From: a bacterium
GTDB lineage: Bacteria; Bacteroidota; Bacteroidia; Chitinophagales; Saprospiraceae
Length of the DNA: 64,000 nt
Assembly: GCA_024742755.1 (NCBI GenBank)
Contig: JANSXW010000009.1
Span: 1-64,000, forward strand
Reading direction: 5' to 3'
Of the stretch, positions 1 through 64,000 are shown in pieces. Both the position numbers and the translations under genes were made by a program. Below the pieces are notes generated by a model. The model saw only the letters and a list, made by a program, of their open reading frames with translations. It had not been told where the DNA came from and made no database searches. Positions within the stretch are counted from its first letter, which is position 1, and the number at the start of each line of letters is the position of its first letter.

Positions 1-97
1 TCTATTTTATTCATCCAAAAAAGATAGTAAGATATGTAAAGGAAAAGAGAAGCTCTTGCCTATCTGCAGACGTTGCAAAAAGTACTAAAACTTTATA

Positions 98-3000
98 ATG
101 GCGAAACGTTTAGTTAAGATAGCTAAAGAATTAAATGTTGGAACCTCTACCATCGTAGAGCACCTTACTAACAATGGGTTCGAGATCGAGAACAAGCCTA
201 CCGCTAAGATCTCGGATGAAATGTATACTGAGCTCCTCAAGGAATTCCAGAAGTCTATCGCTATCAAAGAGAAAGCTGATCAGTTGGTGATTGGCAATCG
301 CCCCTCCGCAGAAGAACCTGAAAAGGGGGAACACAAAGTGCCGGAAAAGCCTGCTTTCAAGCCCAGGGAGGAAGTTAAAAAACCGGCTGCGAAAGTGCCG
401 CCTCCTGCTGAGAAGACGACGCCCGCCACAGAAAAGCCTGCTGCTCCAAAGCCTCCTGCGGCTCCTGATCAAGCCCCCTCCTCGCCTGAAACCAAAGCGA
501 AGCCCGAAGAGGAAAAAACTGAACCGCCTGTAGAAAGGAGAGCCGGGTTGAAAGTATTGGGCAAGATAGACCTCGATGCTTCCAATAAAGGCAGAAAACA
601 ATCAGCTGAGCAGCCCAAGGATCAAAAAACAGAAACGCCAAAAGCGGAACCTGAAAAAGCAGAAAAGGAAGAACCTGTAACGCCCAAACCTGAGGCACCA
701 GTTGCTAAGCAGGAGCCTGCTGAAGAAAAACCGGTTGCCCAAAAAGAAACTCCGGAACCTAAGGAAGCGCCTAAAGCTTCTGAAAAGGAGGAGCCCAAAA
801 CCGAAGCGCCCAAGCCTGAAGCTACGCCGGCTGCGAAAGGGGACGTGCCCTCCAAGCCGGATAAAGCCGATGACGCACCGGAACAGGCACCGGAACAGGA
901 ACAGGCAGCAAGCTCAGACGAAAAGTCCAAGCCAGCTGCGGCAGAAGCTTCAAAAAACGACAAGCAGGCAGGTGCTTCGGATAAAGCCACTGAAACCGGC
1001 GATGCAGCAGCTTCGCAGCCTAAAGGAGTGGTCAAAGCAGAAGCCCCTGAACTTCGCGGCCTGAAAATTCTGGGCAAAATCGATGTTGATAAAGTAGATC
1101 GGTCCAGCCGGAAGAAAAAGAAGAAAGACGAGCCAAAGAAAGAAGGGACCACCGGGGCTTCAAATGATGAGCCCCGCAAAAAACGCAGAAGAAAACGCAA
1201 AAAAGTGGCCGCCCCTTCTGATAGCGGATCAGGAAATTCCGGAACAGCCAAAGGCGGCCGCCGCAGCAATAATAAGCGGGGCCGTAGAAAAGAAGATGAG
1301 GTTAAGGAGGTTTCCCAAAAGGAAATTGAAGATAAAATCAAGGCTACCATGGCCCGGATATCCGGGGGCGGTAGTAAGCGCAAACGCCAAAAACTGCGCC
1401 GTGATAACCGTGAACGCCTCAGAGAGCGTCAGGAAGAGCGCGAGCAGGAAATGGAGAGCAAGTTTCTGGAAGTCACAGAGTTTATCTCTGTTCAGGAACT
1501 CGCCAATATGATGGACGTGGGGGTCACCGATGTCATCACCACTTGTATGAACCTGGGTGTGATCGTCTCCATCAATCAGCGCCTTGATGCAGAAATTATT
1601 GAGCTGGTCACCGAAGAGTTTGGCCACGAAGTGAAATTCATCAATGCCGGTGAAGAAGATGAGGAAGAAGAAGAAATCATCGACGATCCGGAAGACCTGG
1701 AGCCCCGCGCGCCAATCGTAACCGTTATGGGCCACGTTGACCACGGTAAAACATCGCTGCTTGACTATATCCGTCAGGAGAAGGTAGCAGATGATGAGGC
1801 CGGTGGCATCACACAGCACATCGGTGCTTACGAAGTGGTACTGGGTGATGAAGATGATATCACGAAAAAGATAACCTTCCTGGATACACCGGGTCACGAA
1901 GCCTTTACGGCCATGCGTGCCCGTGGTGCCAAGGTGACCGATATCGCGGTGATTATCATCGCTGCTGATGACAACATCATGCCTCAGACCAAGGAGGCCA
2001 TCAGCCACGCACAGGCGGCAGGCGTCCCTATGGTCTTCGCGATCAACAAGGTGGATAAGCCGGGGGCACAGCCAGACCGTATTAAGCAGGAGCTGGCTTC
2101 CATGGACTTTTTGGTGGAAGAATGGGGTGGCAAATACCAGTCCCAGGATATTTCTGCCAAGACAGGACAAGGCATTGATGAGCTATTGGAGAAGATTCTG
2201 CTTGAAGCAGAAATCCTGGAACTGCAAGCTAACCCTAACCGGGAAGCGATCGGTGCTGTTATCGAAGCTTCTTTGGATAAAGGGCGGGGCTACGTCACCA
2301 AGATATTGGTACAGACCGGTACGCTGGAAATTGGCGACCCTGTCGTTGCCGGCGAACATGCCGGTAAAGTAAAAGCCATGTTCAATGAGCGTGGCAAACG
2401 CGTAACCGAAGCCGGTCCTTCCAGTCCGGTCCTCGTACTCGGCCTGGGCGGAGCACCACAGGCAGGTGAGCGCTTCCGGGTGATGGAAACAGAACAGGAA
2501 GCACGTACCTTAGCGACCAAGCGGGCTCAAATATCCAGAGAACAGGCCAACCGGGCTACGAAGCGTATCAGCCTCGATGAGATCGGCCGCCGACTTGCAT
2601 TGGGTAACTTTAAGGAACTGAACCTGATTGTCAAGGGTGACGTGGATGGCTCTGTAGAGGCATTGTCCGACTCCCTGATCAAGCAGTCTATCGAATCGAT
2701 ACAGGTGAATGTGATCCACAAAGCCGTAGGCCAGATCATCGAATCTGATGTGCTGCTGGCTTCCGCTTCTGATGCGATTATCATTGGTTTCCAGGTTCGG
2801 CCATCTATGGGTGCCCGGAAGCTGGCTGAGCGGGAAGGTGTGGAAATCAATACCTACTCCATTATCTACGAAGCAATCGAGGAAGTCCGCGCCGCCATCG
2901 AAGGCATGCTTGAACCGACCAAAGAGGAGAATATCACTGCTCAGGTTGAGGTTCGCGAGACCTTCAAGATCAGCAAAGTGGGTACCGTTGCCGGCTGTTT

Positions 3001-3244
3001 CGTACAGGAAGGCAAGATCAACCGCAACTCGCTGATCCGTATCATCCGCGATGGCATTGTGATCTATCCGGTGAAAGAAGGTCAGACAGCCGAGCTTTCT
3101 TCCCTCAAGCGTTACAAGGATGACGTTCGGGAGGTGAAGTCGGGCATGGAGTGTGGTTTGTCGGTCAGAAACTACAATGACATTAAAGTAGGTGATATCA
3201 TTGAAGCCTACGAGATCGTAGAAATCAAGCAGACACTGGATTAA
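98..3244 (+). CDS. infB: Translation initiation factor IF-2
   Basis: 1048-aa ORF; N-terminal IF2_N-like helix, long charged linker, G-domain motifs ([30 protein letters not shown]). Confidence 0.98.
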
Positions 3245-3463
3245 GACTATGTTGGGTATTCGCTTTTGGAGCGAATGTAGTCAAATTTTATTCTGAACAA
3301 GTCTTTGATCCCGACATTCATCGTCGGGGGCGGGATGAAGGAGCCTAGCCTAAGCTAAGCGACTGACCTGCCCGCCGTACAAGACTTTGGCAGGCGGGAG
3401 AGCAACGAAGTTCAGGATAAAATTTGGCAAATGCAGCCCAAAGGGTGAAATCCCAACATAGTC
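3245..3463. repeat. Large imperfect inverted-repeat (foldback) intergenic element
   Basis: GACTATGTTGGG (3245-3256) pairs with CCCAACATAGTC (3452-3463); CAAATTTTATTCTGAAC (3282-3298) pairs 16/17 with GTTCAGGATAAAATTTG (3410-3426); internal small hairpins. Confidence 0.75.
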
Positions 3464-3497
3464 TAAGTCCGGGATCTGAATGAATTAGCCCTAATAA

Positions 3498-3540
3498 GAA
3501 AGGCGCTTTCCGCAAATTTGCAGAAGGCGCCTTTCTTTTT
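3498..3540 (+). terminator. Rho-independent terminator
   Basis: GAAAGGCGC...GCGCCTTTC stem followed by TTTTT. Confidence 0.75.
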
Positions 3541-3564
3541 GGGTATCACAAAGTGCCTGGCTTG

Positions 3565-4080
3565 CTACTGTTCGATCATCATGTCACTGTAGGATACTTC
3601 GATGAGGTCTTCAGCCTTTATTTTGAAGAGGTCCAGGTAATACTGGCACTGCTCCCTGAGTTTCTCTTCTCCGATGTCACCTTCTCTGTCGATGGCTTCA
3701 ATTTCCACGAAGGAGCCCAGGTTTTCCACTTCATCCACATGGAATTTTACATTTTCGATAAAGTAAATGGACCGGCGTTTGGTCACTACCGCTAAAACCG
3801 GTAAAGCCTGCTGCAATACATCTTTCAGCTCGGCACCGCTTTCTGTTTTGTACAATGAGACATCAGAGCGCTTCGGGCCGGCTTGATTGTTACGGAAATA
3901 ATGGATTAACGCATTTTCAATATTGCCCTGCCGAAGTTTCAGGCGGCCCTTGTCCACCTTAAAATAAGTATCCGTTTGTTTGTCGGTGCCAAGAAACTCT
4001 GCCTGTTGAGCAGCGAGCAGCGCGTGTATCTCTGCCGGATTTTGAGAACGGGCTTTTATTTCTACATTAATTCTTTGCAT
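3565..4080 (-). CDS. CYTH-domain protein (class IV adenylate cyclase / triphosphatase-like)
   Basis: MQRINVEIKAR start, KxDTYF, KLRQG, charged strand pattern typical of CyaB/ThTPase tunnel fold. Confidence 0.8.
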   Translation of the reverse strand: MQRINVEIKARSQNPAEIHALLAAQQAEFLGTDKQTDTYFKVDKGRLKLRQGNIENALIHYFRNNQAGPKRSDVSLYKTESGAELKDVLQQALPVLAVVTKRRSIYFIENVKFHVDEVENLGSFVEIEAIDREGDIGEEKLREQCQYYLDLFKIKAEDLIEVSYSDMMIEQ

Positions 4081-6892
4081 GGGCTTTATGTCTTTTCGAT
4101 CTGATTAAACCGCCCAAAATTACAAATAGCCCCACTAGAAACAGGCATATCCACCACAGAAAATCATTGGAAGAAAGAGAAAGGGGAGACATGTCGCCCT
4201 GAACGACATAACCGGCCCAAAAAAAGGGATGGGCGGCACGGGCTGTTGCACTGTTTAGGTAATCTAGCTTGGCATTCCGCAGGGCTTCATCCTTGGGTGC
4301 TCCGGCGTGCAGATATTTGTAAAAGCCTCCCATGAGGTTAGCGGAAGCCTGGTCACTCACGCGCCACATAGTGGTAATGAGGCTTTGGGCCCCTGCTCTG
4401 GAGAAAGCCTGAGAAAGGCTGATCACGCCTTCGCCTTTGGATAGCTCGCCAAGCCCTGTTTCGCAGGCACTCAGGACAACCATGTCAGCCGTGAGGTCCA
4501 TCAGGTAGAGCTCACGGGCGTACAATCGGTGGTTCGCCGTGGTATCTTCAGGCGCTTCAGTGAAGCAGAGGTAAGAGTACTCTCCTTTTTTGTCATTGGC
4601 TTTGGCATGTGTGGCTAAGTGCAGAACCTGATACCGGCTTGCGTTTTCCAGAAAAGCGGTTTTGGTTGCGGCTTGTGCTTCAAAACTTTTGACAGGAAAG
4701 AACCCGGATATCTGACGGACTTCTTTTTTGTTGGCAAGCAGCGGGCCAAACTCCCGCCTGCGATTGGCTATGGTCTCAGGTTGAATGGGGCTTTCGCTAA
4801 AGGAGGGCGCAAACCCTAAAACGGAGCCCTTCTGAGCTTTTTTGCTACGGGGCTTTTGAATGAAATCATAGGGAGAGTAGGCATAGCTGACCTGATGATC
4901 CTGAATCAGGTAGGGGTACGCCTGAAAAGGTGTGGCAGCTTCCGGTTTTTCCCTGAGCAGCACATCAAACGGGAGATAGGCTACACAGTTGTCCGGGACT
5001 ACCAATAACCGGTGTGGAAGCAGGCTGTCTACCGGCTGCAACAGCTGTTGATACAGCCAGTGTGCGCTGTTGGTGTATTGCTCCACCAAGTCATCAGAAG
5101 GATGAAGTGCCCACTCGTAAAGCGCGTCCCGCATGGTATTGACTTGCTCCGCGAGCCCCTCCGGGATTTTTGTGTTGTACAATACGATATCCTCCCCATC
5201 CAGCAGAAAGAGAAAGATATACTGATAGCCAATAAAGTACTGTACCATCGCCCGCTTGTCTTTCCGTAGCTGGGCTTGTACCAGTCCGGGAGAGGGCGGC
5301 GCCGGGATATCCCACATCTGCTGCAGCCTGGGGAAGGCCTCCCGGAGGCTATCCAGAAACCTAAGGTATTCATTCCTGGCTTGCAGGGAGGAGTCGGCAA
5401 GGCTGGGGGCAGGGTTGCCCGTTTCCTGCTGTTCGTAAAGCCGGTTCTCCAAAGTGACATACCGCTTCCGCAAATCGTACCGGCGCTGCAGAAGTTCAGC
5501 CGGGAATACCTGCTCAGCAGCAGCATTCTGAGCCGCTTCCCGCACATGTATAGCCTTTCCGCGCCCGGCTACCTCAAAGGCTTCATTAAGGTATTGGGGG
5601 TCTTGCGTTTCCTCATGCAGTTTGTATCGCACATAAATAGCCTCCTCGTACATATAGTAAAACCGGTCGATGAAGTACCGGGAGGAGGTGGGGCTCAGGT
5701 TCTTGCTCATGTACTCCAGCAAGTCCAGATATTGTTCCTGATAGCCGTAGGAGGTGCGCAGGTTCTCAACAGTGCCGCCGTCAGCGTAGTGGAACTGCTC
5801 GTTTTGGGCCAGGAAGTAGAGCACGATGAGTAAACTTTGGAGCTCTGACTCATAGTGATCGTAAGGAAAAGGAGTATTAGGATTGAATTTTTGAAGTTCG
5901 AGTGCTTTTTTTAAGCACGTTTCGGCGTTCTTATACTCTTTAGACCAGGAGTATGCTGCACCCAACGTTGAATATGCTTTTATCTTTTGCGACAACTTTA
6001 TATTGGGAGACTTAAGCGCTTCATTATAATACTGAATCGTTTTCTGATATTGACCATCGTAATAGTAGATATTGGCTAACTTTATTAATGCCGAGAACTG
6101 GTTTGAGTGTGTGAAATGACCTGGAGCATTCTTGACCTCGGATAAAAAGTTTAAAAGTACGTTTGCAGCCTTGCTTCTTTTGTTTGTTCTTTCATAATAA
6201 CTCGCAAGATTAAATTTGTAAGTAGGGTAACACCTCCTTTCGTAGGAGGAACAGTATATTTTAGCGCTATCCAGCAGAGGCTTGGTTTCTGAAATTTGCC
6301 TGTTTTGCAGCCTTAGAACTGCAAGTGACGAAAACAAGTCTCCCCGTAACTCTTCTTCGTCAGGTAAGTCCTCGTTATTAAGTAGGTGAAAACAGTTATT
6401 GTATAGGTTCTCTGCCTTTTCTATTTTGCTAAGATCACGATATGCAATAGCGGTCCTCCACATGACAGTGAACTTATCTTCTAAATTGACCCACTCCGGG
6501 TGAGATCGGGTGATAGACAGGTATAGCTCTCCCAGCAGTACTGCTTCTGCTTCGGAACCCGAATAGATTGAGAGTACAAAATTGCTCCATACCAGTGGAA
6601 TAAGGAGCTGTTTTGGATATGATTTTTCTAATACGGAAAGTTGTGGCAAAAAAAATAGCTTAATATGCTCAATTGCATCTTCCTGTTTCTGCGCTTTTAT
6701 CAGACTTTTTATGTCAAGCCCATATTTCTCCAGGTTGTCCTTGTTCAAAGAGGTTCCGTAGGAGTATTTTTCTTTCAAGTCAGGAATTGGGGTTTGAGCA
6801 GCGAGTTGGAAAAAGCAGAAAGAAAAAAATACAATAAGAATCTTTTGGGCCTGAGAAGAGCTCATTGTTTTAGGTTTAAAGATGCACAGCAA
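4067..6892 (-). CDS. TPR repeat + CHAT domain protein, exported, C-terminal TM helix
   Basis: Signal peptide (IVFFSFCFFQLAAQ), TPR-like repeats, CHAT dyad motifs LHLATHAK and VVLSACETGLG, C-terminal hydrophobic helix. Confidence 0.9.
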   Translation of the reverse strand: MLCIFKPKTMSSSQAQKILIVFFSFCFFQLAAQTPIPDLKEKYSYGTSLNKDNLEKYGLDIKSLIKAQKQEDAIEHIKLFFLPQLSVLEKSYPKQLLIPLVWSNFVLSIYSGSEAEAVLLGELYLSITRSHPEWVNLEDKFTVMWRTAIAYRDLSKIEKAENLYNNCFHLLNNEDLPDEEELRGDLFSSLAVLRLQNRQISETKPLLDSAKIYCSSYERRCYPTYKFNLASYYERTNKRSKAANVLLNFLSEVKNAPGHFTHSNQFSALIKLANIYYYDGQYQKTIQYYNEALKSPNIKLSQKIKAYSTLGAAYSWSKEYKNAETCLKKALELQKFNPNTPFPYDHYESELQSLLIVLYFLAQNEQFHYADGGTVENLRTSYGYQEQYLDLLEYMSKNLSPTSSRYFIDRFYYMYEEAIYVRYKLHEETQDPQYLNEAFEVAGRGKAIHVREAAQNAAAEQVFPAELLQRRYDLRKRYVTLENRLYEQQETGNPAPSLADSSLQARNEYLRFLDSLREAFPRLQQMWDIPAPPSPGLVQAQLRKDKRAMVQYFIGYQYIFLFLLDGEDIVLYNTKIPEGLAEQVNTMRDALYEWALHPSDDLVEQYTNSAHWLYQQLLQPVDSLLPHRLLVVPDNCVAYLPFDVLLREKPEAATPFQAYPYLIQDHQVSYAYSPYDFIQKPRSKKAQKGSVLGFAPSFSESPIQPETIANRRREFGPLLANKKEVRQISGFFPVKSFEAQAATKTAFLENASRYQVLHLATHAKANDKKGEYSYLCFTEAPEDTTANHRLYARELYLMDLTADMVVLSACETGLGELSKGEGVISLSQAFSRAGAQSLITTMWRVSDQASANLMGGFYKYLHAGAPKDEALRNAKLDYLNSATARAAHPFFWAGYVVQGDMSPLSLSSNDFLWWICLFLVGLFVILGGLIRSKRHKAHAKN

Positions 6893-6942
6893 ATTGAATT
6901 CTTAGAAATAAAGGACCCTACAAAATAATATTAATCAGGGAT

Positions 6943-6979
6943 AAAAAAAAGACCCACAGCCCATGGGCTGCAGGTCTTT
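6943..6979 (-). terminator. Rho-independent terminator downstream of rpsA
   Basis: On - strand AAAGACCTGCAGCCCATGGGCTGTGGGTCTTTTTTT hairpin plus T tract. Confidence 0.75.
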
Positions 6980-7009
6980 ATCTGCTCAGGCAATGATGGC
7001 CGTTACGGC

Positions 7010-9073
7010 TTACTTGTCATCATCGCTCTTATTGTCGGTATCGTCATTGTCCTCAAGCTGATCCTTCAGCTGGCTGAACACGTCAAGATCCCCAAGTGTG
7101 GATTTCTCAACGGTAGACTGCTGCTTCTTAACAGCCTGACGAGTCTGCTTGCGCTCTTCCTGCTTCTCTTTGCGTACCTCATCCTTTGCCTCGCGGCGGA
7201 TATCGTCAAGATAGCGCAGGTGAGAAACCAGAATACGCTTGTCATCGCGGTTGAACTCAATCACCTTCACGGTCAGTGTTTCGTCTACCTCAGCAAGCTG
7301 TCCGTCTTCTTTACGGATATGCTTGATAGGGGCGAAAGCCTCCAGGCCGTATGGCATCTGCACGATAGCGCCCCGGTCGTCGCGGCGGACGATGGTGCCT
7401 TCGTGGTAAGAGCCTACCGGGAATACATTTTCGAAGGTATCCCATGGGTTCTCTTCCAGTTGCTTGTGGCCGAGTGACAATTTGCGGTTGTCCTTATCGA
7501 TTTCGAGGATCATAATGTCGATGTTCTCGCCCACTTTAGTGAACTCAGAAGGGTGAGAGAATCGCTTGGTCCAGGAAAGGTCAGAAATGTGGATCATACC
7601 ACCAATGCCTTCCTCAAGCTCGACAAACACACCATAAGGCGTGAGGTTTTTCACCTCTCCGGTGTGGCGGCTGCCTTCCGGGAAGTTGTTTTCAATCTCA
7701 CTCCATGGGTCCTTAGACAATTGCTTGATAGAAAGGGACATCTTGCGGTCTTCCCGGTCGATGGTCACAATCTTCGCATCGTACTCCTGATTGAGCTTGA
7801 AGTACTCCCGTGCGTTAATTGGCTGATTGCTCCAGCTTACCTCGGATACGTGGATCAGGCCTTCTACGCCAGGCTGAATCTCAAGGAATGCGCCGTAGTC
7901 TTCAATATTGACGATTTTGCCTTTCACGACAGAGCCTTCTTCAACTTCTGCAGAAAGCACTTCCCAAGGATGCGGCTGCAGCTGCTTCAGGCCCAGAGAA
8001 ATCCGCTTCTTGTTCTCGTCAAAGTCGAGTACCACCACGTTGATTTTCTGGTTGAGCGACAGTACCTCGCTTGGGTGGCTGATACGGCCCCAGGAAATAT
8101 CTGTGATGTACAGCAGGCCGTCTACGCCGCCAAGGTCGAGGAACGCACCGAAGTCGGTGATGTTCTTCACGAGGCCTTCGAGTACCTGTCCTTTTTCGAG
8201 GCTGGCAATGATGGCTTCACGCTGCTCGGCGAGATCGCTCTCGATGAGTGCTTTGTGAGAAACCACCGCGTTCTTGATTTGCTCGTTGATCTTAACCACT
8301 TTGAATTCCATGGTCTTGCCAACGTATGAATCGTAATCGATGATTGGCTTGATGTCAATCTGAGAACCAGGAAGGAAGGTTTCCAAACCACTGCAGTCCA
8401 CGATAAGACCACCTTTGGTTTTGCTGATGACGGTGCCTTTGATGACGGTGCCGTTCTCGTAGGAGTCTACGATGTTCTCCCATGCACGCAGCAGCTTAGC
8501 TTTGCGGCGGGAAAGAACGAGCTGTCCGCGGGCGTCTTCCTGCTGTTCAACGTATACGTCGATTTGGTCGCCGGGGGCGAGATCTGGCGTATCGCGGAAT
8601 TCAGAGGTAGGAACAAGGCCATCAGACTTAAAGCCGATGTCCAGTACCACATCACCATCGCTGATAGCGGTTACCTTTCCTTTAACGATTTCGTTTTCCA
8701 GGACGGAAGTCAGCGTTTCCTCATACTGGCTTGTCAGCTCTTTGCGCTGCGCTTCAGAATAAGCGAGGCCGGAACGGCGGTCAGCAGACCAGTCGAAGTC
8801 ATCGTGTGCAGTTTCTGCAACAACGGGCTCTTCCTCCTCTTCTTCTTCCTCTTCCTCCTCTTCTTCTTCGCTTTCGTCCTCAGCGTCTTCGTCCTCAGCT
8901 TCGGCTACAGGAGCAGCTTCTTCTGTAGTTTCTTCTGATTCTTCTTCAGCAGCAGGGGCTGTTTCTTCCTGCTTTTCTTCTTCTTTTTTTGCAGCGGGAG
9001 TGGTCTCCTCTTGCTGCTCAGCGGGCGCTTGCTCTTGCCCTTCTTCTTTTTCGAGATCTTTGTCGTCTAGCAT
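7010..9073 (-). CDS. rpsA: 30S ribosomal protein S1 with long acidic N-terminal extension
   Basis: Multiple S1 RNA-binding repeats (VKGKIVNIEDYGAFLEI, GLIHVSEVSW); poly-Glu N-terminus. Confidence 0.95.
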   Translation of the reverse strand: MLDDKDLEKEEGQEQAPAEQQEETTPAAKKEEEKQEETAPAAEEESEETTEEAAPVAEAEDEDAEDESEEEEEEEEEEEEEEPVVAETAHDDFDWSADRRSGLAYSEAQRKELTSQYEETLTSVLENEIVKGKVTAISDGDVVLDIGFKSDGLVPTSEFRDTPDLAPGDQIDVYVEQQEDARGQLVLSRRKAKLLRAWENIVDSYENGTVIKGTVISKTKGGLIVDCSGLETFLPGSQIDIKPIIDYDSYVGKTMEFKVVKINEQIKNAVVSHKALIESDLAEQREAIIASLEKGQVLEGLVKNITDFGAFLDLGGVDGLLYITDISWGRISHPSEVLSLNQKINVVVLDFDENKKRISLGLKQLQPHPWEVLSAEVEEGSVVKGKIVNIEDYGAFLEIQPGVEGLIHVSEVSWSNQPINAREYFKLNQEYDAKIVTIDREDRKMSLSIKQLSKDPWSEIENNFPEGSRHTGEVKNLTPYGVFVELEEGIGGMIHISDLSWTKRFSHPSEFTKVGENIDIMILEIDKDNRKLSLGHKQLEENPWDTFENVFPVGSYHEGTIVRRDDRGAIVQMPYGLEAFAPIKHIRKEDGQLAEVDETLTVKVIEFNRDDKRILVSHLRYLDDIRREAKDEVRKEKQEERKQTRQAVKKQQSTVEKSTLGDLDVFSQLKDQLEDNDDTDNKSDDDK

Positions 9074-9407
9074 TGAAAGAATGCTTTTGGTTAAAAAATA
9101 GGATGAATAACGAGGTGTTTACATCTTGTAAAGATTTACCACCCCCATAAAGCGGGGCAAAGGTACTGTAATAAATCAGGAAATGAAAATAAAAGGCGTT
9201 GTAAGTTAAGAACTTATGGAAGGTAGTTTGGGAGGGGAACAAACGCAGGCTTAATTTGTCCTGAAAGGGAGTTGACCATCATAAATGAGCCATTGTCTGA
9301 AAAGTGCGTACAAATTGCTTATTTTAGGCACTTCTGAAGTACAGCAACTAGTGCGACCAGACCGAATTATTTGATAGTACTTTCAGGCTCCAGCCTTATG
9401 TAGTGCC

Positions 9408-9425
9408 CCCCGATAACTATCGGGG
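9408..9425. repeat. 18-bp palindrome CCCCGATAACTATCGGGG
   Basis: Perfect 8-bp arms with 2-nt loop; related to the palindrome inside the second tRNA at 17299-17316. Confidence 0.7.
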
Positions 9426-9497
9426 TTTAACTGTCAAATATTTACGGCTCAATCCACTGGCATAACCAAAATGTAAAAAACCAGAGTACAAAAGATT

Positions 9498-11168
9498 ATG
9501 AGTGACCAAAGGCCGTGGCTGAAGAATTACCCAAGCGGTGTTCCTGCCAACATCAACCCTGATGAATATTCCACCCTGGTGGAAATGTTCGAAGATACTT
9601 TTAAGAAATTCAGCCGCCGGGTGGCATTCTCGTGCATGGGGAAGGAGCTGTCCTTTGCGGATATCGATAAGCATTCCAAAGCATTTGGAGCCTACCTGCA
9701 CTCCCGCGGACTGGAGCCCGGGGACAAAATCGCGCTCATGATGCCCAACCTCCTGCAGTACCCGATTGCACTTTTCGGAGCACTGCGGGCCGGGCTTGTT
9801 GTGGTCAATACCAATCCGCTCTACACGCCGAGAGAAATGCGGCATCAGTTTACGGATTCCGGAGCGAAGGCCATCGTTATTGCCGAGAACTTTGCCTCTA
9901 ACCTGGAGAAAATCATCGGCGATACCAACATCACTACGGTCATCACTACGAGCATTGGAGAGATGCTGGGCTTCCCTAAAAAGCACATCGTCAATTTCGT
10001 AGTCCGCAACATCAAGAAAATGGTGCCGGCCTTCCATATCCCGAACACGGTTAGTTTTTCGGATGCACTGAAGCAGGGCAAGCGTTTCACCCTCAAGGAG
10101 CATAAGGGGAATGCAGAGGATGTCATCCTGCTGCAATACACAGGTGGTACCACCGGCGTGGCTAAAGGTGCGATGCTGACCAACCGCAACCTCATTGCCA
10201 ATATGCAGCAGATACGGGCCTGGATGATGCCTTTCCTCCGGGAAGGGGAAGAGGTCGCCCTCAATCCGCTGCCTATGTACCACATCTTTGCCTTTTCGGT
10301 CAACTGCCTGGCTCTGATGAGCATCGGCACCACCAACGTGCTTGTGACGAATGCCCGGGACCTGCCTTCCGTTATCAAAGCCATGAAGGATTATCCTGTC
10401 ACGCTCGTAACAGGGGTGAACACCCTCTTCAATGCGCTGATCAATCATAAAGACTTTAGCTCCGTAGATTTCAGCACACTCAAGGTCACCGTTGGCGGTG
10501 GCATGGCGGTGCAGCGTTCGGTCGCAGAAGCCTGGCAAAAAGTAACCGGCTGCCAGCTTTCCGAGGGCTATGGCATGACGGAATCCTCTCCGGTAGTGAG
10601 TGTGAACCCGCTCGATAATACCGGCCGGATTGGGACCATCGGCCTGCCGGTGTCTTCTACCGATGTCCGCATCGTGGATCAGCAGGGCAATGTGCTGGGG
10701 TATAATCAGCCCGGCGAGCTGCAGGTCAAGGGGCCACAGGTCATGAAGGGCTATTACAACCGCCCGGATGAGACCAATAAGACACTCGTGGACGGATGGC
10801 TGTGCACCGGCGACATCGCGATGCTCGACGAGGATGGGTTTATGCAGATCGTAGACCGCCAAAAGGATATGATCCTGGTATCGGGCTTCAATGTATACCC
10901 GAATGAGGTGGAAGAAGTGGTGGCTTCTCACCCGAAAGTGCTGGAATGTGCAGCGGTTGGCTTACCAGATGAGAAATCGGGCGAGGTGGTCAAGGTTTTT
11001 GTGGTACGTAAAGACAACAGCCTCAAGGAGAAAGAGCTGATCGAGTACTGCCGGGGCGAGCTGACCGGCTACAAAGTGCCTAAGCAGGTGGAGTTCCGCA
11101 AGGAGCTCCCGAAAACCAACGTAGGCAAAATCCTGCGGCGCGAACTCAGGGACGAAGCGAAGAAATAA
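9498..11168 (+). CDS. Long-chain fatty acid--CoA ligase (AMP-binding)
   Basis: YTGGTTGVAKGAMLTNRN, GYGMTESSPV, GWLCTGD, KILRREL motifs. Confidence 0.93.
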   Translation: MSDQRPWLKNYPSGVPANINPDEYSTLVEMFEDTFKKFSRRVAFSCMGKELSFADIDKHSKAFGAYLHSRGLEPGDKIALMMPNLLQYPIALFGALRAGLVVVNTNPLYTPREMRHQFTDSGAKAIVIAENFASNLEKIIGDTNITTVITTSIGEMLGFPKKHIVNFVVRNIKKMVPAFHIPNTVSFSDALKQGKRFTLKEHKGNAEDVILLQYTGGTTGVAKGAMLTNRNLIANMQQIRAWMMPFLREGEEVALNPLPMYHIFAFSVNCLALMSIGTTNVLVTNARDLPSVIKAMKDYPVTLVTGVNTLFNALINHKDFSSVDFSTLKVTVGGGMAVQRSVAEAWQKVTGCQLSEGYGMTESSPVVSVNPLDNTGRIGTIGLPVSSTDVRIVDQQGNVLGYNQPGELQVKGPQVMKGYYNRPDETNKTLVDGWLCTGDIAMLDEDGFMQIVDRQKDMILVSGFNVYPNEVEEVVASHPKVLECAAVGLPDEKSGEVVKVFVVRKDNSLKEKELIEYCRGELTGYKVPKQVEFRKELPKTNVGKILRRELRDEAKK

Positions 11169-11225
11169 TCACCACCGGCCCGGTCTCCGTAAAGCGGACC
11201 GGGCTAACTTTTAAAAACCTAAAGC

Positions 11226-11648
11226 ATGGCTTCCGAAAAATTTGATGCAGGCAGTGCGCCCAAGCCGGTAGGCCTCTATCCGCATGCCCGCAGGGTTGGC
11301 AATTTGCTGTTTCTGTCAGGGATCGGCCCCCGGGACCCAAAGACGGACGGGGTGCCAGGGTTGGAGCGCTCCTCAAGCGGTAACTATACCCGGTTTGATT
11401 TTGAAGCGCAGTGCCATTCGGTGTTTCAGAATGTCCGGCGGGTACTGCAAGACAGTGGCGCTAAATGGGAAGACCTCCTGGATGTAACGGTTTTTCTCAC
11501 GGACATGAAGCGGGATTTCCACACCTACAACCGGGTGTATGCCGAGTACTTCAAAGACCATCAGCCCTGTCGGACCACCGTAGGCATTGACAGCCTGCCA
11601 ACGCCTATCGCCATTGAACTCAAATGCATCGCGGTGGTAGAAGGCTAA
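11226..11648 (+). CDS. RidA / YjgF family protein
   Basis: Reading of conserved YjgF pattern (GNLLFLSGIGP, VTVFLTDM, RTTVGIDSLP). Confidence 0.88.
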   Translation: MASEKFDAGSAPKPVGLYPHARRVGNLLFLSGIGPRDPKTDGVPGLERSSSGNYTRFDFEAQCHSVFQNVRRVLQDSGAKWEDLLDVTVFLTDMKRDFHTYNRVYAEYFKDHQPCRTTVGIDSLPTPIAIELKCIAVVEG

Positions 11649-12727
11649 GGCCGAAAATCCGTTTTTAGGGCTTTACGCTCCTGATAGCGCTGCCGGGCAA
11701 GCTCCAGCAACCGCTCAATCAGGTCTGAGTAGCTGAGCCCCGCTGCTTCCCAAAGCTGTGGGTACATGCTGATGTCCGTGAACCCAGGCAGGGTGTTGAC
11801 TTCATTGACGTAAATGTCGCCTGCAGGCGTCAGGAACATATCCACCCGTGCCATCACTTCGCATTCCAGCGCCTTGAAAGCTTTCAGGGCAATGGCTTGC
11901 AAGCGCGGCAGTTCCTCCGGCCTGACCTCTGTAGGGATTAGCAGCTTTGCCGTATCGGGGTCTTCGTACTTGGCATCAAAGGAATACTCTTCAGGGGTAA
12001 TGATTTCACCCACCTCGGTGGCTTCAGGATTTTCATTGCCCAGCACGGCGCATTCCACCTCCCGGCCCTTTATCATTTCTTCAATCAGGACTTTTCGGTC
12101 GTAACGTAGCGCATCTGCCACAGCAGCTTCAAACTGTTCAGCGCGGCTCACTTTGTGTACGCCTACGGAAGACCCCATATTGGCGGGCTTGACAAACACC
12201 GGGCTGCCCAGTTTGGCTGTGACTTGCTCGTAGGTCCACTGCCCTGCCTCTTCCTTTCGGATAACGATATCCTGTGCCACTTTGACGCCTGCCTGCCGGA
12301 GTAGCCGTTTTGCCACGTCTTTGTCCATCGACACGGCAGAGCCAAGCACGTCCGGCCCCGCAAAGGGAAGATCGATGGTACGGAGCAGGCCCTGCAAGAC
12401 CCCGTCCTCCCCTGTAGGCCCGTGCACGATCATAAAGGCCGCATCAGGTTGGGGCGAAAGGGGCTGAAGCGTATCCAAACGAAGGAACTGCCCCGTGCTT
12501 TTACCTGGGATAATGGCCAGCTCAGGCCCGGCTTCCCCGACAAAGCGGCCCAGGCTGCTCTCTTCCTGCAGCCGCCACCGGCCCGCCCGGTCAATCCCAA
12601 TGAGCACAACTTGAAAACGGTCCCGGCGGATTGCTGCCAGGATGTTTTTTGCAGAACGGACAGATATTTCGTGTTCCGGGGATTGCCCCCCGCAGATAAC
12701 GGCTATGGTCTTCACGGATTGGTTCAT
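11645..12727 (-). CDS. ddl: D-alanine--D-alanine ligase
   Basis: VICGGQSPEHEISVRSA, PAFVKPANMGSSVGVHKV-type ATP-grasp, EVNTLPGFT. Confidence 0.95.
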   Translation of the reverse strand: MNQSVKTIAVICGGQSPEHEISVRSAKNILAAIRRDRFQVVLIGIDRAGRWRLQEESSLGRFVGEAGPELAIIPGKSTGQFLRLDTLQPLSPQPDAAFMIVHGPTGEDGVLQGLLRTIDLPFAGPDVLGSAVSMDKDVAKRLLRQAGVKVAQDIVIRKEEAGQWTYEQVTAKLGSPVFVKPANMGSSVGVHKVSRAEQFEAAVADALRYDRKVLIEEMIKGREVECAVLGNENPEATEVGEIITPEEYSFDAKYEDPDTAKLLIPTEVRPEELPRLQAIALKAFKALECEVMARVDMFLTPAGDIYVNEVNTLPGFTDISMYPQLWEAAGLSYSDLIERLLELARQRYQERKALKTDFRP

Positions 12728-12815
12728 TTTAGGGTGGCAAGATAGGACAAGCCTGCTTTTGAGCGAAAAATTGTAAGTTTATTCTTTGAGCAAACAAAGG
12801 TTTAAACAGCTATTT

Positions 12816-15047
12816 ATGGATAAGATAATTCGTTTTTGGTGGATTGCGCTGTGCCTCTTCCCTGCTTTAAGCGGGGCACAGGTGCAGTTGGTAGCGCACG
12901 GGCAGCCTAAGGGCCGCATCGTTATGGATCAAACCATTGAGGCCGATTCCCTGGCTGCGGCACTGCTGCAACGGTTTATAGGGGAGATGAGCGGGGCAGA
13001 ACTGCCCGTTCAGGACTTTCGGGCTATCTCAGAAGCCCGGCCCGGTGATGTATTGATTGGCGCATTTCAGTTGGATAGCTGGAGCAGTCCGCCCGCTATG
13101 TTGGACAGCCTGGTGGAGGATGGCTTTTTGATCCATACCCAAGACGGCTACCTGCGCCTGCTCAGCGGTGGGGGCAACGGCAGCGTGTACGCGGCGGTCA
13201 CCCTGCTGGATGACTATCTGGGGATGGACTACTTTGCGAAAGAGACTTATACGTTGCCCCAGCAGAAGGATATCAACCTGCCGGCAATGAGCCTCGAAGA
13301 CCACCCTGCCTTTACTTACCGTCAGACCTTCAGTTACGGACTGGAAGACCCCGTTTACAAGTACTGGTTCCGACTGGAAGCACCGGGAGAAGCCTTTGCC
13401 GGCAATCTGTGGGTACACACCTTCGACCGGCTCTTGCCATCGGATCAGTTTGGCGAAAGCCACCCCGAGTACTACTCCCTGATCAAGGGCAGGCGGCAGC
13501 CCGGCAAGGCTAGTCAGTGGTGCCTGACCAACAGCGAGGTATTGGAGCGCGTAACGCATCAGCTGGACTCGATTTTCGAAGCCCACCCGGAGCACGATAT
13601 CATTTCCGTAAGCCAGAACGACGGCAATTTTACCTATTGTACCTGTGATAATTGTGCCGCGATAGATGAACGGGAAGGAAGCCCAAGCGGCACGCTCATC
13701 CACTTTGTCAATCAGCTGGCGGACCGCTTCCCGGGCAAGACCATTTCCACGCTGGCCTACCTTTACAGCATGCACCCGCCCAGGCACCTCAAGCCCCGTC
13801 CGAATGTCAATATTATGCTGTGCAGCATAGATGCGAAGCGGGAAGTGCCCCTGACCGATAATGCCACAGGGCAGGATTTTGTCAAAGCCCTTAAAGGCTG
13901 GGCAGAGATTTCCGACAATATTTTTGTCTGGGATTACGGGATCAATTTTGATAACCTCGTGGCTCCTTTTCCCAACTTTCATGTATTGCAGCCCAACATG
14001 GAGCTGTTTCACCGGCACAATGTCCGCATGCATTTTGCCCAGGTCGGGGGCAAGCGGGGCGAAGACTTTTCCGAGCTGCGCGCCTATATGCTCTCCCGCC
14101 TGCTCTGGAACCCCTATCAGAATGCGGATAGCCTGATGCTGGCGTTTATGGAAGGCTACTACGGGGCGGCTGCGCCTCATTTGTACCAATACCAGAAGAT
14201 GCTGGAAGCGGCACTGCTGTCCAATGAGGTTCCGCTTTGGATATATGATACCCCCGTCTCGCACAAATCGGGGATGCTGCGTGCCCGCCTCCGCGCCCGT
14301 TACAATGAGCTTTTCGACCGGGCTGAAGCGGCTGTGGCCAATGACCCTGAATACCTGCGGCGCGTACGCCGGTCCCGCCTTCCCTTGCAGTATGCCGGGT
14401 TGGAAATCGCCCGTACCCTCCCGGAGCGCGACCCTGCACGCCTAAATATTATGCTCGACACCTTTGCGGCCCGCACGGCCCGCTACGGGGTGAAGACCCT
14501 GAACGAGCGCAACAACGCCCCGGGCGACTACTGCCGGCTTTACCGGGAGCGCTACCTGCGCAAACCGGCCGGCAACCTTGCGGCAGGTGCTAAAGTGACC
14601 TGGGAAGCGCCCCCCGCTCCCGGCTATCTGGAGGGTGCAGCCGAAGCCCTTACCGATGAACTCTACGGTGGCACCACTTTTGGCGACAGCTGGATTGGCT
14701 GGGAAGGCAGGGATGGCAGCTTTATAGTGGACCTGGGCAAGGTGCAACCGGTGCAGTCGGTGGAAACGGATTTCCTCCATCAGCTCGGGGCCTGGATTTT
14801 GTTGCCCAAAAGCGTCACTTATGAAATATCCGGGGACGGCACCAATTTTGAGCGCTTTGGAAAGGAAATACTACCGGAAGACCGGTCGCGTGAGGTCAAG
14901 TTCGTAGGCGTTAAGGCGGAGCAGCCGAAGCCTGTATCTGCCCGCTACATCCGGGTAGAAATAGAAGGCGTAAAGGTTTGCCCTTCCTGGCACTACGGCG
15001 TGGGCTATCCCGCCTGGTTCTTTGTGGACGAAGTGGTGGTGCGCTAG
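12816..15047 (+). CDS. Secreted DUF4838-type protein with C-terminal discoidin (F5/8C)-like domain
   Basis: Signal peptide after ATG 12816 (FWWIALCLFPALSGA); alpha-glucuronidase-like N-domain; QNDGNFTYCTCDNCAAID; C-terminal ARYIRVEIEG beta-sandwich. Confidence 0.75.
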   Translation: MDKIIRFWWIALCLFPALSGAQVQLVAHGQPKGRIVMDQTIEADSLAAALLQRFIGEMSGAELPVQDFRAISEARPGDVLIGAFQLDSWSSPPAMLDSLVEDGFLIHTQDGYLRLLSGGGNGSVYAAVTLLDDYLGMDYFAKETYTLPQQKDINLPAMSLEDHPAFTYRQTFSYGLEDPVYKYWFRLEAPGEAFAGNLWVHTFDRLLPSDQFGESHPEYYSLIKGRRQPGKASQWCLTNSEVLERVTHQLDSIFEAHPEHDIISVSQNDGNFTYCTCDNCAAIDEREGSPSGTLIHFVNQLADRFPGKTISTLAYLYSMHPPRHLKPRPNVNIMLCSIDAKREVPLTDNATGQDFVKALKGWAEISDNIFVWDYGINFDNLVAPFPNFHVLQPNMELFHRHNVRMHFAQVGGKRGEDFSELRAYMLSRLLWNPYQNADSLMLAFMEGYYGAAAPHLYQYQKMLEAALLSNEVPLWIYDTPVSHKSGMLRARLRARYNELFDRAEAAVANDPEYLRRVRRSRLPLQYAGLEIARTLPERDPARLNIMLDTFAARTARYGVKTLNERNNAPGDYCRLYRERYLRKPAGNLAAGAKVTWEAPPAPGYLEGAAEALTDELYGGTTFGDSWIGWEGRDGSFIVDLGKVQPVQSVETDFLHQLGAWILLPKSVTYEISGDGTNFERFGKEILPEDRSREVKFVGVKAEQPKPVSARYIRVEIEGVKVCPSWHYGVGYPAWFFVDEVVVR

Positions 15048-15300
15048 CGGTTGCCGGGGATGGGCAGTCGGGCCGGGCCCCAAAGAAAATTTCGGGCAGG
15101 TATACATCGGAACCGGGAAGATTGACGAATTTTATGCGTTCTTGCTGGAAAGGCAGGCCTTGGTCTATCCAAACGGGCAACTGGGCAACCGGTATGCCCC
15201 CGGCGGCTGAAGGTTCCGCATTTTACCAGCGTTGGTCTGGCGGCGTAAATCGGGGGCACTTTAAATGCCTTCCGGGCTACCCGTCTAATATCCGGATTTT

Positions 15301-15849
15301 ATGCGAGTAAGGCTTTTTTTATTATTGATGGTGCTGGCAGGCACTACGCTACAGGCACAAGAGCTGCCACCTGAATTCCACATAGGTTACTTTGCGCCTT
15401 TTGGGGTTCAAATGGGCGGCAGCGTTGCTTATACGGATGTACTAAAACAACCGGTTGGAGTACACCAATGGTGGTGGCAGGCACAAGCCGGCTATTTTGC
15501 CCAGCCCAATGTCTCTGATGCGGTATTTTTGCATCCGGAGGTTGAGTACCGCCGTTGCCGGCCGGGCCAATACTTTTATGGCTCCTTTTCCATTGGCAGC
15601 AGCCTGGCCTACACCCTCAGCAAGCGGGAAGGCAGCCTGAACCTCGCCAATGGCGACATAGAATACCGAACGGAGGGCACCTTGTCTATTATACCACGCA
15701 TCAGCCTGGGCATGGGGGTAGCTCCCCGGAAGAGGCTGGGCGGTTACCTCCGGGCAAGCTACGGACAGCAGCTGGGAGGCGGTGTTGGCAGGCAGGCTTT
15801 CTTCAGTGCATCGGCAGGCCTGGCACTCCGCATTCATTCAAAACCATAA
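15301..15849 (+). CDS. Exported hypothetical protein (outer-membrane/beta-barrel-like)
   Basis: Signal peptide MRVRLFLLLMVLAGTTLQAQ; alternating beta pattern. Confidence 0.65.
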   Translation: MRVRLFLLLMVLAGTTLQAQELPPEFHIGYFAPFGVQMGGSVAYTDVLKQPVGVHQWWWQAQAGYFAQPNVSDAVFLHPEVEYRRCRPGQYFYGSFSIGSSLAYTLSKREGSLNLANGDIEYRTEGTLSIIPRISLGMGVAPRKRLGGYLRASYGQQLGGGVGRQAFFSASAGLALRIHSKP

Positions 15850-15852
15850 CCT

Positions 15853-17061
15853 ATGACCCGCAAAGCATTTATTGAAAAAACCCTCAAAGCAGGCATCGGG
15901 CTGCCTTTCCTTTCATCGGTTTTGCTCGAATCCTGCAATCGCTATGATTTGGAACTCCCTGGCTTGTCCGAGGCTTTCGAAGGCAAAGTCATTATCGTTG
16001 GGGCAGGTGCTGCCGGCCTTGCTGCCGGTCACCTCCTCCAGCGGTACAATATTGATTTTGAGATCATTGAAGCGGCTCCCGTTTGGGGCGGGAGAATGAA
16101 AAAAACAGCAGAATTTGCTGATTTCCCCATCGATCTTGGTGCAGAATGGATTCATACCCACCCTGCTATCCTGTCGGATATCCTCAGCAGCCCTGATATT
16201 GATGCCGACATCGACATCATCGTCTATAACCCGCAAACCATACAAACCTGGAATAATGGCCGGCTCAGAGACCACAACTACATCAGCAAGCTGTATACAG
16301 AATGGAAATTTAAGCGCACCACCTGGTTTGGTTTTTTCGAAACGTACATTGTGCCCGGGATCGAAGACCGCATCACCCTCAACACTCCGGTGGCGGAGGT
16401 AGACTACTCCTCGGGCAAAGTACGGCTCAAAACGGAGGCTGGCCAGGTACGGGAAGCCGATAAAGTGCTGCTCACGGTACCGGTCAAAATATTGCAAAGC
16501 GAGCATATTGCCTTTGTGCCGCCGCTGCCCAAAACCAAGACAGACGCGATCGGGCAGGTAAGCGTTGGCGACGGGATCAAAATTTTTGTAGAGTTTCAAG
16601 ACCGGTTTTATCCCGATATGCTCTCCTTTGGGCCAATACTGAAAGCCTTCCGGGAGGAAGAGAAATTCGTATACGATGCTGCTTTTGGAAAAGACTCGTC
16701 CCGCAATATCCTCGGGCTGTTTGCTATCAATGCAAAAGCAACGGTCTACACTCAACTCAGTACGGAAGCTGCTATCCTGGAAAAGTTCCTGGCAGAGCTC
16801 GACGAAATATTCGACGGGCAGGCCTCTGCCAGCTATGTGCAGCACATCATTCAGAACTGGTCAGCGGAACCTTACATTCAGGGAGCATACTCCTACGATT
16901 TCGAAGACAAGCAGTGGCGGGTAGTCGAGGCTATTCAGGAACCGGTGGCGGACCGGCTGTTCTTCGCGGGCGAAGCGCTTTCCATTGACCATCAGGCAAC
17001 GGTGCATGGTGCGTGCGCGTCGGCTTTTGATGCGGTGGCTCGCATGTTGAAGGAGAGCTGA
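15853..17061 (+). CDS. FAD-dependent amine oxidase family protein
   Basis: VIIVGAGAAGLAAGHLLQRYNIDFEIIEA Rossmann motif, GGRMKK, C-terminal LFFAGEALS. Confidence 0.9.
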   Translation: MTRKAFIEKTLKAGIGLPFLSSVLLESCNRYDLELPGLSEAFEGKVIIVGAGAAGLAAGHLLQRYNIDFEIIEAAPVWGGRMKKTAEFADFPIDLGAEWIHTHPAILSDILSSPDIDADIDIIVYNPQTIQTWNNGRLRDHNYISKLYTEWKFKRTTWFGFFETYIVPGIEDRITLNTPVAEVDYSSGKVRLKTEAGQVREADKVLLTVPVKILQSEHIAFVPPLPKTKTDAIGQVSVGDGIKIFVEFQDRFYPDMLSFGPILKAFREEEKFVYDAAFGKDSSRNILGLFAINAKATVYTQLSTEAAILEKFLAELDEIFDGQASASYVQHIIQNWSAEPYIQGAYSYDFEDKQWRVVEAIQEPVADRLFFAGEALSIDHQATVHGACASAFDAVARMLKES

Positions 17062-17106
17062 TGTTTTGGCTGTAAATAACGTAGATATACATGTAATAGA
17101 GAGCGT

Positions 17107-17143
17107 TAAAAGAGAGGGAGCAGCAAATTGCTGCCTCCCTCTT
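17107..17143 (-). terminator. Rho-independent terminator downstream of tRNA genes
   Basis: - strand AAGAGGGAGGCAGCAATTTGCTGCTCCCTCTCTTTT hairpin. Confidence 0.75.
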
Positions 17144-17144
17144 G

Positions 17145-17218
17145 TGGTCCCACTTGGGCTCGAACCAAGGACCTACTGATTATGAGTCAGTTGCTCTAAC
17201 CAGCTGAGCTATGGGACC
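17145..17218 (-). tRNA. tRNA with CAT anticodon (Met or Ile2)
   Basis: 74-nt cloverleaf: GGTCCCA/TGGGACC acceptor, GCTC/GAGC D-stem, ACTGA-CTCATAA-TCAGT anticodon arm, CTTGG-TTCGAGC-CCAAG T arm. Confidence 0.93.
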
Positions 17219-17252
17219 AATATGTCAAAAAAAAACGTTGTTCCAATAAAAG

Positions 17253-17338
17253 TGGCCCCACTTGGGCTCGAACCAAGGGCCTGCTGATTATGAGTCAGCC
17301 CCGATCGCTATCGGGGTAACCAGCTGAGCTATGGGACC
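17253..17338 (-). tRNA. tRNA(CAT)-like copy with D-arm segment replaced by an 18-bp palindrome; possible pseudogene
   Basis: Same acceptor, anticodon and T arms as 17145-17218, but GAGCAA is replaced by CCCCGATAGCGATCGGGG (17299-17316 on +); 86 nt long. Confidence 0.85.
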
Positions 17339-17449
17339 TGCACATTTTACAAATGCAGCGCAAAAATACATATTCTGGCGCTGCGAGGCAAGCATTTTTT
17401 TAATCAGGGCAGTTGCGGCGCTGCGACTACCCTGATTTTATGCTGCCCG

Positions 17450-18265
17450 TTACTCCCCTTTGTCTAAATGTACGTCCATTTGTGGGTATGGGATGCCGAT
17501 GTCGTTGGCGTCAAACTCTTTCTTGATGCGCTCAAAGAAGACCTTATAGGCTGGCCAGAAATGCTCATTCTTAGCCATGAAGCGTACGGCGAAGTTCACA
17601 GAGCTGTCGGCAAGCTCTTTGACAAAGATGTCGTAGCCGGCATCAAGGTCCACATTAGGCAGGCCTTTCACGATTTCCTCAATGAGTGCCTTAGCCTTAT
17701 CAATATCATCATCGTAACCAATACCTACAGTGAGGTCGTGCCGGCGTATGCCCTGAGCGGTGTAGTTCTGAATCGCATTGCTGGTAATCTGCCCGTTGGG
17801 CACGATAATCAGCCGGTTGTCCAGTGCAACGAGCACCGTATGGAAGATGAAAATATCGGTCACCGTGCCGGCATGGCCGTTGACTTCCACAAAGTCGCCT
17901 ACCTTGAAAAACTTGAAAACCAGTATAAGCACCCCGCTGGCGAAGTTGGCGAGGTTGCCCTGAAGCGCAAGGCCGATGGCAAATGCCATGGCGCTGAAAA
18001 TAGCGACAAAGGAAGTGACTTCAATGCCAAACATGGAAGCAACGCTAAGCAGCAAAAGTACCTTTAGTCCTATGCCCACCAATGAGCCAAGGAAATCGCG
18101 TACAGACTCCTCTTCGATATGGCGGTCCATCGCTTTTTTGACCAGCTTGGTGATCCTGCCAATGACCCAAAAGCCGATGATGAGTGTAAGAATAGCCCCA
18201 ATAACCTGCATAGCGTACTGTGCAATGAAGCCTTGAATTTGGTCCATGATTTCGTTCAAATCCAT
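17450..18265 (-). CDS. Small-conductance mechanosensitive channel (MscS family)
   Basis: GLALQGNLANFASGVLILVFKFFKVGDFVEVNG, IVPNGQI. Confidence 0.92.
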   Translation of the reverse strand: MDLNEIMDQIQGFIAQYAMQVIGAILTLIIGFWVIGRITKLVKKAMDRHIEEESVRDFLGSLVGIGLKVLLLLSVASMFGIEVTSFVAIFSAMAFAIGLALQGNLANFASGVLILVFKFFKVGDFVEVNGHAGTVTDIFIFHTVLVALDNRLIIVPNGQITSNAIQNYTAQGIRRHDLTVGIGYDDDIDKAKALIEEIVKGLPNVDLDAGYDIFVKELADSSVNFAVRFMAKNEHFWPAYKVFFERIKKEFDANDIGIPYPQMDVHLDKGE

Positions 18266-18426
18266 GATTTGATTAAAGTTTTGGATTGTTAATAGTGATG
18301 TTTCGCGCTAAAGGATAGGCAAAAAAATAGTTTTCTACAACTAAGATACGGCTGAAAACAACAGAACGGTTCTCAGCCGCATCTTGTTCGGCAGCGCTCG
18401 CAGGCATGGATTTAACAGGTACGATG

Positions 18427-19239
18427 CTACTTGTCCAGGTGCACATCCATCTGTGGGAATGGAATGCTGACGCTGGAACGGTCGAACTCCTTCTTTACAT
18501 TTTCCTGCATGTAGAAATAGGTGTCCCAGTAGTGCTCGCTTTTGATCCAGGGGCGGACCAGGAAGTTTACAGAGCTGTCGCCCAGCGAAGAGACCTTGAT
18601 GAGGGTTTCGGGCGTGCCTAAAACATAGGGGCAGGCATCTGATACGCGTTTGATCGCCTCCCGGGCTTTATCGATATCGTCTCCGTAACTAATACCGAAG
18701 GTCATGTCCACACCCATTTCTCCCTGCCCGGAGATATTGGTGATTACATTGCTGGTCACCACACTGTTGGGGATGATGATGCGTTTGTTGTCCAGGGTTT
18801 GCAAAACGGTGTTGAAGACCTGAATGCCCACTACTGTACCGGTTTGCCCGCCACCAATTTCAACCAAATCACCAACCTTATAGGGCTTGAATATTAGAAG
18901 GAGCACCCCGCTGGCAAAGTGGCCGAGACTCCCCTGCAGTGCCATGCCTACCGCAAAGGCAAGGGCACCGAACAAGGCTACAAAGGAGGTGGTTTCGATG
19001 CCAAACATACTGGCTACGCTAAGAAGAAGAAGTACCTTTAAGCCTACGCTGACGAGCGAGGTCAGGAACGGGCGGATCGTTGGGTCAAAGCCCCGCTTTT
19101 CCATGCTCCGCTTGAGGATGTCTGTGATTTTCCCAATAATCCAGAAGCCAATAACCAAAGTCAGGATGGCACCGGCAACTTTGGGTAGATAAGTGGTCAC
19201 CAGCGTGCCTAAAGTTTCAAAATCTAGTAATTGTTCCAT
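18427..19239 (-). CDS. Small-conductance mechanosensitive channel (MscS family), tandem paralog
   Basis: GMALQGSLGHFASGVLLLIFKPYKVGDLVEIGG, IIPNSVV; same IPxPQMDVHLDK C-terminus as neighbour. Confidence 0.92.
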   Translation of the reverse strand: MEQLLDFETLGTLVTTYLPKVAGAILTLVIGFWIIGKITDILKRSMEKRGFDPTIRPFLTSLVSVGLKVLLLLSVASMFGIETTSFVALFGALAFAVGMALQGSLGHFASGVLLLIFKPYKVGDLVEIGGGQTGTVVGIQVFNTVLQTLDNKRIIIPNSVVTSNVITNISGQGEMGVDMTFGISYGDDIDKAREAIKRVSDACPYVLGTPETLIKVSSLGDSSVNFLVRPWIKSEHYWDTYFYMQENVKKEFDRSSVSIPFPQMDVHLDK

Positions 19240-19317
19240 GTTGATTGTAGTTTTGTTTTGATCTTGTTGTTTTTCAGACGGCTTTTCACACGAAAGTTAC
19301 AGGATCAGTAAAAAATA

Positions 19318-19818
19318 ATGCCAAAAAGCAATGTGAAAAATATGCCGAAGTGGTATTCCAAGGAGGAGGCGCTGCAAAAATTACAGCAGTATTGTGCTTA
19401 TCAGGACCGCTGCCATCAGGAGGTGCGGCAGCAACTTCGGGACATGAACGTATACCCGGACTGGCAGGAGGAGATTATTGTGGCGCTCATTGAAGAGAAC
19501 TTTCTGAACGAGGAGCGTTTCGCCTGCAGTTACGTCCGGGGGAAATTCCGCATGAAGCAGTGGGGGCGGGTCCGGATCAAACAGGAGCTGCGCCGCCGGA
19601 ATATCTCAGATTATTGTATCCGCAAGGGCATGGCTGAAATTGAGGAGCCCGCCTATCTGGAATCACTCAGAGACCTGATTGTGAAAAAAGGCGACCGGAC
19701 AGCAGCGGAAAATAGGTGGGCTTTCCGGAATAAAGTAGCGCGATTTGTGATTGATAAGGGGTATGAACCGGCTTTGGTGTGGCCGGCAGTCAAAGATATC
19801 TACCCGGACGGCACCTGA
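19318..19818 (+). CDS. recX: Regulatory protein RecX
   Basis: LQQYCAYQDRCHQEVRQQL, FLNEERFACSYVRGKFRMKQWGRVRIKQELRRRNIS. Confidence 0.88.
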   Translation: MPKSNVKNMPKWYSKEEALQKLQQYCAYQDRCHQEVRQQLRDMNVYPDWQEEIIVALIEENFLNEERFACSYVRGKFRMKQWGRVRIKQELRRRNISDYCIRKGMAEIEEPAYLESLRDLIVKKGDRTAAENRWAFRNKVARFVIDKGYEPALVWPAVKDIYPDGT

Positions 19819-19856
19819 AAAATAGTGTTAGGATGCTGACTTTTTGCGATTTTAGG

Positions 19857-19889
19857 TTTGAAAGCGGGGTGTTTAATGCCTTATATTTA
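19857..19889 (+). promoter_or_regulatory. Candidate Bacteroidota promoter (TTTG-N21-TATATTTA)
   Basis: Match to the -33 TTTG / -7 TAnnTTTG pattern with one mismatch, upstream of the small ORF at 19953. Confidence 0.35.
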
Positions 19890-19952
19890 TATTGGACAGA
19901 AAAGGCTTCAAAAAGAACATCAAGTATTCTGCCCACATAAAACAGGAATAAC

Positions 19953-20168
19953 ATGAAAAAACGTCAACACAAACTCGACAAATTCGAATCTGCACGCCTG
20001 TCTGAAAAGGCATGCCTGAACGCTAAAGGGGGGCACAAATACAGCCCTACCGGTGCCGGGTTCCAGGGTACCTTCATCTGGGAAACCGTAGATGTACGTG
20101 GCCTGATGGGACAAGACCATGAATCGGAAAAAGGTACGAAGACCACCTTCAGCACAATCGGCGGATAA
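19953..20168 (+). CDS. Short peptide with double-glycine-type leader; putative RiPP/bacteriocin precursor-like
   Basis: MKKRQHKLDKFESARLSEKACLNAKGG | HKYSPTGAGFQGTFIWETVDVRGLMGQDHESEKGTKTTFSTIGG; purine-rich AGGAATAAC before ATG. Confidence 0.6.
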   Translation: MKKRQHKLDKFESARLSEKACLNAKGGHKYSPTGAGFQGTFIWETVDVRGLMGQDHESEKGTKTTFSTIGG

Positions 20169-20216
20169 GCAATATCGAATCATTCAGTTCTTCAACCGGG
20201 GTAAGGAGCACAGCTG

Positions 20217-21758
20217 TTAACGGCTGCGTTCCTTAAACTTCCGTTTGATCATCTCACCGTAAGACTTCCCCTCCAGCTTTCCTTCCAGCCAGGCCATCAT
20301 GTCAAAAGCACGCACGAAGAAGCTTTTGGCCCTTGCTGTTTGTGGCAGTTCCTCGAATGCCCCTTTGAGGCTCTCGAAAGCAGCTTTCAGCTCATGCTTT
20401 GATGGCGACCCGGTGGCTTTCCTGATGAAACTAATGATTTCCCGTTCCACATCATGCAGCTGTTCCCGCTTCTTCAGGTAGCGGTAGGTGCTCCGGATCA
20501 GGGAGTCGAGCAGCACGTAATTGCCAAGCTCAAAATGCACGATCAGGTTGAGGATGCGGGCGGTGCCCTGTAGCTCCTGCCGCTCTACGGTGGTGCTCAG
20601 GTTGAGCCAGTCATTAAGATAGGAAAGCGCGTCGTCGTAGGCTTCTGCCCCAAAGGAGATGTGGAAGTAATAGTAGTAAAAAGTATTGGTTTCAAATAAG
20701 TCATTATCGAAATGGCCACGCTCTCTGAGGTGGGTCTTCAGAGCGGACAGCCCCTCCCTGAAGTCGCCTTTGGCAATGCACAGCGAGAATTTATTTTGGT
20801 AATACTGCCGGTGGATTTTTAGCTCATCGTCCTGACTCAGCGGCCTGACCTGCCGGAGCTTTTCCAGGTAAATTTCAAGAGCGTCGTAATCCCCCACCCG
20901 GCCACAGCCCATGATGAGGTTGCTGAGTGCAGAAATGTACTCAGATACGTCTTCATTCAGGAAGTGCGGTTTGGATTCCATCAGCTCAATGAGCTGCTCA
21001 CTGCTTGATTTAAAGGCTTGTAAGTCGCCTGTTGCCAACTGATAGATGCTTAGCGTGCGGTAGTAGTAAATCTGCGCCTGATGGGCATCGCTTTCCGGCG
21101 GCTGTTGCAAAAGTGGTGTATCCACAATATCGGACAGCCGTTTGCGGAACTCCGGGCCGGCCAGAGAAGCGTCTTTCCGAAGGCTGACCAGCAGGCGGAA
21201 AAACAAGTTGCGGTAGGCCGAAATGCCGCTAAGCTGCTGCTGCAGGTGCTGCTCCTCGGTTTCAATGCGGTCCAGGGCTTCATCCAGGTAGTCGATATCG
21301 GATTTGGCGTAAGCCAGCTGCTTCTCCCAGCCCAGCATGTCAATGAGCACCGTAAAGCGTTCGTATTTGTAGGCCAGTTTTCGGGCTTTGCCAAGGAGGT
21401 CCTGGCAATCTGAAAAAAGAGACCGGCGGAAAAGGACCTGCATGCTTTGCAGGTAGTGGCGCAGCTTGTAGTCCACAGAGGTCTTCTCGTCGTAGCCCTG
21501 CAGGCTTTTCAGGCACAGGTCATAGAGGTAGGCCTTCAGCTCAGAGTACTTCCGGCTTTGGACCGGTTCGCCCTGATATACTTCATTTTTCAGTACTTCG
21601 TCATTAAATGTTTCCTGTGCTTCAATGGCATCGAAAAGGCGCAGGTACTTACTGTCCTTGTTCGCATGGCTGCCAACGAAGACTTTGAAGTACCGCTTCT
21701 CAGAGCCCGACATGGACTTGATCAGATTGAAGAGCTTATTGGACGGGGTCTTGGGCAT
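20217..21758 (-). CDS. Hypothetical alpha-helical (TPR-like) protein
   Basis: 513-aa helical repeat-like ORF; no catalytic motif recognised. Confidence 0.75.
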   Translation of the reverse strand: MPKTPSNKLFNLIKSMSGSEKRYFKVFVGSHANKDSKYLRLFDAIEAQETFNDEVLKNEVYQGEPVQSRKYSELKAYLYDLCLKSLQGYDEKTSVDYKLRHYLQSMQVLFRRSLFSDCQDLLGKARKLAYKYERFTVLIDMLGWEKQLAYAKSDIDYLDEALDRIETEEQHLQQQLSGISAYRNLFFRLLVSLRKDASLAGPEFRKRLSDIVDTPLLQQPPESDAHQAQIYYYRTLSIYQLATGDLQAFKSSSEQLIELMESKPHFLNEDVSEYISALSNLIMGCGRVGDYDALEIYLEKLRQVRPLSQDDELKIHRQYYQNKFSLCIAKGDFREGLSALKTHLRERGHFDNDLFETNTFYYYYFHISFGAEAYDDALSYLNDWLNLSTTVERQELQGTARILNLIVHFELGNYVLLDSLIRSTYRYLKKREQLHDVEREIISFIRKATGSPSKHELKAAFESLKGAFEELPQTARAKSFFVRAFDMMAWLEGKLEGKSYGEMIKRKFKERSR

Positions 21759-21968
21759 AGTTCTGGTCCTTTAACAACATACCGGGGCTATATAACTCTT
21801 GCAAAGCCATTTTGGCTGCCTCTCGCCCAAAGGTATTTTAAATTCTGAAACCTGACAATAAATCGAATGTGTATTGCGCAGCAGCCCTTCTTCGCCTAAT
21901 ATTGAGTTTATACATTTCCACACACAGGAGCTTCGTGCAGCACGCAGGGCTCCTTAATCCAACGGTCT

Positions 21969-22388
21969 ATGAAAATGGTAAGCTTAACACCCACGTCCGG
22001 CAACTTACGCCCAATAGCCCCCGCTACAGCCCTCAATGTGCGCCGGGCAAAAATCGCCCTGCCTACACTCGAAGGCTACCTCTTCCGGCCGGTAGCCAGC
22101 ATTCTTTACCTCCGTGCAGAGGGCAATTACACCATGATCCGGTTTGCCAACGGGTCGCAGGAACTGATATGCAAAACCCTCAGCCACGTGCAGGGGATGT
22201 TGTCACAATACCCGCAGTTTGTCAGGGTCCACCGTTCTTTCACCGTCAACATTGAGCGCATAGACCGCTACGTACGCGGGAAGGGCGGGTTTGTCGTCAT
22301 GGAGTGCGGTACAGAAATCAGTGTGTCCAACAGCAAAAAAACGCACTTGTCCACAGCTGTGGAACAGTACTTTGGTGCCCGCCTGTAA
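21969..22388 (+). CDS. Stand-alone LytTR DNA-binding domain protein
   Basis: ILYLRAEGNYTMIRFANG...FVRVHRSFTVNIERIDRYVRGKGGFVVMECGTEISVSNSKK. Confidence 0.88.
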   Translation: MKMVSLTPTSGNLRPIAPATALNVRRAKIALPTLEGYLFRPVASILYLRAEGNYTMIRFANGSQELICKTLSHVQGMLSQYPQFVRVHRSFTVNIERIDRYVRGKGGFVVMECGTEISVSNSKKTHLSTAVEQYFGARL

Positions 22389-22418
22389 ATCAGGTTTCCT
22401 TATCTTTGGCTGCTGAAT

Positions 22419-23540
22419 ATGAGAGTAGCCATCAATACCCGTTTCCTGCTCCCGGGCCGCATCGAGGGCATCGGGCGGTACACCTACGAGGTGGTGCGGC
22501 GCCTGTTGCGTGACCACCCGGAGCATGATTACCTCTTTTTCTTCGACCGCCCCTTTGACCCTGCCTTCACTTTTGGCGGACAAGCCCGGGGGATTGTACT
22601 GCCGCCTCCTGCCCGCCACCCTTTGCTTTGGTACCTTTGGTTTGAATGGGCCGTGCCCTACGCATTGCGCAAGCACCGGGCGGATGTGTTCTTTTCGCCC
22701 GACGGCTACCTGTCGCTACGGTCTGAGGTGCCTACCTTGCTGACAGTCCATGATCTAGCCTTTGAGCACTTCATGGAGCACACCCCAGGCCTTGTGGGGC
22801 GTTACTACCGGCATTTTACGCCAAAATTTTGCGCGCATGCCGGGCGCCTGTTGTCCGTATCCGGCTACACGGCACAAGATGTACAGCAACGTTACGGTAT
22901 CCCGGAATCCAAAATCGCCATCTGCGGCAATGCCTGCCGGGAGGGGTTCCGCCCGCTCACAGCCGCAGCGCAGGAAGCGGCACGGAGCAAATGGAGCGCC
23001 GGGAAGCCTTACTACCTTTACGTAGGCGCCATCCATCCCCGCAAGAATGTCCACCGGCTAATTGCTGCGTTTTCTGACTTCAAAGCCCAAACGCAAAGCC
23101 CGGCCCGGTTGCTGATTGCCGGCCGTTTTGCCTGGCAGGCGGGACCGGTGAAGTCGGCCTATGAAGCTTCCCCATTTCAGGAGGATATTGACTTGTTGGG
23201 CTTTGTGCCCGATGAAGATTTGCCAGAACTGATGGGGGCCGCCAAAGGCTTTGCCTATCCTTCCCTGTTTGAAGGCTTCGGGCTGCCGCTGCTGGAAGCG
23301 ATGGAAGCAGAAGTGCCCGTCATCACATCCAATGTCTCCTCTATGCCGGAGGTAGCCGGTCAGGCGGCCCTGCTGGTCGACCCGGAGGATGCCACAGCAC
23401 TCGCGCAGGCTTTAATAGCACTGGACGGAAATGCGCAACTACGGGCATCTCTGGTGGAAAAAGGCAGGCAGCAACGCCGGCAATACAGCTGGGACCGCAC
23501 CGCAGCGGTAGCCTATGAAAATCTGGCTCAGCTCTTTTGA
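22419..23540 (+). CDS. Glycosyltransferase family 4 (GT-B)
   Basis: YVGAIHPRKNVHRLIAAF, PSLFEGFGLPLLEAME. Confidence 0.92.
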   Translation: MRVAINTRFLLPGRIEGIGRYTYEVVRRLLRDHPEHDYLFFFDRPFDPAFTFGGQARGIVLPPPARHPLLWYLWFEWAVPYALRKHRADVFFSPDGYLSLRSEVPTLLTVHDLAFEHFMEHTPGLVGRYYRHFTPKFCAHAGRLLSVSGYTAQDVQQRYGIPESKIAICGNACREGFRPLTAAAQEAARSKWSAGKPYYLYVGAIHPRKNVHRLIAAFSDFKAQTQSPARLLIAGRFAWQAGPVKSAYEASPFQEDIDLLGFVPDEDLPELMGAAKGFAYPSLFEGFGLPLLEAMEAEVPVITSNVSSMPEVAGQAALLVDPEDATALAQALIALDGNAQLRASLVEKGRQQRRQYSWDRTAAVAYENLAQLF

Positions 23541-24688
23541 TGCTTTCGCCAAATCCAAATGGTGCCGCCCAGCCCGATCAGGAATAGGGTCACCGCGATA
23601 AACTGAGCCTGCGTCAGCCCTGTGCCCAAAAAGGAATACACCTCATTGATCCGCACTTTCTCAATGAAAAAGCGCTCCATGCCATTGAACAGCAGATAGA
23701 TGAAAAAGAGCATGCCCGGATACCCCCTTGTCGCACCGCGCAGCCCGAACAGTATGCCACCTATGGTGAATGCCATCAGGGATTCATAAACCGGTGTAGG
23801 GTAAACCGGTGGGTCAAGGCGGGTACAGTAGATCATATCGCAACCTTCAATAGGCACGCCCCGCCGCAGCACATTGTGCGGATAGTCGTAAGCCCAAAGC
23901 CAGTCGGGCAGGAACCACCAACCGGGCTGCGCAGCGGCATTCACAATGCCCCAGTCCCCATCGCCAGAGAAGTGGCAGCCCAGGCGCCCCACCCCGTAAG
24001 CGATGATCAGCGCCGGCGCCACAGCATCCAAAACGTGCACTATTGGAATGTTCTTTCGCCTCAGGTACAAGGCCACAAAGAGGAAGCCAAAAATCAGCCC
24101 CCCGTAGATCGCCAGCCCGCCACCGGACAGCAAGGTGCCGACCGGGTCGGCCAGCAGGGCAGGAATGTCTTCAATCACGGCAAACACCTTAGCGCCCACC
24201 ACTCCTGAAACCGCCGCAATAATGGTGATTTCGCTGATCCGGTCGTGGGGATAAATATGCCGGATCGCCTGCTTAGGCTTGGGCAGGGCTTTGCGGTTGC
24301 CATTCCAGTAACGGTAGGCCGCAAATGCAATACCCAGCACTAATCCGCCGCCCCAGCTGCCCGCTGTTGAAAGCAGCACCTCCGCTGCATCCGCTTTGAG
24401 GGCCGCAAAATTTTGATAGGCATAGATGCCCTTAAAGCCCAGGATAAACCCCCAAATGCCGTTGGAGGCAATCTCTGCATTGGTGGGCGGCTTGCCGAGC
24501 TCGATTTTTTCCTTTTGGGGCTCAAAAATGCCTTCCCGGGCTTTGCGCTTCAGCTCGTGGTAAAGGATAAAGGCGGCAGAAATAATCGCCAGGACCAGCA
24601 GCAGCCCGAAGGTTTTGAAAATAGAGAGCCAGTTGTCAGCAGGCGTGCCGAAGAGGTCGTGGAAAACATAGGACAAGTCGGGGTACAT
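23528..24688 (-). CDS. lgt: Prolipoprotein diacylglyceryl transferase family
   Basis: Multi-TM; YGVGRLGCHFSGDGDWG signature; C-terminal NGMERFFIEKVRIN. Confidence 0.82.
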   Translation of the reverse strand: MYPDLSYVFHDLFGTPADNWLSIFKTFGLLLVLAIISAAFILYHELKRKAREGIFEPQKEKIELGKPPTNAEIASNGIWGFILGFKGIYAYQNFAALKADAAEVLLSTAGSWGGGLVLGIAFAAYRYWNGNRKALPKPKQAIRHIYPHDRISEITIIAAVSGVVGAKVFAVIEDIPALLADPVGTLLSGGGLAIYGGLIFGFLFVALYLRRKNIPIVHVLDAVAPALIIAYGVGRLGCHFSGDGDWGIVNAAAQPGWWFLPDWLWAYDYPHNVLRRGVPIEGCDMIYCTRLDPPVYPTPVYESLMAFTIGGILFGLRGATRGYPGMLFFIYLLFNGMERFFIEKVRINEVYSFLGTGLTQAQFIAVTLFLIGLGGTIWIWRKHQKS

Positions 24689-24730
24689 CCGTTGTGGAAT
24701 TGGTGCAGCCCAAAGGTAGGGCTTTGCCGG

Positions 24731-26080
24731 TTAATTTGCTACCGTTGCTGCTGCCAGTGTGGCTGCCACTGCGCCCTCCTCATTGATATGTTGCAGGTGC
24801 ACGGGTGCCATAGTGTTCAGCAGTTCCTCCTGCAGGGGCAAGCTGACGCGCACATAGTTGTCGGTGAAGCCGGACATGAACCCTGCTTCCTTGCTTTGCT
24901 CAAAGAGTACGGTGCGGTCAGTGCCGGTAAACTGCTCATAGAAGTAGCGGCGCTTTTTCTCGCTCAGGATGGTGAGCATTTTGTTGCGGCGGCGGCGTTC
25001 TTCCATATCCACATGATCGGTGCGCTCGTAGGCGGGGGTGTTGGGCCGCTCGCTGTAGGTGAACACGTGGAGGTAGGAAATGTCAAGCTCGTTCAGGAAG
25101 CGGTAGGTTTCCAGAAAGTCTTCTTCCGTCTCGCCGGGGAAGCCCACGATCACGTCCACCCCAATGCAGCAGTGTGGCATAAGGGCTTTGATCTTAGCCA
25201 CGCGGTCGGCGTACAGCTCGCGCTTGTAGCGGCGGCGCATCTCGCGGAGCTGCTTGTTGTTGCCGGATTGGAGAGGCATATGGAAGTGGGGCACGAAGCG
25301 GTCGGACTGAGCGACAAACTCAATGACTTCATCGGTGCACAAATTGGGCTCGATGGAGGAAATGCGGAAACGGTCGATACCTTCCACTTTGTCGAGCTCG
25401 CGGATGAGATCGATGAACATCGCCTCCTTCTTGGGCCTTACGCCTTCAATCACCTCGGTGCCGTTGCCAAAGTCGCCGATGTTGACCCCGGTGAGTACAA
25501 TCTCTTTTACGCCCATCTCTGCAATGCGGTGCGCATTGGCCACCACGCTTTCGACCGTATCGCTGCGGCTGCGCCCCCGTGCCATTGGGATGGTGCAAAA
25601 GGTGCATTTGTAATCGCACCCATCCTGCACCTTAAGGAAAGACCGGGTGCGGTCACCGAAGGAGAAAGCGTTGACGAACTCATTGGCTTCCTTTACTTCA
25701 CCGGCGCTTACCATGCCCTTGCCGGGTGCTTTGCTCAGCTCCTCCACATAATCCAGGATACGGAACTTCTCCGCAGCGCCGAGGACCAAGTCGACACCTT
25801 CGATTTCGGAAATTTCTTCCGGCTTGAGCTGCGCATAACAGCCCACCACCACCACTTTAGCCTCCGGGGAGTACTTCAGCGCCCGGCGTACAATCTGCCG
25901 GCATTTTTTATCCGCAAAGTCGGTCACAGAGCAGGTGTTGATCACGTAGATGTCAGCGCCGTCCTTAAAGCCCACTTCCGAATACCCCGCCTCCCCGAAC
26001 AATCGCCCGATAGAGGAAGTCTCCGAGTAGTTGAGCTTACAGCCCAGGGTGTAAAATGCGACGCTGCGTGGTGTAGCCAT
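24731..26080 (-). CDS. mtaB: tRNA (N6-L-threonylcarbamoyladenosine(37)-C2)-methylthiotransferase MtaB
   Basis: TLGCKLNYSET, radical-SAM DGCDYKCTFCTIPMARGRSRS, TRAM-like C-terminus; start at internal ATG 26080 preferred over the track start. Confidence 0.92.
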   Translation of the reverse strand: MATPRSVAFYTLGCKLNYSETSSIGRLFGEAGYSEVGFKDGADIYVINTCSVTDFADKKCRQIVRRALKYSPEAKVVVVGCYAQLKPEEISEIEGVDLVLGAAEKFRILDYVEELSKAPGKGMVSAGEVKEANEFVNAFSFGDRTRSFLKVQDGCDYKCTFCTIPMARGRSRSDTVESVVANAHRIAEMGVKEIVLTGVNIGDFGNGTEVIEGVRPKKEAMFIDLIRELDKVEGIDRFRISSIEPNLCTDEVIEFVAQSDRFVPHFHMPLQSGNNKQLREMRRRYKRELYADRVAKIKALMPHCCIGVDVIVGFPGETEEDFLETYRFLNELDISYLHVFTYSERPNTPAYERTDHVDMEERRRRNKMLTILSEKKRRYFYEQFTGTDRTVLFEQSKEAGFMSGFTDNYVRVSLPLQEELLNTMAPVHLQHINEEGAVAATLAAATVAN

Positions 26081-26274
26081 GTTAACTGCTTGATTGTGTG
26101 TTTGGTAAAGCGCCGCAAAGTTACGCATACTTATCCGATTCGTCAAGCGGCTTTAAATCATGGGATTGAACCGCAGCGCATTTATGGCGTTACCTGATTT
26201 TTACTTTCGAACTCAGGCTTGGGCAAAGCGGCAATTTTAGCCTATTTTTGCCCCGCAAAACGAACGATAGAGAT

Positions 26275-27378
26275 ATGAGCAAGCAATTTTATGAGCTGCC
26301 GGTACGGGAAGTACGCTCCGAAACAGCAGATGCTGTGACCCTGGTTTTTGAGGTTCCGGAAGACCTGCAGTCTGCTTTTCAGTATAAACAAGGGCAGTAC
26401 CTGACCCTCCGCTTCGACATCAATGGCCAGGAAGAGCGCCGCTCCTACTCTATGTGCAGCAGCCCCGTAGAGCAGGATCTTGCCGTGACGGTAAAGCGGG
26501 TGGAAAACGGCAAGGTGTCCACCCACATCAATCAGCAAATTAAGGCCGGGGACAAAATCTCCGTTATGCCTGCCGATGGCCGGTTCTACACCGAGCTGGA
26601 TGCCGATCAGCGCAAGGATTATTACCTATTCGGTGCCGGTAGCGGCATTACACCACTCATGTCTATCCTCAAAACGATATTGGAGGAGGAGCCTCAGAGC
26701 GCTGTTTACCTGCTGTATGGCAACCGCAATGAGGAGTCGATCATCTTCAGGGATGCCCTCGATGGCTTGCAGCGCAAGTACGAGGGGCAGCTGTTCGTGG
26801 AGCACATCCTGAGCCAGCCCAAACGGGAAAAGGCAGGAGGCGCGCTCGGCTTTCTCAAGAAGAGCAAAGTGGCATGGGAAGGCCGTACCGGCCGCATTGA
26901 CCCTGCGCAGGTGCAGTGGTTCCTTGGCAAGCACAAAAAGCGTAGCCAAACCGCTGAATATTTCATCTGCGGCCCTGGCGATATGATTGACACTGTGGAA
27001 GGTGCGCTCCTTGGGCAGGGCATCAACAGCAAAGCCATTCACACCGAACGCTTTACCAGCGGTCAACCTGCTGCTGACGGCACCAAGGCGGCTGGCCTAG
27101 ATGGTGCAAAAGTCAAGGTGCACCTCGATGGCTCCGAAATGGAAGTGACCGTGAAATCCGGCAAAACCATCCTGGACACGCTCCTGGCCGAAAAGCTGGA
27201 CCCGCCTTACTCCTGTACTTCCGGCGCCTGCTCTACCTGCATGGCCAAAGTGCTGAAAGGCTCCGTTGAAATGGACGCTTGTTTCGCGCTGGACGATGAA
27301 GAGGTGGCGGATGGTTTCATCCTGACCTGTCAGGCGCATCCTACCACTGATGAGGTGGAAATCACCTATGACGTTTAA
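26275..27378 (+). CDS. Ferredoxin/FAD-NAD reductase with 2Fe-2S domain (PaaE-like)
   Basis: [25 protein letters not shown]-terminal [12 protein letters not shown]...C. Confidence 0.9.
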
Positions 27379-27457
27379 CCTTTGGCAATCCGGGGTGATA
27401 TTGGTAGCTTTGGACAATTGAATTTCTCCTGATCTTTATTGTCAAAACGCCTGACCA

Positions 27458-28255
27458 ATGAATCCCCAAGCTATCCTGGAGCAGATTGATCTGTTTAAAG
27501 ACAGCGTCGCTACTGCGGCAGACAACCGGCAGCTCAGCCGGCTATCTGAACGGCTCACTGCTTTGCTCAATGCTCACTTCCCTGATGCGACGGAAACGCA
27601 GATTGCAATTTTGCTGACTGGCGAAATGCACGAACTTCGGCACCGGGAAATGAAGGGAGTGATTTCTGATGCAGAGCGTCGCCTGGTCCGCAATCAATGG
27701 GTGGACAAGTTTCTCAACCTGCTCGGAGATGCAAAGGGGATGGTTGCCAATGGCGGTACGGATGCTCAATCTGATCCTACTGATCAGCCTAAGGCAACGG
27801 CTGTGCCACTCAAGCTTTTCCTTTCTTACGCCGAAGCGGATCAGGAGCTTAAAAACCGGCTCGATAATCACCTGACGGCACTCAAACGCGGAAACCTGAT
27901 TGATCTGTGGAGCGATGAGCAGGTGCTGGCTGGCCACGACTGGGGCGCAGAAGCCAAACGTAATATTCAGGATGCTGATATTGTGCTGCTGCTTGTAAGC
28001 GCGAGTTTCATCGCTTCAGAGCACATCTGGAAGTCTGAAGTGGAGAAAGCCATGGCGCGCCGGTCACAGGGCGTGATTGTCGTGCCCGTAGCGCTCAAGC
28101 CTGTGGATTGGGAAGGGCTGCCTTTTGCCGGCCTTCAGGGGCTGCCACGCTCCGGCAAGCCCGTTACGACCTATGATGACCTTGACCTTGGCCTGCTGGA
28201 GGTCGCAAGGGGCGTGCGGGAGGTGGTCGAGTATGTCCACCGGCAAAATGCATAG
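27458..28255 (+). CDS. TIR-domain protein with EAD11-like N-terminal domain
   Basis: C-terminal KLFLSYAEADQELKNRLDNHL...IDLWSDEQVLAGHDWGAEAKRNIQDADIVLLLVSASFIASEHIWKSEVEKAM; N-terminal ILLTGEMHELRHREMKGVISDAERRLVRNQWVDKFLNLL. Confidence 0.82.
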   Translation: MNPQAILEQIDLFKDSVATAADNRQLSRLSERLTALLNAHFPDATETQIAILLTGEMHELRHREMKGVISDAERRLVRNQWVDKFLNLLGDAKGMVANGGTDAQSDPTDQPKATAVPLKLFLSYAEADQELKNRLDNHLTALKRGNLIDLWSDEQVLAGHDWGAEAKRNIQDADIVLLLVSASFIASEHIWKSEVEKAMARRSQGVIVVPVALKPVDWEGLPFAGLQGLPRSGKPVTTYDDLDLGLLEVARGVREVVEYVHRQNA

Positions 28256-28270
28256 TCTTATTAACTTAGG

Positions 28271-28912
28271 TTAATCTCCCCACGATAAGCCAAACCGCAG
28301 CGCGATATTCACGAAAGGCGAAGAGAAATCGCTGGAGCTGTATTCAGGGATGTCATCGTAGGTGACGAACCGGTAGCCGGCTTCCAGGCCAATCCGGAAC
28401 CACTGTGTAGCGTTCAGTTCCAAACCTGCCGAAGGCTTCAGGACGTAAACCGGGTCATCATCAATGCCTTCCACCGTGGCTTTGCCGCCACCGGCAAATA
28501 ATCCGAAACGTGGATGTAATAAGCGGGTTGAGTTGGGCGCATAGGCCAGTTGCAAGCCATCGTAGTAGAGGTCAAGCCGGCGATTGTCGGGACCGGTGAC
28601 GGGCTCCTGCCGGAAGCTGTTGCGGGCATACCCGATGTAGAGCGACCGGCTGACTTCAATGCCGATGCTGAAGCCCCTGCCATAAGCATATTCCTCTTCA
28701 AAGAAACTGTAGTTGTGGTCTATGCTGGCCCAAATGCCGGAAATCCGGATGTCTGAACTATTGAATAGGGTTTCCTCTTTTTGAGCAGATACGCTCAGGG
28801 CAGCGAATAAAAACAGTGGGGCAAGTAAGTGGGTGAGTTTCATAATTTGTCGGTGTTTGATTTCGACTTCAAATAAAAGAGAAAATCGCCCGCCATGCCT
28901 GTTTTTAACCAC
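28271..28912 (-). CDS. Outer-membrane beta-barrel protein (hypothetical)
   Basis: Signal peptide (LAPLFLFAALSVSAQ), barrel-like strands, GLEAGYRF, terminal NIALRFGLSW. Confidence 0.7.
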   Translation of the reverse strand: MVKNRHGGRFSLLFEVEIKHRQIMKLTHLLAPLFLFAALSVSAQKEETLFNSSDIRISGIWASIDHNYSFFEEEYAYGRGFSIGIEVSRSLYIGYARNSFRQEPVTGPDNRRLDLYYDGLQLAYAPNSTRLLHPRFGLFAGGGKATVEGIDDDPVYVLKPSAGLELNATQWFRIGLEAGYRFVTYDDIPEYSSSDFSSPFVNIALRFGLSWGD

Positions 28913-28961
28913 CTTTAACCTGCTTTAGCATTTGGTTAAGACTATGTTTGAGCAGGTTCTG

Positions 28962-29597
28962 TTAAAACAAGTAGCAACCACGAATGGTAATATTGCGCCC
29001 GATCCAGGGCACGAGGGTCTGATCGTTGGCTTCCGCCAGTTCTTCGCTGTAAGGGGAGTTGAGCCAGCGGGACCAGCGAATGTCCATCACCCAGTTTTCG
29101 GTGAAGTAGAAAGAGCCCCCCAGGATCACAGAAAAGACATCCTGAGATATAGGGTGCCTCTCGGTACCGTCCTCCCCCGTCACTTCTGTAACCGTATAGT
29201 TGATGATGTTGCCGTAGGAGCCGCCAGCAGTAAGCTGCAGCTTCCAGTCGCGGAAATGCACCAGCACCGGTGCTTCCACCATATTGAATTGAATGTTTTC
29301 CACATCCAGCTCTGAACTGGGAGCATCAAACCTGCTTTGCCGGGCGCCCTGCTGAGAAAAGAGCAGCTCGATGCCCACCTTCCAGCGTTCAGAAAGGACC
29401 GCATCCGCCTTGATCCCTCCCTGGAATCCATACTTGTAAAAGCCCAGCAGTTTGTCCCCGTCCACCTGAGAAAGGTTAAGCCCGGCAACCACGCCGGCCT
29501 CAAAGCGGCGCTCTGGCCCGCTATCCTGCGCCTGCAGGCTGCAGAACAGGCTCACTGCCACGAGGGTCAACAATAAATTTAAAGGTCTCTTTTGCAT
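28962..29597 (-). CDS. PorT-like outer-membrane beta-barrel protein
   Basis: Signal peptide; GVVAGLNLSQVDGDKLLGFYKYGFQGGIKADA pattern. Confidence 0.78.
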   Translation of the reverse strand: MQKRPLNLLLTLVAVSLFCSLQAQDSGPERRFEAGVVAGLNLSQVDGDKLLGFYKYGFQGGIKADAVLSERWKVGIELLFSQQGARQSRFDAPSSELDVENIQFNMVEAPVLVHFRDWKLQLTAGGSYGNIINYTVTEVTGEDGTERHPISQDVFSVILGGSFYFTENWVMDIRWSRWLNSPYSEELAEANDQTLVPWIGRNITIRGCYLF

Positions 29598-29712
29598 AGC
29601 ACCGATTGAGATTTAAGGCAAAGGTATCAATTGAACGCATTTTGCGCCACTATGGTGTAGTGAAGCCTGCTGTAACTTATGCCAATGCATTGCATTATTG
29701 TGTAAAACCCCT

Positions 29713-30846
29713 ATGAAAACTATCCTGTTCGCCATCGTTGCGCTTTTGTGCCTCCGGGTGCAGGCGCAAAACCTGGTGCTCAATCCGGGTTTCGAAACCT
29801 TGCAGTCTGCCAAATACCATAATGAGTGCATCTTCTCCCGCAAGACCTACCAATTTAACGAATCGGCTGCGTACTGGAATTCCTTCAACGGGCTTACCCC
29901 AGACCTGGTCTCTTATCCGGACTCCGCAGACTGCATCTTCCCCGAGCCCTATGCCGGGGAAAGGATGCTGGGCTTTATCAATTTTTATCCGGCGGCACAA
30001 ACAGGGTGGCTCAATGACTACCACGAGTTTGTGCAGGGACGGTTGAGCGAGCCACTTGTGGAGGGCGCTATGTATGAGGTTAGCTTTTGGGTCAACCGGC
30101 AGGTGGAGGTCCCTTTGCAGCACCTCAAGACCTTACCGCGTACGGAGTTTACGGTACCACCCGTGCCGGTAGCGAGCAACAATATCGGCATTGCCTTCCT
30201 GCGCAGCCCGGCTGACCCCAATGAGTTTTTTGATCAGTCTGTACGGCAGTTCAACATCCGGCCTCACTTCAACATAGATACTATTGTGGGGGACAGTGCC
30301 CTGATGTGGATACAGGTTAAGGGCATGTTCAGGGCACCATTTGCTACCCGCCACTTCGTACTCGGTAACTTCTTCAAAGATGCTCAAACGGAGGTCAACT
30401 TTGAACCCTCCCCCTACGTCGTTTTCCCAGTGCGCATCGCCTACTACTGCCTCGATGAAGTCTATATCGGCCCGGCACGTTCGGACCTGGAGGAAACGCT
30501 TACGCAAACCGGGCGGTACACTTTTCAATCCGTGCATTTCCCAACCGCGAGCGCGGAGCTGCAGCCCGAAGCTTTTCCCGAGCTGGACCAGCTATCGGCT
30601 TACCTGCTGAGCCACCCGGAGGTACAGGCTGAAATTGCCGGCCATACGGATGATGTGGGGCAGGCCGCTGACAATCAGGAGCTTTCAGAGCGCCGTGCCG
30701 GTGCGGTCCGGCAGTATCTCATTGATCAGGGCGTAGCTGCGGGCCGGATCACTCATCAGGGTTACGGGGAAAGCCGGCCTGTAGCCGAAAACGACACGGA
30801 AGAAGGGCGGCAGCAAAACCGCCGGGTAGAGTGTGTGCTGAAATAG
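29713..30846 (+). CDS. OmpA-family protein
   Basis: Signal peptide MKTILFAIVALLCLRVQAQ; C-terminal IAGHTDDVGQAADNQELSERRAGAVRQYLIDQGV...NRRVE. Confidence 0.9.
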   Translation: MKTILFAIVALLCLRVQAQNLVLNPGFETLQSAKYHNECIFSRKTYQFNESAAYWNSFNGLTPDLVSYPDSADCIFPEPYAGERMLGFINFYPAAQTGWLNDYHEFVQGRLSEPLVEGAMYEVSFWVNRQVEVPLQHLKTLPRTEFTVPPVPVASNNIGIAFLRSPADPNEFFDQSVRQFNIRPHFNIDTIVGDSALMWIQVKGMFRAPFATRHFVLGNFFKDAQTEVNFEPSPYVVFPVRIAYYCLDEVYIGPARSDLEETLTQTGRYTFQSVHFPTASAELQPEAFPELDQLSAYLLSHPEVQAEIAGHTDDVGQAADNQELSERRAGAVRQYLIDQGVAAGRITHQGYGESRPVAENDTEEGRQQNRRVECVLK

Positions 30847-30872
30847 TTATTTTAGCGCCAAAGCCATCGTAT

Positions 30873-31160
30873 ATGTTCAAGTATACCCGCCATAGCCTGA
30901 AGAAGCTGGAGACGCTGTTCGAAGAAATCGACTTCACCATCCGTTATGAGAAAGGGAACTTCACCTCGGGCTATGCCATTGTGGAGGACCGAAATATTAT
31001 TGTGATCAATAAATTCTACGATGTGGAGGGGCGCATCAATGTGCTGCTCGATATCCTGGGGCAGACCGAAGTGCCATTGGACGCATTAGGCGAGAAATCC
31101 CTGAAGCTGTACAAACAACTGGAGAAAAACGAACTGATCGCTGATGAGGAGGAAGAATGA
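30873..31160 (+). CDS. Conserved small hypothetical protein
   Basis: MFKYTRHSLKKLETLFEEIDFTIRYEKGNFTSGYAIVEDRNIIVINKFYD; start set at ATG 30873. Confidence 0.75.
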   Translation: MFKYTRHSLKKLETLFEEIDFTIRYEKGNFTSGYAIVEDRNIIVINKFYDVEGRINVLLDILGQTEVPLDALGEKSLKLYKQLEKNELIADEEEE

Positions 31161-31206
31161 TTGTTGGCTGCCCGGTGAGCAACCAACAATCGTCCGGGAA
31201 TTTAGA

Positions 31207-31722
31207 TTATCCCTTGGGGCGGTCGTACTGACAGCAGGCGTGCAGGTTGGCATACACCTCATCCGGCGCGCGGTGCGTGTCTGAGTCGTACCCTGCTGCA
31301 GCTACCTTGGCTTTGATGTCACCCTCTGATACCTTCTCTGCTTCGTAAGCTACAGACAACATACCCGATTTGACATCCCATTCCGCAGAGTGGATGCCTT
31401 CCACCTCGTTCAGAGCGCCCTCAATCGTACGCTTGCACATGCCACAGTTGCCGTAGATGCGGATGGAAGCGGTAGTTGCGTTGGCATCGCTGCTCACTTT
31501 TTTAGCAGCGCTGCCGGCTGATTTGGCACAGGATTTCCCCTGCTCACCCTTGGCGCAGCAGGCTTTAGCTGCACTTGCTGTTTTATCGCAGCTCGCTTTT
31601 TCAGCTTTGGTGCAGCTGGTCTTTTCCTTGCCGCTGCAACAGGCTTTGGCTGACTGTGCCTGTACGGACATAGAGCCCAGGAAGAGGAAAGCCAGCATCA
31701 TCATTAATGGTTTCATGGTCAT
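31207..31722 (-). CDS. Exported heavy-metal-associated (HMA) domain protein with Cys-rich linker
   Basis: Signal peptide; repeated CC/C-K motifs; IRIYGNCGMCKRTIEGALNEVEG. Confidence 0.8.
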   Translation of the reverse strand: MTMKPLMMMLAFLFLGSMSVQAQSAKACCSGKEKTSCTKAEKASCDKTASAAKACCAKGEQGKSCAKSAGSAAKKVSSDANATTASIRIYGNCGMCKRTIEGALNEVEGIHSAEWDVKSGMLSVAYEAEKVSEGDIKAKVAAAGYDSDTHRAPDEVYANLHACCQYDRPKG

Positions 31723-31838
31723 TTCTTGTTTCGTTCATGAATAAATCCGCCTAAAGATAAAGACTTTTGTCATTTCTCTATCATTTGCGGGGCCCGCAGG
31801 TCATTGAGCTTGCCAAAAAAACTTTCGTTGTGGCCGCG

Positions 31839-32747
31839 CTAAGCCACCAGCATCGCCGCACCAAACACGCCGGCACTATCGCCCAACTCCGGCGCCAGGA
31901 ATTGCGTGTCGAGCCGGTGGTTGAAGACGTGCTTTTTGACCGATTCCACACCTTCTGTATATAAGTCAGGAATGTTGCCGAGGCCACCGCCCAGTACGAT
32001 CACATCCGGATCGAGGGTATTGATGACGGAAGCCATGCCTTTGCCGAAGAAGTGCAGGAGGCGGTCGAGGGTTGCCCTGGCATGCTCATCGGTATCCACA
32101 CGCTGCAAGATGTTTTTGAGTTTATCTTTTTGGCCCGACTGGCTTTCGTAGAACCGCTGTAGCGCTGGCCCGGAGATAATGGTTTCCACACAGCCTGTCT
32201 GCCCGCAGTAACACTCGCCGCCTGAGAAGTCCAGGAAGTTGTGGCCCCACTCTCCGGCGATGCCCTGCCGGCCGTTGCGCACCTGCCCGTTGATGACCAG
32301 GCCACCGCCCACGCCGGTGCCCATGATGACACCGAAGACCACCTGCGCGTCCGGGGCTTCGCGGGGCACTTTGCCCAGGCGGGCTTCTGCGACAGCAAAG
32401 CAATTGGCATCATTGGCCATTTGAACGGGTAATCCGAGCGCTTTTTCTAAGTCTTGTTTTAGGGGCTGCCCGTTCAGGGCGGTGGTGTTCGCGTTCTTCA
32501 TCAGCCTGGTGATGGGGTCGAGGGTACCGGGAGTGCCAATGCCGATGCGCTCTGGCTCTGCGCCGCTGTCTTCCCGAAGCAAATCCACCACTTTGCCAAT
32601 CTGTCCGATGATGTGCTCGTAGCCTTTTTCCTTTTCGGTGGGAATGCGCAGCCGGGAGCGCACTTTCAGCGGTTGAATGCTTTCGATGATCGCACCTTCG
32701 ATTTTGGTGCCGCCGAGGTCGATGCCCCAGAGGAGTTGGTTTTCCAT
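31839..32747 (-). CDS. ROK family protein (sugar kinase-like)
   Basis: LWGIDLGGTKIEGAI, GTGVGGGLVINGQV, GECYCGQTGCVET. Confidence 0.92.
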   Translation of the reverse strand: MENQLLWGIDLGGTKIEGAIIESIQPLKVRSRLRIPTEKEKGYEHIIGQIGKVVDLLREDSGAEPERIGIGTPGTLDPITRLMKNANTTALNGQPLKQDLEKALGLPVQMANDANCFAVAEARLGKVPREAPDAQVVFGVIMGTGVGGGLVINGQVRNGRQGIAGEWGHNFLDFSGGECYCGQTGCVETIISGPALQRFYESQSGQKDKLKNILQRVDTDEHARATLDRLLHFFGKGMASVINTLDPDVIVLGGGLGNIPDLYTEGVESVKKHVFNHRLDTQFLAPELGDSAGVFGAAMLVA

Positions 32748-32874
32748 GGATTCGTTTTGTTTTGCTGGACAAAATTAGGTTTTCGCGGGGATTATTGAGT
32801 ATTGCCAGGGTAGAGATTTGGGGTGCCAAATAAGCGGGGAAGTTGTTACATTGTAGTGTTAACAGCCCGCACCG

Positions 32875-33717
32875 CTATAATTCCCTATCTCTTCGCAAAC
32901 TATTAACCGTCATCAGCAAAAAATCCAGCGCCTGCCCGTAGTCCAGGCTTTCGTAATCGAGCCCTAGTATGCGGATATTGTGGTAGTACAACTGCCGGTT
33001 GATGTAGTAGTTCTTCTCCGACTCAATGGCTATTGTTTGGTTGCCCAGCTTTTCCAGCAGGAACCACTTCTCCAATAAACGGGCAGTCCTGCCATTGCCA
33101 TCTTGCATGGGATGGATTTTCACAAACACCAGGTGTAGCATGGCTGCGTAGTAAAAAACCTCCAGGGGCTCAAGGTCAGAGGAGTGCAAAGCTTCAAGGT
33201 CCTCGAAAAAAAGAGCTATTTCGGCAAGCACCTGCTCAGGCGCGCAAGCCACATACTCAATGCGGTCTGCCTCATTGAGTACAAACATAGGGTTGGTCCG
33301 GATAAGCCCACGCTGGCTCTTAGGTAAAAGGTGCCGGCTGAGTATACGGTGGGCTTCCAGCAGATTGGGCTTTGTGAGGGGGTGTCGGAGCATATAATCG
33401 TAAGCGCGGAATAAATCGTCCGCCCGCCTTGTGTAGTCCGGCTGGTATTTAACCTGCATGAACTTGTATTTGAAATAGCTGTCGAAGTCTACCTCCTCCC
33501 CCTCAATCTTCGAGGAATAGACACTGGAAACGGCATGGTAGAACCTGAAGTAATCCGCAGGCAGCGGTTCTTCAGACTTTTCAGAAAGCGCTGTCATGGG
33601 GTCAAAGTCCACCGCATTCCTGAAAGCACTCAGTAAGCTGTTATCTATGATTTTCATACACGAGTTCCTGATTTCGCTTAAAACTACAACTTTTCTTACA
33701 CCCGTTCCCGCCTTCAC
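32875..33717 (-). CDS. Fic family protein
   Basis: HPMQDGNGRTARLLEKW Fic motif; SSKIEGEEV N-terminal inhibitory-helix-like motif. Confidence 0.88.
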   Translation of the reverse strand: MKAGTGVRKVVVLSEIRNSCMKIIDNSLLSAFRNAVDFDPMTALSEKSEEPLPADYFRFYHAVSSVYSSKIEGEEVDFDSYFKYKFMQVKYQPDYTRRADDLFRAYDYMLRHPLTKPNLLEAHRILSRHLLPKSQRGLIRTNPMFVLNEADRIEYVACAPEQVLAEIALFFEDLEALHSSDLEPLEVFYYAAMLHLVFVKIHPMQDGNGRTARLLEKWFLLEKLGNQTIAIESEKNYYINRQLYYHNIRILGLDYESLDYGQALDFLLMTVNSLRRDREL

Positions 33718-33797
33718 AACGGTCGCCTGCCTACAAAATCCGCTTATTTCTTACCTTTGACCTGACGAATTACGAACGACAGATTTAGCAACGATAT

Positions 33798-34937
33798 ATG
33801 ACAGAAGGCGCTTCTTCCAGCGGCCATGCCCCCTCGAATGGCACCCAACTGCGGCTACAGCTTCAAACCCCGGCTGAGGAACACGGCCGGCCGGTCTTCG
33901 TATCCGGTAACTTCAATGGCTGGCGCACCGGCAGCGGGGCATATCAGATGGAGCAAACGGGCCCCGGCTACTATGAGCTCAACTTCCCGGCTGGCGAATG
34001 GCTGCCCGAGCAGCTCGAATACAAATACCACCGCGGTGACTGGGATCAGGTGGAGCTGGACCGCTTTGGCAATACCCGGCCCAACCGGAGCATCAATATC
34101 CGGGAGCACAATACGCAGTCCGACAGCGTAGACCGGTGGCTGGTGGACGGGCTGGCTTACAATCCGGCTTATCTGCCCAAAATTGAAATCCTGACGGAGG
34201 ACTTCAAAATCCCGAAGCTTATCAAAACCCGGCGGATCGCGGCCCTGCTGCCGCACGATTACCACGAAACCGATAAACGGTATCCGGTGCTCTACCTGCA
34301 GGACGGGCAAAACCTCTTCGACGACTATGCCCCCTTTGGCAGTTGGGGAGTAGACAAGAAGCTGGCACTAATGAAAGAGCAAGGCTTTGGCGATATCATC
34401 ATCGTAGCCATCGACCATGCTGAGAAAGACCGCATCACGGAGTTTACGCCTTCCTACCGCACCCAACTGGGCGCAGGAAGCGGCAAGAAGTACCTCCGGG
34501 TACTGGCCGACCGCCTTAAGCCTTATGTAGACGAACACTTCCGTACCCTGCCCGGCCGTGAAACCACCGGTATCGGGGGGAGCTCAATGGGCGGGCTGAT
34601 CAGCATTTATGCGGGGCTGATTTATCCGGAAGTGTACGGCAAGCTCATGATCTTTTCCCCTTCCCTGTGGGTGAGCCCCAATATCCCCTTCCGGGTAATG
34701 AACCTCAATGACCCGCACGATATGGACATCTACATCTATGCCGGCGAAGGCGAAAGCAAAAATATGGTGCCCAACATCCACCGGTTTATGCAAGCCGCAC
34801 AGGAGCAGGGCGACGCCTCCTTTAACTTTGAGCTCTCACTCGATCCCGATGGAGCGCACAATGAAGCCCGTTGGGGGCAGGAATTCCCCCGCGCTGCGGA
34901 GTGGCTCTTTTTCAACCAACCTCCAAAAACATCCTGA
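33798..34937 (+). CDS. Esterase-like alpha/beta hydrolase with N-terminal CBM48/AMPK-like domain
   Basis: FVSGNFNGWRTGSGAYQM; YLQDGQNLFDDYAPFGSWGVD; GIGGSSMGGLISIYAGL. Confidence 0.85.
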   Translation: MTEGASSSGHAPSNGTQLRLQLQTPAEEHGRPVFVSGNFNGWRTGSGAYQMEQTGPGYYELNFPAGEWLPEQLEYKYHRGDWDQVELDRFGNTRPNRSINIREHNTQSDSVDRWLVDGLAYNPAYLPKIEILTEDFKIPKLIKTRRIAALLPHDYHETDKRYPVLYLQDGQNLFDDYAPFGSWGVDKKLALMKEQGFGDIIIVAIDHAEKDRITEFTPSYRTQLGAGSGKKYLRVLADRLKPYVDEHFRTLPGRETTGIGGSSMGGLISIYAGLIYPEVYGKLMIFSPSLWVSPNIPFRVMNLNDPHDMDIYIYAGEGESKNMVPNIHRFMQAAQEQGDASFNFELSLDPDGAHNEARWGQEFPRAAEWLFFNQPPKTS

Positions 34938-34941
34938 AAAC

Positions 34942-36459
34942 ATGATTATCCACCTAAAGCATGAACCTTTATCAGTAGAGCGCGCTTTGACCGCAGCACG
35001 GGGAGAAGTACCCCTCAAAATAGTGTTGCCGCTGGCCGCAGGCCCTCATCTGGAGCAGGCCCTGCAGGCTATTGCCGGCTTCTGGAATACGTCTGCCAAA
35101 GACCTTCAGGAGCGCTTCAAAGGCGAGGCCGGGGAGCAAATCAGTTATTTCGCCAATCAGTATGACTGGTACCTGCTTGGGCTTGGCGAGGAGCCCTCTT
35201 ATGCCGATACCCTGAAAACGGTACGGTCCTTTGCCCATAAACATAAGCGGAAGCTGTCTGCACATATGGGCATCAGCTTTCTGCATCAACCGGTAGCCAA
35301 CCTGACCGTACTCGCAGAAGCTGCTGTGAGCGGATTGCTATTGAGCACACTGCCCACCGGTACTTACCGTCAGGAAGCTGAGGCGCCTCACCCTTTTGCT
35401 ACGGACGATGCTCAGCTTACTCTTTTCCTGCCCGAAACACAGGCTGAAGCGGGCCGCCAAGCCGCCGAAAGAGCCCTGCACCTTTCTGAAGCCCAACTGG
35501 CAATCATTGGGCTGGTCAATGCGCCCAGCAACAAGAAAACGCCGGCTATGCTGGCCGACTGGGCGGTGCGGTCCGGGCGCAAGCATGGCTATAAGGTCAC
35601 GGTATTTGACAAGCCGGCTATTGAGGAGTTGGGTTTGCATGCTTTGCTGGCGGTGAACCGGGGCAGTGAGGAGCCTCCCCGCTTCATTGTGATGGAATAT
35701 CAGCCCAGGGATACCGCCGGGCCGCTGCCTAAAGTCGGGCTGGTCGGCAAAGGCGTTACCTTTGATACCGGGGGCGTTTCCATCAAGCCTTCCACCAATA
35801 TGCACTACATGAAGAGCGATATGGGTGGGGCAGCAGCCGTGTTTGGCACCATGGAAGCCGCCGCCCGCCTGCAACTCCCGGTGCACCTGATCGGCATCGT
35901 GCCCACCACTGACAACTGCGTGGATGCCAATGCCATCAAGCCAGGCGATGTGATTGATTCCTATAGCGGCAAGACCATCGAGGTGATTGACACCGATGCC
36001 GAAGGGCGCCTGATTTTATCGGATGGCATCGCTTATATGCTCCGGCATTTTACCCCTGATACCCTCATTGACCTGGCCACATTGACGGGCAGTGCGGTGC
36101 GCACCTTCGGGTACCACGCCGCCGCCCTGTTTACCAATAATCCGGAGCTGGAGCAGCACCTGAAAAGTGCAAGCGAGGCGACCGGAGAACGCCTTTGGCC
36201 ACTGCCGCTCTGGGAGGTCTACGAAGAAGACCTGAAATCGGATGTAGCCGATGTGCGCAACTTCAGCGGCCGCCCGATGGCGGGCGCAATCAATGCAGCC
36301 AAGTTCCTGGAATTCTTTACGGAGCAACACCCCCGCTGGGCCCACCTCGATATCGCCGGGGTTGCTTTCGGGGATTCAGAATTTACCGTGCAGAAGAGTG
36401 CCACCGGCTATGGTGTGCGGCTGCTGATTAACTTTTTGGAACAACTCAAAAACGCATAA
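34942..36459 (+). CDS. M17 leucyl aminopeptidase
   Basis: VGLVGKGVTFDTGGVSIKPSTNMHYMKSDMGGAAAV; NTDAEGRL-type DTDAEGRLILSDG; start at ATG 34942, not 34708. Confidence 0.93.
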   Translation: MIIHLKHEPLSVERALTAARGEVPLKIVLPLAAGPHLEQALQAIAGFWNTSAKDLQERFKGEAGEQISYFANQYDWYLLGLGEEPSYADTLKTVRSFAHKHKRKLSAHMGISFLHQPVANLTVLAEAAVSGLLLSTLPTGTYRQEAEAPHPFATDDAQLTLFLPETQAEAGRQAAERALHLSEAQLAIIGLVNAPSNKKTPAMLADWAVRSGRKHGYKVTVFDKPAIEELGLHALLAVNRGSEEPPRFIVMEYQPRDTAGPLPKVGLVGKGVTFDTGGVSIKPSTNMHYMKSDMGGAAAVFGTMEAAARLQLPVHLIGIVPTTDNCVDANAIKPGDVIDSYSGKTIEVIDTDAEGRLILSDGIAYMLRHFTPDTLIDLATLTGSAVRTFGYHAAALFTNNPELEQHLKSASEATGERLWPLPLWEVYEEDLKSDVADVRNFSGRPMAGAINAAKFLEFFTEQHPRWAHLDIAGVAFGDSEFTVQKSATGYGVRLLINFLEQLKNA

Positions 36460-36498
36460 ACCCATCGCAGCCACAGGGCTCCGAGCAACCTAAATACC

Positions 36499-37713
36499 AT
36501 GATGCGACCACTGACTTTCCTCTGCGTCACCTGCTATCACAAAGGGCAGGACTTTCTGAGTGCCTGCAAGGCTGCCGGCAATACCGTTTACCTGCTTACA
36601 GCCAAAAACCTGGAGCATGCCGATTGGCCCCGCCACGCTATCGACGAGTTTTTCTATATGGATTCCGATGAGAATACGCCGGAGAACTTCGCCAATCTGG
36701 AACAGGGGCTGGCCTGGCTGATGCGCAGCAAGAAAATCGACCGCATCGTGGCCCTCGATGATTTTGATGTGGAAAAAGCGGCTTTTCTGCGCGAGACGTT
36801 CCGGGTGCCGGGTATGGGGCAGACTACTGCCCGCTACTTCCGCGATAAGCTGGCGATGCGCATGAAAGCTGCAGAAGCTGGCATTCCGGTGCCGCCCTTT
36901 TCACCCCTCTTCAATGATGAGGAGATCACGCATTATGCGACCACGGTGCCTGGCCCCTGGGTCGTCAAGCCGCGGGCAGAAGCCTCCGCTACCGGTATCA
37001 AAAAGGTGCATACGCTGGAAGAGCTCTGGCAGGTGGTCCACAGCCTGGGTGACAAACGCCACGGGTACCTGGTGGAGCAGTTCAAGCCCGGCGCCGTTTA
37101 CCACGCCGATGCCATCACGGTAGATGGGAAAGTCGATTTTTGTCGGGTCTCCAAATACCTGAATACGCCCTTTGAGGTGGCACACGGGGGCGGTATTTTC
37201 CGCTCGGCTACTCTGCCTCTGGGCAGCGAAGACGACAAGGCAGTGCAGGAGCTGCACGCAAAAGTGATGGATGCCTTTGGCATGCAGTTTAGCGCCTCCC
37301 ATACCGAGTTCATCAAGTCGAATGACGAGGGGCAGTTTTACTTTCTGGAAACGAGTTCACGGGTAGGCGGTGCCCACCTGGCAGAGATGGTGGAGTATGC
37401 CTCAGGTATCAACCTGTGGGCAGAGTGGGCGCGGCTCGAAACCGCTATGGCCAAAAAGCAGCCTTACGAGGCCCCACAAGCCAAAGAAGATCATGCCGGC
37501 ATCGTGGTCTCCCTTTCCCGCTTTCAGCACCCCGACAGCTCTGGCTTTGACGATCCGGAAATTGTGTGGCGCCTGCGGAAGAACCACCATATCGGGCTGA
37601 TTGTACGCTCTTCGGACCTGGACCGGATACATGCCCTGCTGGATGACTACGCCGGGCGCATCCACCGCGATTTTCACGCAAGTGCCCCGGTGCCCGATAA
37701 GCCGATGGATTAA
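36499..37713 (+). CDS. ATP-grasp domain protein
   Basis: PGPWVVKPRAEASATGIKKV; LVEQFKPGAVYHADA; FYFLETSSRVGG. Confidence 0.85.
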   Translation: MMRPLTFLCVTCYHKGQDFLSACKAAGNTVYLLTAKNLEHADWPRHAIDEFFYMDSDENTPENFANLEQGLAWLMRSKKIDRIVALDDFDVEKAAFLRETFRVPGMGQTTARYFRDKLAMRMKAAEAGIPVPPFSPLFNDEEITHYATTVPGPWVVKPRAEASATGIKKVHTLEELWQVVHSLGDKRHGYLVEQFKPGAVYHADAITVDGKVDFCRVSKYLNTPFEVAHGGGIFRSATLPLGSEDDKAVQELHAKVMDAFGMQFSASHTEFIKSNDEGQFYFLETSSRVGGAHLAEMVEYASGINLWAEWARLETAMAKKQPYEAPQAKEDHAGIVVSLSRFQHPDSSGFDDPEIVWRLRKNHHIGLIVRSSDLDRIHALLDDYAGRIHRDFHASAPVPDKPMD

Positions 37714-37729
37714 TGGTGCCTGTTTTGGG

Positions 37730-38761
37730 CTACCGGTTGTCTAAGTCGAGGATTTGATCAGCCAGCTCTTCCGAGTTGATAATTACCCGGTTGCCCTCCA
37801 CTACGATAGCACCGTCCTTCAGGTGGCCGCTGTTGAAGTAGAGGTAGATTTTGTCGGCATTGACCTTGTGGTTGTAAAATTGGTTGAGGGTCTTCTTATC
37901 GAAGCGGAACTCCTTGTCCATTTCTACCTGATGGTCTTGCAGGTACTGCTGTGCCGGGTTTTCGTTCTTGTAAAACTCCTGCTCGAATTCTTCGATGTTG
38001 ATAACTTTCTGTGGGCTGCTGTTGGCGAACTGCAGCACCTTTTCGTGGAACTGTTGCTGCGGCATGGCTTCTCCGGTTTCTTCATCGACGGGCATGGGCA
38101 GCTCATTGACCATTTCCAGGAACGTATGGGTCAGGTCCCGGCTGCTTTCCGGCCGCTCCAGCCCGATCCACTGAATGAAGTACTCGGAAATGGCTTTTTG
38201 GCTCTTGGCATGCTTGATCAGCTCCACACAACGCCCCTCTCCGGCCTGAAATTTACCAACAAGAATACGGCAGGCCATAGCCAGCTTTTCGGTATTGAGG
38301 TAGGTGACGGTATTGAGCGCAAAAGCTTCGGCCTCTTCTTTTTTGGAAAACACCACGCCTTCCGTATCCCGCACCAGAAAAATGCCCATTACCCGCTGAT
38401 TGGTCAGCTCTTCGGTGTAGTCGATATAGACGAGGTAACCGCCCTTGGCACCCAGCACGCCCTGTAGGGTCAGCTGCAGGGCATTCATCGTTTCTCGGGA
38501 GAAGGAAAGAAAAGCTTCCTCCGTCATGCCGCTATCCACAAAAACCTGGAAGTAGCCCGGGAACAAGGCGTCTTCCGGGGAGCTGAGGTAGCCCTGCAGG
38601 GTGTCCTCCTTGCGTACGAAGGTGTCGTGCAGCTTGTCAGAAAGCGCCTGTGCCCGTTCTTCAACCGGCAGGCAGTACTGACTCAGAAAAACCTTTGCGC
38701 CGCTTTCGTCGGCTTCCTTTTGCAATTCGTGAATGGCGATATGGTGGATAACGGTAGACAT
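37730..38761 (-). CDS. Nucleoid-associated protein (NdpA/YejK family)
   Basis: Family-like reading of 344-aa ORF starting MSTVIHHIAIHEL; ELTNQRVMGIFLVRDTEGV, RFDKKTLNQFYNHKVNADKIYLYFNSG. Confidence 0.72.
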   Translation of the reverse strand: MSTVIHHIAIHELQKEADESGAKVFLSQYCLPVEERAQALSDKLHDTFVRKEDTLQGYLSSPEDALFPGYFQVFVDSGMTEEAFLSFSRETMNALQLTLQGVLGAKGGYLVYIDYTEELTNQRVMGIFLVRDTEGVVFSKKEEAEAFALNTVTYLNTEKLAMACRILVGKFQAGEGRCVELIKHAKSQKAISEYFIQWIGLERPESSRDLTHTFLEMVNELPMPVDEETGEAMPQQQFHEKVLQFANSSPQKVINIEEFEQEFYKNENPAQQYLQDHQVEMDKEFRFDKKTLNQFYNHKVNADKIYLYFNSGHLKDGAIVVEGNRVIINSEELADQILDLDNR

Positions 38762-38996
38762 CCGGTGTTTTTTGCCAAAGGTAGGAATATTTTGAGTGTG
38801 TCGTAAGCCTGAGATTGGGGTGGTGTTCCTAATAAATTGCACTTTTTCCTGGATAAGCTGGAGCAGAGCGGGAAGCTCTACCCCAGCAGTCATAGGGCTT
38901 AAATGCAGAGGGGTGCCTTTGTGTTTTGTGCAATTTGTTATACATACATTGGGGTGTGGGCTGACCTGAGCAGCAAAAGGCTTTAATTATTGAAGA

Positions 38997-40070
38997 ATGC
39001 CCGCTGCTCTGCTAACTTTACAGCAAAAAGCACCTGTGAAAGCATTAAAAATCATCGGTATACTACTCGCCGGGCTCCTGGCACTTTACCTGTTGGGGCC
39101 CAAACCTGCCCCGCCTCAGCTAAAGGCACAGCTGCCCATTCTCACGACTGCCATCGCCGCACTTGGTGACAGCATCGCCACCGCAGAGCAGGCCGTGCCC
39201 AACCTGAAGCCCAATAACGAGGCCCGCATCATCTGGGCGGACAGCCTGCCCCGGCAGACCGAATACGCATTGGTGTATTTGCCAGGCTTTACCGCCACTT
39301 ACGTGGAAGGCGAGCCAATCCACCGGGAATTCGCAGCTCGTTACGGGTGCAATCTCTACGTTGCCCGGTGGCGCGACCACGGGCTGGAGGTGGAGGACAA
39401 ACTCTTGCATTACCACCCGGACTCTGTGCTGGAAACTGCCGCCCACGCCCTTGCCATCGGCCACCGGATTGGAAAGAAGGTCATACTCATGAGTACCTCT
39501 ACGGGAGGGACATTGTCTATATTGCTGGCTGCGCAGTACCCGGAGCTGGTGGATGGCATCATTGCCTACTCGCCCAACATCCGCATCAAATCAGAAAGCG
39601 CAAAGGTGCTGACGATGCCCTGGGGGCTGCAAATTGCCCGGCAAATGGTTGGAGGCACCCACCGGAGCTTTGAAGCGGAAGCGGAATTCAAAAAATACTG
39701 GTACAACCGCTACCGGCTGGAAGGGCTGGTGCAGCTGCAAAACCTGGTGGCGCATGGCATGGTGCCCGAAACCTTTGCTGCCGTCGAAGCCCCCTTCTTC
39801 CTGGGCTACTACTTCAAAAATGACAGCATACAGGATCAGGTGGTTTCGGTGCCAGCTATGCTGGATATGTACGATCAGTTGAGCACGCCGGAGCCGCTAA
39901 AGAGGAAAGTAGCTTTTCCAGACGTTGACAATCACGCCCTGGCTTCCTATGTTGGGTCGAAGGACCTGGAGCAGGTCCGGCAGGAGACCTTCCGGTTTGC
40001 GGAAGAAATACTGGGGCTTGAGCCCGTGCCAAAGCAGGTTGAAGCTCCCGTGAAAACCGCTTCAGACTAG
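38997..40070 (+). CDS. Alpha/beta hydrolase with N-terminal TM
   Basis: VYLPGFTATYVEGEPIHREFAARYGCNLYVARWRDHG; LMSTSTGGTLSILLAAQYP. Confidence 0.82.
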   Translation: MPAALLTLQQKAPVKALKIIGILLAGLLALYLLGPKPAPPQLKAQLPILTTAIAALGDSIATAEQAVPNLKPNNEARIIWADSLPRQTEYALVYLPGFTATYVEGEPIHREFAARYGCNLYVARWRDHGLEVEDKLLHYHPDSVLETAAHALAIGHRIGKKVILMSTSTGGTLSILLAAQYPELVDGIIAYSPNIRIKSESAKVLTMPWGLQIARQMVGGTHRSFEAEAEFKKYWYNRYRLEGLVQLQNLVAHGMVPETFAAVEAPFFLGYYFKNDSIQDQVVSVPAMLDMYDQLSTPEPLKRKVAFPDVDNHALASYVGSKDLEQVRQETFRFAEEILGLEPVPKQVEAPVKTASD

Positions 40071-40127
40071 AACCGAATGCAAGGATATTTGTCTTTTTTA
40101 GTATTCCAAAACCTAAAACCAACGACT

Positions 40128-41330
40128 ATGCGCCTGACCTACATCTTACTGGCCTTTTCCCTTTTCCAACTGCTGAGCTGTAGCACAGCGTCTGAGACTA
40201 CAGAGGCAGAGGCTACCCATGACGACTTTGCCATCATGGCTTACTACGTAGCGAACGACCGGTTCCCACCGGGCGATTTGCCCCTCGATAAGCTCACCCA
40301 CATCATCTATTCCTTCAGCAATATTGTGGACGGGGAGATGGCTTTTACGAACCCGGGGCACGATTCGCTCATGCGCGTCCTGGTCGCGCAGCGGGAAAAA
40401 CACCCCGACCTTAAAGTCATGATTGCCTGCGGGGGCTGGGGCGCCGATGGGTTTTCGGATGCCGCATCTACGGCAGGCACCCGGGATACTTTCATCCGCA
40501 GCACCATTGAATTTCTGAAGCGCTATGACCTGGATGGCCTGGATATGGACTGGGAATACCCGGCGATCCCGGCAGCAGGTACAAGGGCCCGCCCGGAAGA
40601 CAAACAAAACTTCACCCTGCTGATGAAAGGCCTGCGGGAAGCGATGGATACACTGGACCGCCCACAAACCCTGACTTTTGCCTCGGCAGGCTGGGAGCGA
40701 TACTACTACAATGTGGAGACCGTGGAGGTGATGAAGTATGCCGACTACATGAATATCATGACCTACGATCAGGTGGGCGGCCGTTCACCGGTTACCGGGC
40801 ACCACACACCTCTGGGGCTGATTGAGGAGTCTGATTTAGAGGGGCTGCCTATCCTTGATACGGTAGCTAAACGGCGGGAAGAAAGGCCGGAAGCGGAGTA
40901 CGACTGGGCACCGCGTTCGGCTAAGCGCATTGTGAATTACGTGAAAGGGCTGGGGGTAGACCCTAAGCAGCTCGTTATTGGCGGCGCATTCTACGGAAGA
41001 GCCTGGAAAGGCGTCCCGGCAGTCAACAACGGGCTCTACCAACCTAATAAAGGCGTGCATACCGGTTGGCTCGATTACGGTGCTATCCGGGCGGACTATG
41101 AAGATAAGAATGGCTTTACCCGGCACTGGGATTCCATCGCCCTGGCGCCTTACCTGTTCAATCCAACGGATAGCATATTTATTTCCTACGACGACCCGGA
41201 GTCGGTAGCGCTTAAAACGGACTATGTGCAGGAAGAAGGGCTGGGCGGCATTATGTTTTGGCAGTTAAGCAATGACACCCGTGAGGCTGGCAGCCTCCTG
41301 GATGCCATTTGGGCTGCAGCTCAGGATTAA
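40128..41330 (+). CDS. Glycoside hydrolase family 18 (chitinase-like) lipoprotein
   Basis: Lipobox [35 protein letters not shown]. Confidence 0.93.
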
Positions 41331-41332
41331 CC

Positions 41333-41737
41333 CTAGCTGGCCACACCAAATATAGCAAGCACAACAAGCGCCCCCACAAATATCCAGAAAAATACGCCGA
41401 AGAGGGCGATGGCGGTCGTATCCTGTTTAGGGACATCGGGGTCTGTTTTCTGTTGCATGGTATTGCCTTTGGACAGCTGTCTTTGGTTGGCCTCTCCTAC
41501 GGCGCCGAAGAGCAGGACGATGAGCAGGCCTACTACGAGGAGGTCAATCCACGCCACGCCGTACCAGAGCGGACCGATGGGCGTCACCCATATGCTGGCT
41601 ACCCAGATCGCGAGGGAAAGTACCGCAAACAATGCCCAAAAGCTATTCCAGGGACCGGGCGATTTGGTCAGCCGGGTGAACAAAAGGGAAAGCAGGAACG
41701 CAATGGTCAATGCAAAGGCGAGTGAATAGAATCCCAT
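41333..41737 (-). CDS. Small membrane protein
   Basis: Four hydrophobic segments; no family recognised. Confidence 0.6.
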   Translation of the reverse strand: MGFYSLAFALTIAFLLSLLFTRLTKSPGPWNSFWALFAVLSLAIWVASIWVTPIGPLWYGVAWIDLLVVGLLIVLLFGAVGEANQRQLSKGNTMQQKTDPDVPKQDTTAIALFGVFFWIFVGALVVLAIFGVAS

Positions 41738-41834
41738 TTTTCATTTGGTTTTGATGGTAGAATGTACCTTTTGAACGAGGCTGAAAATGGGATGTTCGAA
41801 GCAGGATCGTTGTTATTGTCTGATTATCAATTTT

Positions 41835-43397
41835 TTATTCTTTTACGAATACGCCACTGCTCATCCGGTACCGGTGACTGCCAATGGTGATCAGTTGCCC
41901 TTCATTGACAGCTTTGAGGGTTTCGATGTCTTCGGAGAGGGTGTGGATGGAGCCTCCCGTAGCCCATGCAATTTGCAGATAGTTCTCGTTGATGCCGTGG
42001 TCGAGATTGCCCGCGAGCACGATCCTTACCGGTGTCTGGAGTTGGGGCAGCAATTCCATATCCCGCACATCGCTGTAGTTGTCGGCGATTAGGACGAGCT
42101 CGTCTCCTTCGCCCATCATGCGCATGGCTTCGAGTAGGGCTTCGATATCGTTTTCCTCAGATTCGCCTCCGCTTCCACCGTCAGTGGTGGATTGCATGGT
42201 CCGGAGCAGTACCGGCATATCAGGTGTTTCGGTAGTATAAAACCCTCCGGTTGCCCCAATGGGCTTTTCCGCTTTCCGGTCGCCATCGTTGAAAAAGAGG
42301 TATCGGTTTTGGGCTCCGGGCACGACCGCGAGGGCATGCCAAAGCAGCACTTCGTCCATGTACGGGCGCATACTGCCGGTCAGGTCGGTTACGATGACCT
42401 TGCTCGACCATCCCGCCCGGTTGCGGTAAAAAGCGGACTTGATAGACTCGCCAGTCAACTCATAGAAACGTTCGTTTTTAGCAAGTTGCTCCCGTTCTGT
42501 AGCGGCTTGTTCGCCCACTTTTTCCAGGATTTGCTCCATGTTTACCCCGGAACCCAGGAGGAACATATAATCATAATCGCCACTCAGCAGTCGGAGGGAA
42601 TCCCGGGCTGCCGCGATGGAGTCGCGTGCACGGGCGAGTTCATACAGGGAGTCCCTTCTGGCAGCAAGGCGGGCGCGTTCCGCTTCGCGTTTCAGAAAAG
42701 CTTCCTTACCGATCGTTTGCAGCGTCAGCCGGAGGGTGCCAAGACGATCATCATTGGGCAGTTCAAAACCGGATACATTCGGAACGAAAGCGGTACTGAG
42801 TTGTATGCTGTCGCCCCGGGGCAGCATCAGCAGCGCCTGCCCGTCCGCTCCGGTGGTTGCGGCGAACACCTTTCCACTATTTTGATAATTGAAGTAGATG
42901 GCTTCATCCGGCAAGGGCTCCTCTTCGAAATTCTTAACCAGCAGCCTTAATAAGATGCGGCTGCGTATGGGCTGTTGTGTGGGGGGCACTTGCTGAAATA
43001 CGGTGTCCCCCCGCTCAATTTCGGTGTAGGTCTTAGGCGCATAAAAAAGCGTGTAGCGGCTGCGCACATAGCCGTCATTCAGGGTTTTGACTTCACCAAA
43101 TGCGGGCTGATCCTTTGCATTCACCTGGTAGGAATTGCCCTTAGGCAGGAGCAACCAGGCTTGCCCTCCGCTGTTGGTTGTCGCCTGATAGACGACTCCC
43201 GGTTGCTCCGGGTTGACAAGCCAAAGGGGCATGTCTTTCCAGCTCCGCCCCTGCATGTCCGTCACCTTCAGGCTCACCTGACTGTGGGTGGCCGTGGCCT
43301 CAGGAGGCGTGGATGGCTGAATGAGGGTGTCTGCGGGCTGGGTGTATGCCTTGCCCATTAGCAGGATGGACAGGCAGATCAGGAAAAAGTGGCGCAT
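41835..43397 (-). CDS. Exported hypothetical protein with vWA-like region
   Basis: Signal peptide; VIVTDLTGSMRPYMDEVLLWHALAV MIDAS-like; ELVLIADNYSDVRDM. Confidence 0.7.
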   Translation of the reverse strand: MRHFFLICLSILLMGKAYTQPADTLIQPSTPPEATATHSQVSLKVTDMQGRSWKDMPLWLVNPEQPGVVYQATTNSGGQAWLLLPKGNSYQVNAKDQPAFGEVKTLNDGYVRSRYTLFYAPKTYTEIERGDTVFQQVPPTQQPIRSRILLRLLVKNFEEEPLPDEAIYFNYQNSGKVFAATTGADGQALLMLPRGDSIQLSTAFVPNVSGFELPNDDRLGTLRLTLQTIGKEAFLKREAERARLAARRDSLYELARARDSIAAARDSLRLLSGDYDYMFLLGSGVNMEQILEKVGEQAATEREQLAKNERFYELTGESIKSAFYRNRAGWSSKVIVTDLTGSMRPYMDEVLLWHALAVVPGAQNRYLFFNDGDRKAEKPIGATGGFYTTETPDMPVLLRTMQSTTDGGSGGESEENDIEALLEAMRMMGEGDELVLIADNYSDVRDMELLPQLQTPVRIVLAGNLDHGINENYLQIAWATGGSIHTLSEDIETLKAVNEGQLITIGSHRYRMSSGVFVKE

Positions 43398-43442
43398 GGT
43401 TTCAGGGTTTATTGTCCAAACGCCAATTCTTGGTTTTCAGTA

Positions 43443-44654
43443 TTAGCGCCGGGTCTTTAACCCATACTGCTTCAGGATTTTGCGAGCGAGTGAAGCCTTA
43501 TGCACCTCATCTGGCCCGTCGTAAATACGGGCGCCCCGTTCCTCCCGGTAGAAGAAGGACAGGATCGTATCATCAGTGATGCCCAGGGCGCCGTGTACCT
43601 GCAATGCCCGGTCGACAACGCGCTGCATCACATCCGCCACATAGAATTTGATGGTGGAAATTTCAGTGCTGGCCGCCCGCTGCCCCTCTTCCTGCATTTT
43701 GAGCGCTGTATGCAGCACCATGTAGCGGGAGGCATCAATTTGGGCGCGGCTTTCCGCAATCCATGATTGGACCATTTGTTTTTCGCCCAGCATGCGGCCT
43801 TCACTTAGTTCGCGGGTAGCCGCCCGGCGGCACATCATGTCGAAGCTGCGCTCGCAAATGCCGATCCAGCGCATGCAGTGGTGGATGCGGCCAGGGCCCA
43901 GGCGTTCCTGCGCGAGTTTGAAGCCTTCTCCTTCCCTGCCCAGAAGATTGGAAATGGGGACCCGGAGGTTGTTGAATTTAACCTCAGCGTGGCTATGCCA
44001 GCCCTCTCCCGCATGCCCCATGATGGGAATATTACGCACCAATTCAAACCCCGGCAAATCAGTGGGCGCGAGGATCATACTCGCCCGGGCGTAGGGCGAT
44101 TCCGCCTCCGGATTGGTAATGGCCATGATGATGGTAAAAGAGGCGCCATCAGCTGCTGTGGTAAACCATTTATGCCCATTGATGACGTACTCGTTGCCTT
44201 CCCGTACCGCAGTGGTGCCCATACGTACCGGGTTGGAGCCCGCGTAGGCCGGTTCGGTCATGGCAAAGCAGGAACGGATATCTCCGGCAAGAAGAGGGTC
44301 GAGGTAACGTTCGCGGATATCCGTACTGCCATACTGTAGCAGCAGCTCAATATTCCCGGCATCCGGCGCCTGACAGTTGAAGGTCAGGTGGCCAAAGGGC
44401 GAAGTGCCGAGGAGCTCGCTGAGTTGGGCAAATTCAGTAAGTTTTAGACCGGGGCCGCCTTCTGCTTCGCTTAGTGCAGCATTCCAGGCACCGGTAGCCT
44501 GTGCCTTGGGGCGGAGGGTGCGGATTTCCCGTTCCACTTCATAGAAAGGGGTCCGTAGCCACCGTAGCTCGTTGGGATAGATGTGGTCATGCAGGAACTG
44601 TTGCACCGGCTCGTAGAGCGCTTGCAGTTTGGGGCTTGCAAAAGTGGCAATCAT
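43443..44654 (-). CDS. Acyl-CoA dehydrogenase family protein
   Basis: CFAMTEPAYAGSNP, YVINGHKWFTTAADGA, C-terminal QVHGALGITDDTILSFFYREERGARIYDGPDEVHK. Confidence 0.95.
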   Translation of the reverse strand: MIATFASPKLQALYEPVQQFLHDHIYPNELRWLRTPFYEVEREIRTLRPKAQATGAWNAALSEAEGGPGLKLTEFAQLSELLGTSPFGHLTFNCQAPDAGNIELLLQYGSTDIRERYLDPLLAGDIRSCFAMTEPAYAGSNPVRMGTTAVREGNEYVINGHKWFTTAADGASFTIIMAITNPEAESPYARASMILAPTDLPGFELVRNIPIMGHAGEGWHSHAEVKFNNLRVPISNLLGREGEGFKLAQERLGPGRIHHCMRWIGICERSFDMMCRRAATRELSEGRMLGEKQMVQSWIAESRAQIDASRYMVLHTALKMQEEGQRAASTEISTIKFYVADVMQRVVDRALQVHGALGITDDTILSFFYREERGARIYDGPDEVHKASLARKILKQYGLKTRR

Positions 44655-44897
44655 AAGGCAGTTTGGTTAGGGTGGTTTGCAATGAATTGCCAAGGTAAGA
44701 AAAAGGGAAGGTTATTTTTTGATGCGGGCTGGCCAGTCGCTGTGAGTAGTCCCCAGTACATAAATATCGCACCAGCTGCCGTCCCAGGGGTAAACCCTTC
44801 GTTTAAGTTTTTCCCACTCCATTGCTCTGGACAAAATTGGTTATAGTTCTTAACTAAGAAACCTCTCCTTAATTATGCTAAAAAAATCAAGTTAAGG

Positions 44898-45512
44898 CTA
44901 AAACGCCTGCGGATGGTCTTGTTCGCCAAGGCTTTTCATCCTTTTGTAAATATCAATGAGTGCTAACTCGCAACCGAGCGAATAAAGCGGCAAAGTCTTG
45001 TCAAGGCCAAAGGCGCTTGAAATACGCCAAAGTTGATCATCCTCTTTATACCAGGATTGAACCTTAGGAATGGTTTGCCATACTAACACATACTCCTTAA
45101 AGGATGGGATGCTGCGATAAGCTTCAAATTTGTCTGTACTGTCATATTGTTTTGTGCTTTCGGATAGTACCTCAATTATAAGCAGCGGATTTAGCAGCAT
45201 GGTTTTTCCGGAAAGTTCCTCTTCTCCGCATACTACAGTACAATCGGGATATACGCAACGGTTAAAAGCAGGGATATACACTTGCTGGTCACTGCTGAAT
45301 ACCGCACAGTCTTTATGATTCTTATCCAAAGCGGAATCAATAGCTGTCCCAACGCTGTTAGCTATCTTATTGTGCGCAGGCGAGCCACCCGCCGTGGCAA
45401 TGACTTCCCCATCCCAGAACTCGTGTTTGGTGGCAGACTGTGCTTCTGCTTCCAGATAGACCTGAAGCGAAGCCGGACGTTTAGCGGACTGCTCTGCAAT
45501 TGACATACTCAC
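44898..45512 (-). CDS. Uma2 family (DUF820) putative endonuclease
   Basis: KHEFWDGEVIATAGGSPAHNKI; YPDCTVVCG; LLIIEVLSESTKQYD. Confidence 0.9.
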   Translation of the reverse strand: MSMSIAEQSAKRPASLQVYLEAEAQSATKHEFWDGEVIATAGGSPAHNKIANSVGTAIDSALDKNHKDCAVFSSDQQVYIPAFNRCVYPDCTVVCGEEELSGKTMLLNPLLIIEVLSESTKQYDSTDKFEAYRSIPSFKEYVLVWQTIPKVQSWYKEDDQLWRISSAFGLDKTLPLYSLGCELALIDIYKRMKSLGEQDHPQAF

Positions 45513-45616
45513 TTGCTTTATAGGTGGCGGTGCCTTAATAGTAGGTTGCTGAAATTTAATGAATATAGGGGGCTCCCAAGTTTTTCACCTTACATCTGAT
45601 GCACCGCCGAACAGGC

Positions 45617-45648
45617 ATTGACTTTAATTTAAATATACTTTAACTTTG
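45617..45648 (+). promoter_or_regulatory. Predicted Bacteroidota promoter of the AbiE-like operon
   Basis: TTG (45618) N20 TAACTTTG (45641-45648), matches TAnnTTTG. Confidence 0.55.
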
Positions 45649-45702
45649 TTCATTATTTTAAGTTGTTCATGTTCCGTGAACATAATACAAAAATGAACAC
45701 AA
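45646..45702. promoter_or_regulatory. Candidate autoregulatory operator: clustered TGTTCAT half-sites
   Basis: TTGTTCAT at 45646-45653 and 45663-45670; ATGTTC-CGT-GAACAT palindrome at 45669-45683; ATGAACA at 45693-45699 overlapping the start codon. Confidence 0.55.
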
Positions 45703-46700
45703 ATAGACAAGACATACTGGAGAGCGCCTTTGCCAGCTTGCGCAGCGAGTTGGGAAAGAAATTAAATTGGAAGGGTTTTCGTACTCATTCTGAAAACCAG
45801 TGGTATGATGCTGTATTTATAGTGGAGGGGAAAAAGGTATATGTAATTGCAAAAAACGAGGTGAGGCCTCATCAGCTTGCTCATTTTCAAACCTTAAAAA
45901 AGAAATGGGACAATGTTCTGGTTACGGGGACTTACATTACTCCCAATTCCAAAAAGATACTCAAGGAACAGGGGATAAATTACGTAGATGGAGGAGGGAA
46001 TATGTTTTTTGAGCTAGATCCTATCTATATTCATCTAGAGGGACGTCGCAATACACCCTACAAGGACAACCAAAAAGATCAGGTGTTTTCCAAAACCGGG
46101 GTTAAAATAGTTTTTCAATTCTTGTTGAATCCAAATTTGATCAACGCTACTTACCGGGACATCACAAATTCTACAGGAGCCTCGTTGGGGACCGTGTCTA
46201 AGGTTATGAAGGGGCTGAAAGAGGAGGGCTTAGTCATCCAGCTAAACGAAAAGGAATGGATTATCAAAGATTATGACGAATTGCTTCATCGTTGGCGAGG
46301 TGGCTATCTGGAAAAATTAAAACCATCATTGTTTGTTAAGCGATATCGCTCTGTCCAACGCGATTTTTATACGGAGTGGAAAAAGCTAGCTCTTACGAGC
46401 GAATCACAATGGGGAGGAGAGCCTGCCGCAGATATACTGACTGGCTATTTGAAACCGGAACAGTTTACAGTGTACACCGATGAACCGCAGCAGGATATCA
46501 TGAAACGGTACAGATGGGTTCCGGATAACGAAGGTGATATTTATTTGTACAGAAGGTTTTGGGAGGAGCTTCCCATCGAAGCCATCGAAAAGGTGGTGCC
46601 AGCTCCATTAGTCTATGCCGACCTCATGGACACAGACGACAGCAGGTGCATTGAAACGGCCAAAATCATTTATGAGCAATATTTATCAAAATATAAGTAG
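45693..46700 (+). CDS. AbiEi-type antitoxin/transcriptional regulator (type IV TA)
   Basis: N-terminal VFIVEGKKVYVIAKNEVRPHQL...YVDGGGNMFFEL, then wHTH-like ITNSTGASLGTVSKVMKGLKEEGLV; adjacent AbiEii-like gene. Confidence 0.78.
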   Translation: MNTNRQDILESAFASLRSELGKKLNWKGFRTHSENQWYDAVFIVEGKKVYVIAKNEVRPHQLAHFQTLKKKWDNVLVTGTYITPNSKKILKEQGINYVDGGGNMFFELDPIYIHLEGRRNTPYKDNQKDQVFSKTGVKIVFQFLLNPNLINATYRDITNSTGASLGTVSKVMKGLKEEGLVIQLNEKEWIIKDYDELLHRWRGGYLEKLKPSLFVKRYRSVQRDFYTEWKKLALTSESQWGGEPAADILTGYLKPEQFTVYTDEPQQDIMKRYRWVPDNEGDIYLYRRFWEELPIEAIEKVVPAPLVYADLMDTDDSRCIETAKIIYEQYLSKYK

Positions 46701-47520
46701 TTACGCGTTTGAAGAGCACCGGGAAGCACTTCTAAGTTTGCTGAAGGTGTTTGGTTCACACTCCATACGTTTCTTTTTGATCGGAGCGCAGGCCAAGGAC
46801 GTACATTTCCTTCGACAGGGGATTAAGCCTTCCCGAAGTACTCAGGATATTGACTTTGCCGTAATGGTGGATTCCATGCAAAAGTATGATGAATTAAAAG
46901 CCATACTTGTAGATAATGGGTTTCAAAAAACGAGAGAACCCTATCGATTAGACTGGGAGGAGGGAAAAACCATAATTGACTTACTACCATTTGGGCACAT
47001 TGAGGAGAACCATACCGTAAATTTTGATCAAAGGCATATTGAATTATCCGTACTTGGGCTCAGAGAGGTAAACACAGAGGTGGAAAAGTTTTATTTTGAT
47101 GAAAATTCGTCCATTTCTATCCCAATGCCTCCCCTTCATGGGCTATTTCTTCTAAAGCTTCTTTCTTGGAATGAACAGAAACTGACCAGAGAAAAGGATT
47201 TACAAGATATCAACCAGATTCTTGAAAGTTATTGGGATTTTATAGAGGAAGAGGCCTATGAACAACATACCGACCTTTTCAATGATGAGTTCGAAATAGA
47301 TAGAGCAGGGGCTAGGATTCTGGGTAGGCATTTGCAGGTTACAGTTAACAAATCAAAAACGCTGCGTGCCCAAGTTGTAAAAATACTAGAGGAACAAACT
47401 GCGCAAACTGGAACTTTGGGACCTATGCTCAAGACGATGGCGCTTGAAAGCGGTAGATCTATCGACGCAGTCAGGAATATGCTGGGCGAAGTGATGATAG
47501 GTTTAAAGGAAGTGACCTGA
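46672..47520 (+). CDS. AbiEii-type nucleotidyltransferase toxin (type IV TA)
   Basis: IRFFLIGAQAKDVHFL...SRSTQDIDFAVMV nucleotidyltransferase pattern; start ATG 46672 overlaps upstream gene by 29 bp. Confidence 0.78.
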   Translation: MSNIYQNISSYAFEEHREALLSLLKVFGSHSIRFFLIGAQAKDVHFLRQGIKPSRSTQDIDFAVMVDSMQKYDELKAILVDNGFQKTREPYRLDWEEGKTIIDLLPFGHIEENHTVNFDQRHIELSVLGLREVNTEVEKFYFDENSSISIPMPPLHGLFLLKLLSWNEQKLTREKDLQDINQILESYWDFIEEEAYEQHTDLFNDEFEIDRAGARILGRHLQVTVNKSKTLRAQVVKILEEQTAQTGTLGPMLKTMALESGRSIDAVRNMLGEVMIGLKEVT

Positions 47521-47577
47521 GCTACAACGGTTCTAAAAAGAAAACCCCAGGCAAAACACCCAGGGCCCTCTCTTTTT

Positions 47578-48045
47578 TTAGTGGTTATGCCCTTCGTGAT
47601 CGTGGTCATGATCATGCCCATCTTCATGGTGGTGGTCATGCCCGTCCTCGTGCATATGCCCGTCAGTCGGCATGTTCTCATTTTTGACGTAGTCCATACC
47701 GCAGACCGGGCACTCTCCCGGCTTATCGCTGCCGCTGCCGTCGCAGTGCATGGGGCAGATGTAGGCAGAGGTGTATTCCGGGCCCTGCTTGGCCGCATCA
47801 GCATCCGCTTCCATATGGTCACCCTCGTGCATATGGCCGTCCTCATGCATGTGCTCGGTCTCTTCGGTGGCGGCATTGTCATTGGCGGTGTCTGCATTTC
47901 CGCCGCAGGCGCTGAGCAATAGCGAAAGGGCGAATAATGGCAAAATGGTCTTCAGAAAATTCAAGTTTTTCATGTTTTGAATGATTGTGTGCTCCCTGCG
48001 GGAGTGGTGAACGAATAGGTTTTTTCTTTTTAAATCAAGCTTCAT
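47578..48045 (-). CDS. Exported heavy-metal-binding (HMBD) protein with His-rich repeats
   Basis: YICPMHCDGSGSDKPGECPVCGMDYV; HMHEDGHMHEGDHM; tail GHDHHHEDGHDHDHDHEGHNH. Confidence 0.82.
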   Translation of the reverse strand: MKLDLKRKNLFVHHSRREHTIIQNMKNLNFLKTILPLFALSLLLSACGGNADTANDNAATEETEHMHEDGHMHEGDHMEADADAAKQGPEYTSAYICPMHCDGSGSDKPGECPVCGMDYVKNENMPTDGHMHEDGHDHHHEDGHDHDHDHEGHNH

Positions 48046-48127
48046 AATCTGTACCCTGCCACCCTTAAATGAGGGGTCAAAAGGCTACTACAAACCTGGC
48101 AGATACTCCATTTTAAGCCATCCAATT

Positions 48128-49882
48128 TCACTCCGCCGGCAGCGTTTCCTCTACCGTGCCACAGGCCAGCATCTCATCCCCGAAGTAAGGGTTGCGGATC
48201 TCCTGCACATCGCTGATCCAGTCTGCACCTTCCCAGTCAAAAGCCATCGGGCAGTGCTGTACGTAGTAGGTCTGCTCCGCTGCTCCGAATGCCTTCACCG
48301 TGCTGATAAGGGCCTGGGAAAGGAAATCAAATTGCGTACGCTGTTCGGCGACCGCTTCCGTTTCGGCGACCTGCTTGCTATGGGCCATCAGCGCGCCGCG
48401 TTGCTGACGCCAGTATTCCAGGGCCTCACCGGTGATGCCATCGCTGCTGATGCCTTCCACGGCATCCGTAAATGCCTTTGCCTGCACGGCGGCAGTCTCT
48501 GCATTGGTGGCTACCAGCGCATCCTTAAGGCGAAGATACGCCTCAATGGCATTGCCCAGCTGCTGTTTGAAAATCTTTGGGGCCGCTGCCCGGTAATTGG
48601 GGGCCTCTTTCGCTCCGCCCGCTACTTTAATTTGGATATCGCGGTTCATCATACTCGCCTGATTGTTGAGCTGTGCGGCGGCATCAATAGAGAAATTGCC
48701 GTAAGTCACCACCTCCTCGCCTGCTTCCAGCCCGTCTGTTACGCGGTAGCGGTCTCCCTTGGCCTCTCCCAGTTCCAGTTCCCGGTATTGGAAAGTCGGA
48801 ATATCGGTATCCGGTACTCTGACATACACCACCGAGCGCTCGCCGGTCCAGAGCACGGCAGATTTGGGCACGGTCAGCGCCAGTTGTTCTCCGGTCGTTT
48901 CGCCCAGCAGCTCCCCGGTCACCAGCATTTCCGGCTTGAGCTTCCCGTTGGGGTTGCGCACTTCGGTGCGTACCGCCACCACCCGCCGGTCTTTGTCGAT
49001 GAGTGGGTCAATGAAGGTGACCCTTCCGGAAAAGCGTTGCCCGGGTACGGCAGGCGTGGAAAAAGTAATGCGGTCGCCTACCTCAATTTGCGGCAGGTCT
49101 TCCTCATAAGCATCGAAGACGGCCCAGACGGTACTGAGGTTCATCAGGTCAAAGAGCGACTCTCCCTGCGCCACATAGTCTCCAACGGCTACCCGGCGCT
49201 GCGTCACCACACCACTTTCGGTAGCGTAAAGCGGGAAGGTCTCCTGTATTTCGCCACTTTCGATGATTTCATTGATCTGCTCCGGTGCAATCTTCCAGTA
49301 CCGCAGCTTATTGCGGGCGGCTTCCAACAGCCTGGGGTTGACCTCCTGCAGCTTGACAGCTTCCAGGAGTTCCCGCTGCGCTGCGATCAGGTCCGGGGCG
49401 TAGAGTTCCGCCAGTTTTTGGCCTTTGTACACCTGCTCGCCGGTGAAGGACACATAGAGCTTTTCGATGCGGCCTGGCACCTGCGCTACCTGGCTTGAGG
49501 CCCGGCGCTCATCGGCCTGCACTTTGCCGCTAAGCTGCAGGGTTGTGCCTGCCTCAGTTGCTGATTCTCCCACTATCGTAGTCTGAATATTGGCCAGGCG
49601 GGCCGCCTCCCGGGTCATCTCAAAATTGAGCGGGTCATCAGAAGCCATCTCGCTCTGCTGTATCAGGTCCATACCGCAGATGGGGCAGTCGCCCGGCTCG
49701 TCCCGGCGGATTTGCGGGTGCATGGAGCAGGTCCAGGTGGTGCCTGCTGCATCGGATGCCCCGGCTTCGTGATGGTGCGCTGTTTCGGGAGCCGCCGCCC
49801 CGCCGCCGAAGAGCAGGTAGCCGGCACCCAGCCCCACGAGCAGGGCGATCAGGATGAGGAGGGGAACTTTTATTTGTTGCAT
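48128..49882 (-). CDS. Heavy-metal RND efflux periplasmic adaptor (CusB-like)
   Basis: TWTCSMHPQIRRDEPGDCPICGMDL; HlyD-like VPGRIEKLYVSFTGEQVYKGQKLAELYAPDL. Confidence 0.92.
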   Translation of the reverse strand: MQQIKVPLLILIALLVGLGAGYLLFGGGAAAPETAHHHEAGASDAAGTTWTCSMHPQIRRDEPGDCPICGMDLIQQSEMASDDPLNFEMTREAARLANIQTTIVGESATEAGTTLQLSGKVQADERRASSQVAQVPGRIEKLYVSFTGEQVYKGQKLAELYAPDLIAAQRELLEAVKLQEVNPRLLEAARNKLRYWKIAPEQINEIIESGEIQETFPLYATESGVVTQRRVAVGDYVAQGESLFDLMNLSTVWAVFDAYEEDLPQIEVGDRITFSTPAVPGQRFSGRVTFIDPLIDKDRRVVAVRTEVRNPNGKLKPEMLVTGELLGETTGEQLALTVPKSAVLWTGERSVVYVRVPDTDIPTFQYRELELGEAKGDRYRVTDGLEAGEEVVTYGNFSIDAAAQLNNQASMMNRDIQIKVAGGAKEAPNYRAAAPKIFKQQLGNAIEAYLRLKDALVATNAETAAVQAKAFTDAVEGISSDGITGEALEYWRQQRGALMAHSKQVAETEAVAEQRTQFDFLSQALISTVKAFGAAEQTYYVQHCPMAFDWEGADWISDVQEIRNPYFGDEMLACGTVEETLPAE

Positions 49883-49914
49883 GGTATTTTTAATTTAGAT
49901 CTTAACCTTTGAAA

Positions 49915-50160
49915 ATGATGCTGGAAATTTCTGACCAAATTCTACAAGCCTCTGGTTTGACAGAAGAGGAATTGACCTTGGAGATAGCTGTCGCTTTGTA
50001 CCAGCGAGAGATATTGTCTTTAGGCAAAGCCGCTGAACTCGCCAACCTCCACCGTTTTGCCTTCCAAGCCGCATTATCTGAGCGCCAGGTGCCCGTAAAT
50101 TACGGCCCTGAGGATTTGGAGGCTGATATGGCCACTTTAGATCGTGTACTGCCCTCATAG
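49915..50160 (+). CDS. UPF0175 family protein
   Basis: EEELTLEIAVALYQREILSLGKAAELANLHRFAFQAALSERQVPVNY; track start is TTG at 49909, ATG at 49915 preferred. Confidence 0.85.
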   Translation: MMLEISDQILQASGLTEEELTLEIAVALYQREILSLGKAAELANLHRFAFQAALSERQVPVNYGPEDLEADMATLDRVLPS

Positions 50161-50176
50161 TTTTGCTCTTTCACTT

Positions 50177-51445
50177 TTATATTAAAAACTTCACCAAGAG
50201 CCCCCCGACCAGCCAGGCATAACTCACATAAGCCAAGTACTTCAGCGTTTGCTCCAGCACTTTGCTCTTGGGCGCCATCTCCTTGTGGTGCATCACATCC
50301 CTGCGGCGGAAAAAGCCGTGGTAGACCAGCCCTGCGGTCAGCAGCAGAAAGCCGAGGTTGAGGAAGAAAGTATAATCGATTTTAAAGTGTTCCGTTTCGG
50401 TGACGCTGACGGCTTTGGGGTCCGGCAGGTAGCCTAGCAAGTCGAAGCCGTAATGCAGCGCCAGGGCCGTGCCGATCAGCGAGCTGAACAGCAAAAACAG
50501 GATAAACAGCGACATCCGCCAGCCGTAGTACTTGGCGTTGATGCGCAGCACCGGAAAAACCACCAGATCGCTGAAGATGAAGGCCATCACCCCGGCAAAG
50601 CTCACGCCTTTGCTGAAAAGCAGCGCCGCCAGCGGTATGTTGCCCATCGAGCCAATGAAGGTCATAAAAGCTGCCACCGGACCGATAATTACATGCTCCA
50701 GCAGGCTGAGGAAGCTGTACTGCGTCACCTCCGGCCCGCTATTGATAAACAGGCTGCGGAAAAAGCTATCCGGCACAAAAGCCGCGACAATGCCTGCGAT
50801 GGTAAAGCCGATGGTGACATCTTTCCACACCATCTTCCACTCCATCACGTACTGTTTGGCAATCTTCGCCCAGCTTTTGGAAGATCGGATTTTTGACTTC
50901 CAGGATTTATCCGAGTCGTCATCTTCTTCCTGTTGTTTCCCGAGGTGCTCCCGCGCATTTTTGATCAGCTTTTTGGGGTTGATGAGCCGGATGATAAGCC
51001 AACTGATGGCAATCAGCAAAATGCCGCCTACGTACTCGCCCACCACAAACTGCCAGCCGAGAAAAATGGAGATGATAATGCCCAGCTCGATCACCAGATT
51101 GGTGGAAGCCAGCAAAAATGCAATAGCCGCAGAGAAGCTCGCCCCCTTCTGGAAAAGCGATTTGGTCGTCGCCAGTGCCGAGAAGCTGCACGAGCTGCTG
51201 ATGAAGCCGAAGAAAGTGCCCAGTAGCATACTTTTGGAGCGGGCGTCGCCCATCGTGCGCTGCATGCGCTCTTCGGTCACCAATATCTGTATCAGGCTGC
51301 TGAGAAAATAGCCGAGGATGAAGGCCCACAGCGCCATCCAGAAAAACCCGGCGCTGGTGTAGGCGGCATTGCCCCAGTTTTGTAGAAAAGTTTGCATCAT
51401 TTGGAGTTTTGATCGTGTGAAAAATGGGTTTGGCGGAAGCGCCAA
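50177..51445 (-). CDS. Permease, ArsP/SO_0444-like
   Basis: Multi-TM; GTFFGFISSSCSFSALATTKSLFQKGASFSAAIAFLLASTNLVIELG; SMGNIPLAALLFSKGVSFAGVMAFIFSDLV. Confidence 0.85.
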   Translation of the reverse strand: MALPPNPFFTRSKLQMMQTFLQNWGNAAYTSAGFFWMALWAFILGYFLSSLIQILVTEERMQRTMGDARSKSMLLGTFFGFISSSCSFSALATTKSLFQKGASFSAAIAFLLASTNLVIELGIIISIFLGWQFVVGEYVGGILLIAISWLIIRLINPKKLIKNAREHLGKQQEEDDDSDKSWKSKIRSSKSWAKIAKQYVMEWKMVWKDVTIGFTIAGIVAAFVPDSFFRSLFINSGPEVTQYSFLSLLEHVIIGPVAAFMTFIGSMGNIPLAALLFSKGVSFAGVMAFIFSDLVVFPVLRINAKYYGWRMSLFILFLLFSSLIGTALALHYGFDLLGYLPDPKAVSVTETEHFKIDYTFFLNLGFLLLTAGLVYHGFFRRRDVMHHKEMAPKSKVLEQTLKYLAYVSYAWLVGGLLVKFLI

Positions 51446-51495
51446 CGATTAGGAGTTTTGGGGTGTTTTTTATATTTTGAAAGCGTTAAATCACA

Positions 51496-52092
51496 TTGCT
51501 TAAAAGTTGTGTTATGGAGGTCTTGGCAAAAAGTATCACTTACGAGGAATTCAGTAGAATGGAATTTCCTGAAGACGACTCCTATATTTATGAACTTATC
51601 AATGGTGAGCTCATGAGAAAGAACGCGCCCTCTGGAGAGCATCAGTACGCTCAATCTGAATTGTTTTACAAAATGATGCACCACGTCTCGGTAAATGGGC
51701 TGGGCAGGGTTTTTGCCTCCCCTACAGCCGTACTCCTCACCGAGTACAGTGCTCCCCAGCCTGACCTTGTCTTCCTCAGTAAGGAAAAAATGTCCCTGTT
51801 TGATCCACAGTGGGGCATCAAGGGCGCACCGGATATCATGGTAGAAATTGTCTCTCCAACTTCTTACAAGCGCGATCATCTGCTCAAGAAGGAGCTGTAT
51901 GCAGCGCACGGCATCCCCGAATACTGGATTGTCGACCCTTCCTACCACTCGGTGGAAGTGTTTGTGCTCCAGGATGGGCGGTACGAGCGCCACGCTTTCG
52001 GCATTGATGGAGAAACAGTAGGGTCGCATGTCTTATCCGGTTTTGAATTAGAGGTTTCTTCGATTTTTATTGATTCCACAACAACTGATTGA
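51496..52092 (+). CDS. Uma2 family (DUF820) putative endonuclease
   Basis: YIYELINGELMRKNAPSGEHQ; QPDLVFLSKE; PDIMVEIVSPTSYKRD. Confidence 0.9.
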   Translation: MLKSCVMEVLAKSITYEEFSRMEFPEDDSYIYELINGELMRKNAPSGEHQYAQSELFYKMMHHVSVNGLGRVFASPTAVLLTEYSAPQPDLVFLSKEKMSLFDPQWGIKGAPDIMVEIVSPTSYKRDHLLKKELYAAHGIPEYWIVDPSYHSVEVFVLQDGRYERHAFGIDGETVGSHVLSGFELEVSSIFIDSTTTD

Positions 52093-53329
52093 TTCTAGCG
52101 ACTGCCAGGTGCCCCGCCACCACCGCACTTAGCCTTTTCAAGTCATACTCAATCAGCTCGCTTTCCAGCCGTAGCAGTTCATCGAAGCTGCGGCCCTGCG
52201 CGCTGTAGGCTTCCTGCAGAATGTCTATGGCAGACTGTGTCAGCCGCCGCTGCCGTGCGTAGAGTTCCAGGCGCAATTGAGCGGTTTCGAAATCAGCGTA
52301 GGCCTGGGCGACGGCAGCCTCAAAACGGGCGTTCAAATCCTGCTTCCGGTCTTCCAGGGCAGCGATTTTTAGCTGTTCCTCCCGTTCTTTAGCCTCAAAT
52401 TTCTCCCGGTAAATGGGCAGGCTCACACTTGCCCGCAGCTGCACGATATCCCGGCCATTGGCATTGAGATTGGCGTCATTGCGCGGCCCGACGAAGATGT
52501 AGTCTGCACCCAGCCCAAAGGAAGGCTTGCCATCCAGTTCATTGAGGCGCATGGCCTGCCGGGCGGCCTCCTGCTGCCAGTCGAGCTGCCGCAGCTTCGG
52601 ATGGGTACGGCGGATGGCAGCAAGCAGGCTGTCTTGCCGAAACGGTAAGCGGGCGGGGGGAAGTTCGCCTGCCATCCGTACATCTGTAGCCGGAGGTCGC
52701 TGCAGTAAGCGATTGAGGATAGCCAATGGCTTGAGTGCTTCGCGCTGCAGTATGGCCAACTCCTGCTCCAGCTCTTCCTGACGGATCTGCACCCGCAGCA
52801 CATCGGCGGTGCTTGCCTTGCCGCTTTCCACTTTGGCTAAAGCCGTAGACTCCAGGGATACTAACAGCGGTAGATTGCGGCGCAGGATTTCCTGCCGTTT
52901 TTCTATCGCATAAAGCTGGTAGTACGCTTGTTCCAGCTCGTAGCGCAGTTCCAGAGCGCGGGCGGCGATCTGCTCGTACACTGCTCTGGCTTTGGTGTTT
53001 TCCAACTCCGCCCGTCCCGGCAGCGTCCCCGGCCAGGGAAAACCCTGCGTGGCCCCGAGGCGGAGCAGCTGCGGCCCCAGGCGGGTCTCCACCGGCAGCG
53101 GAAATCCACCCACGCCTACTTCCGGGTTGGGCAGTTGGCTGACTTGCGGTGCACGCTCCAACGCAGCCTGATACTCCTTCTCCAGCGCCATCAGCTCCGG
53201 CTGCCGCAGCAGGGCGCTGTCGATGAGCTCGGGGAGGGGCTGGGCCAAAGCCGGAGCGCTTAGCCCACAGCTCAATACCACAAAAAGTATTTTTTCCCAC
53301 TTGAAGGGGTAACGAATTTGAATTACCAT
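52067..53329 (-). CDS. TolC-family outer-membrane efflux protein (CusC-like)
   Basis: Signal peptide; coiled-coil TolC pattern; PNPEVGVGGFPLPVET. Confidence 0.88.
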   Translation of the reverse strand: MVIQIRYPFKWEKILFVVLSCGLSAPALAQPLPELIDSALLRQPELMALEKEYQAALERAPQVSQLPNPEVGVGGFPLPVETRLGPQLLRLGATQGFPWPGTLPGRAELENTKARAVYEQIAARALELRYELEQAYYQLYAIEKRQEILRRNLPLLVSLESTALAKVESGKASTADVLRVQIRQEELEQELAILQREALKPLAILNRLLQRPPATDVRMAGELPPARLPFRQDSLLAAIRRTHPKLRQLDWQQEAARQAMRLNELDGKPSFGLGADYIFVGPRNDANLNANGRDIVQLRASVSLPIYREKFEAKEREEQLKIAALEDRKQDLNARFEAAVAQAYADFETAQLRLELYARQRRLTQSAIDILQEAYSAQGRSFDELLRLESELIEYDLKRLSAVVAGHLAVARINQLLWNQ

Positions 53330-53354
53330 GGGTTAATTGAATTAAACTGAAGCA

Positions 53355-53579
53355 ATGAAAAAACTGTCCCGCATAAAATTTGATCCTGCCCGGATGGGCG
53401 GCAAGCCCTGCCTTCGCGGTACACGGGTGACTGTGGGTACGGTCGTGGGGCTGTTAGCATCCGGTTATACGAAACAGGATATCCTCGCAGCCTACCCGTA
53501 TCTGGAAACAGAGGACATAACAGAAGCCCTTCAGTACGCTGCGTGGCGAGCGCAGGAAATGGAACCTCCCCTGGCATAA
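53355..53579 (+). CDS. DUF433 family protein
   Basis: IKFDPARMGGKPCLRGTRVTVGTVVGLLASGYTKQDILAAYPYLETEDITEALQYAAW. Confidence 0.92.
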   Translation: MKKLSRIKFDPARMGGKPCLRGTRVTVGTVVGLLASGYTKQDILAAYPYLETEDITEALQYAAWRAQEMEPPLA

Positions 53580-53621
53580 GCTTGCGCTTTATCGGCCTCG
53601 TTATTGGATTGGCGTGCTTCC

Positions 53622-56600
53622 TCATGGCGTGTCGTTTTTCCTATTCCACCGATTCCGCCCCTCCATCCAAAGCGCGTACAATACCGGCACCGTAAACATC
53701 GTAATCGCCTGCAGCACCATCCCCCCAAAGGAAGGAATTGCCATCGGCAGCATGATGTCAGCACCCCGGCCGGTGGAGGTCAAAATGGGCAGCAGGGCCA
53801 GAATCGTGGTCGCCGTGGTCATCATAGCCGGGCGTACGCGCCGCAGCCCGCCTTCTACTACTGCATCCCGTATACCTTGTATGCTTTCCGGCTCATTGCG
53901 TTTGAAACTGTCTTTGAGGAAGGTAGCGACCAACACGCCATCATCGGTTGCGATACCGAAGAGAGCCAGGAAGCCGACCCACACCGCCACGCTAAGGTTG
54001 ATGGGGCGGATTTGAAACAGCTCCCGCATATCTGTCCCGAACAGGCTGAAGTTGAGGAACCAGTCCGTATCGTACAGCCCTATCATGATGAAGCCGCCGG
54101 CAAAGGCAATGAAGACCCCGGTAAAAACCATCAGCGAGATCGCTACCGAGCGGAACTGGAAGTACAAAATGAGGAAGATGATCGCCAGCGAAATGGGCAG
54201 TACAATGCTTAGCCGCCGGCTGGCCCGCACTTGCTGCTCGTAATTTCCCGCAAACCGGTAACTGATGGAGGGCGGGACTTCCAGCTCCCCGGCTTCAATC
54301 TGCTCCTGCAGGTAAGCTTTGGCATTTTCCACGACTTCTACCTCCGCGTAGCCGTCTTCCCGGTCGAAAAGGACGTAACCGATCAGAAAGCCATCCTCGC
54401 TCTTGATGGCCTGCGGCCCGGCTTCGTAGCGGATATCCACCAGCTGCCCGAGCGGGATAGGCTGACCGGTAGCTGTAGGTACGTACACTCGTTTCAGCGC
54501 TTCCGGGTCATCGCGCAGCTCGCGGGGGTAGCGCACCCGTATGGCGTAGCGCTCCCGGCCCTCCACGGTGGTGGTCATGGCCATTCCGCCAATAGCGGCC
54601 TGAATGTGCTGCTGTACCTGCTCCACTGTGAGCCCGTAGCGGCTGATGGCCTGCCGGTCGATATCGAGCAGCAGGTAGGGCTTGCCGACGATGCGGTCTG
54701 CAAACACGGCCGAGGCTTTAACCCCTTCCACCTCTTTGAGCAGCTTTTCCAGTTTCAGGCCGAATGCCTCGATGGTTTCCAGGTCGTTGCCCTGTACCTT
54801 GATGCCCATCGGCGCGCGCATGCCCGTTTGCAGCATGACGAGGCGGGTCTCAATCGGCTGCAGCTTGGGCGCGGAGGTGACGCCCGGCAGTTTGGTCACC
54901 TGCACAATTTCATTCCAGATATCATCCGGGCTTTTGATTTCATCGCGCCACTGCCGGAAGTAACGGCCACTTTCATCGGGGATCAGTTCGCCAGCCTCAT
55001 CGCGCACGTATTCACCATCCTCGTAGCGGAAGCGGATGCGCTGCCCGGCTTCGTTGGTCTTGTACTCCGATTTGTAGAGGATGACATTTTCGTACATCGA
55101 CATGGGTGCGGGGTCGAGTGCGGTATTGGCCCGCCCGGCTTTGCCTACCACTGACTTGACCTCCGGGATAGCCGTAACCGCCATATCGAGCAGCCGCAGG
55201 TTTTTGATATTCTCCTGCATGCCGGAGTGTGGCATAGAGGTGGGCATCAGCAGGAAAGCGCCCTCGTCCAGGGCCGGCATGAATTCCTCCCCGGTATTTT
55301 GGTATACCCGAAATCCGAGGAAGACCACCAGGCCGACCACCAGGAGGAAGAGCAGCTTGAACCGTAGCAGGAACCGGAGGATAGGCTCGTAGTAGTAGAT
55401 GACCAGGTGGAAAAACGCGATGAGGGCACCCGCCAAAAGCACTACAAACAGGAAGTTGGTAAAGGTGCTCTTCACCACGCCCAGCGGCATCCATACACTG
55501 GCCAGCAGCCAGGTGACAATCAGGGCGTAAAGGATATTCGTAGCCCAGGACGCCCAGCGTGCGGCCCGCTCGCTTGCCCGCTCCTTCAGCCGGTAATTGA
55601 CCCAGCCGGCCAGCCCGATCAGCAGTAGCGTGGCGCCGTAGAAGGCATGGCCAAAAATAAGGAGGAACAAGCCGCCCAGCACCGCCAGACCATTGGCGAT
55701 ATAGGTGGTGGTCCGGGAGCGCGACTGCGTGGAAAATACACTGTGCGCTACCGCCGGCAGAATGGTAATGGCGACGATGATGGCGGCGATCAGGGCAAAG
55801 GTCTTGGTGTAGGCGAGGGGCCGGAACAGCTTGCCCTCCGCTGCTTCCATGGTGAAAACGGGCAGAAAGCTGACCACCGTCGTAGCCACCGCTGTTACAA
55901 CTGCCGAGGCGACTTCGGTCGTAGCTTTGTAGATGGTCGTCATCAGGGGCTCGCCGGGCGGGGCTTCTTCCATGCGGTTGACCATGCTCTCGACCAGCAC
56001 AATTCCCATATCCACCATGGTGCCGATGGCGATGGCAATGCCGGACAGCGCCACAATATTGGCATCCACCCCGAAGTAGCGCATGGCGATGAAGCACATC
56101 AGCACGGCGACGGGCAGGGACCCAGACACCAGCAGGGAAGAGCGGAGGTTGAGCAGCATCAGTATGATGACGATGATGGTGATGAGCACCTCCAGCTTCA
56201 GGGCTTCCTCCAGCGTGCCGATGGTTTCGTTGATGAGCTCGGTACGGTCGTAAAAGGGGATGACTTTCACCTGAGAGGTCGTGCCATCCGCCAGTTGTTT
56301 GGAAGGCAGGCCGGGCTCCAGCTCGGCAATCCTGGCCTTCACGTTTTCGATGACCTGCATGGGATTAGCTCCATAGCGGGCGGTCACTACACCGCCTACC
56401 GCTTCTGCGCCTGACTTGTCGAGCACGCCACGCCGGGTAGCCGGGCCAAGGCTTACTCTTGCGACATCTCCTATGCGGATCGGCACGTTGTCATTTACCT
56501 TGACCACGCTCTGCTCGATGTCCTCAATATTTTCCACGTACCCCAGTCCGCGCACAAAGTACTCCGCCCGGTTAATTTCCATCGTCTGTGCGCCTACATC

Positions 56601-57323
56601 AATATTGCTACCACGGACCGCGTTCATCACCTGTTGCAGGGTCACACCGTAGGACTTCATCTTGTCCGGGTCGACGTCCACCTGATACTCTTTCACAAAC
56701 CCGCCTACAGAAGCCACCTCAGACACGCCTTCCGCCGCCGACAGCCCGTAGCGCACGTAGAAGTCCTGAATACTGCGCAGCTCGTGCAGGTCCCAGCCCC
56801 CTGTGGCGTTGCCGGCAGAGTCGCGGCCTTCCAGCGTGTACCAGTAAATCTGCCCCAGCGCCGTGGCATCCGGGCCGAGGGTAGGCTGCACGCCCTCCGG
56901 CAGGGTATTAGCGGGCAGGGCATTGAGCTTTTCCAGTATGCGGCTGCGGCTCCAATAGAACTCGATCTCTTCATCAAAGATGACGTAGATACTGGAGAAG
57001 CCAAACATAGAATTGCTGCGGATGCTCTCCACTCCCGGTATGCCCAGCAGGGCCGTCGTGAGCGGGTAGGTAATCTGATCCTCCACGTCCTCCGGCGAGC
57101 GGCCGGGCCACTTGGTGAAGACGATCTGCTGGTTTTCACCAATATCGGGTATGGCGTCCACCGCCACCGGGTCGCGGGGCAATTGGCTGATCCCAAAATC
57201 GAAAGGTGCCGTAGCCAGCCCCCAGCCGACAAAGCCGATGAGCAGCAGGTAGGCGACCAGTTTATTGTCGAGGAAAAACTTGATAAAACGATTCAGCATG
57301 GAAGGTAACTTTCCGGTGTACAA
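53622..57323 (-). CDS. Heavy-metal RND efflux pump (CusA/CzcA family)
   Basis: 1233 aa; VEDQITYPLTTALLGIPGVESIRS; DMGIVLVESMVNRMEE; GIATDDGVLVATFLKDSF. Confidence 0.95.
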   Translation of the reverse strand: MYTGKLPSMLNRFIKFFLDNKLVAYLLLIGFVGWGLATAPFDFGISQLPRDPVAVDAIPDIGENQQIVFTKWPGRSPEDVEDQITYPLTTALLGIPGVESIRSNSMFGFSSIYVIFDEEIEFYWSRSRILEKLNALPANTLPEGVQPTLGPDATALGQIYWYTLEGRDSAGNATGGWDLHELRSIQDFYVRYGLSAAEGVSEVASVGGFVKEYQVDVDPDKMKSYGVTLQQVMNAVRGSNIDVGAQTMEINRAEYFVRGLGYVENIEDIEQSVVKVNDNVPIRIGDVARVSLGPATRRGVLDKSGAEAVGGVVTARYGANPMQVIENVKARIAELEPGLPSKQLADGTTSQVKVIPFYDRTELINETIGTLEEALKLEVLITIIVIILMLLNLRSSLLVSGSLPVAVLMCFIAMRYFGVDANIVALSGIAIAIGTMVDMGIVLVESMVNRMEEAPPGEPLMTTIYKATTEVASAVVTAVATTVVSFLPVFTMEAAEGKLFRPLAYTKTFALIAAIIVAITILPAVAHSVFSTQSRSRTTTYIANGLAVLGGLFLLIFGHAFYGATLLLIGLAGWVNYRLKERASERAARWASWATNILYALIVTWLLASVWMPLGVVKSTFTNFLFVVLLAGALIAFFHLVIYYYEPILRFLLRFKLLFLLVVGLVVFLGFRVYQNTGEEFMPALDEGAFLLMPTSMPHSGMQENIKNLRLLDMAVTAIPEVKSVVGKAGRANTALDPAPMSMYENVILYKSEYKTNEAGQRIRFRYEDGEYVRDEAGELIPDESGRYFRQWRDEIKSPDDIWNEIVQVTKLPGVTSAPKLQPIETRLVMLQTGMRAPMGIKVQGNDLETIEAFGLKLEKLLKEVEGVKASAVFADRIVGKPYLLLDIDRQAISRYGLTVEQVQQHIQAAIGGMAMTTTVEGRERYAIRVRYPRELRDDPEALKRVYVPTATGQPIPLGQLVDIRYEAGPQAIKSEDGFLIGYVLFDREDGYAEVEVVENAKAYLQEQIEAGELEVPPSISYRFAGNYEQQVRASRRLSIVLPISLAIIFLILYFQFRSVAISLMVFTGVFIAFAGGFIMIGLYDTDWFLNFSLFGTDMRELFQIRPINLSVAVWVGFLALFGIATDDGVLVATFLKDSFKRNEPESIQGIRDAVVEGGLRRVRPAMMTTATTILALLPILTSTGRGADIMLPMAIPSFGGMVLQAITMFTVPVLYALWMEGRNRWNRKNDTP

Positions 57324-57451
57324 TAGGCGGAGTGCCTTTGCAAAATAGCGAGTTTACACCAGCGGTGCTTACGCAAAAGCGGTCTAAGCATCGGATAGGC
57401 ATATCAGCTCGCGCGCCGCTGAGCAATCGTCAGCAGCCGGGAAAGCCATTT

Positions 57452-57910
57452 TTATAACAAGAAGGATTGGGTCAGGACAGGGATATCCCTGGGTAGGAGG
57501 GGCGGTTTGTAGTTGAGATAGGGAGCAGGCGAAGCAGTGAAGCCTTCAGCGGGCAGCAGGCTGACGGCATGAGCAAACAGGAAATACTGCAGGCTTGGAT
57601 TGAGCTCCAGCTCCGCTGCGGTTTGCGTTTGGCGGTCGTGCTCTGCTTCTACCTGCACGGTGTGGTTATCGCAGCAATCGGCTTTTTCCAGTGCCGCCTC
57701 CCCTTTTTCCAGCATCATTTTCCGGTGGTGGGGGCAGGTGATTTTGGCAGCAGCCTGTTCGTGGCAGCTCGGCGCTTTGCCCCAGAAGCTGATGGACTTC
57801 AGCTCGCCTTTGCAGAAATGCATATCTACCGCAAAGCTCACTGAGGAGGTGAGGAGCAGTAGTGCCATGATCAGGGCGATGGGGCGGTATGTGCGTTGCG
57901 GTTGAAGCAT
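57452..57910 (-). CDS. Small exported Cys/His-rich protein (HYC_CC_PP-like)
   Basis: VDMHFCKGELKSISFWGKAPSCHE...CPHHRKMM...DCCDNH; located beside metal-efflux genes. Confidence 0.72.
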   Translation of the reverse strand: MLQPQRTYRPIALIMALLLLTSSVSFAVDMHFCKGELKSISFWGKAPSCHEQAAAKITCPHHRKMMLEKGEAALEKADCCDNHTVQVEAEHDRQTQTAAELELNPSLQYFLFAHAVSLLPAEGFTASPAPYLNYKPPLLPRDIPVLTQSFLL

Positions 57911-57973
57911 TTGCTGTTGACGAATATACAGCTTTTGGGGTGGAAATGTTTGGTATTGATGAAATCGAAGCGA

Positions 57974-58645
57974 TCAATTGCCTTGTGGCAGGGCGTATTC
58001 CTGATCAATGGCAGACAGTATCTCTAAAAAGCTAGTGTCTTTACGGTGCGCAAAAAGGGAAAGCTGCAACTTATCGTTGGCATCAAATGGCATATAAAAA
58101 ACATGAGCTTGATTTGCAGAAAAACGCTGGAGCAGTTTTGGGAAGTCCATTCGCGTGAGTTTTGAAGCTGGACGCAAATAGCTGGTGATCTGCTGCAACA
58201 GTTCCGAAGGGTCAAAGCACTCGTTTTTGGGAAGGATAACACCAAACCTAAAATTTGTGTGCAACTGCTGCTCCATAATGTAGCTGATATTGTCTTCGGT
58301 ACCACGAATGACGGCACCTAGCAGGGAATAATGGTTATTCTCCTCCAATTCTTCTTCCCAGACGTCCGCTTCAGATAGCTGCCCTGCCTGCAATACACCA
58401 TAAAACATCTTTTTATAGCTGCGCGTACGGCGCTTGCGCTGCGGGCCAGGCTCCAAGTACACCAAGAAGAGTTGATGGCGCTCCATCGTTTTGACAAAAA
58501 AATCGGCAAGCAAGGAGGAAAAACCCGCTCTGTCAATGCTCAATGTGCTATAGCGGATGGACGCATACGCTTCTAGCTCCTGACTAGGCAGGGTTTGATA
58601 CGGGAACTGCTCCTCGCTGACGATGCTGTGTTGGACGTTGATCAT
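57974..58645 (-). CDS. Hypothetical protein, no recognised family
   Basis: 223-aa ORF with balanced composition, divergent from hsdM. Confidence 0.65.
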   Translation of the reverse strand: MINVQHSIVSEEQFPYQTLPSQELEAYASIRYSTLSIDRAGFSSLLADFFVKTMERHQLFLVYLEPGPQRKRRTRSYKKMFYGVLQAGQLSEADVWEEELEENNHYSLLGAVIRGTEDNISYIMEQQLHTNFRFGVILPKNECFDPSELLQQITSYLRPASKLTRMDFPKLLQRFSANQAHVFYMPFDANDKLQLSLFAHRKDTSFLEILSAIDQEYALPQGN

Positions 58646-58970
58646 TTCTTCCGGTAGTAGTGTTTCTTCAATTTTTCTGTCCGCTTTCCCGGAATTGAAA
58701 CCTTTCGGTACCTTTTAAGGGTTTTTCTGCCTATGATAGATATGGGCATAGCAACTTTAAGTCTGACAGACGCTCAATATAAGCGCTTTGAGAGAAAAAT
58801 GCCAGGCTTTCCCCCACTCCCGCATTCTAAAATCTCCATCTTTTCCCCTATTTTGCCCACCCCTGAGGTCGTAGCGCGGCTACCCCAAAGGCTAACAACC
58901 GAACCCTATTGCCAGCAAAAACCGTATAAGCAAACACACAGCGCCACGCTCAAAAAGACGAAACATCAGC

Positions 58971-60689
58971 ATGATCAACTTCCGACAAACTGCCAATTTT
59001 ATCTGGGAAATCGCCGACCTGCTCCGCGGGGACTACAAGCAGAGCGACTACGGCAAGGTGATCCTGCCCCTGACCGTACTCCGGCGACTCGATGGGGTAC
59101 TGGCACCGACCAAGCAAAAGGTACTCGACTACCTGCCAAAATTGGAAAGCACCAATGTGCAGAATGTCGACCCGATCCTGAATAAGGTGGCCAAGCTCAA
59201 CTTCCACAACCGCTCCAGGTACGACTTTGAAACGCTGGTAGCGGACGCAGACCATCTTGCCGCCAACCTGCGGCATTACATCAATGGCTTCTCCGAAAAT
59301 GCGCGGGAGATCATCGAGTACTTTGATTTTGATGTACAGATCGACCGGCTGGAGAAAGCCGACCTGCTGTATCTCGTGGTCAAGCGCTTTCAGGAGGTAG
59401 ATATGCACCCCGATAACATGAGCAATGTGGAGGCCGGCTACCTGTTTGAAGAACTGATCCGCAAGTTTGCGGAAATCTCCAATGAGACGGCCGGGGAGCA
59501 CTTTACCCCGCGCGAAGTGATCCGCTTGATGGTCAATCTGCTGTTTATCACCGATAAGGACATCCTGACGCAGGCGGGGATTGTAAAGACCCTCTACGAC
59601 CCGGCGGGCGGTACCGGCGGTATGCTGACCGTCTCCGATGAGTACGTGCGCGAGCTGAACCCGGACGCTCGCCTGGAACTATTCGGGCAGGAAATCAACC
59701 CGGAATCCTACGCCATCTTCAAGGCAGATATGCTGATCAAGGGGCAGAATGCTTCCAACGTCAAATATGGCAACAGCTTTACGGAAGACGGCCTGGAGGG
59801 CTATACCTTTGACTACATGCTCTCCAATCCGCCCTTTGGCGTATCATGGAAAAAGGTGCAAAAGCAAATCAAAAAGGAGCACGAAGACCTAGGCTTTGCC
59901 GGCCGTTTTGGCGCGGGCCTGCCGAGGGTGAGCGATGGCTCGCTTTTGTTCCTGCAGCACATGATGGCTAAGATGAAACAGACGGAACAGGGCAGCCGCC
60001 TCGCCATTGTCTTCAATGGTTCACCGCTTTTTACCGGTAATGCAGGCAGTGGAGAAAGCGAAATCCGGCGCTGGGTGATCGAAAACGACAGGCTGGAAGC
60101 GATCATAGCCCTACCCGATCAGCTCTTTTACAATACCGGTATTTCTACCTACATCTGGGTGGTAGACAACCAAAAGCGCCCCGAGCGCAAAGGCAAGGTA
60201 CAACTGATCGATGCCACCGCTATGTTCAAGAAGATGAGCAAGAGCCTGGGCAACAAGCGGCACGAAATTAGCGAGGAGCAAATCGCGGAAATCACGCGCA
60301 TCTATGGCGACTTTGAGGAAGGGCCCTATTGCAAAATCTTCGACAATGAAGACTTTGGCTACAGCCGGATTACGGTGGAGCGCCCACAGCGGGACGAAAA
60401 CGGGGAGATCATCACCGACCGCAGGGGCAACCCCAAAGCGGATAGCTCGCTGCGGGATTACGAAAATGTGCCGCTGAAGGAGGACATTGAGGCCTATTTT
60501 GAGCGGGAAGTGCTGCCGCATGTCGAAGACGCCTGGATTGACTTTGACAAAACCAAGGTGGGCTATGAAATCAACTTTACCCGCTACTTTTACGAGTATA
60601 CGCCGCTGCGGCCGACCGAACAGATAAGGAAGGACATAGAAGAATTGCGCTTGACCATGCACGGGATAACGGAAAAAGCTGTAAATTAA
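58971..60689 (+). CDS. hsdM: Type I restriction-modification N6-adenine methyltransferase subunit
   Basis: MINFRQTANFIWEIADLLRGDYKQSDYGKVILPLTVLRRLD; GEHFTPREVIRLM; DPAGGTGGML; LSNPPFGVSW. Confidence 0.97.
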   Translation: MINFRQTANFIWEIADLLRGDYKQSDYGKVILPLTVLRRLDGVLAPTKQKVLDYLPKLESTNVQNVDPILNKVAKLNFHNRSRYDFETLVADADHLAANLRHYINGFSENAREIIEYFDFDVQIDRLEKADLLYLVVKRFQEVDMHPDNMSNVEAGYLFEELIRKFAEISNETAGEHFTPREVIRLMVNLLFITDKDILTQAGIVKTLYDPAGGTGGMLTVSDEYVRELNPDARLELFGQEINPESYAIFKADMLIKGQNASNVKYGNSFTEDGLEGYTFDYMLSNPPFGVSWKKVQKQIKKEHEDLGFAGRFGAGLPRVSDGSLLFLQHMMAKMKQTEQGSRLAIVFNGSPLFTGNAGSGESEIRRWVIENDRLEAIIALPDQLFYNTGISTYIWVVDNQKRPERKGKVQLIDATAMFKKMSKSLGNKRHEISEEQIAEITRIYGDFEEGPYCKIFDNEDFGYSRITVERPQRDENGEIITDRRGNPKADSSLRDYENVPLKEDIEAYFEREVLPHVEDAWIDFDKTKVGYEINFTRYFYEYTPLRPTEQIRKDIEELRLTMHGITEKAVN

Positions 60690-60722
60690 GTTCTTCATTT
60701 TACCACAACTAACTGGCTGAAG

Positions 60723-62003
60723 ATGTATATCACAAAAGCAGTACTCAATAAAATCCGGAATATTGATCATCTGGAGATATCCTTCTCTAAGCCAGCGGGA
60801 TGGCATGTACTCATCGGGGATAATGGAGCTGGAAAATCTACTATTCTTAGGGCAATTGCTTTAGCAATTATCGGACCATATGAGTCTAGTGCCCTTCGTT
60901 TGGGACTGCACAGTTTCCTGCGTATGGGGTTTGATGAAGGATCTGTGGAATTGATGGTAAAAAGACATGCTGATCATGATAGATATGCGACAAATTCAGC
61001 CCCACTAAAGCGCCCATTTAATGCCGGAATAAAGATTAAAAGAGTAGGCAGCAATGGAAGGAGTACAGCCAAGATTGAAACACTGAGAGAATACAAGCAT
61101 GCCAAAAACTACATCTGGAGTAGTAAAGAAGGCTGGTTCGCCACCTCTTTTGGTCCATTCCGTCGCTTTACAGGGGGCAATAAAGAATGGGATAAAGTCT
61201 ACTACGCCAATCCCCGGGCTGGCGCTCATCTCTCTATATTTGGAGAAGATGTAGCCCTGACCGAAAGCCTCGAATGGTTGCGAGAACTCAATTACAAGCG
61301 GTTGGAGCAAAATGATGAGGCCACCTTTATTTTGAACAATCTCCGAAACTTCATCAATAAAGGGGAGTTACTACCTCATGGCAGCAAAATCGAAGACGTT
61401 TCCTCAGAAGGCGTTTATTTGCTGGATGGCAATGGGCAACAAATTGAAATCACGGAAATGAGCGATGGTTTCCGATCTATACTAAGTCTAACTTTTGAGC
61501 TGTTGCGTCAGATGATCTTAACTTATGGTGCAAAAAAAGTATTCAAGGGTTTTGAATCCGATGATTTTACCATTTCCATGCCCGGTGTGGTTATCATTGA
61601 TGAGATAGATGCACACCTGCATCCCACCTGGCAAGCACGAATTGGGCAATGGTTTACTCGCTGCTTCCCGGAAATACAGTTTATTGTTACCACACATAGC
61701 CCCATTATTTGCCGGGCGGCCGACCGTGGCTCTGTATGGCGATTGGCAGCACCTGGTTCTAACGCACAAGCGGAGCAAGTGACAGGCACTGCGCTTAAAC
61801 GCCTGATTTACGGCAATATACTTGATGCCTATAGTACAGAGATGTTTGGAGAAGGCACTACTAGCTCTCCGGACACCACTCGGATGCTGGAGGAACTGGC
61901 GCGGCTCAATAAGAAGTCGATCATCGGAGAGATTTCAGATGAAGAACGGGCACGACGGGAGGAGCTTTTAAGCATACTGCCTACAGAATCGGTGAGCTCA
62001 TGA
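60723..62003 (+). CDS. AAA/ABC-type ATPase (RecF/PtuA-like)
   Basis: Walker A GDNGAGKSTILRAIA; signature-like MSDGFRSIL; Walker B GVVIIDEIDAHLHP; H-loop TTHSPII. Confidence 0.9.
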   Translation: MYITKAVLNKIRNIDHLEISFSKPAGWHVLIGDNGAGKSTILRAIALAIIGPYESSALRLGLHSFLRMGFDEGSVELMVKRHADHDRYATNSAPLKRPFNAGIKIKRVGSNGRSTAKIETLREYKHAKNYIWSSKEGWFATSFGPFRRFTGGNKEWDKVYYANPRAGAHLSIFGEDVALTESLEWLRELNYKRLEQNDEATFILNNLRNFINKGELLPHGSKIEDVSSEGVYLLDGNGQQIEITEMSDGFRSILSLTFELLRQMILTYGAKKVFKGFESDDFTISMPGVVIIDEIDAHLHPTWQARIGQWFTRCFPEIQFIVTTHSPIICRAADRGSVWRLAAPGSNAQAEQVTGTALKRLIYGNILDAYSTEMFGEGTTSSPDTTRMLEELARLNKKSIIGEISDEERARREELLSILPTESVSS

Positions 62004-62806
62004 TACGGTTGCCTGATAAAAGTTTATCAGATGCTACGCTTGCGGCCCTGGCGAACTACCAACAAGAGGTGAATGGGGCGGGCGCGTACGCTGAGCAAGT
62101 AGCAAAGGCCAAGGATATCTGGGGTGCCAGACGCCGTAACAGGCCTTTTGATGAAGTCAAAAACGTGCTGACAGAAATGTGCTCCGGTGCCCGCCGTTGT
62201 GGGTACTGTGAAGACTCCATGGCAGATGAAGTCGAGCATATCTGGCCTAAAGATTTATATCCAGAACGTACTTTTGTCTGGGAAAACTACCTCTATGCTT
62301 GCGGGCCATGCAATGGGCCTAAGAACAATAGGTTTGCTATTTTTCCAGATGCCAACCCCACACAAAAGACGGAGCTTTCACACCCAAATGCGGGACCGGT
62401 ACAACCACCTTTAGGTCGCCCGGTACTTATTGACCCCAGAGTAGAAGACCCCCTGCAATTCCTCTGGCTCGATGTCACCGGCACTTTTGCTTTCACCCCT
62501 GTGGAAGATGATGAGAGCACTATCAGCTGGAAGCGGGCAGATTATACCATTGATGTCTTAAACCTCAACAGCCGGGATGCCCTGATTGAAGCCCGCAGAA
62601 ACGCCTATGGCAGCTACCGTAGCCGTTTGTTCGAGTACGTGACACGCATGGAAAACAACGAGGATGAAGCTCAGCTGCAAGCCATTGAACAGGAAATAAA
62701 GCGGGAAGGGCACCCCACTGTTTGGCGGGAGATGAAACGGCAGCAAGTATTTATCTCAGAGCTTAAAGACCTTTTTGACCGAGCCCCACAGACCCTAAAT
62801 TGGTAA
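62000..62806 (+). CDS. HNH endonuclease (PtuB-like)
   Basis: RRCGYCEDSMADEVEHIWPKDLYPERTFVWENYLYACGPCNGPKNN; ATGA overlap with upstream ATPase. Confidence 0.88.
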   Translation: MIRLPDKSLSDATLAALANYQQEVNGAGAYAEQVAKAKDIWGARRRNRPFDEVKNVLTEMCSGARRCGYCEDSMADEVEHIWPKDLYPERTFVWENYLYACGPCNGPKNNRFAIFPDANPTQKTELSHPNAGPVQPPLGRPVLIDPRVEDPLQFLWLDVTGTFAFTPVEDDESTISWKRADYTIDVLNLNSRDALIEARRNAYGSYRSRLFEYVTRMENNEDEAQLQAIEQEIKREGHPTVWREMKRQQVFISELKDLFDRAPQTLNW

Positions 62807-62827
62807 ATATCCTTAAATCAAAACCAC

Positions 62828-64000
62828 ATGACCCTTCAGCATAACGATAACCACCCTTTTTCGCCTTACCCGGCATATAAGGATTCGGGGATTGAGTGGA
62901 TTGGGGAGATTCCAGAGCATTGGGAAATAAAAAAACTAAAGTGGAATATCAAAGTAAATAGTGGAGGAGGAATTGAGTCAGAAGATATTTTGCCGTTAGG
63001 AACTTACTCCGTATACGGAGGAAATGGAATTACAGGTTACTCAGAAAATTATAATTATGATGGGGAGATCTTGATTTTAGGCCGGGTAGGAGCATATTGT
63101 GGTAGCGTGTATTTAATTTCTGGAAAAAACTGGGTCACTGATAATGCGTTGGTAGTTACTACTGATGGTAACAAGGAGTTTTTATTCTATACGCTTTTAC
63201 TAATGGACTTAAATAGATTCGCTAGTAAAAATGCTCAACCACTAATTACTGGAACATTAGTTAAAAATCAATTTTTTGCTGCCCCAACTTCAATTGAACA
63301 AACCACCATAGCCAACTTCCTGGACCACAAAACCAACCAGATCGACACCGCCATAGACAAGCACCGGCAGCTGATCGAGCTGCTGCGGGAGCACCGCGCC
63401 GCCATCATCAACGAAGCGGTGACCAAAGGCCTCAACCCGGATGCGCCCATGAAGGACTCCGGGGTGGAGTGGATTGGGGAGGTGCCGGCGCATTGGGAGG
63501 TTACAAAAGTTGGATATTTATTAAGTTTTATAGGCTATGGGTTTACTAATCCTATGCCAACGAAAAGAGAAGGTGTTTTCATGTTGACAGCAAACGATGT
63601 GAGAGATGGTTTCATTGATTTTGAGAATGCCCGTAAAACTTCCATAAAAGCATACGAGCAAAATCTCACTGATAAAAGTAGACCAGAGCTAAATGACGTT
63701 TTACTAACCAAAGATGGAACATTAGGAAGAGTTGCTATTTGTAATAAAGTGCCAGTTTGCATTAATCAATCAGTTGCTGTACTGAGGGCTAAGAAAAGCC
63801 AAATCGTTCCTGAGTTTTTAAGTTTTTTGCTCCGTTCTCATACCTATAATGATAGAATGATTTTCGATGCAGGTGGAACTACGATTAAGCATATTTACAT
63901 TACGCGACTATCTAAAATGGAGATATGTATTTCACCCAAATTAGATGAGCAGAAGAAAATCGTAAATTTCATCCAATCCGAAACCACCCGCATTGACCGT
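62828..64000 (+). CDS. hsdS: Type I restriction specificity subunit, partial (runs off window end)
   Basis: Manually translated open frame to 64000 (391 codons, no stop); two half-repeats KDSGIEWIGEIPEHWE and KDSGVEWIGEVPAHWE; IANFLDHKTNQIDTAIDKHRQLIELLREHRAAIINEAVTKGL. Confidence 0.95.
   Translation, partial: MTLQHNDNHPFSPYPAYKDSGIEWIGEIPEHWEIKKLKWNIKVNSGGGIESEDILPLGTYSVYGGNGITGYSENYNYDGEILILGRVGAYCGSVYLISGKNWVTDNALVVTTDGNKEFLFYTLLLMDLNRFASKNAQPLITGTLVKNQFFAAPTSIEQTTIANFLDHKTNQIDTAIDKHRQLIELLREHRAAIINEAVTKGLNPDAPMKDSGVEWIGEVPAHWEVTKVGYLLSFIGYGFTNPMPTKREGVFMLTANDVRDGFIDFENARKTSIKAYEQNLTDKSRPELNDVLLTKDGTLGRVAICNKVPVCINQSVAVLRAKKSQIVPEFLSFLLRSHTYNDRMIFDAGGTTIKHIYITRLSKMEICISPKLDEQKKIVNFIQSETTRIDR

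Follow-up and report, generated by a model that had tools for sequence, protein, structure and literature searches.

An ATPase/HNH gene pair, assigned by its sequence to PtuA and PtuB of Septu type I, lies between hsdM and hsdS of a complete type I restriction-modification (R-M) operon in a member of the Saprospiraceae (contig JANSXW010000009.1). The window, i.e. the whole stretch of DNA that was analysed, comprises the first 64,000 nucleotides of this contig. Nesting of PtuAB in hsd operons arose repeatedly and independently, and the locus is a new example of the known defence-within-defence pattern, not a new kind of system. The reading towards which we lean, with some reserve, is that of an autonomous Septu abortive-infection module carried as co-expressed and co-transferred cargo of the hsdM–hsdS slot.

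Organization of the operon

The contig is 80.7 kb long and extends 16.7 kb past the window. The full gene order is hsdM–ptuA–ptuB–hsdS–fic–hsdR, with all genes on the + strand:

hsdM, 58971..60689, + strand: type I R-M methylase subunit, 572 aa (HsdM_N, E=6e-26; N6_Mtase, E=4e-57; PADLOC MTase_I, E=2e-270)
ptuA, 60723..62003, + strand: Septu ATPase, 426 aa (PADLOC PDLC00269, E=1.8e-156, residues 1-423)
ptuB, 62000..62806, + strand: Septu HNH nuclease, 268 aa (PADLOC PDLC00340, E=5.5e-110, residues 1-268)
hsdS, 62828..64114, + strand (the window ends at 64000): specificity subunit, 428 aa (Methylase_S, E=5e-27), complete at 829-2115 of locus L005
fic, 64220-65317, + strand: SoFic-like Fic gene, past the window on the same contig
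hsdR, 65326-68313, + strand: 995 aa, past the window, recognized from its homologues in the surveyed loci

The genes hsdM, hsdS and hsdR are found together in one operon with intact motifs, as expected of a type I R-M system: DPAGGTGG and NPPF in HsdM, and ELKNQ, AGSGKS and DEAH in HsdR, were recognized by eye. The coordinates, common orientation and intergenic gaps given by a previous reading of the sequence alone (33 bp for hsdM/ptuA, -4 bp for ptuA/ptuB and 21 bp for ptuB/hsdS) were reproduced by ORF calling, and the 4-bp overlap of ptuA and ptuB, read directly from the sequence, is ATGA. That sequence-only reading had also assigned the pair to an operon for type I R-M, its spacing being operon-like, and the location of hsdR after extension of the contig bears this out. 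The layout suggests one transcript for both systems; a promoter scan at the locus returned fewer sites than in shuffles. The insert had been described as richer in AT than hsdM. This is indeed the case (45.7% GC for ptuA and 50.8% for ptuB versus 53.5% for hsdM) but does not set the insert apart, the values for hsdS, fic and hsdR being 42.0%, 45.6% and 53.3%, respectively. Low GC was therefore rejected as a sign of recent ptuAB insertion, hsdS and fic being equally AT-rich.

Identification of PtuA and PtuB

The AAA_21/AAA_15 domains of Pfam are detected in PtuA. The HNH domain of PtuB falls just under the Pfam cutoff, yet the protein displays a full-length PtuB match in PADLOC. Full-length matches to PDLC00269 (PtuA) and PDLC00340 (PtuB) agree with the recognition of a Septu pair in the earlier reading. 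PtuA matches solved PtuA chains by sequence comparison (E down to 2e-19), and the PtuB profile built from alignment A2 matches solved PtuB chains (E down to 1e-18). Structure predictions for PtuA and PtuB, computed from three-row alignments, display a mean pLDDT of 42 and 45, respectively, too low for usable models.

The Walker A, Walker B and H-loop motifs of the ATPase, reported from the sequence as intact, are all present: Walker A GDNGAGKS (K38), Walker B IIDEID (D293/E294) and the TTHS H-loop are invariant in the PtuA alignment (A1). An SDG signature is located at 247-249. The motifs of PtuB are C67/C70, E79-H80, N96 and C101/C104-N105, with H80 and N96 invariant in alignment A2. The spacing of 16 residues between H80 and N96 equals that of H75 and N91 in Septu EcB88, where mutation of either of these two PtuB residues, or of K43 or D316 in PtuA, abolishes immunity (PMC13096335). 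As judged from these motifs, the residues of the window pair probably correspond to those of Septu EcB88.

No reverse transcriptase was found among the operon genes, no retron RNA (msr/msd) or other RNA was detected at the locus with Rfam, and the NCBIfam retron PtuA/PtuB equivalog models match weakly, far below cutoff. On these grounds the pair is classified as Septu type I, which it resembles in both proteins, in the full-length family matches, in gene order and overlap and in the catalytic residues. The difference lies in the setting: the window pair does not stand alone but is enclosed by the genes of a type I R-M system.

The counterpart in Phaeodactylibacter luteus

A single-protein scan of genome contigs returned two loci. 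The same six-gene order, hsdM–ptuA–ptuB–hsdS–fic–hsdR, is present in the independent assembly of P. luteus, and the arrangement of the window is thus no assembly accident. Identity between the two operons reaches 93% for HsdM, 89% for HsdR, 90% for Fic, 82% for PtuA and 79% for PtuB, versus 43% for HsdS. The genes flanking the operon differ; in an empty-site comparison, one neighbour gene is without a match in P. luteus and others are located elsewhere.

The dS values of ptuB (1.20), hsdM (1.21) and hsdR (1.20) are equivalent, that of fic is 0.67 and ptuA is saturated. The dN/dS ratio of ptuB between the two Phaeodactylibacter operons is 0.11. Taken together, the equal dS values and this low ratio indicate that PtuAB was probably retained intact next to hsd over a long time, HsdS having been exchanged meanwhile.

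Survey of type I R-M operons

HsdM relatives were collected from 396 genomes of a phylum sample and from plasmids, yielding 38 complete operons. The survey relied on mechanical ORF calling and home-made HMMs, and drew on a single phylum sample together with collections of plasmids and viruses. Related operons have two places of variable content, the hsdM–hsdS and the hsdS–hsdR slot, whose cargo is exchangeable. Extra genes occupy the slots in approximately 33 of the 38 complete operons, and 91 of the 107 mechanically called cargo ORFs are co-directional. The cargo families recognized with Pfam and PADLOC include Schlafen/AlbA proteins, PD-(D/E)XK and YhcG nucleases, Fic and DUF4268, as well as RhuM, AbiE, GmrSD, HerA and a number of 'PDC' candidates.

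Five of the 38 complete operons, that of the window among them, contain a nested PtuAB. The order in L066 is that of the window (hsdM–ptuA–ptuB–hsdS), and L056, L063 and L161 display the order hsdS–ptuA–ptuB–hsdR. Two IMG/VR contigs (L172 and L188) carry hsdM–hsdS–ptuA–ptuB–hsdR with adjoining integrase- or recombinase-like genes. With the P. luteus operon, the hsd-nested PtuAB loci amount to eight, the pair occupying the hsdS–hsdR slot in five of them (L056, L063, L161, L172 and L188). The arrangement is therefore recurrent, its uniqueness to this genome having been named in the sequence-only reading as a finding that would refute its proposal. PtuA occurs inside 5 of the 38 operons (99 kb) versus none in 322 kb of flanking DNA (p=7e-4), a count which includes the window; without it, four occurrences inside and none outside remain (p ~0.003). 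The presence of PtuA inside the operons and its absence from the flanks argue for more than defence genes in mere proximity. The pair lies between core genes, is co-directional with them and recurs in independent genomes, all of which characterize an embedded defence module. Plasmid searches with PtuB of L066 and L063 returned nothing or weak matches, and the search with PtuB of L161 returned stand-alone pairs and one retron-looking pair.

Phylogeny of PtuA and exchange of cargo

In a tree of 49 PtuA sequences, the hsd context requires at least four changes (gains or losses), and a single clade of hsd-nested PtuA is rejected (p-AU 7e-50). Four context changes were again obtained with a set of 85 rows. 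The PtuA of the window groups with stand-alone relatives devoid of hsd (L017 and L012-L015, i.e. L012, L013, L014 and L015), to which it is 45-63% identical, and the PtuA of the nested L066 is 84% identical to that of the stand-alone L102.

The hsd cores themselves document the exchange of cargo. L066 and L067 share 93% identity in HsdM and hold, in the one slot, PtuAB and a Schlafen-type protein, respectively. L161 is 94-98% identical in HsdM to L138, L140, L141 and L145, which hold other cargo. L063 and L188 (HsdM 78%, HsdR 80%) both carry PtuAB, of lineages that are 33% identical, and the related cores L056, L063 and L188 carry PtuAB of different lineages. The slot is exchangeable, yet PtuAB has been repeatedly selected for it. 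One PtuA clade (L161/L172/L188) is confined to hsd operons and this, together with the varied PtuAB lineages in related cores, hints at something beyond neutral cargo.

Proposed working of the locus and alternative explanations

PtuAB has been described as an ATPase oligomer holding PtuB, PtuA6B2 (PMC12948488). Septu EcB88 cleaves tRNA-Tyr and the PtuAB of retron-Eco7 depletes it (PMC13096335, PMC11555353), and DNA was reported as the target of Septu from E. coli ATCC 25922 (PMC12948488). An autonomous module carried as cargo of the hsdM–hsdS slot could operate as follows. A single transcript would yield both R-M and PtuAB. The R-M system would form the first barrier by cutting unmodified incoming DNA, and PtuA would bind ATP and keep PtuB in an inactive oligomer. 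Upon evasion of R-M by a phage, an infection cue would release or activate PtuB, which would cut nucleic acid, by precedent either tRNA as for Septu EcB88 or DNA as for the E. coli ATCC 25922 system, and phage growth would be halted in a second, abortive-infection step. Nesting would ensure shared expression and joint horizontal transfer, and PtuAB would function without need for the Hsd proteins. This independence is favored by the ease with which the cargo is swapped and by the close stand-alone relatives. The close PtuAB that stand alone and the near-identical hsd cores that carry other cargo in the slot fit an exchangeable autonomous module at least as well as the second-line effector coupled to R-M that the sequence-only reading had put forward as a possibility.

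One form of such coupling is a guardian of the PrrC type, where the Hsd complex would silence PtuAB until a phage antirestriction protein inhibits Hsd; the released PtuAB would then stop translation or destroy nucleic acid. We regard it as unlikely. The precedent is PrrC itself: its gene lies within EcoprrI, a type IC hsd operon, and the R-M enzyme sequesters the protein until T4 Stp sets it free (PMC3874165, PMC12707154). The tRNA-Tyr activity of the Septu relatives mentioned above, the restraint of PtuAB by its RT-msDNA partner in retron-Septu Ec83, as cited in PMC12948488, the recurrent nesting and the hsd-only PtuA clade all point in the same direction. However, close PtuAB relatives stand alone and are presumably regulated without Hsd, the cargo is freely swapped among near-identical hsd cores, alignments A1 and A2 display no added Hsd-binding domain relative to stand-alone relatives, and no homology to PrrC was found in the operon proteins.

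Passive hitchhiking, in which hsd junctions tolerate insertions and ptuAB gains transcription and mobility while being functionally unrelated to R-M, is quite improbable in our estimation. The frequency and co-direction of the cargo in the 38 operons, its origin in many unrelated families and the integrase- or recombinase-like genes adjoining two nested loci on contigs of the viral collection are in its favor, but ptuAB was retained intact with hsd over a dS of ~1.2 under purifying selection and was independently and repeatedly chosen for the slots. Finally, the proposal that PtuB acts within the R-M complex as an alternative nuclease directed by the sequence specificity of HsdM/HsdS, which the sequence-only reading had raised and which finds some support in the window, P. 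luteus and L066, where the pair lies between hsdM and hsdS, is very hard to sustain and was rejected: a complete HsdR is encoded downstream, five other loci place the pair between hsdS and hsdR, the same family exists without hsd, and HsdS was replaced (43% identity) between the Phaeodactylibacter operons while PtuAB was kept at ~80%, which implies that PtuAB has no fixed HsdS partner.

Relation to known systems

Descriptions of Septu present it on its own, as a retron effector and as embedded in Hma. The embedding of defences in type I R-M operons is already established in the literature through PrrC, DarTG2, TgvAB and 'guilt-by-embedding', the last being a preprint on embedded defences (Payne et al. 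2024, as cited in PMC12255303 and PMC12988326). The literature covered, to which this preprint does not belong, nowhere describes Septu within an hsd operon, a weak negative.

The window pair shares with PrrC of EcoprrI the placing of an ATPase-type nuclease toxin within an hsd operon of type I, and each has relatives that cut tRNA. In PrrC, a single polypeptide, the ATPase domain is fused to an anticodon-nuclease domain of its own, whereas the window encodes two proteins and the nuclease, of the HNH type, is not fused to the ATPase; no PrrC model is among the listed matches for the operon proteins. TgvAB of V. cholerae VPI-2, whose protection is independent of HsdR activity (PMC11411939), and DarTG2 of the EPEC RptR island, located between hsdS and hsdR (PMC12255303), are likewise two-gene defence modules lodged among the genes of an operon for type I R-M. 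They differ in nature, being a GmrSD-like type IV restriction system and an ADP-ribosyltransferase toxin-antitoxin, respectively, whereas the present module is Septu. Retron I-A/Septu type II and Septu in Hma (the latter as cited in PMC12255303) resemble the window in that PtuAB is a portable module beside the core genes of another system. The window differs from them by the absence of reverse transcriptase and retron RNA and by its host operon, a type I R-M.

Should the guardian arrangement prove true, which we doubt, it would constitute a functional analogue of PrrC made of unrelated nuclease parts, acquired several times and cutting tRNA or DNA on release. The natural pairs L066/L102 and L066/L067 are well suited to testing whether a nested module depends on R-M, as PrrC does, or not, as for TgvAB. 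The same survey also found PtuAB nested in operons of BREX-like type and, in one case, in that of a type III CRISPR system, and its recurrent independent nesting in these operons and in type I R-M supports PtuAB as a portable effector module.

Specificity and cargo of the hsd operons

The HsdS proteins encoded in the window (62828-64000) and in the matching six-gene operon of Phaeodactylibacter luteus (L016, 12106-13467) share only 43% identity, whereas the HsdM proteins of the same two operons are 93% identical, an exchange of sequence specificity. The second variable position of the window's operon, between hsdS and hsdR, is filled by a SoFic-like Fic gene located past the window end (L005, 2221-3318; contig 64220-65317), and Fic-domain genes were again found as cargo in other hsd operons. 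In the hsd operon of an Allochromatium plasmid (L068, 3808-6675), the hsdM–hsdS and hsdS–hsdR positions both hold cargo, a gene for a VapC-type toxin together with small partner genes.

The ptuAB pair lies between hsdS and hsdR in two IMG/VR contigs:

L172, 3007-11366, hsdM–hsdS–ptuA–ptuB–hsdR
L188, 1632-10348, hsdM–hsdS–ptuA–ptuB–hsdR

Integrase- or recombinase-like genes are found near both operons, which suggests that the whole hsd and ptuAB unit is transferred on integrating elements.

PtuAB-like genes in other contexts

Two further loci were observed in the window's genome. An orphan PtuA-like ATPase gene (L007, contig C364, 1667-2929) is located directly 3' of an apparent recR, with no HNH partner on its short contig. 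A PtuA/PtuB-like pair of 602 and 220 aa (L006, contig C285, 1165-8328) is nested in a type III CRISPR operon, flanked by a RAMP gene on one side and cas10/cmr2 on the other; in four further genomes of the sample, relatives of its PtuB-like protein have no Cmr genes beside them.

PtuAB is also nested, together with a GmrSD gene, within BREX-like operons at five surveyed loci (L126, L129, L130, L131 and L133). The methylase, GmrSD, pglZ and brxL genes were confirmed by Pfam in L130, the gene content of the other four being judged by ORF similarity. Here pglX appears to be interrupted by an AlbA-like gene, leaving two ORFs.
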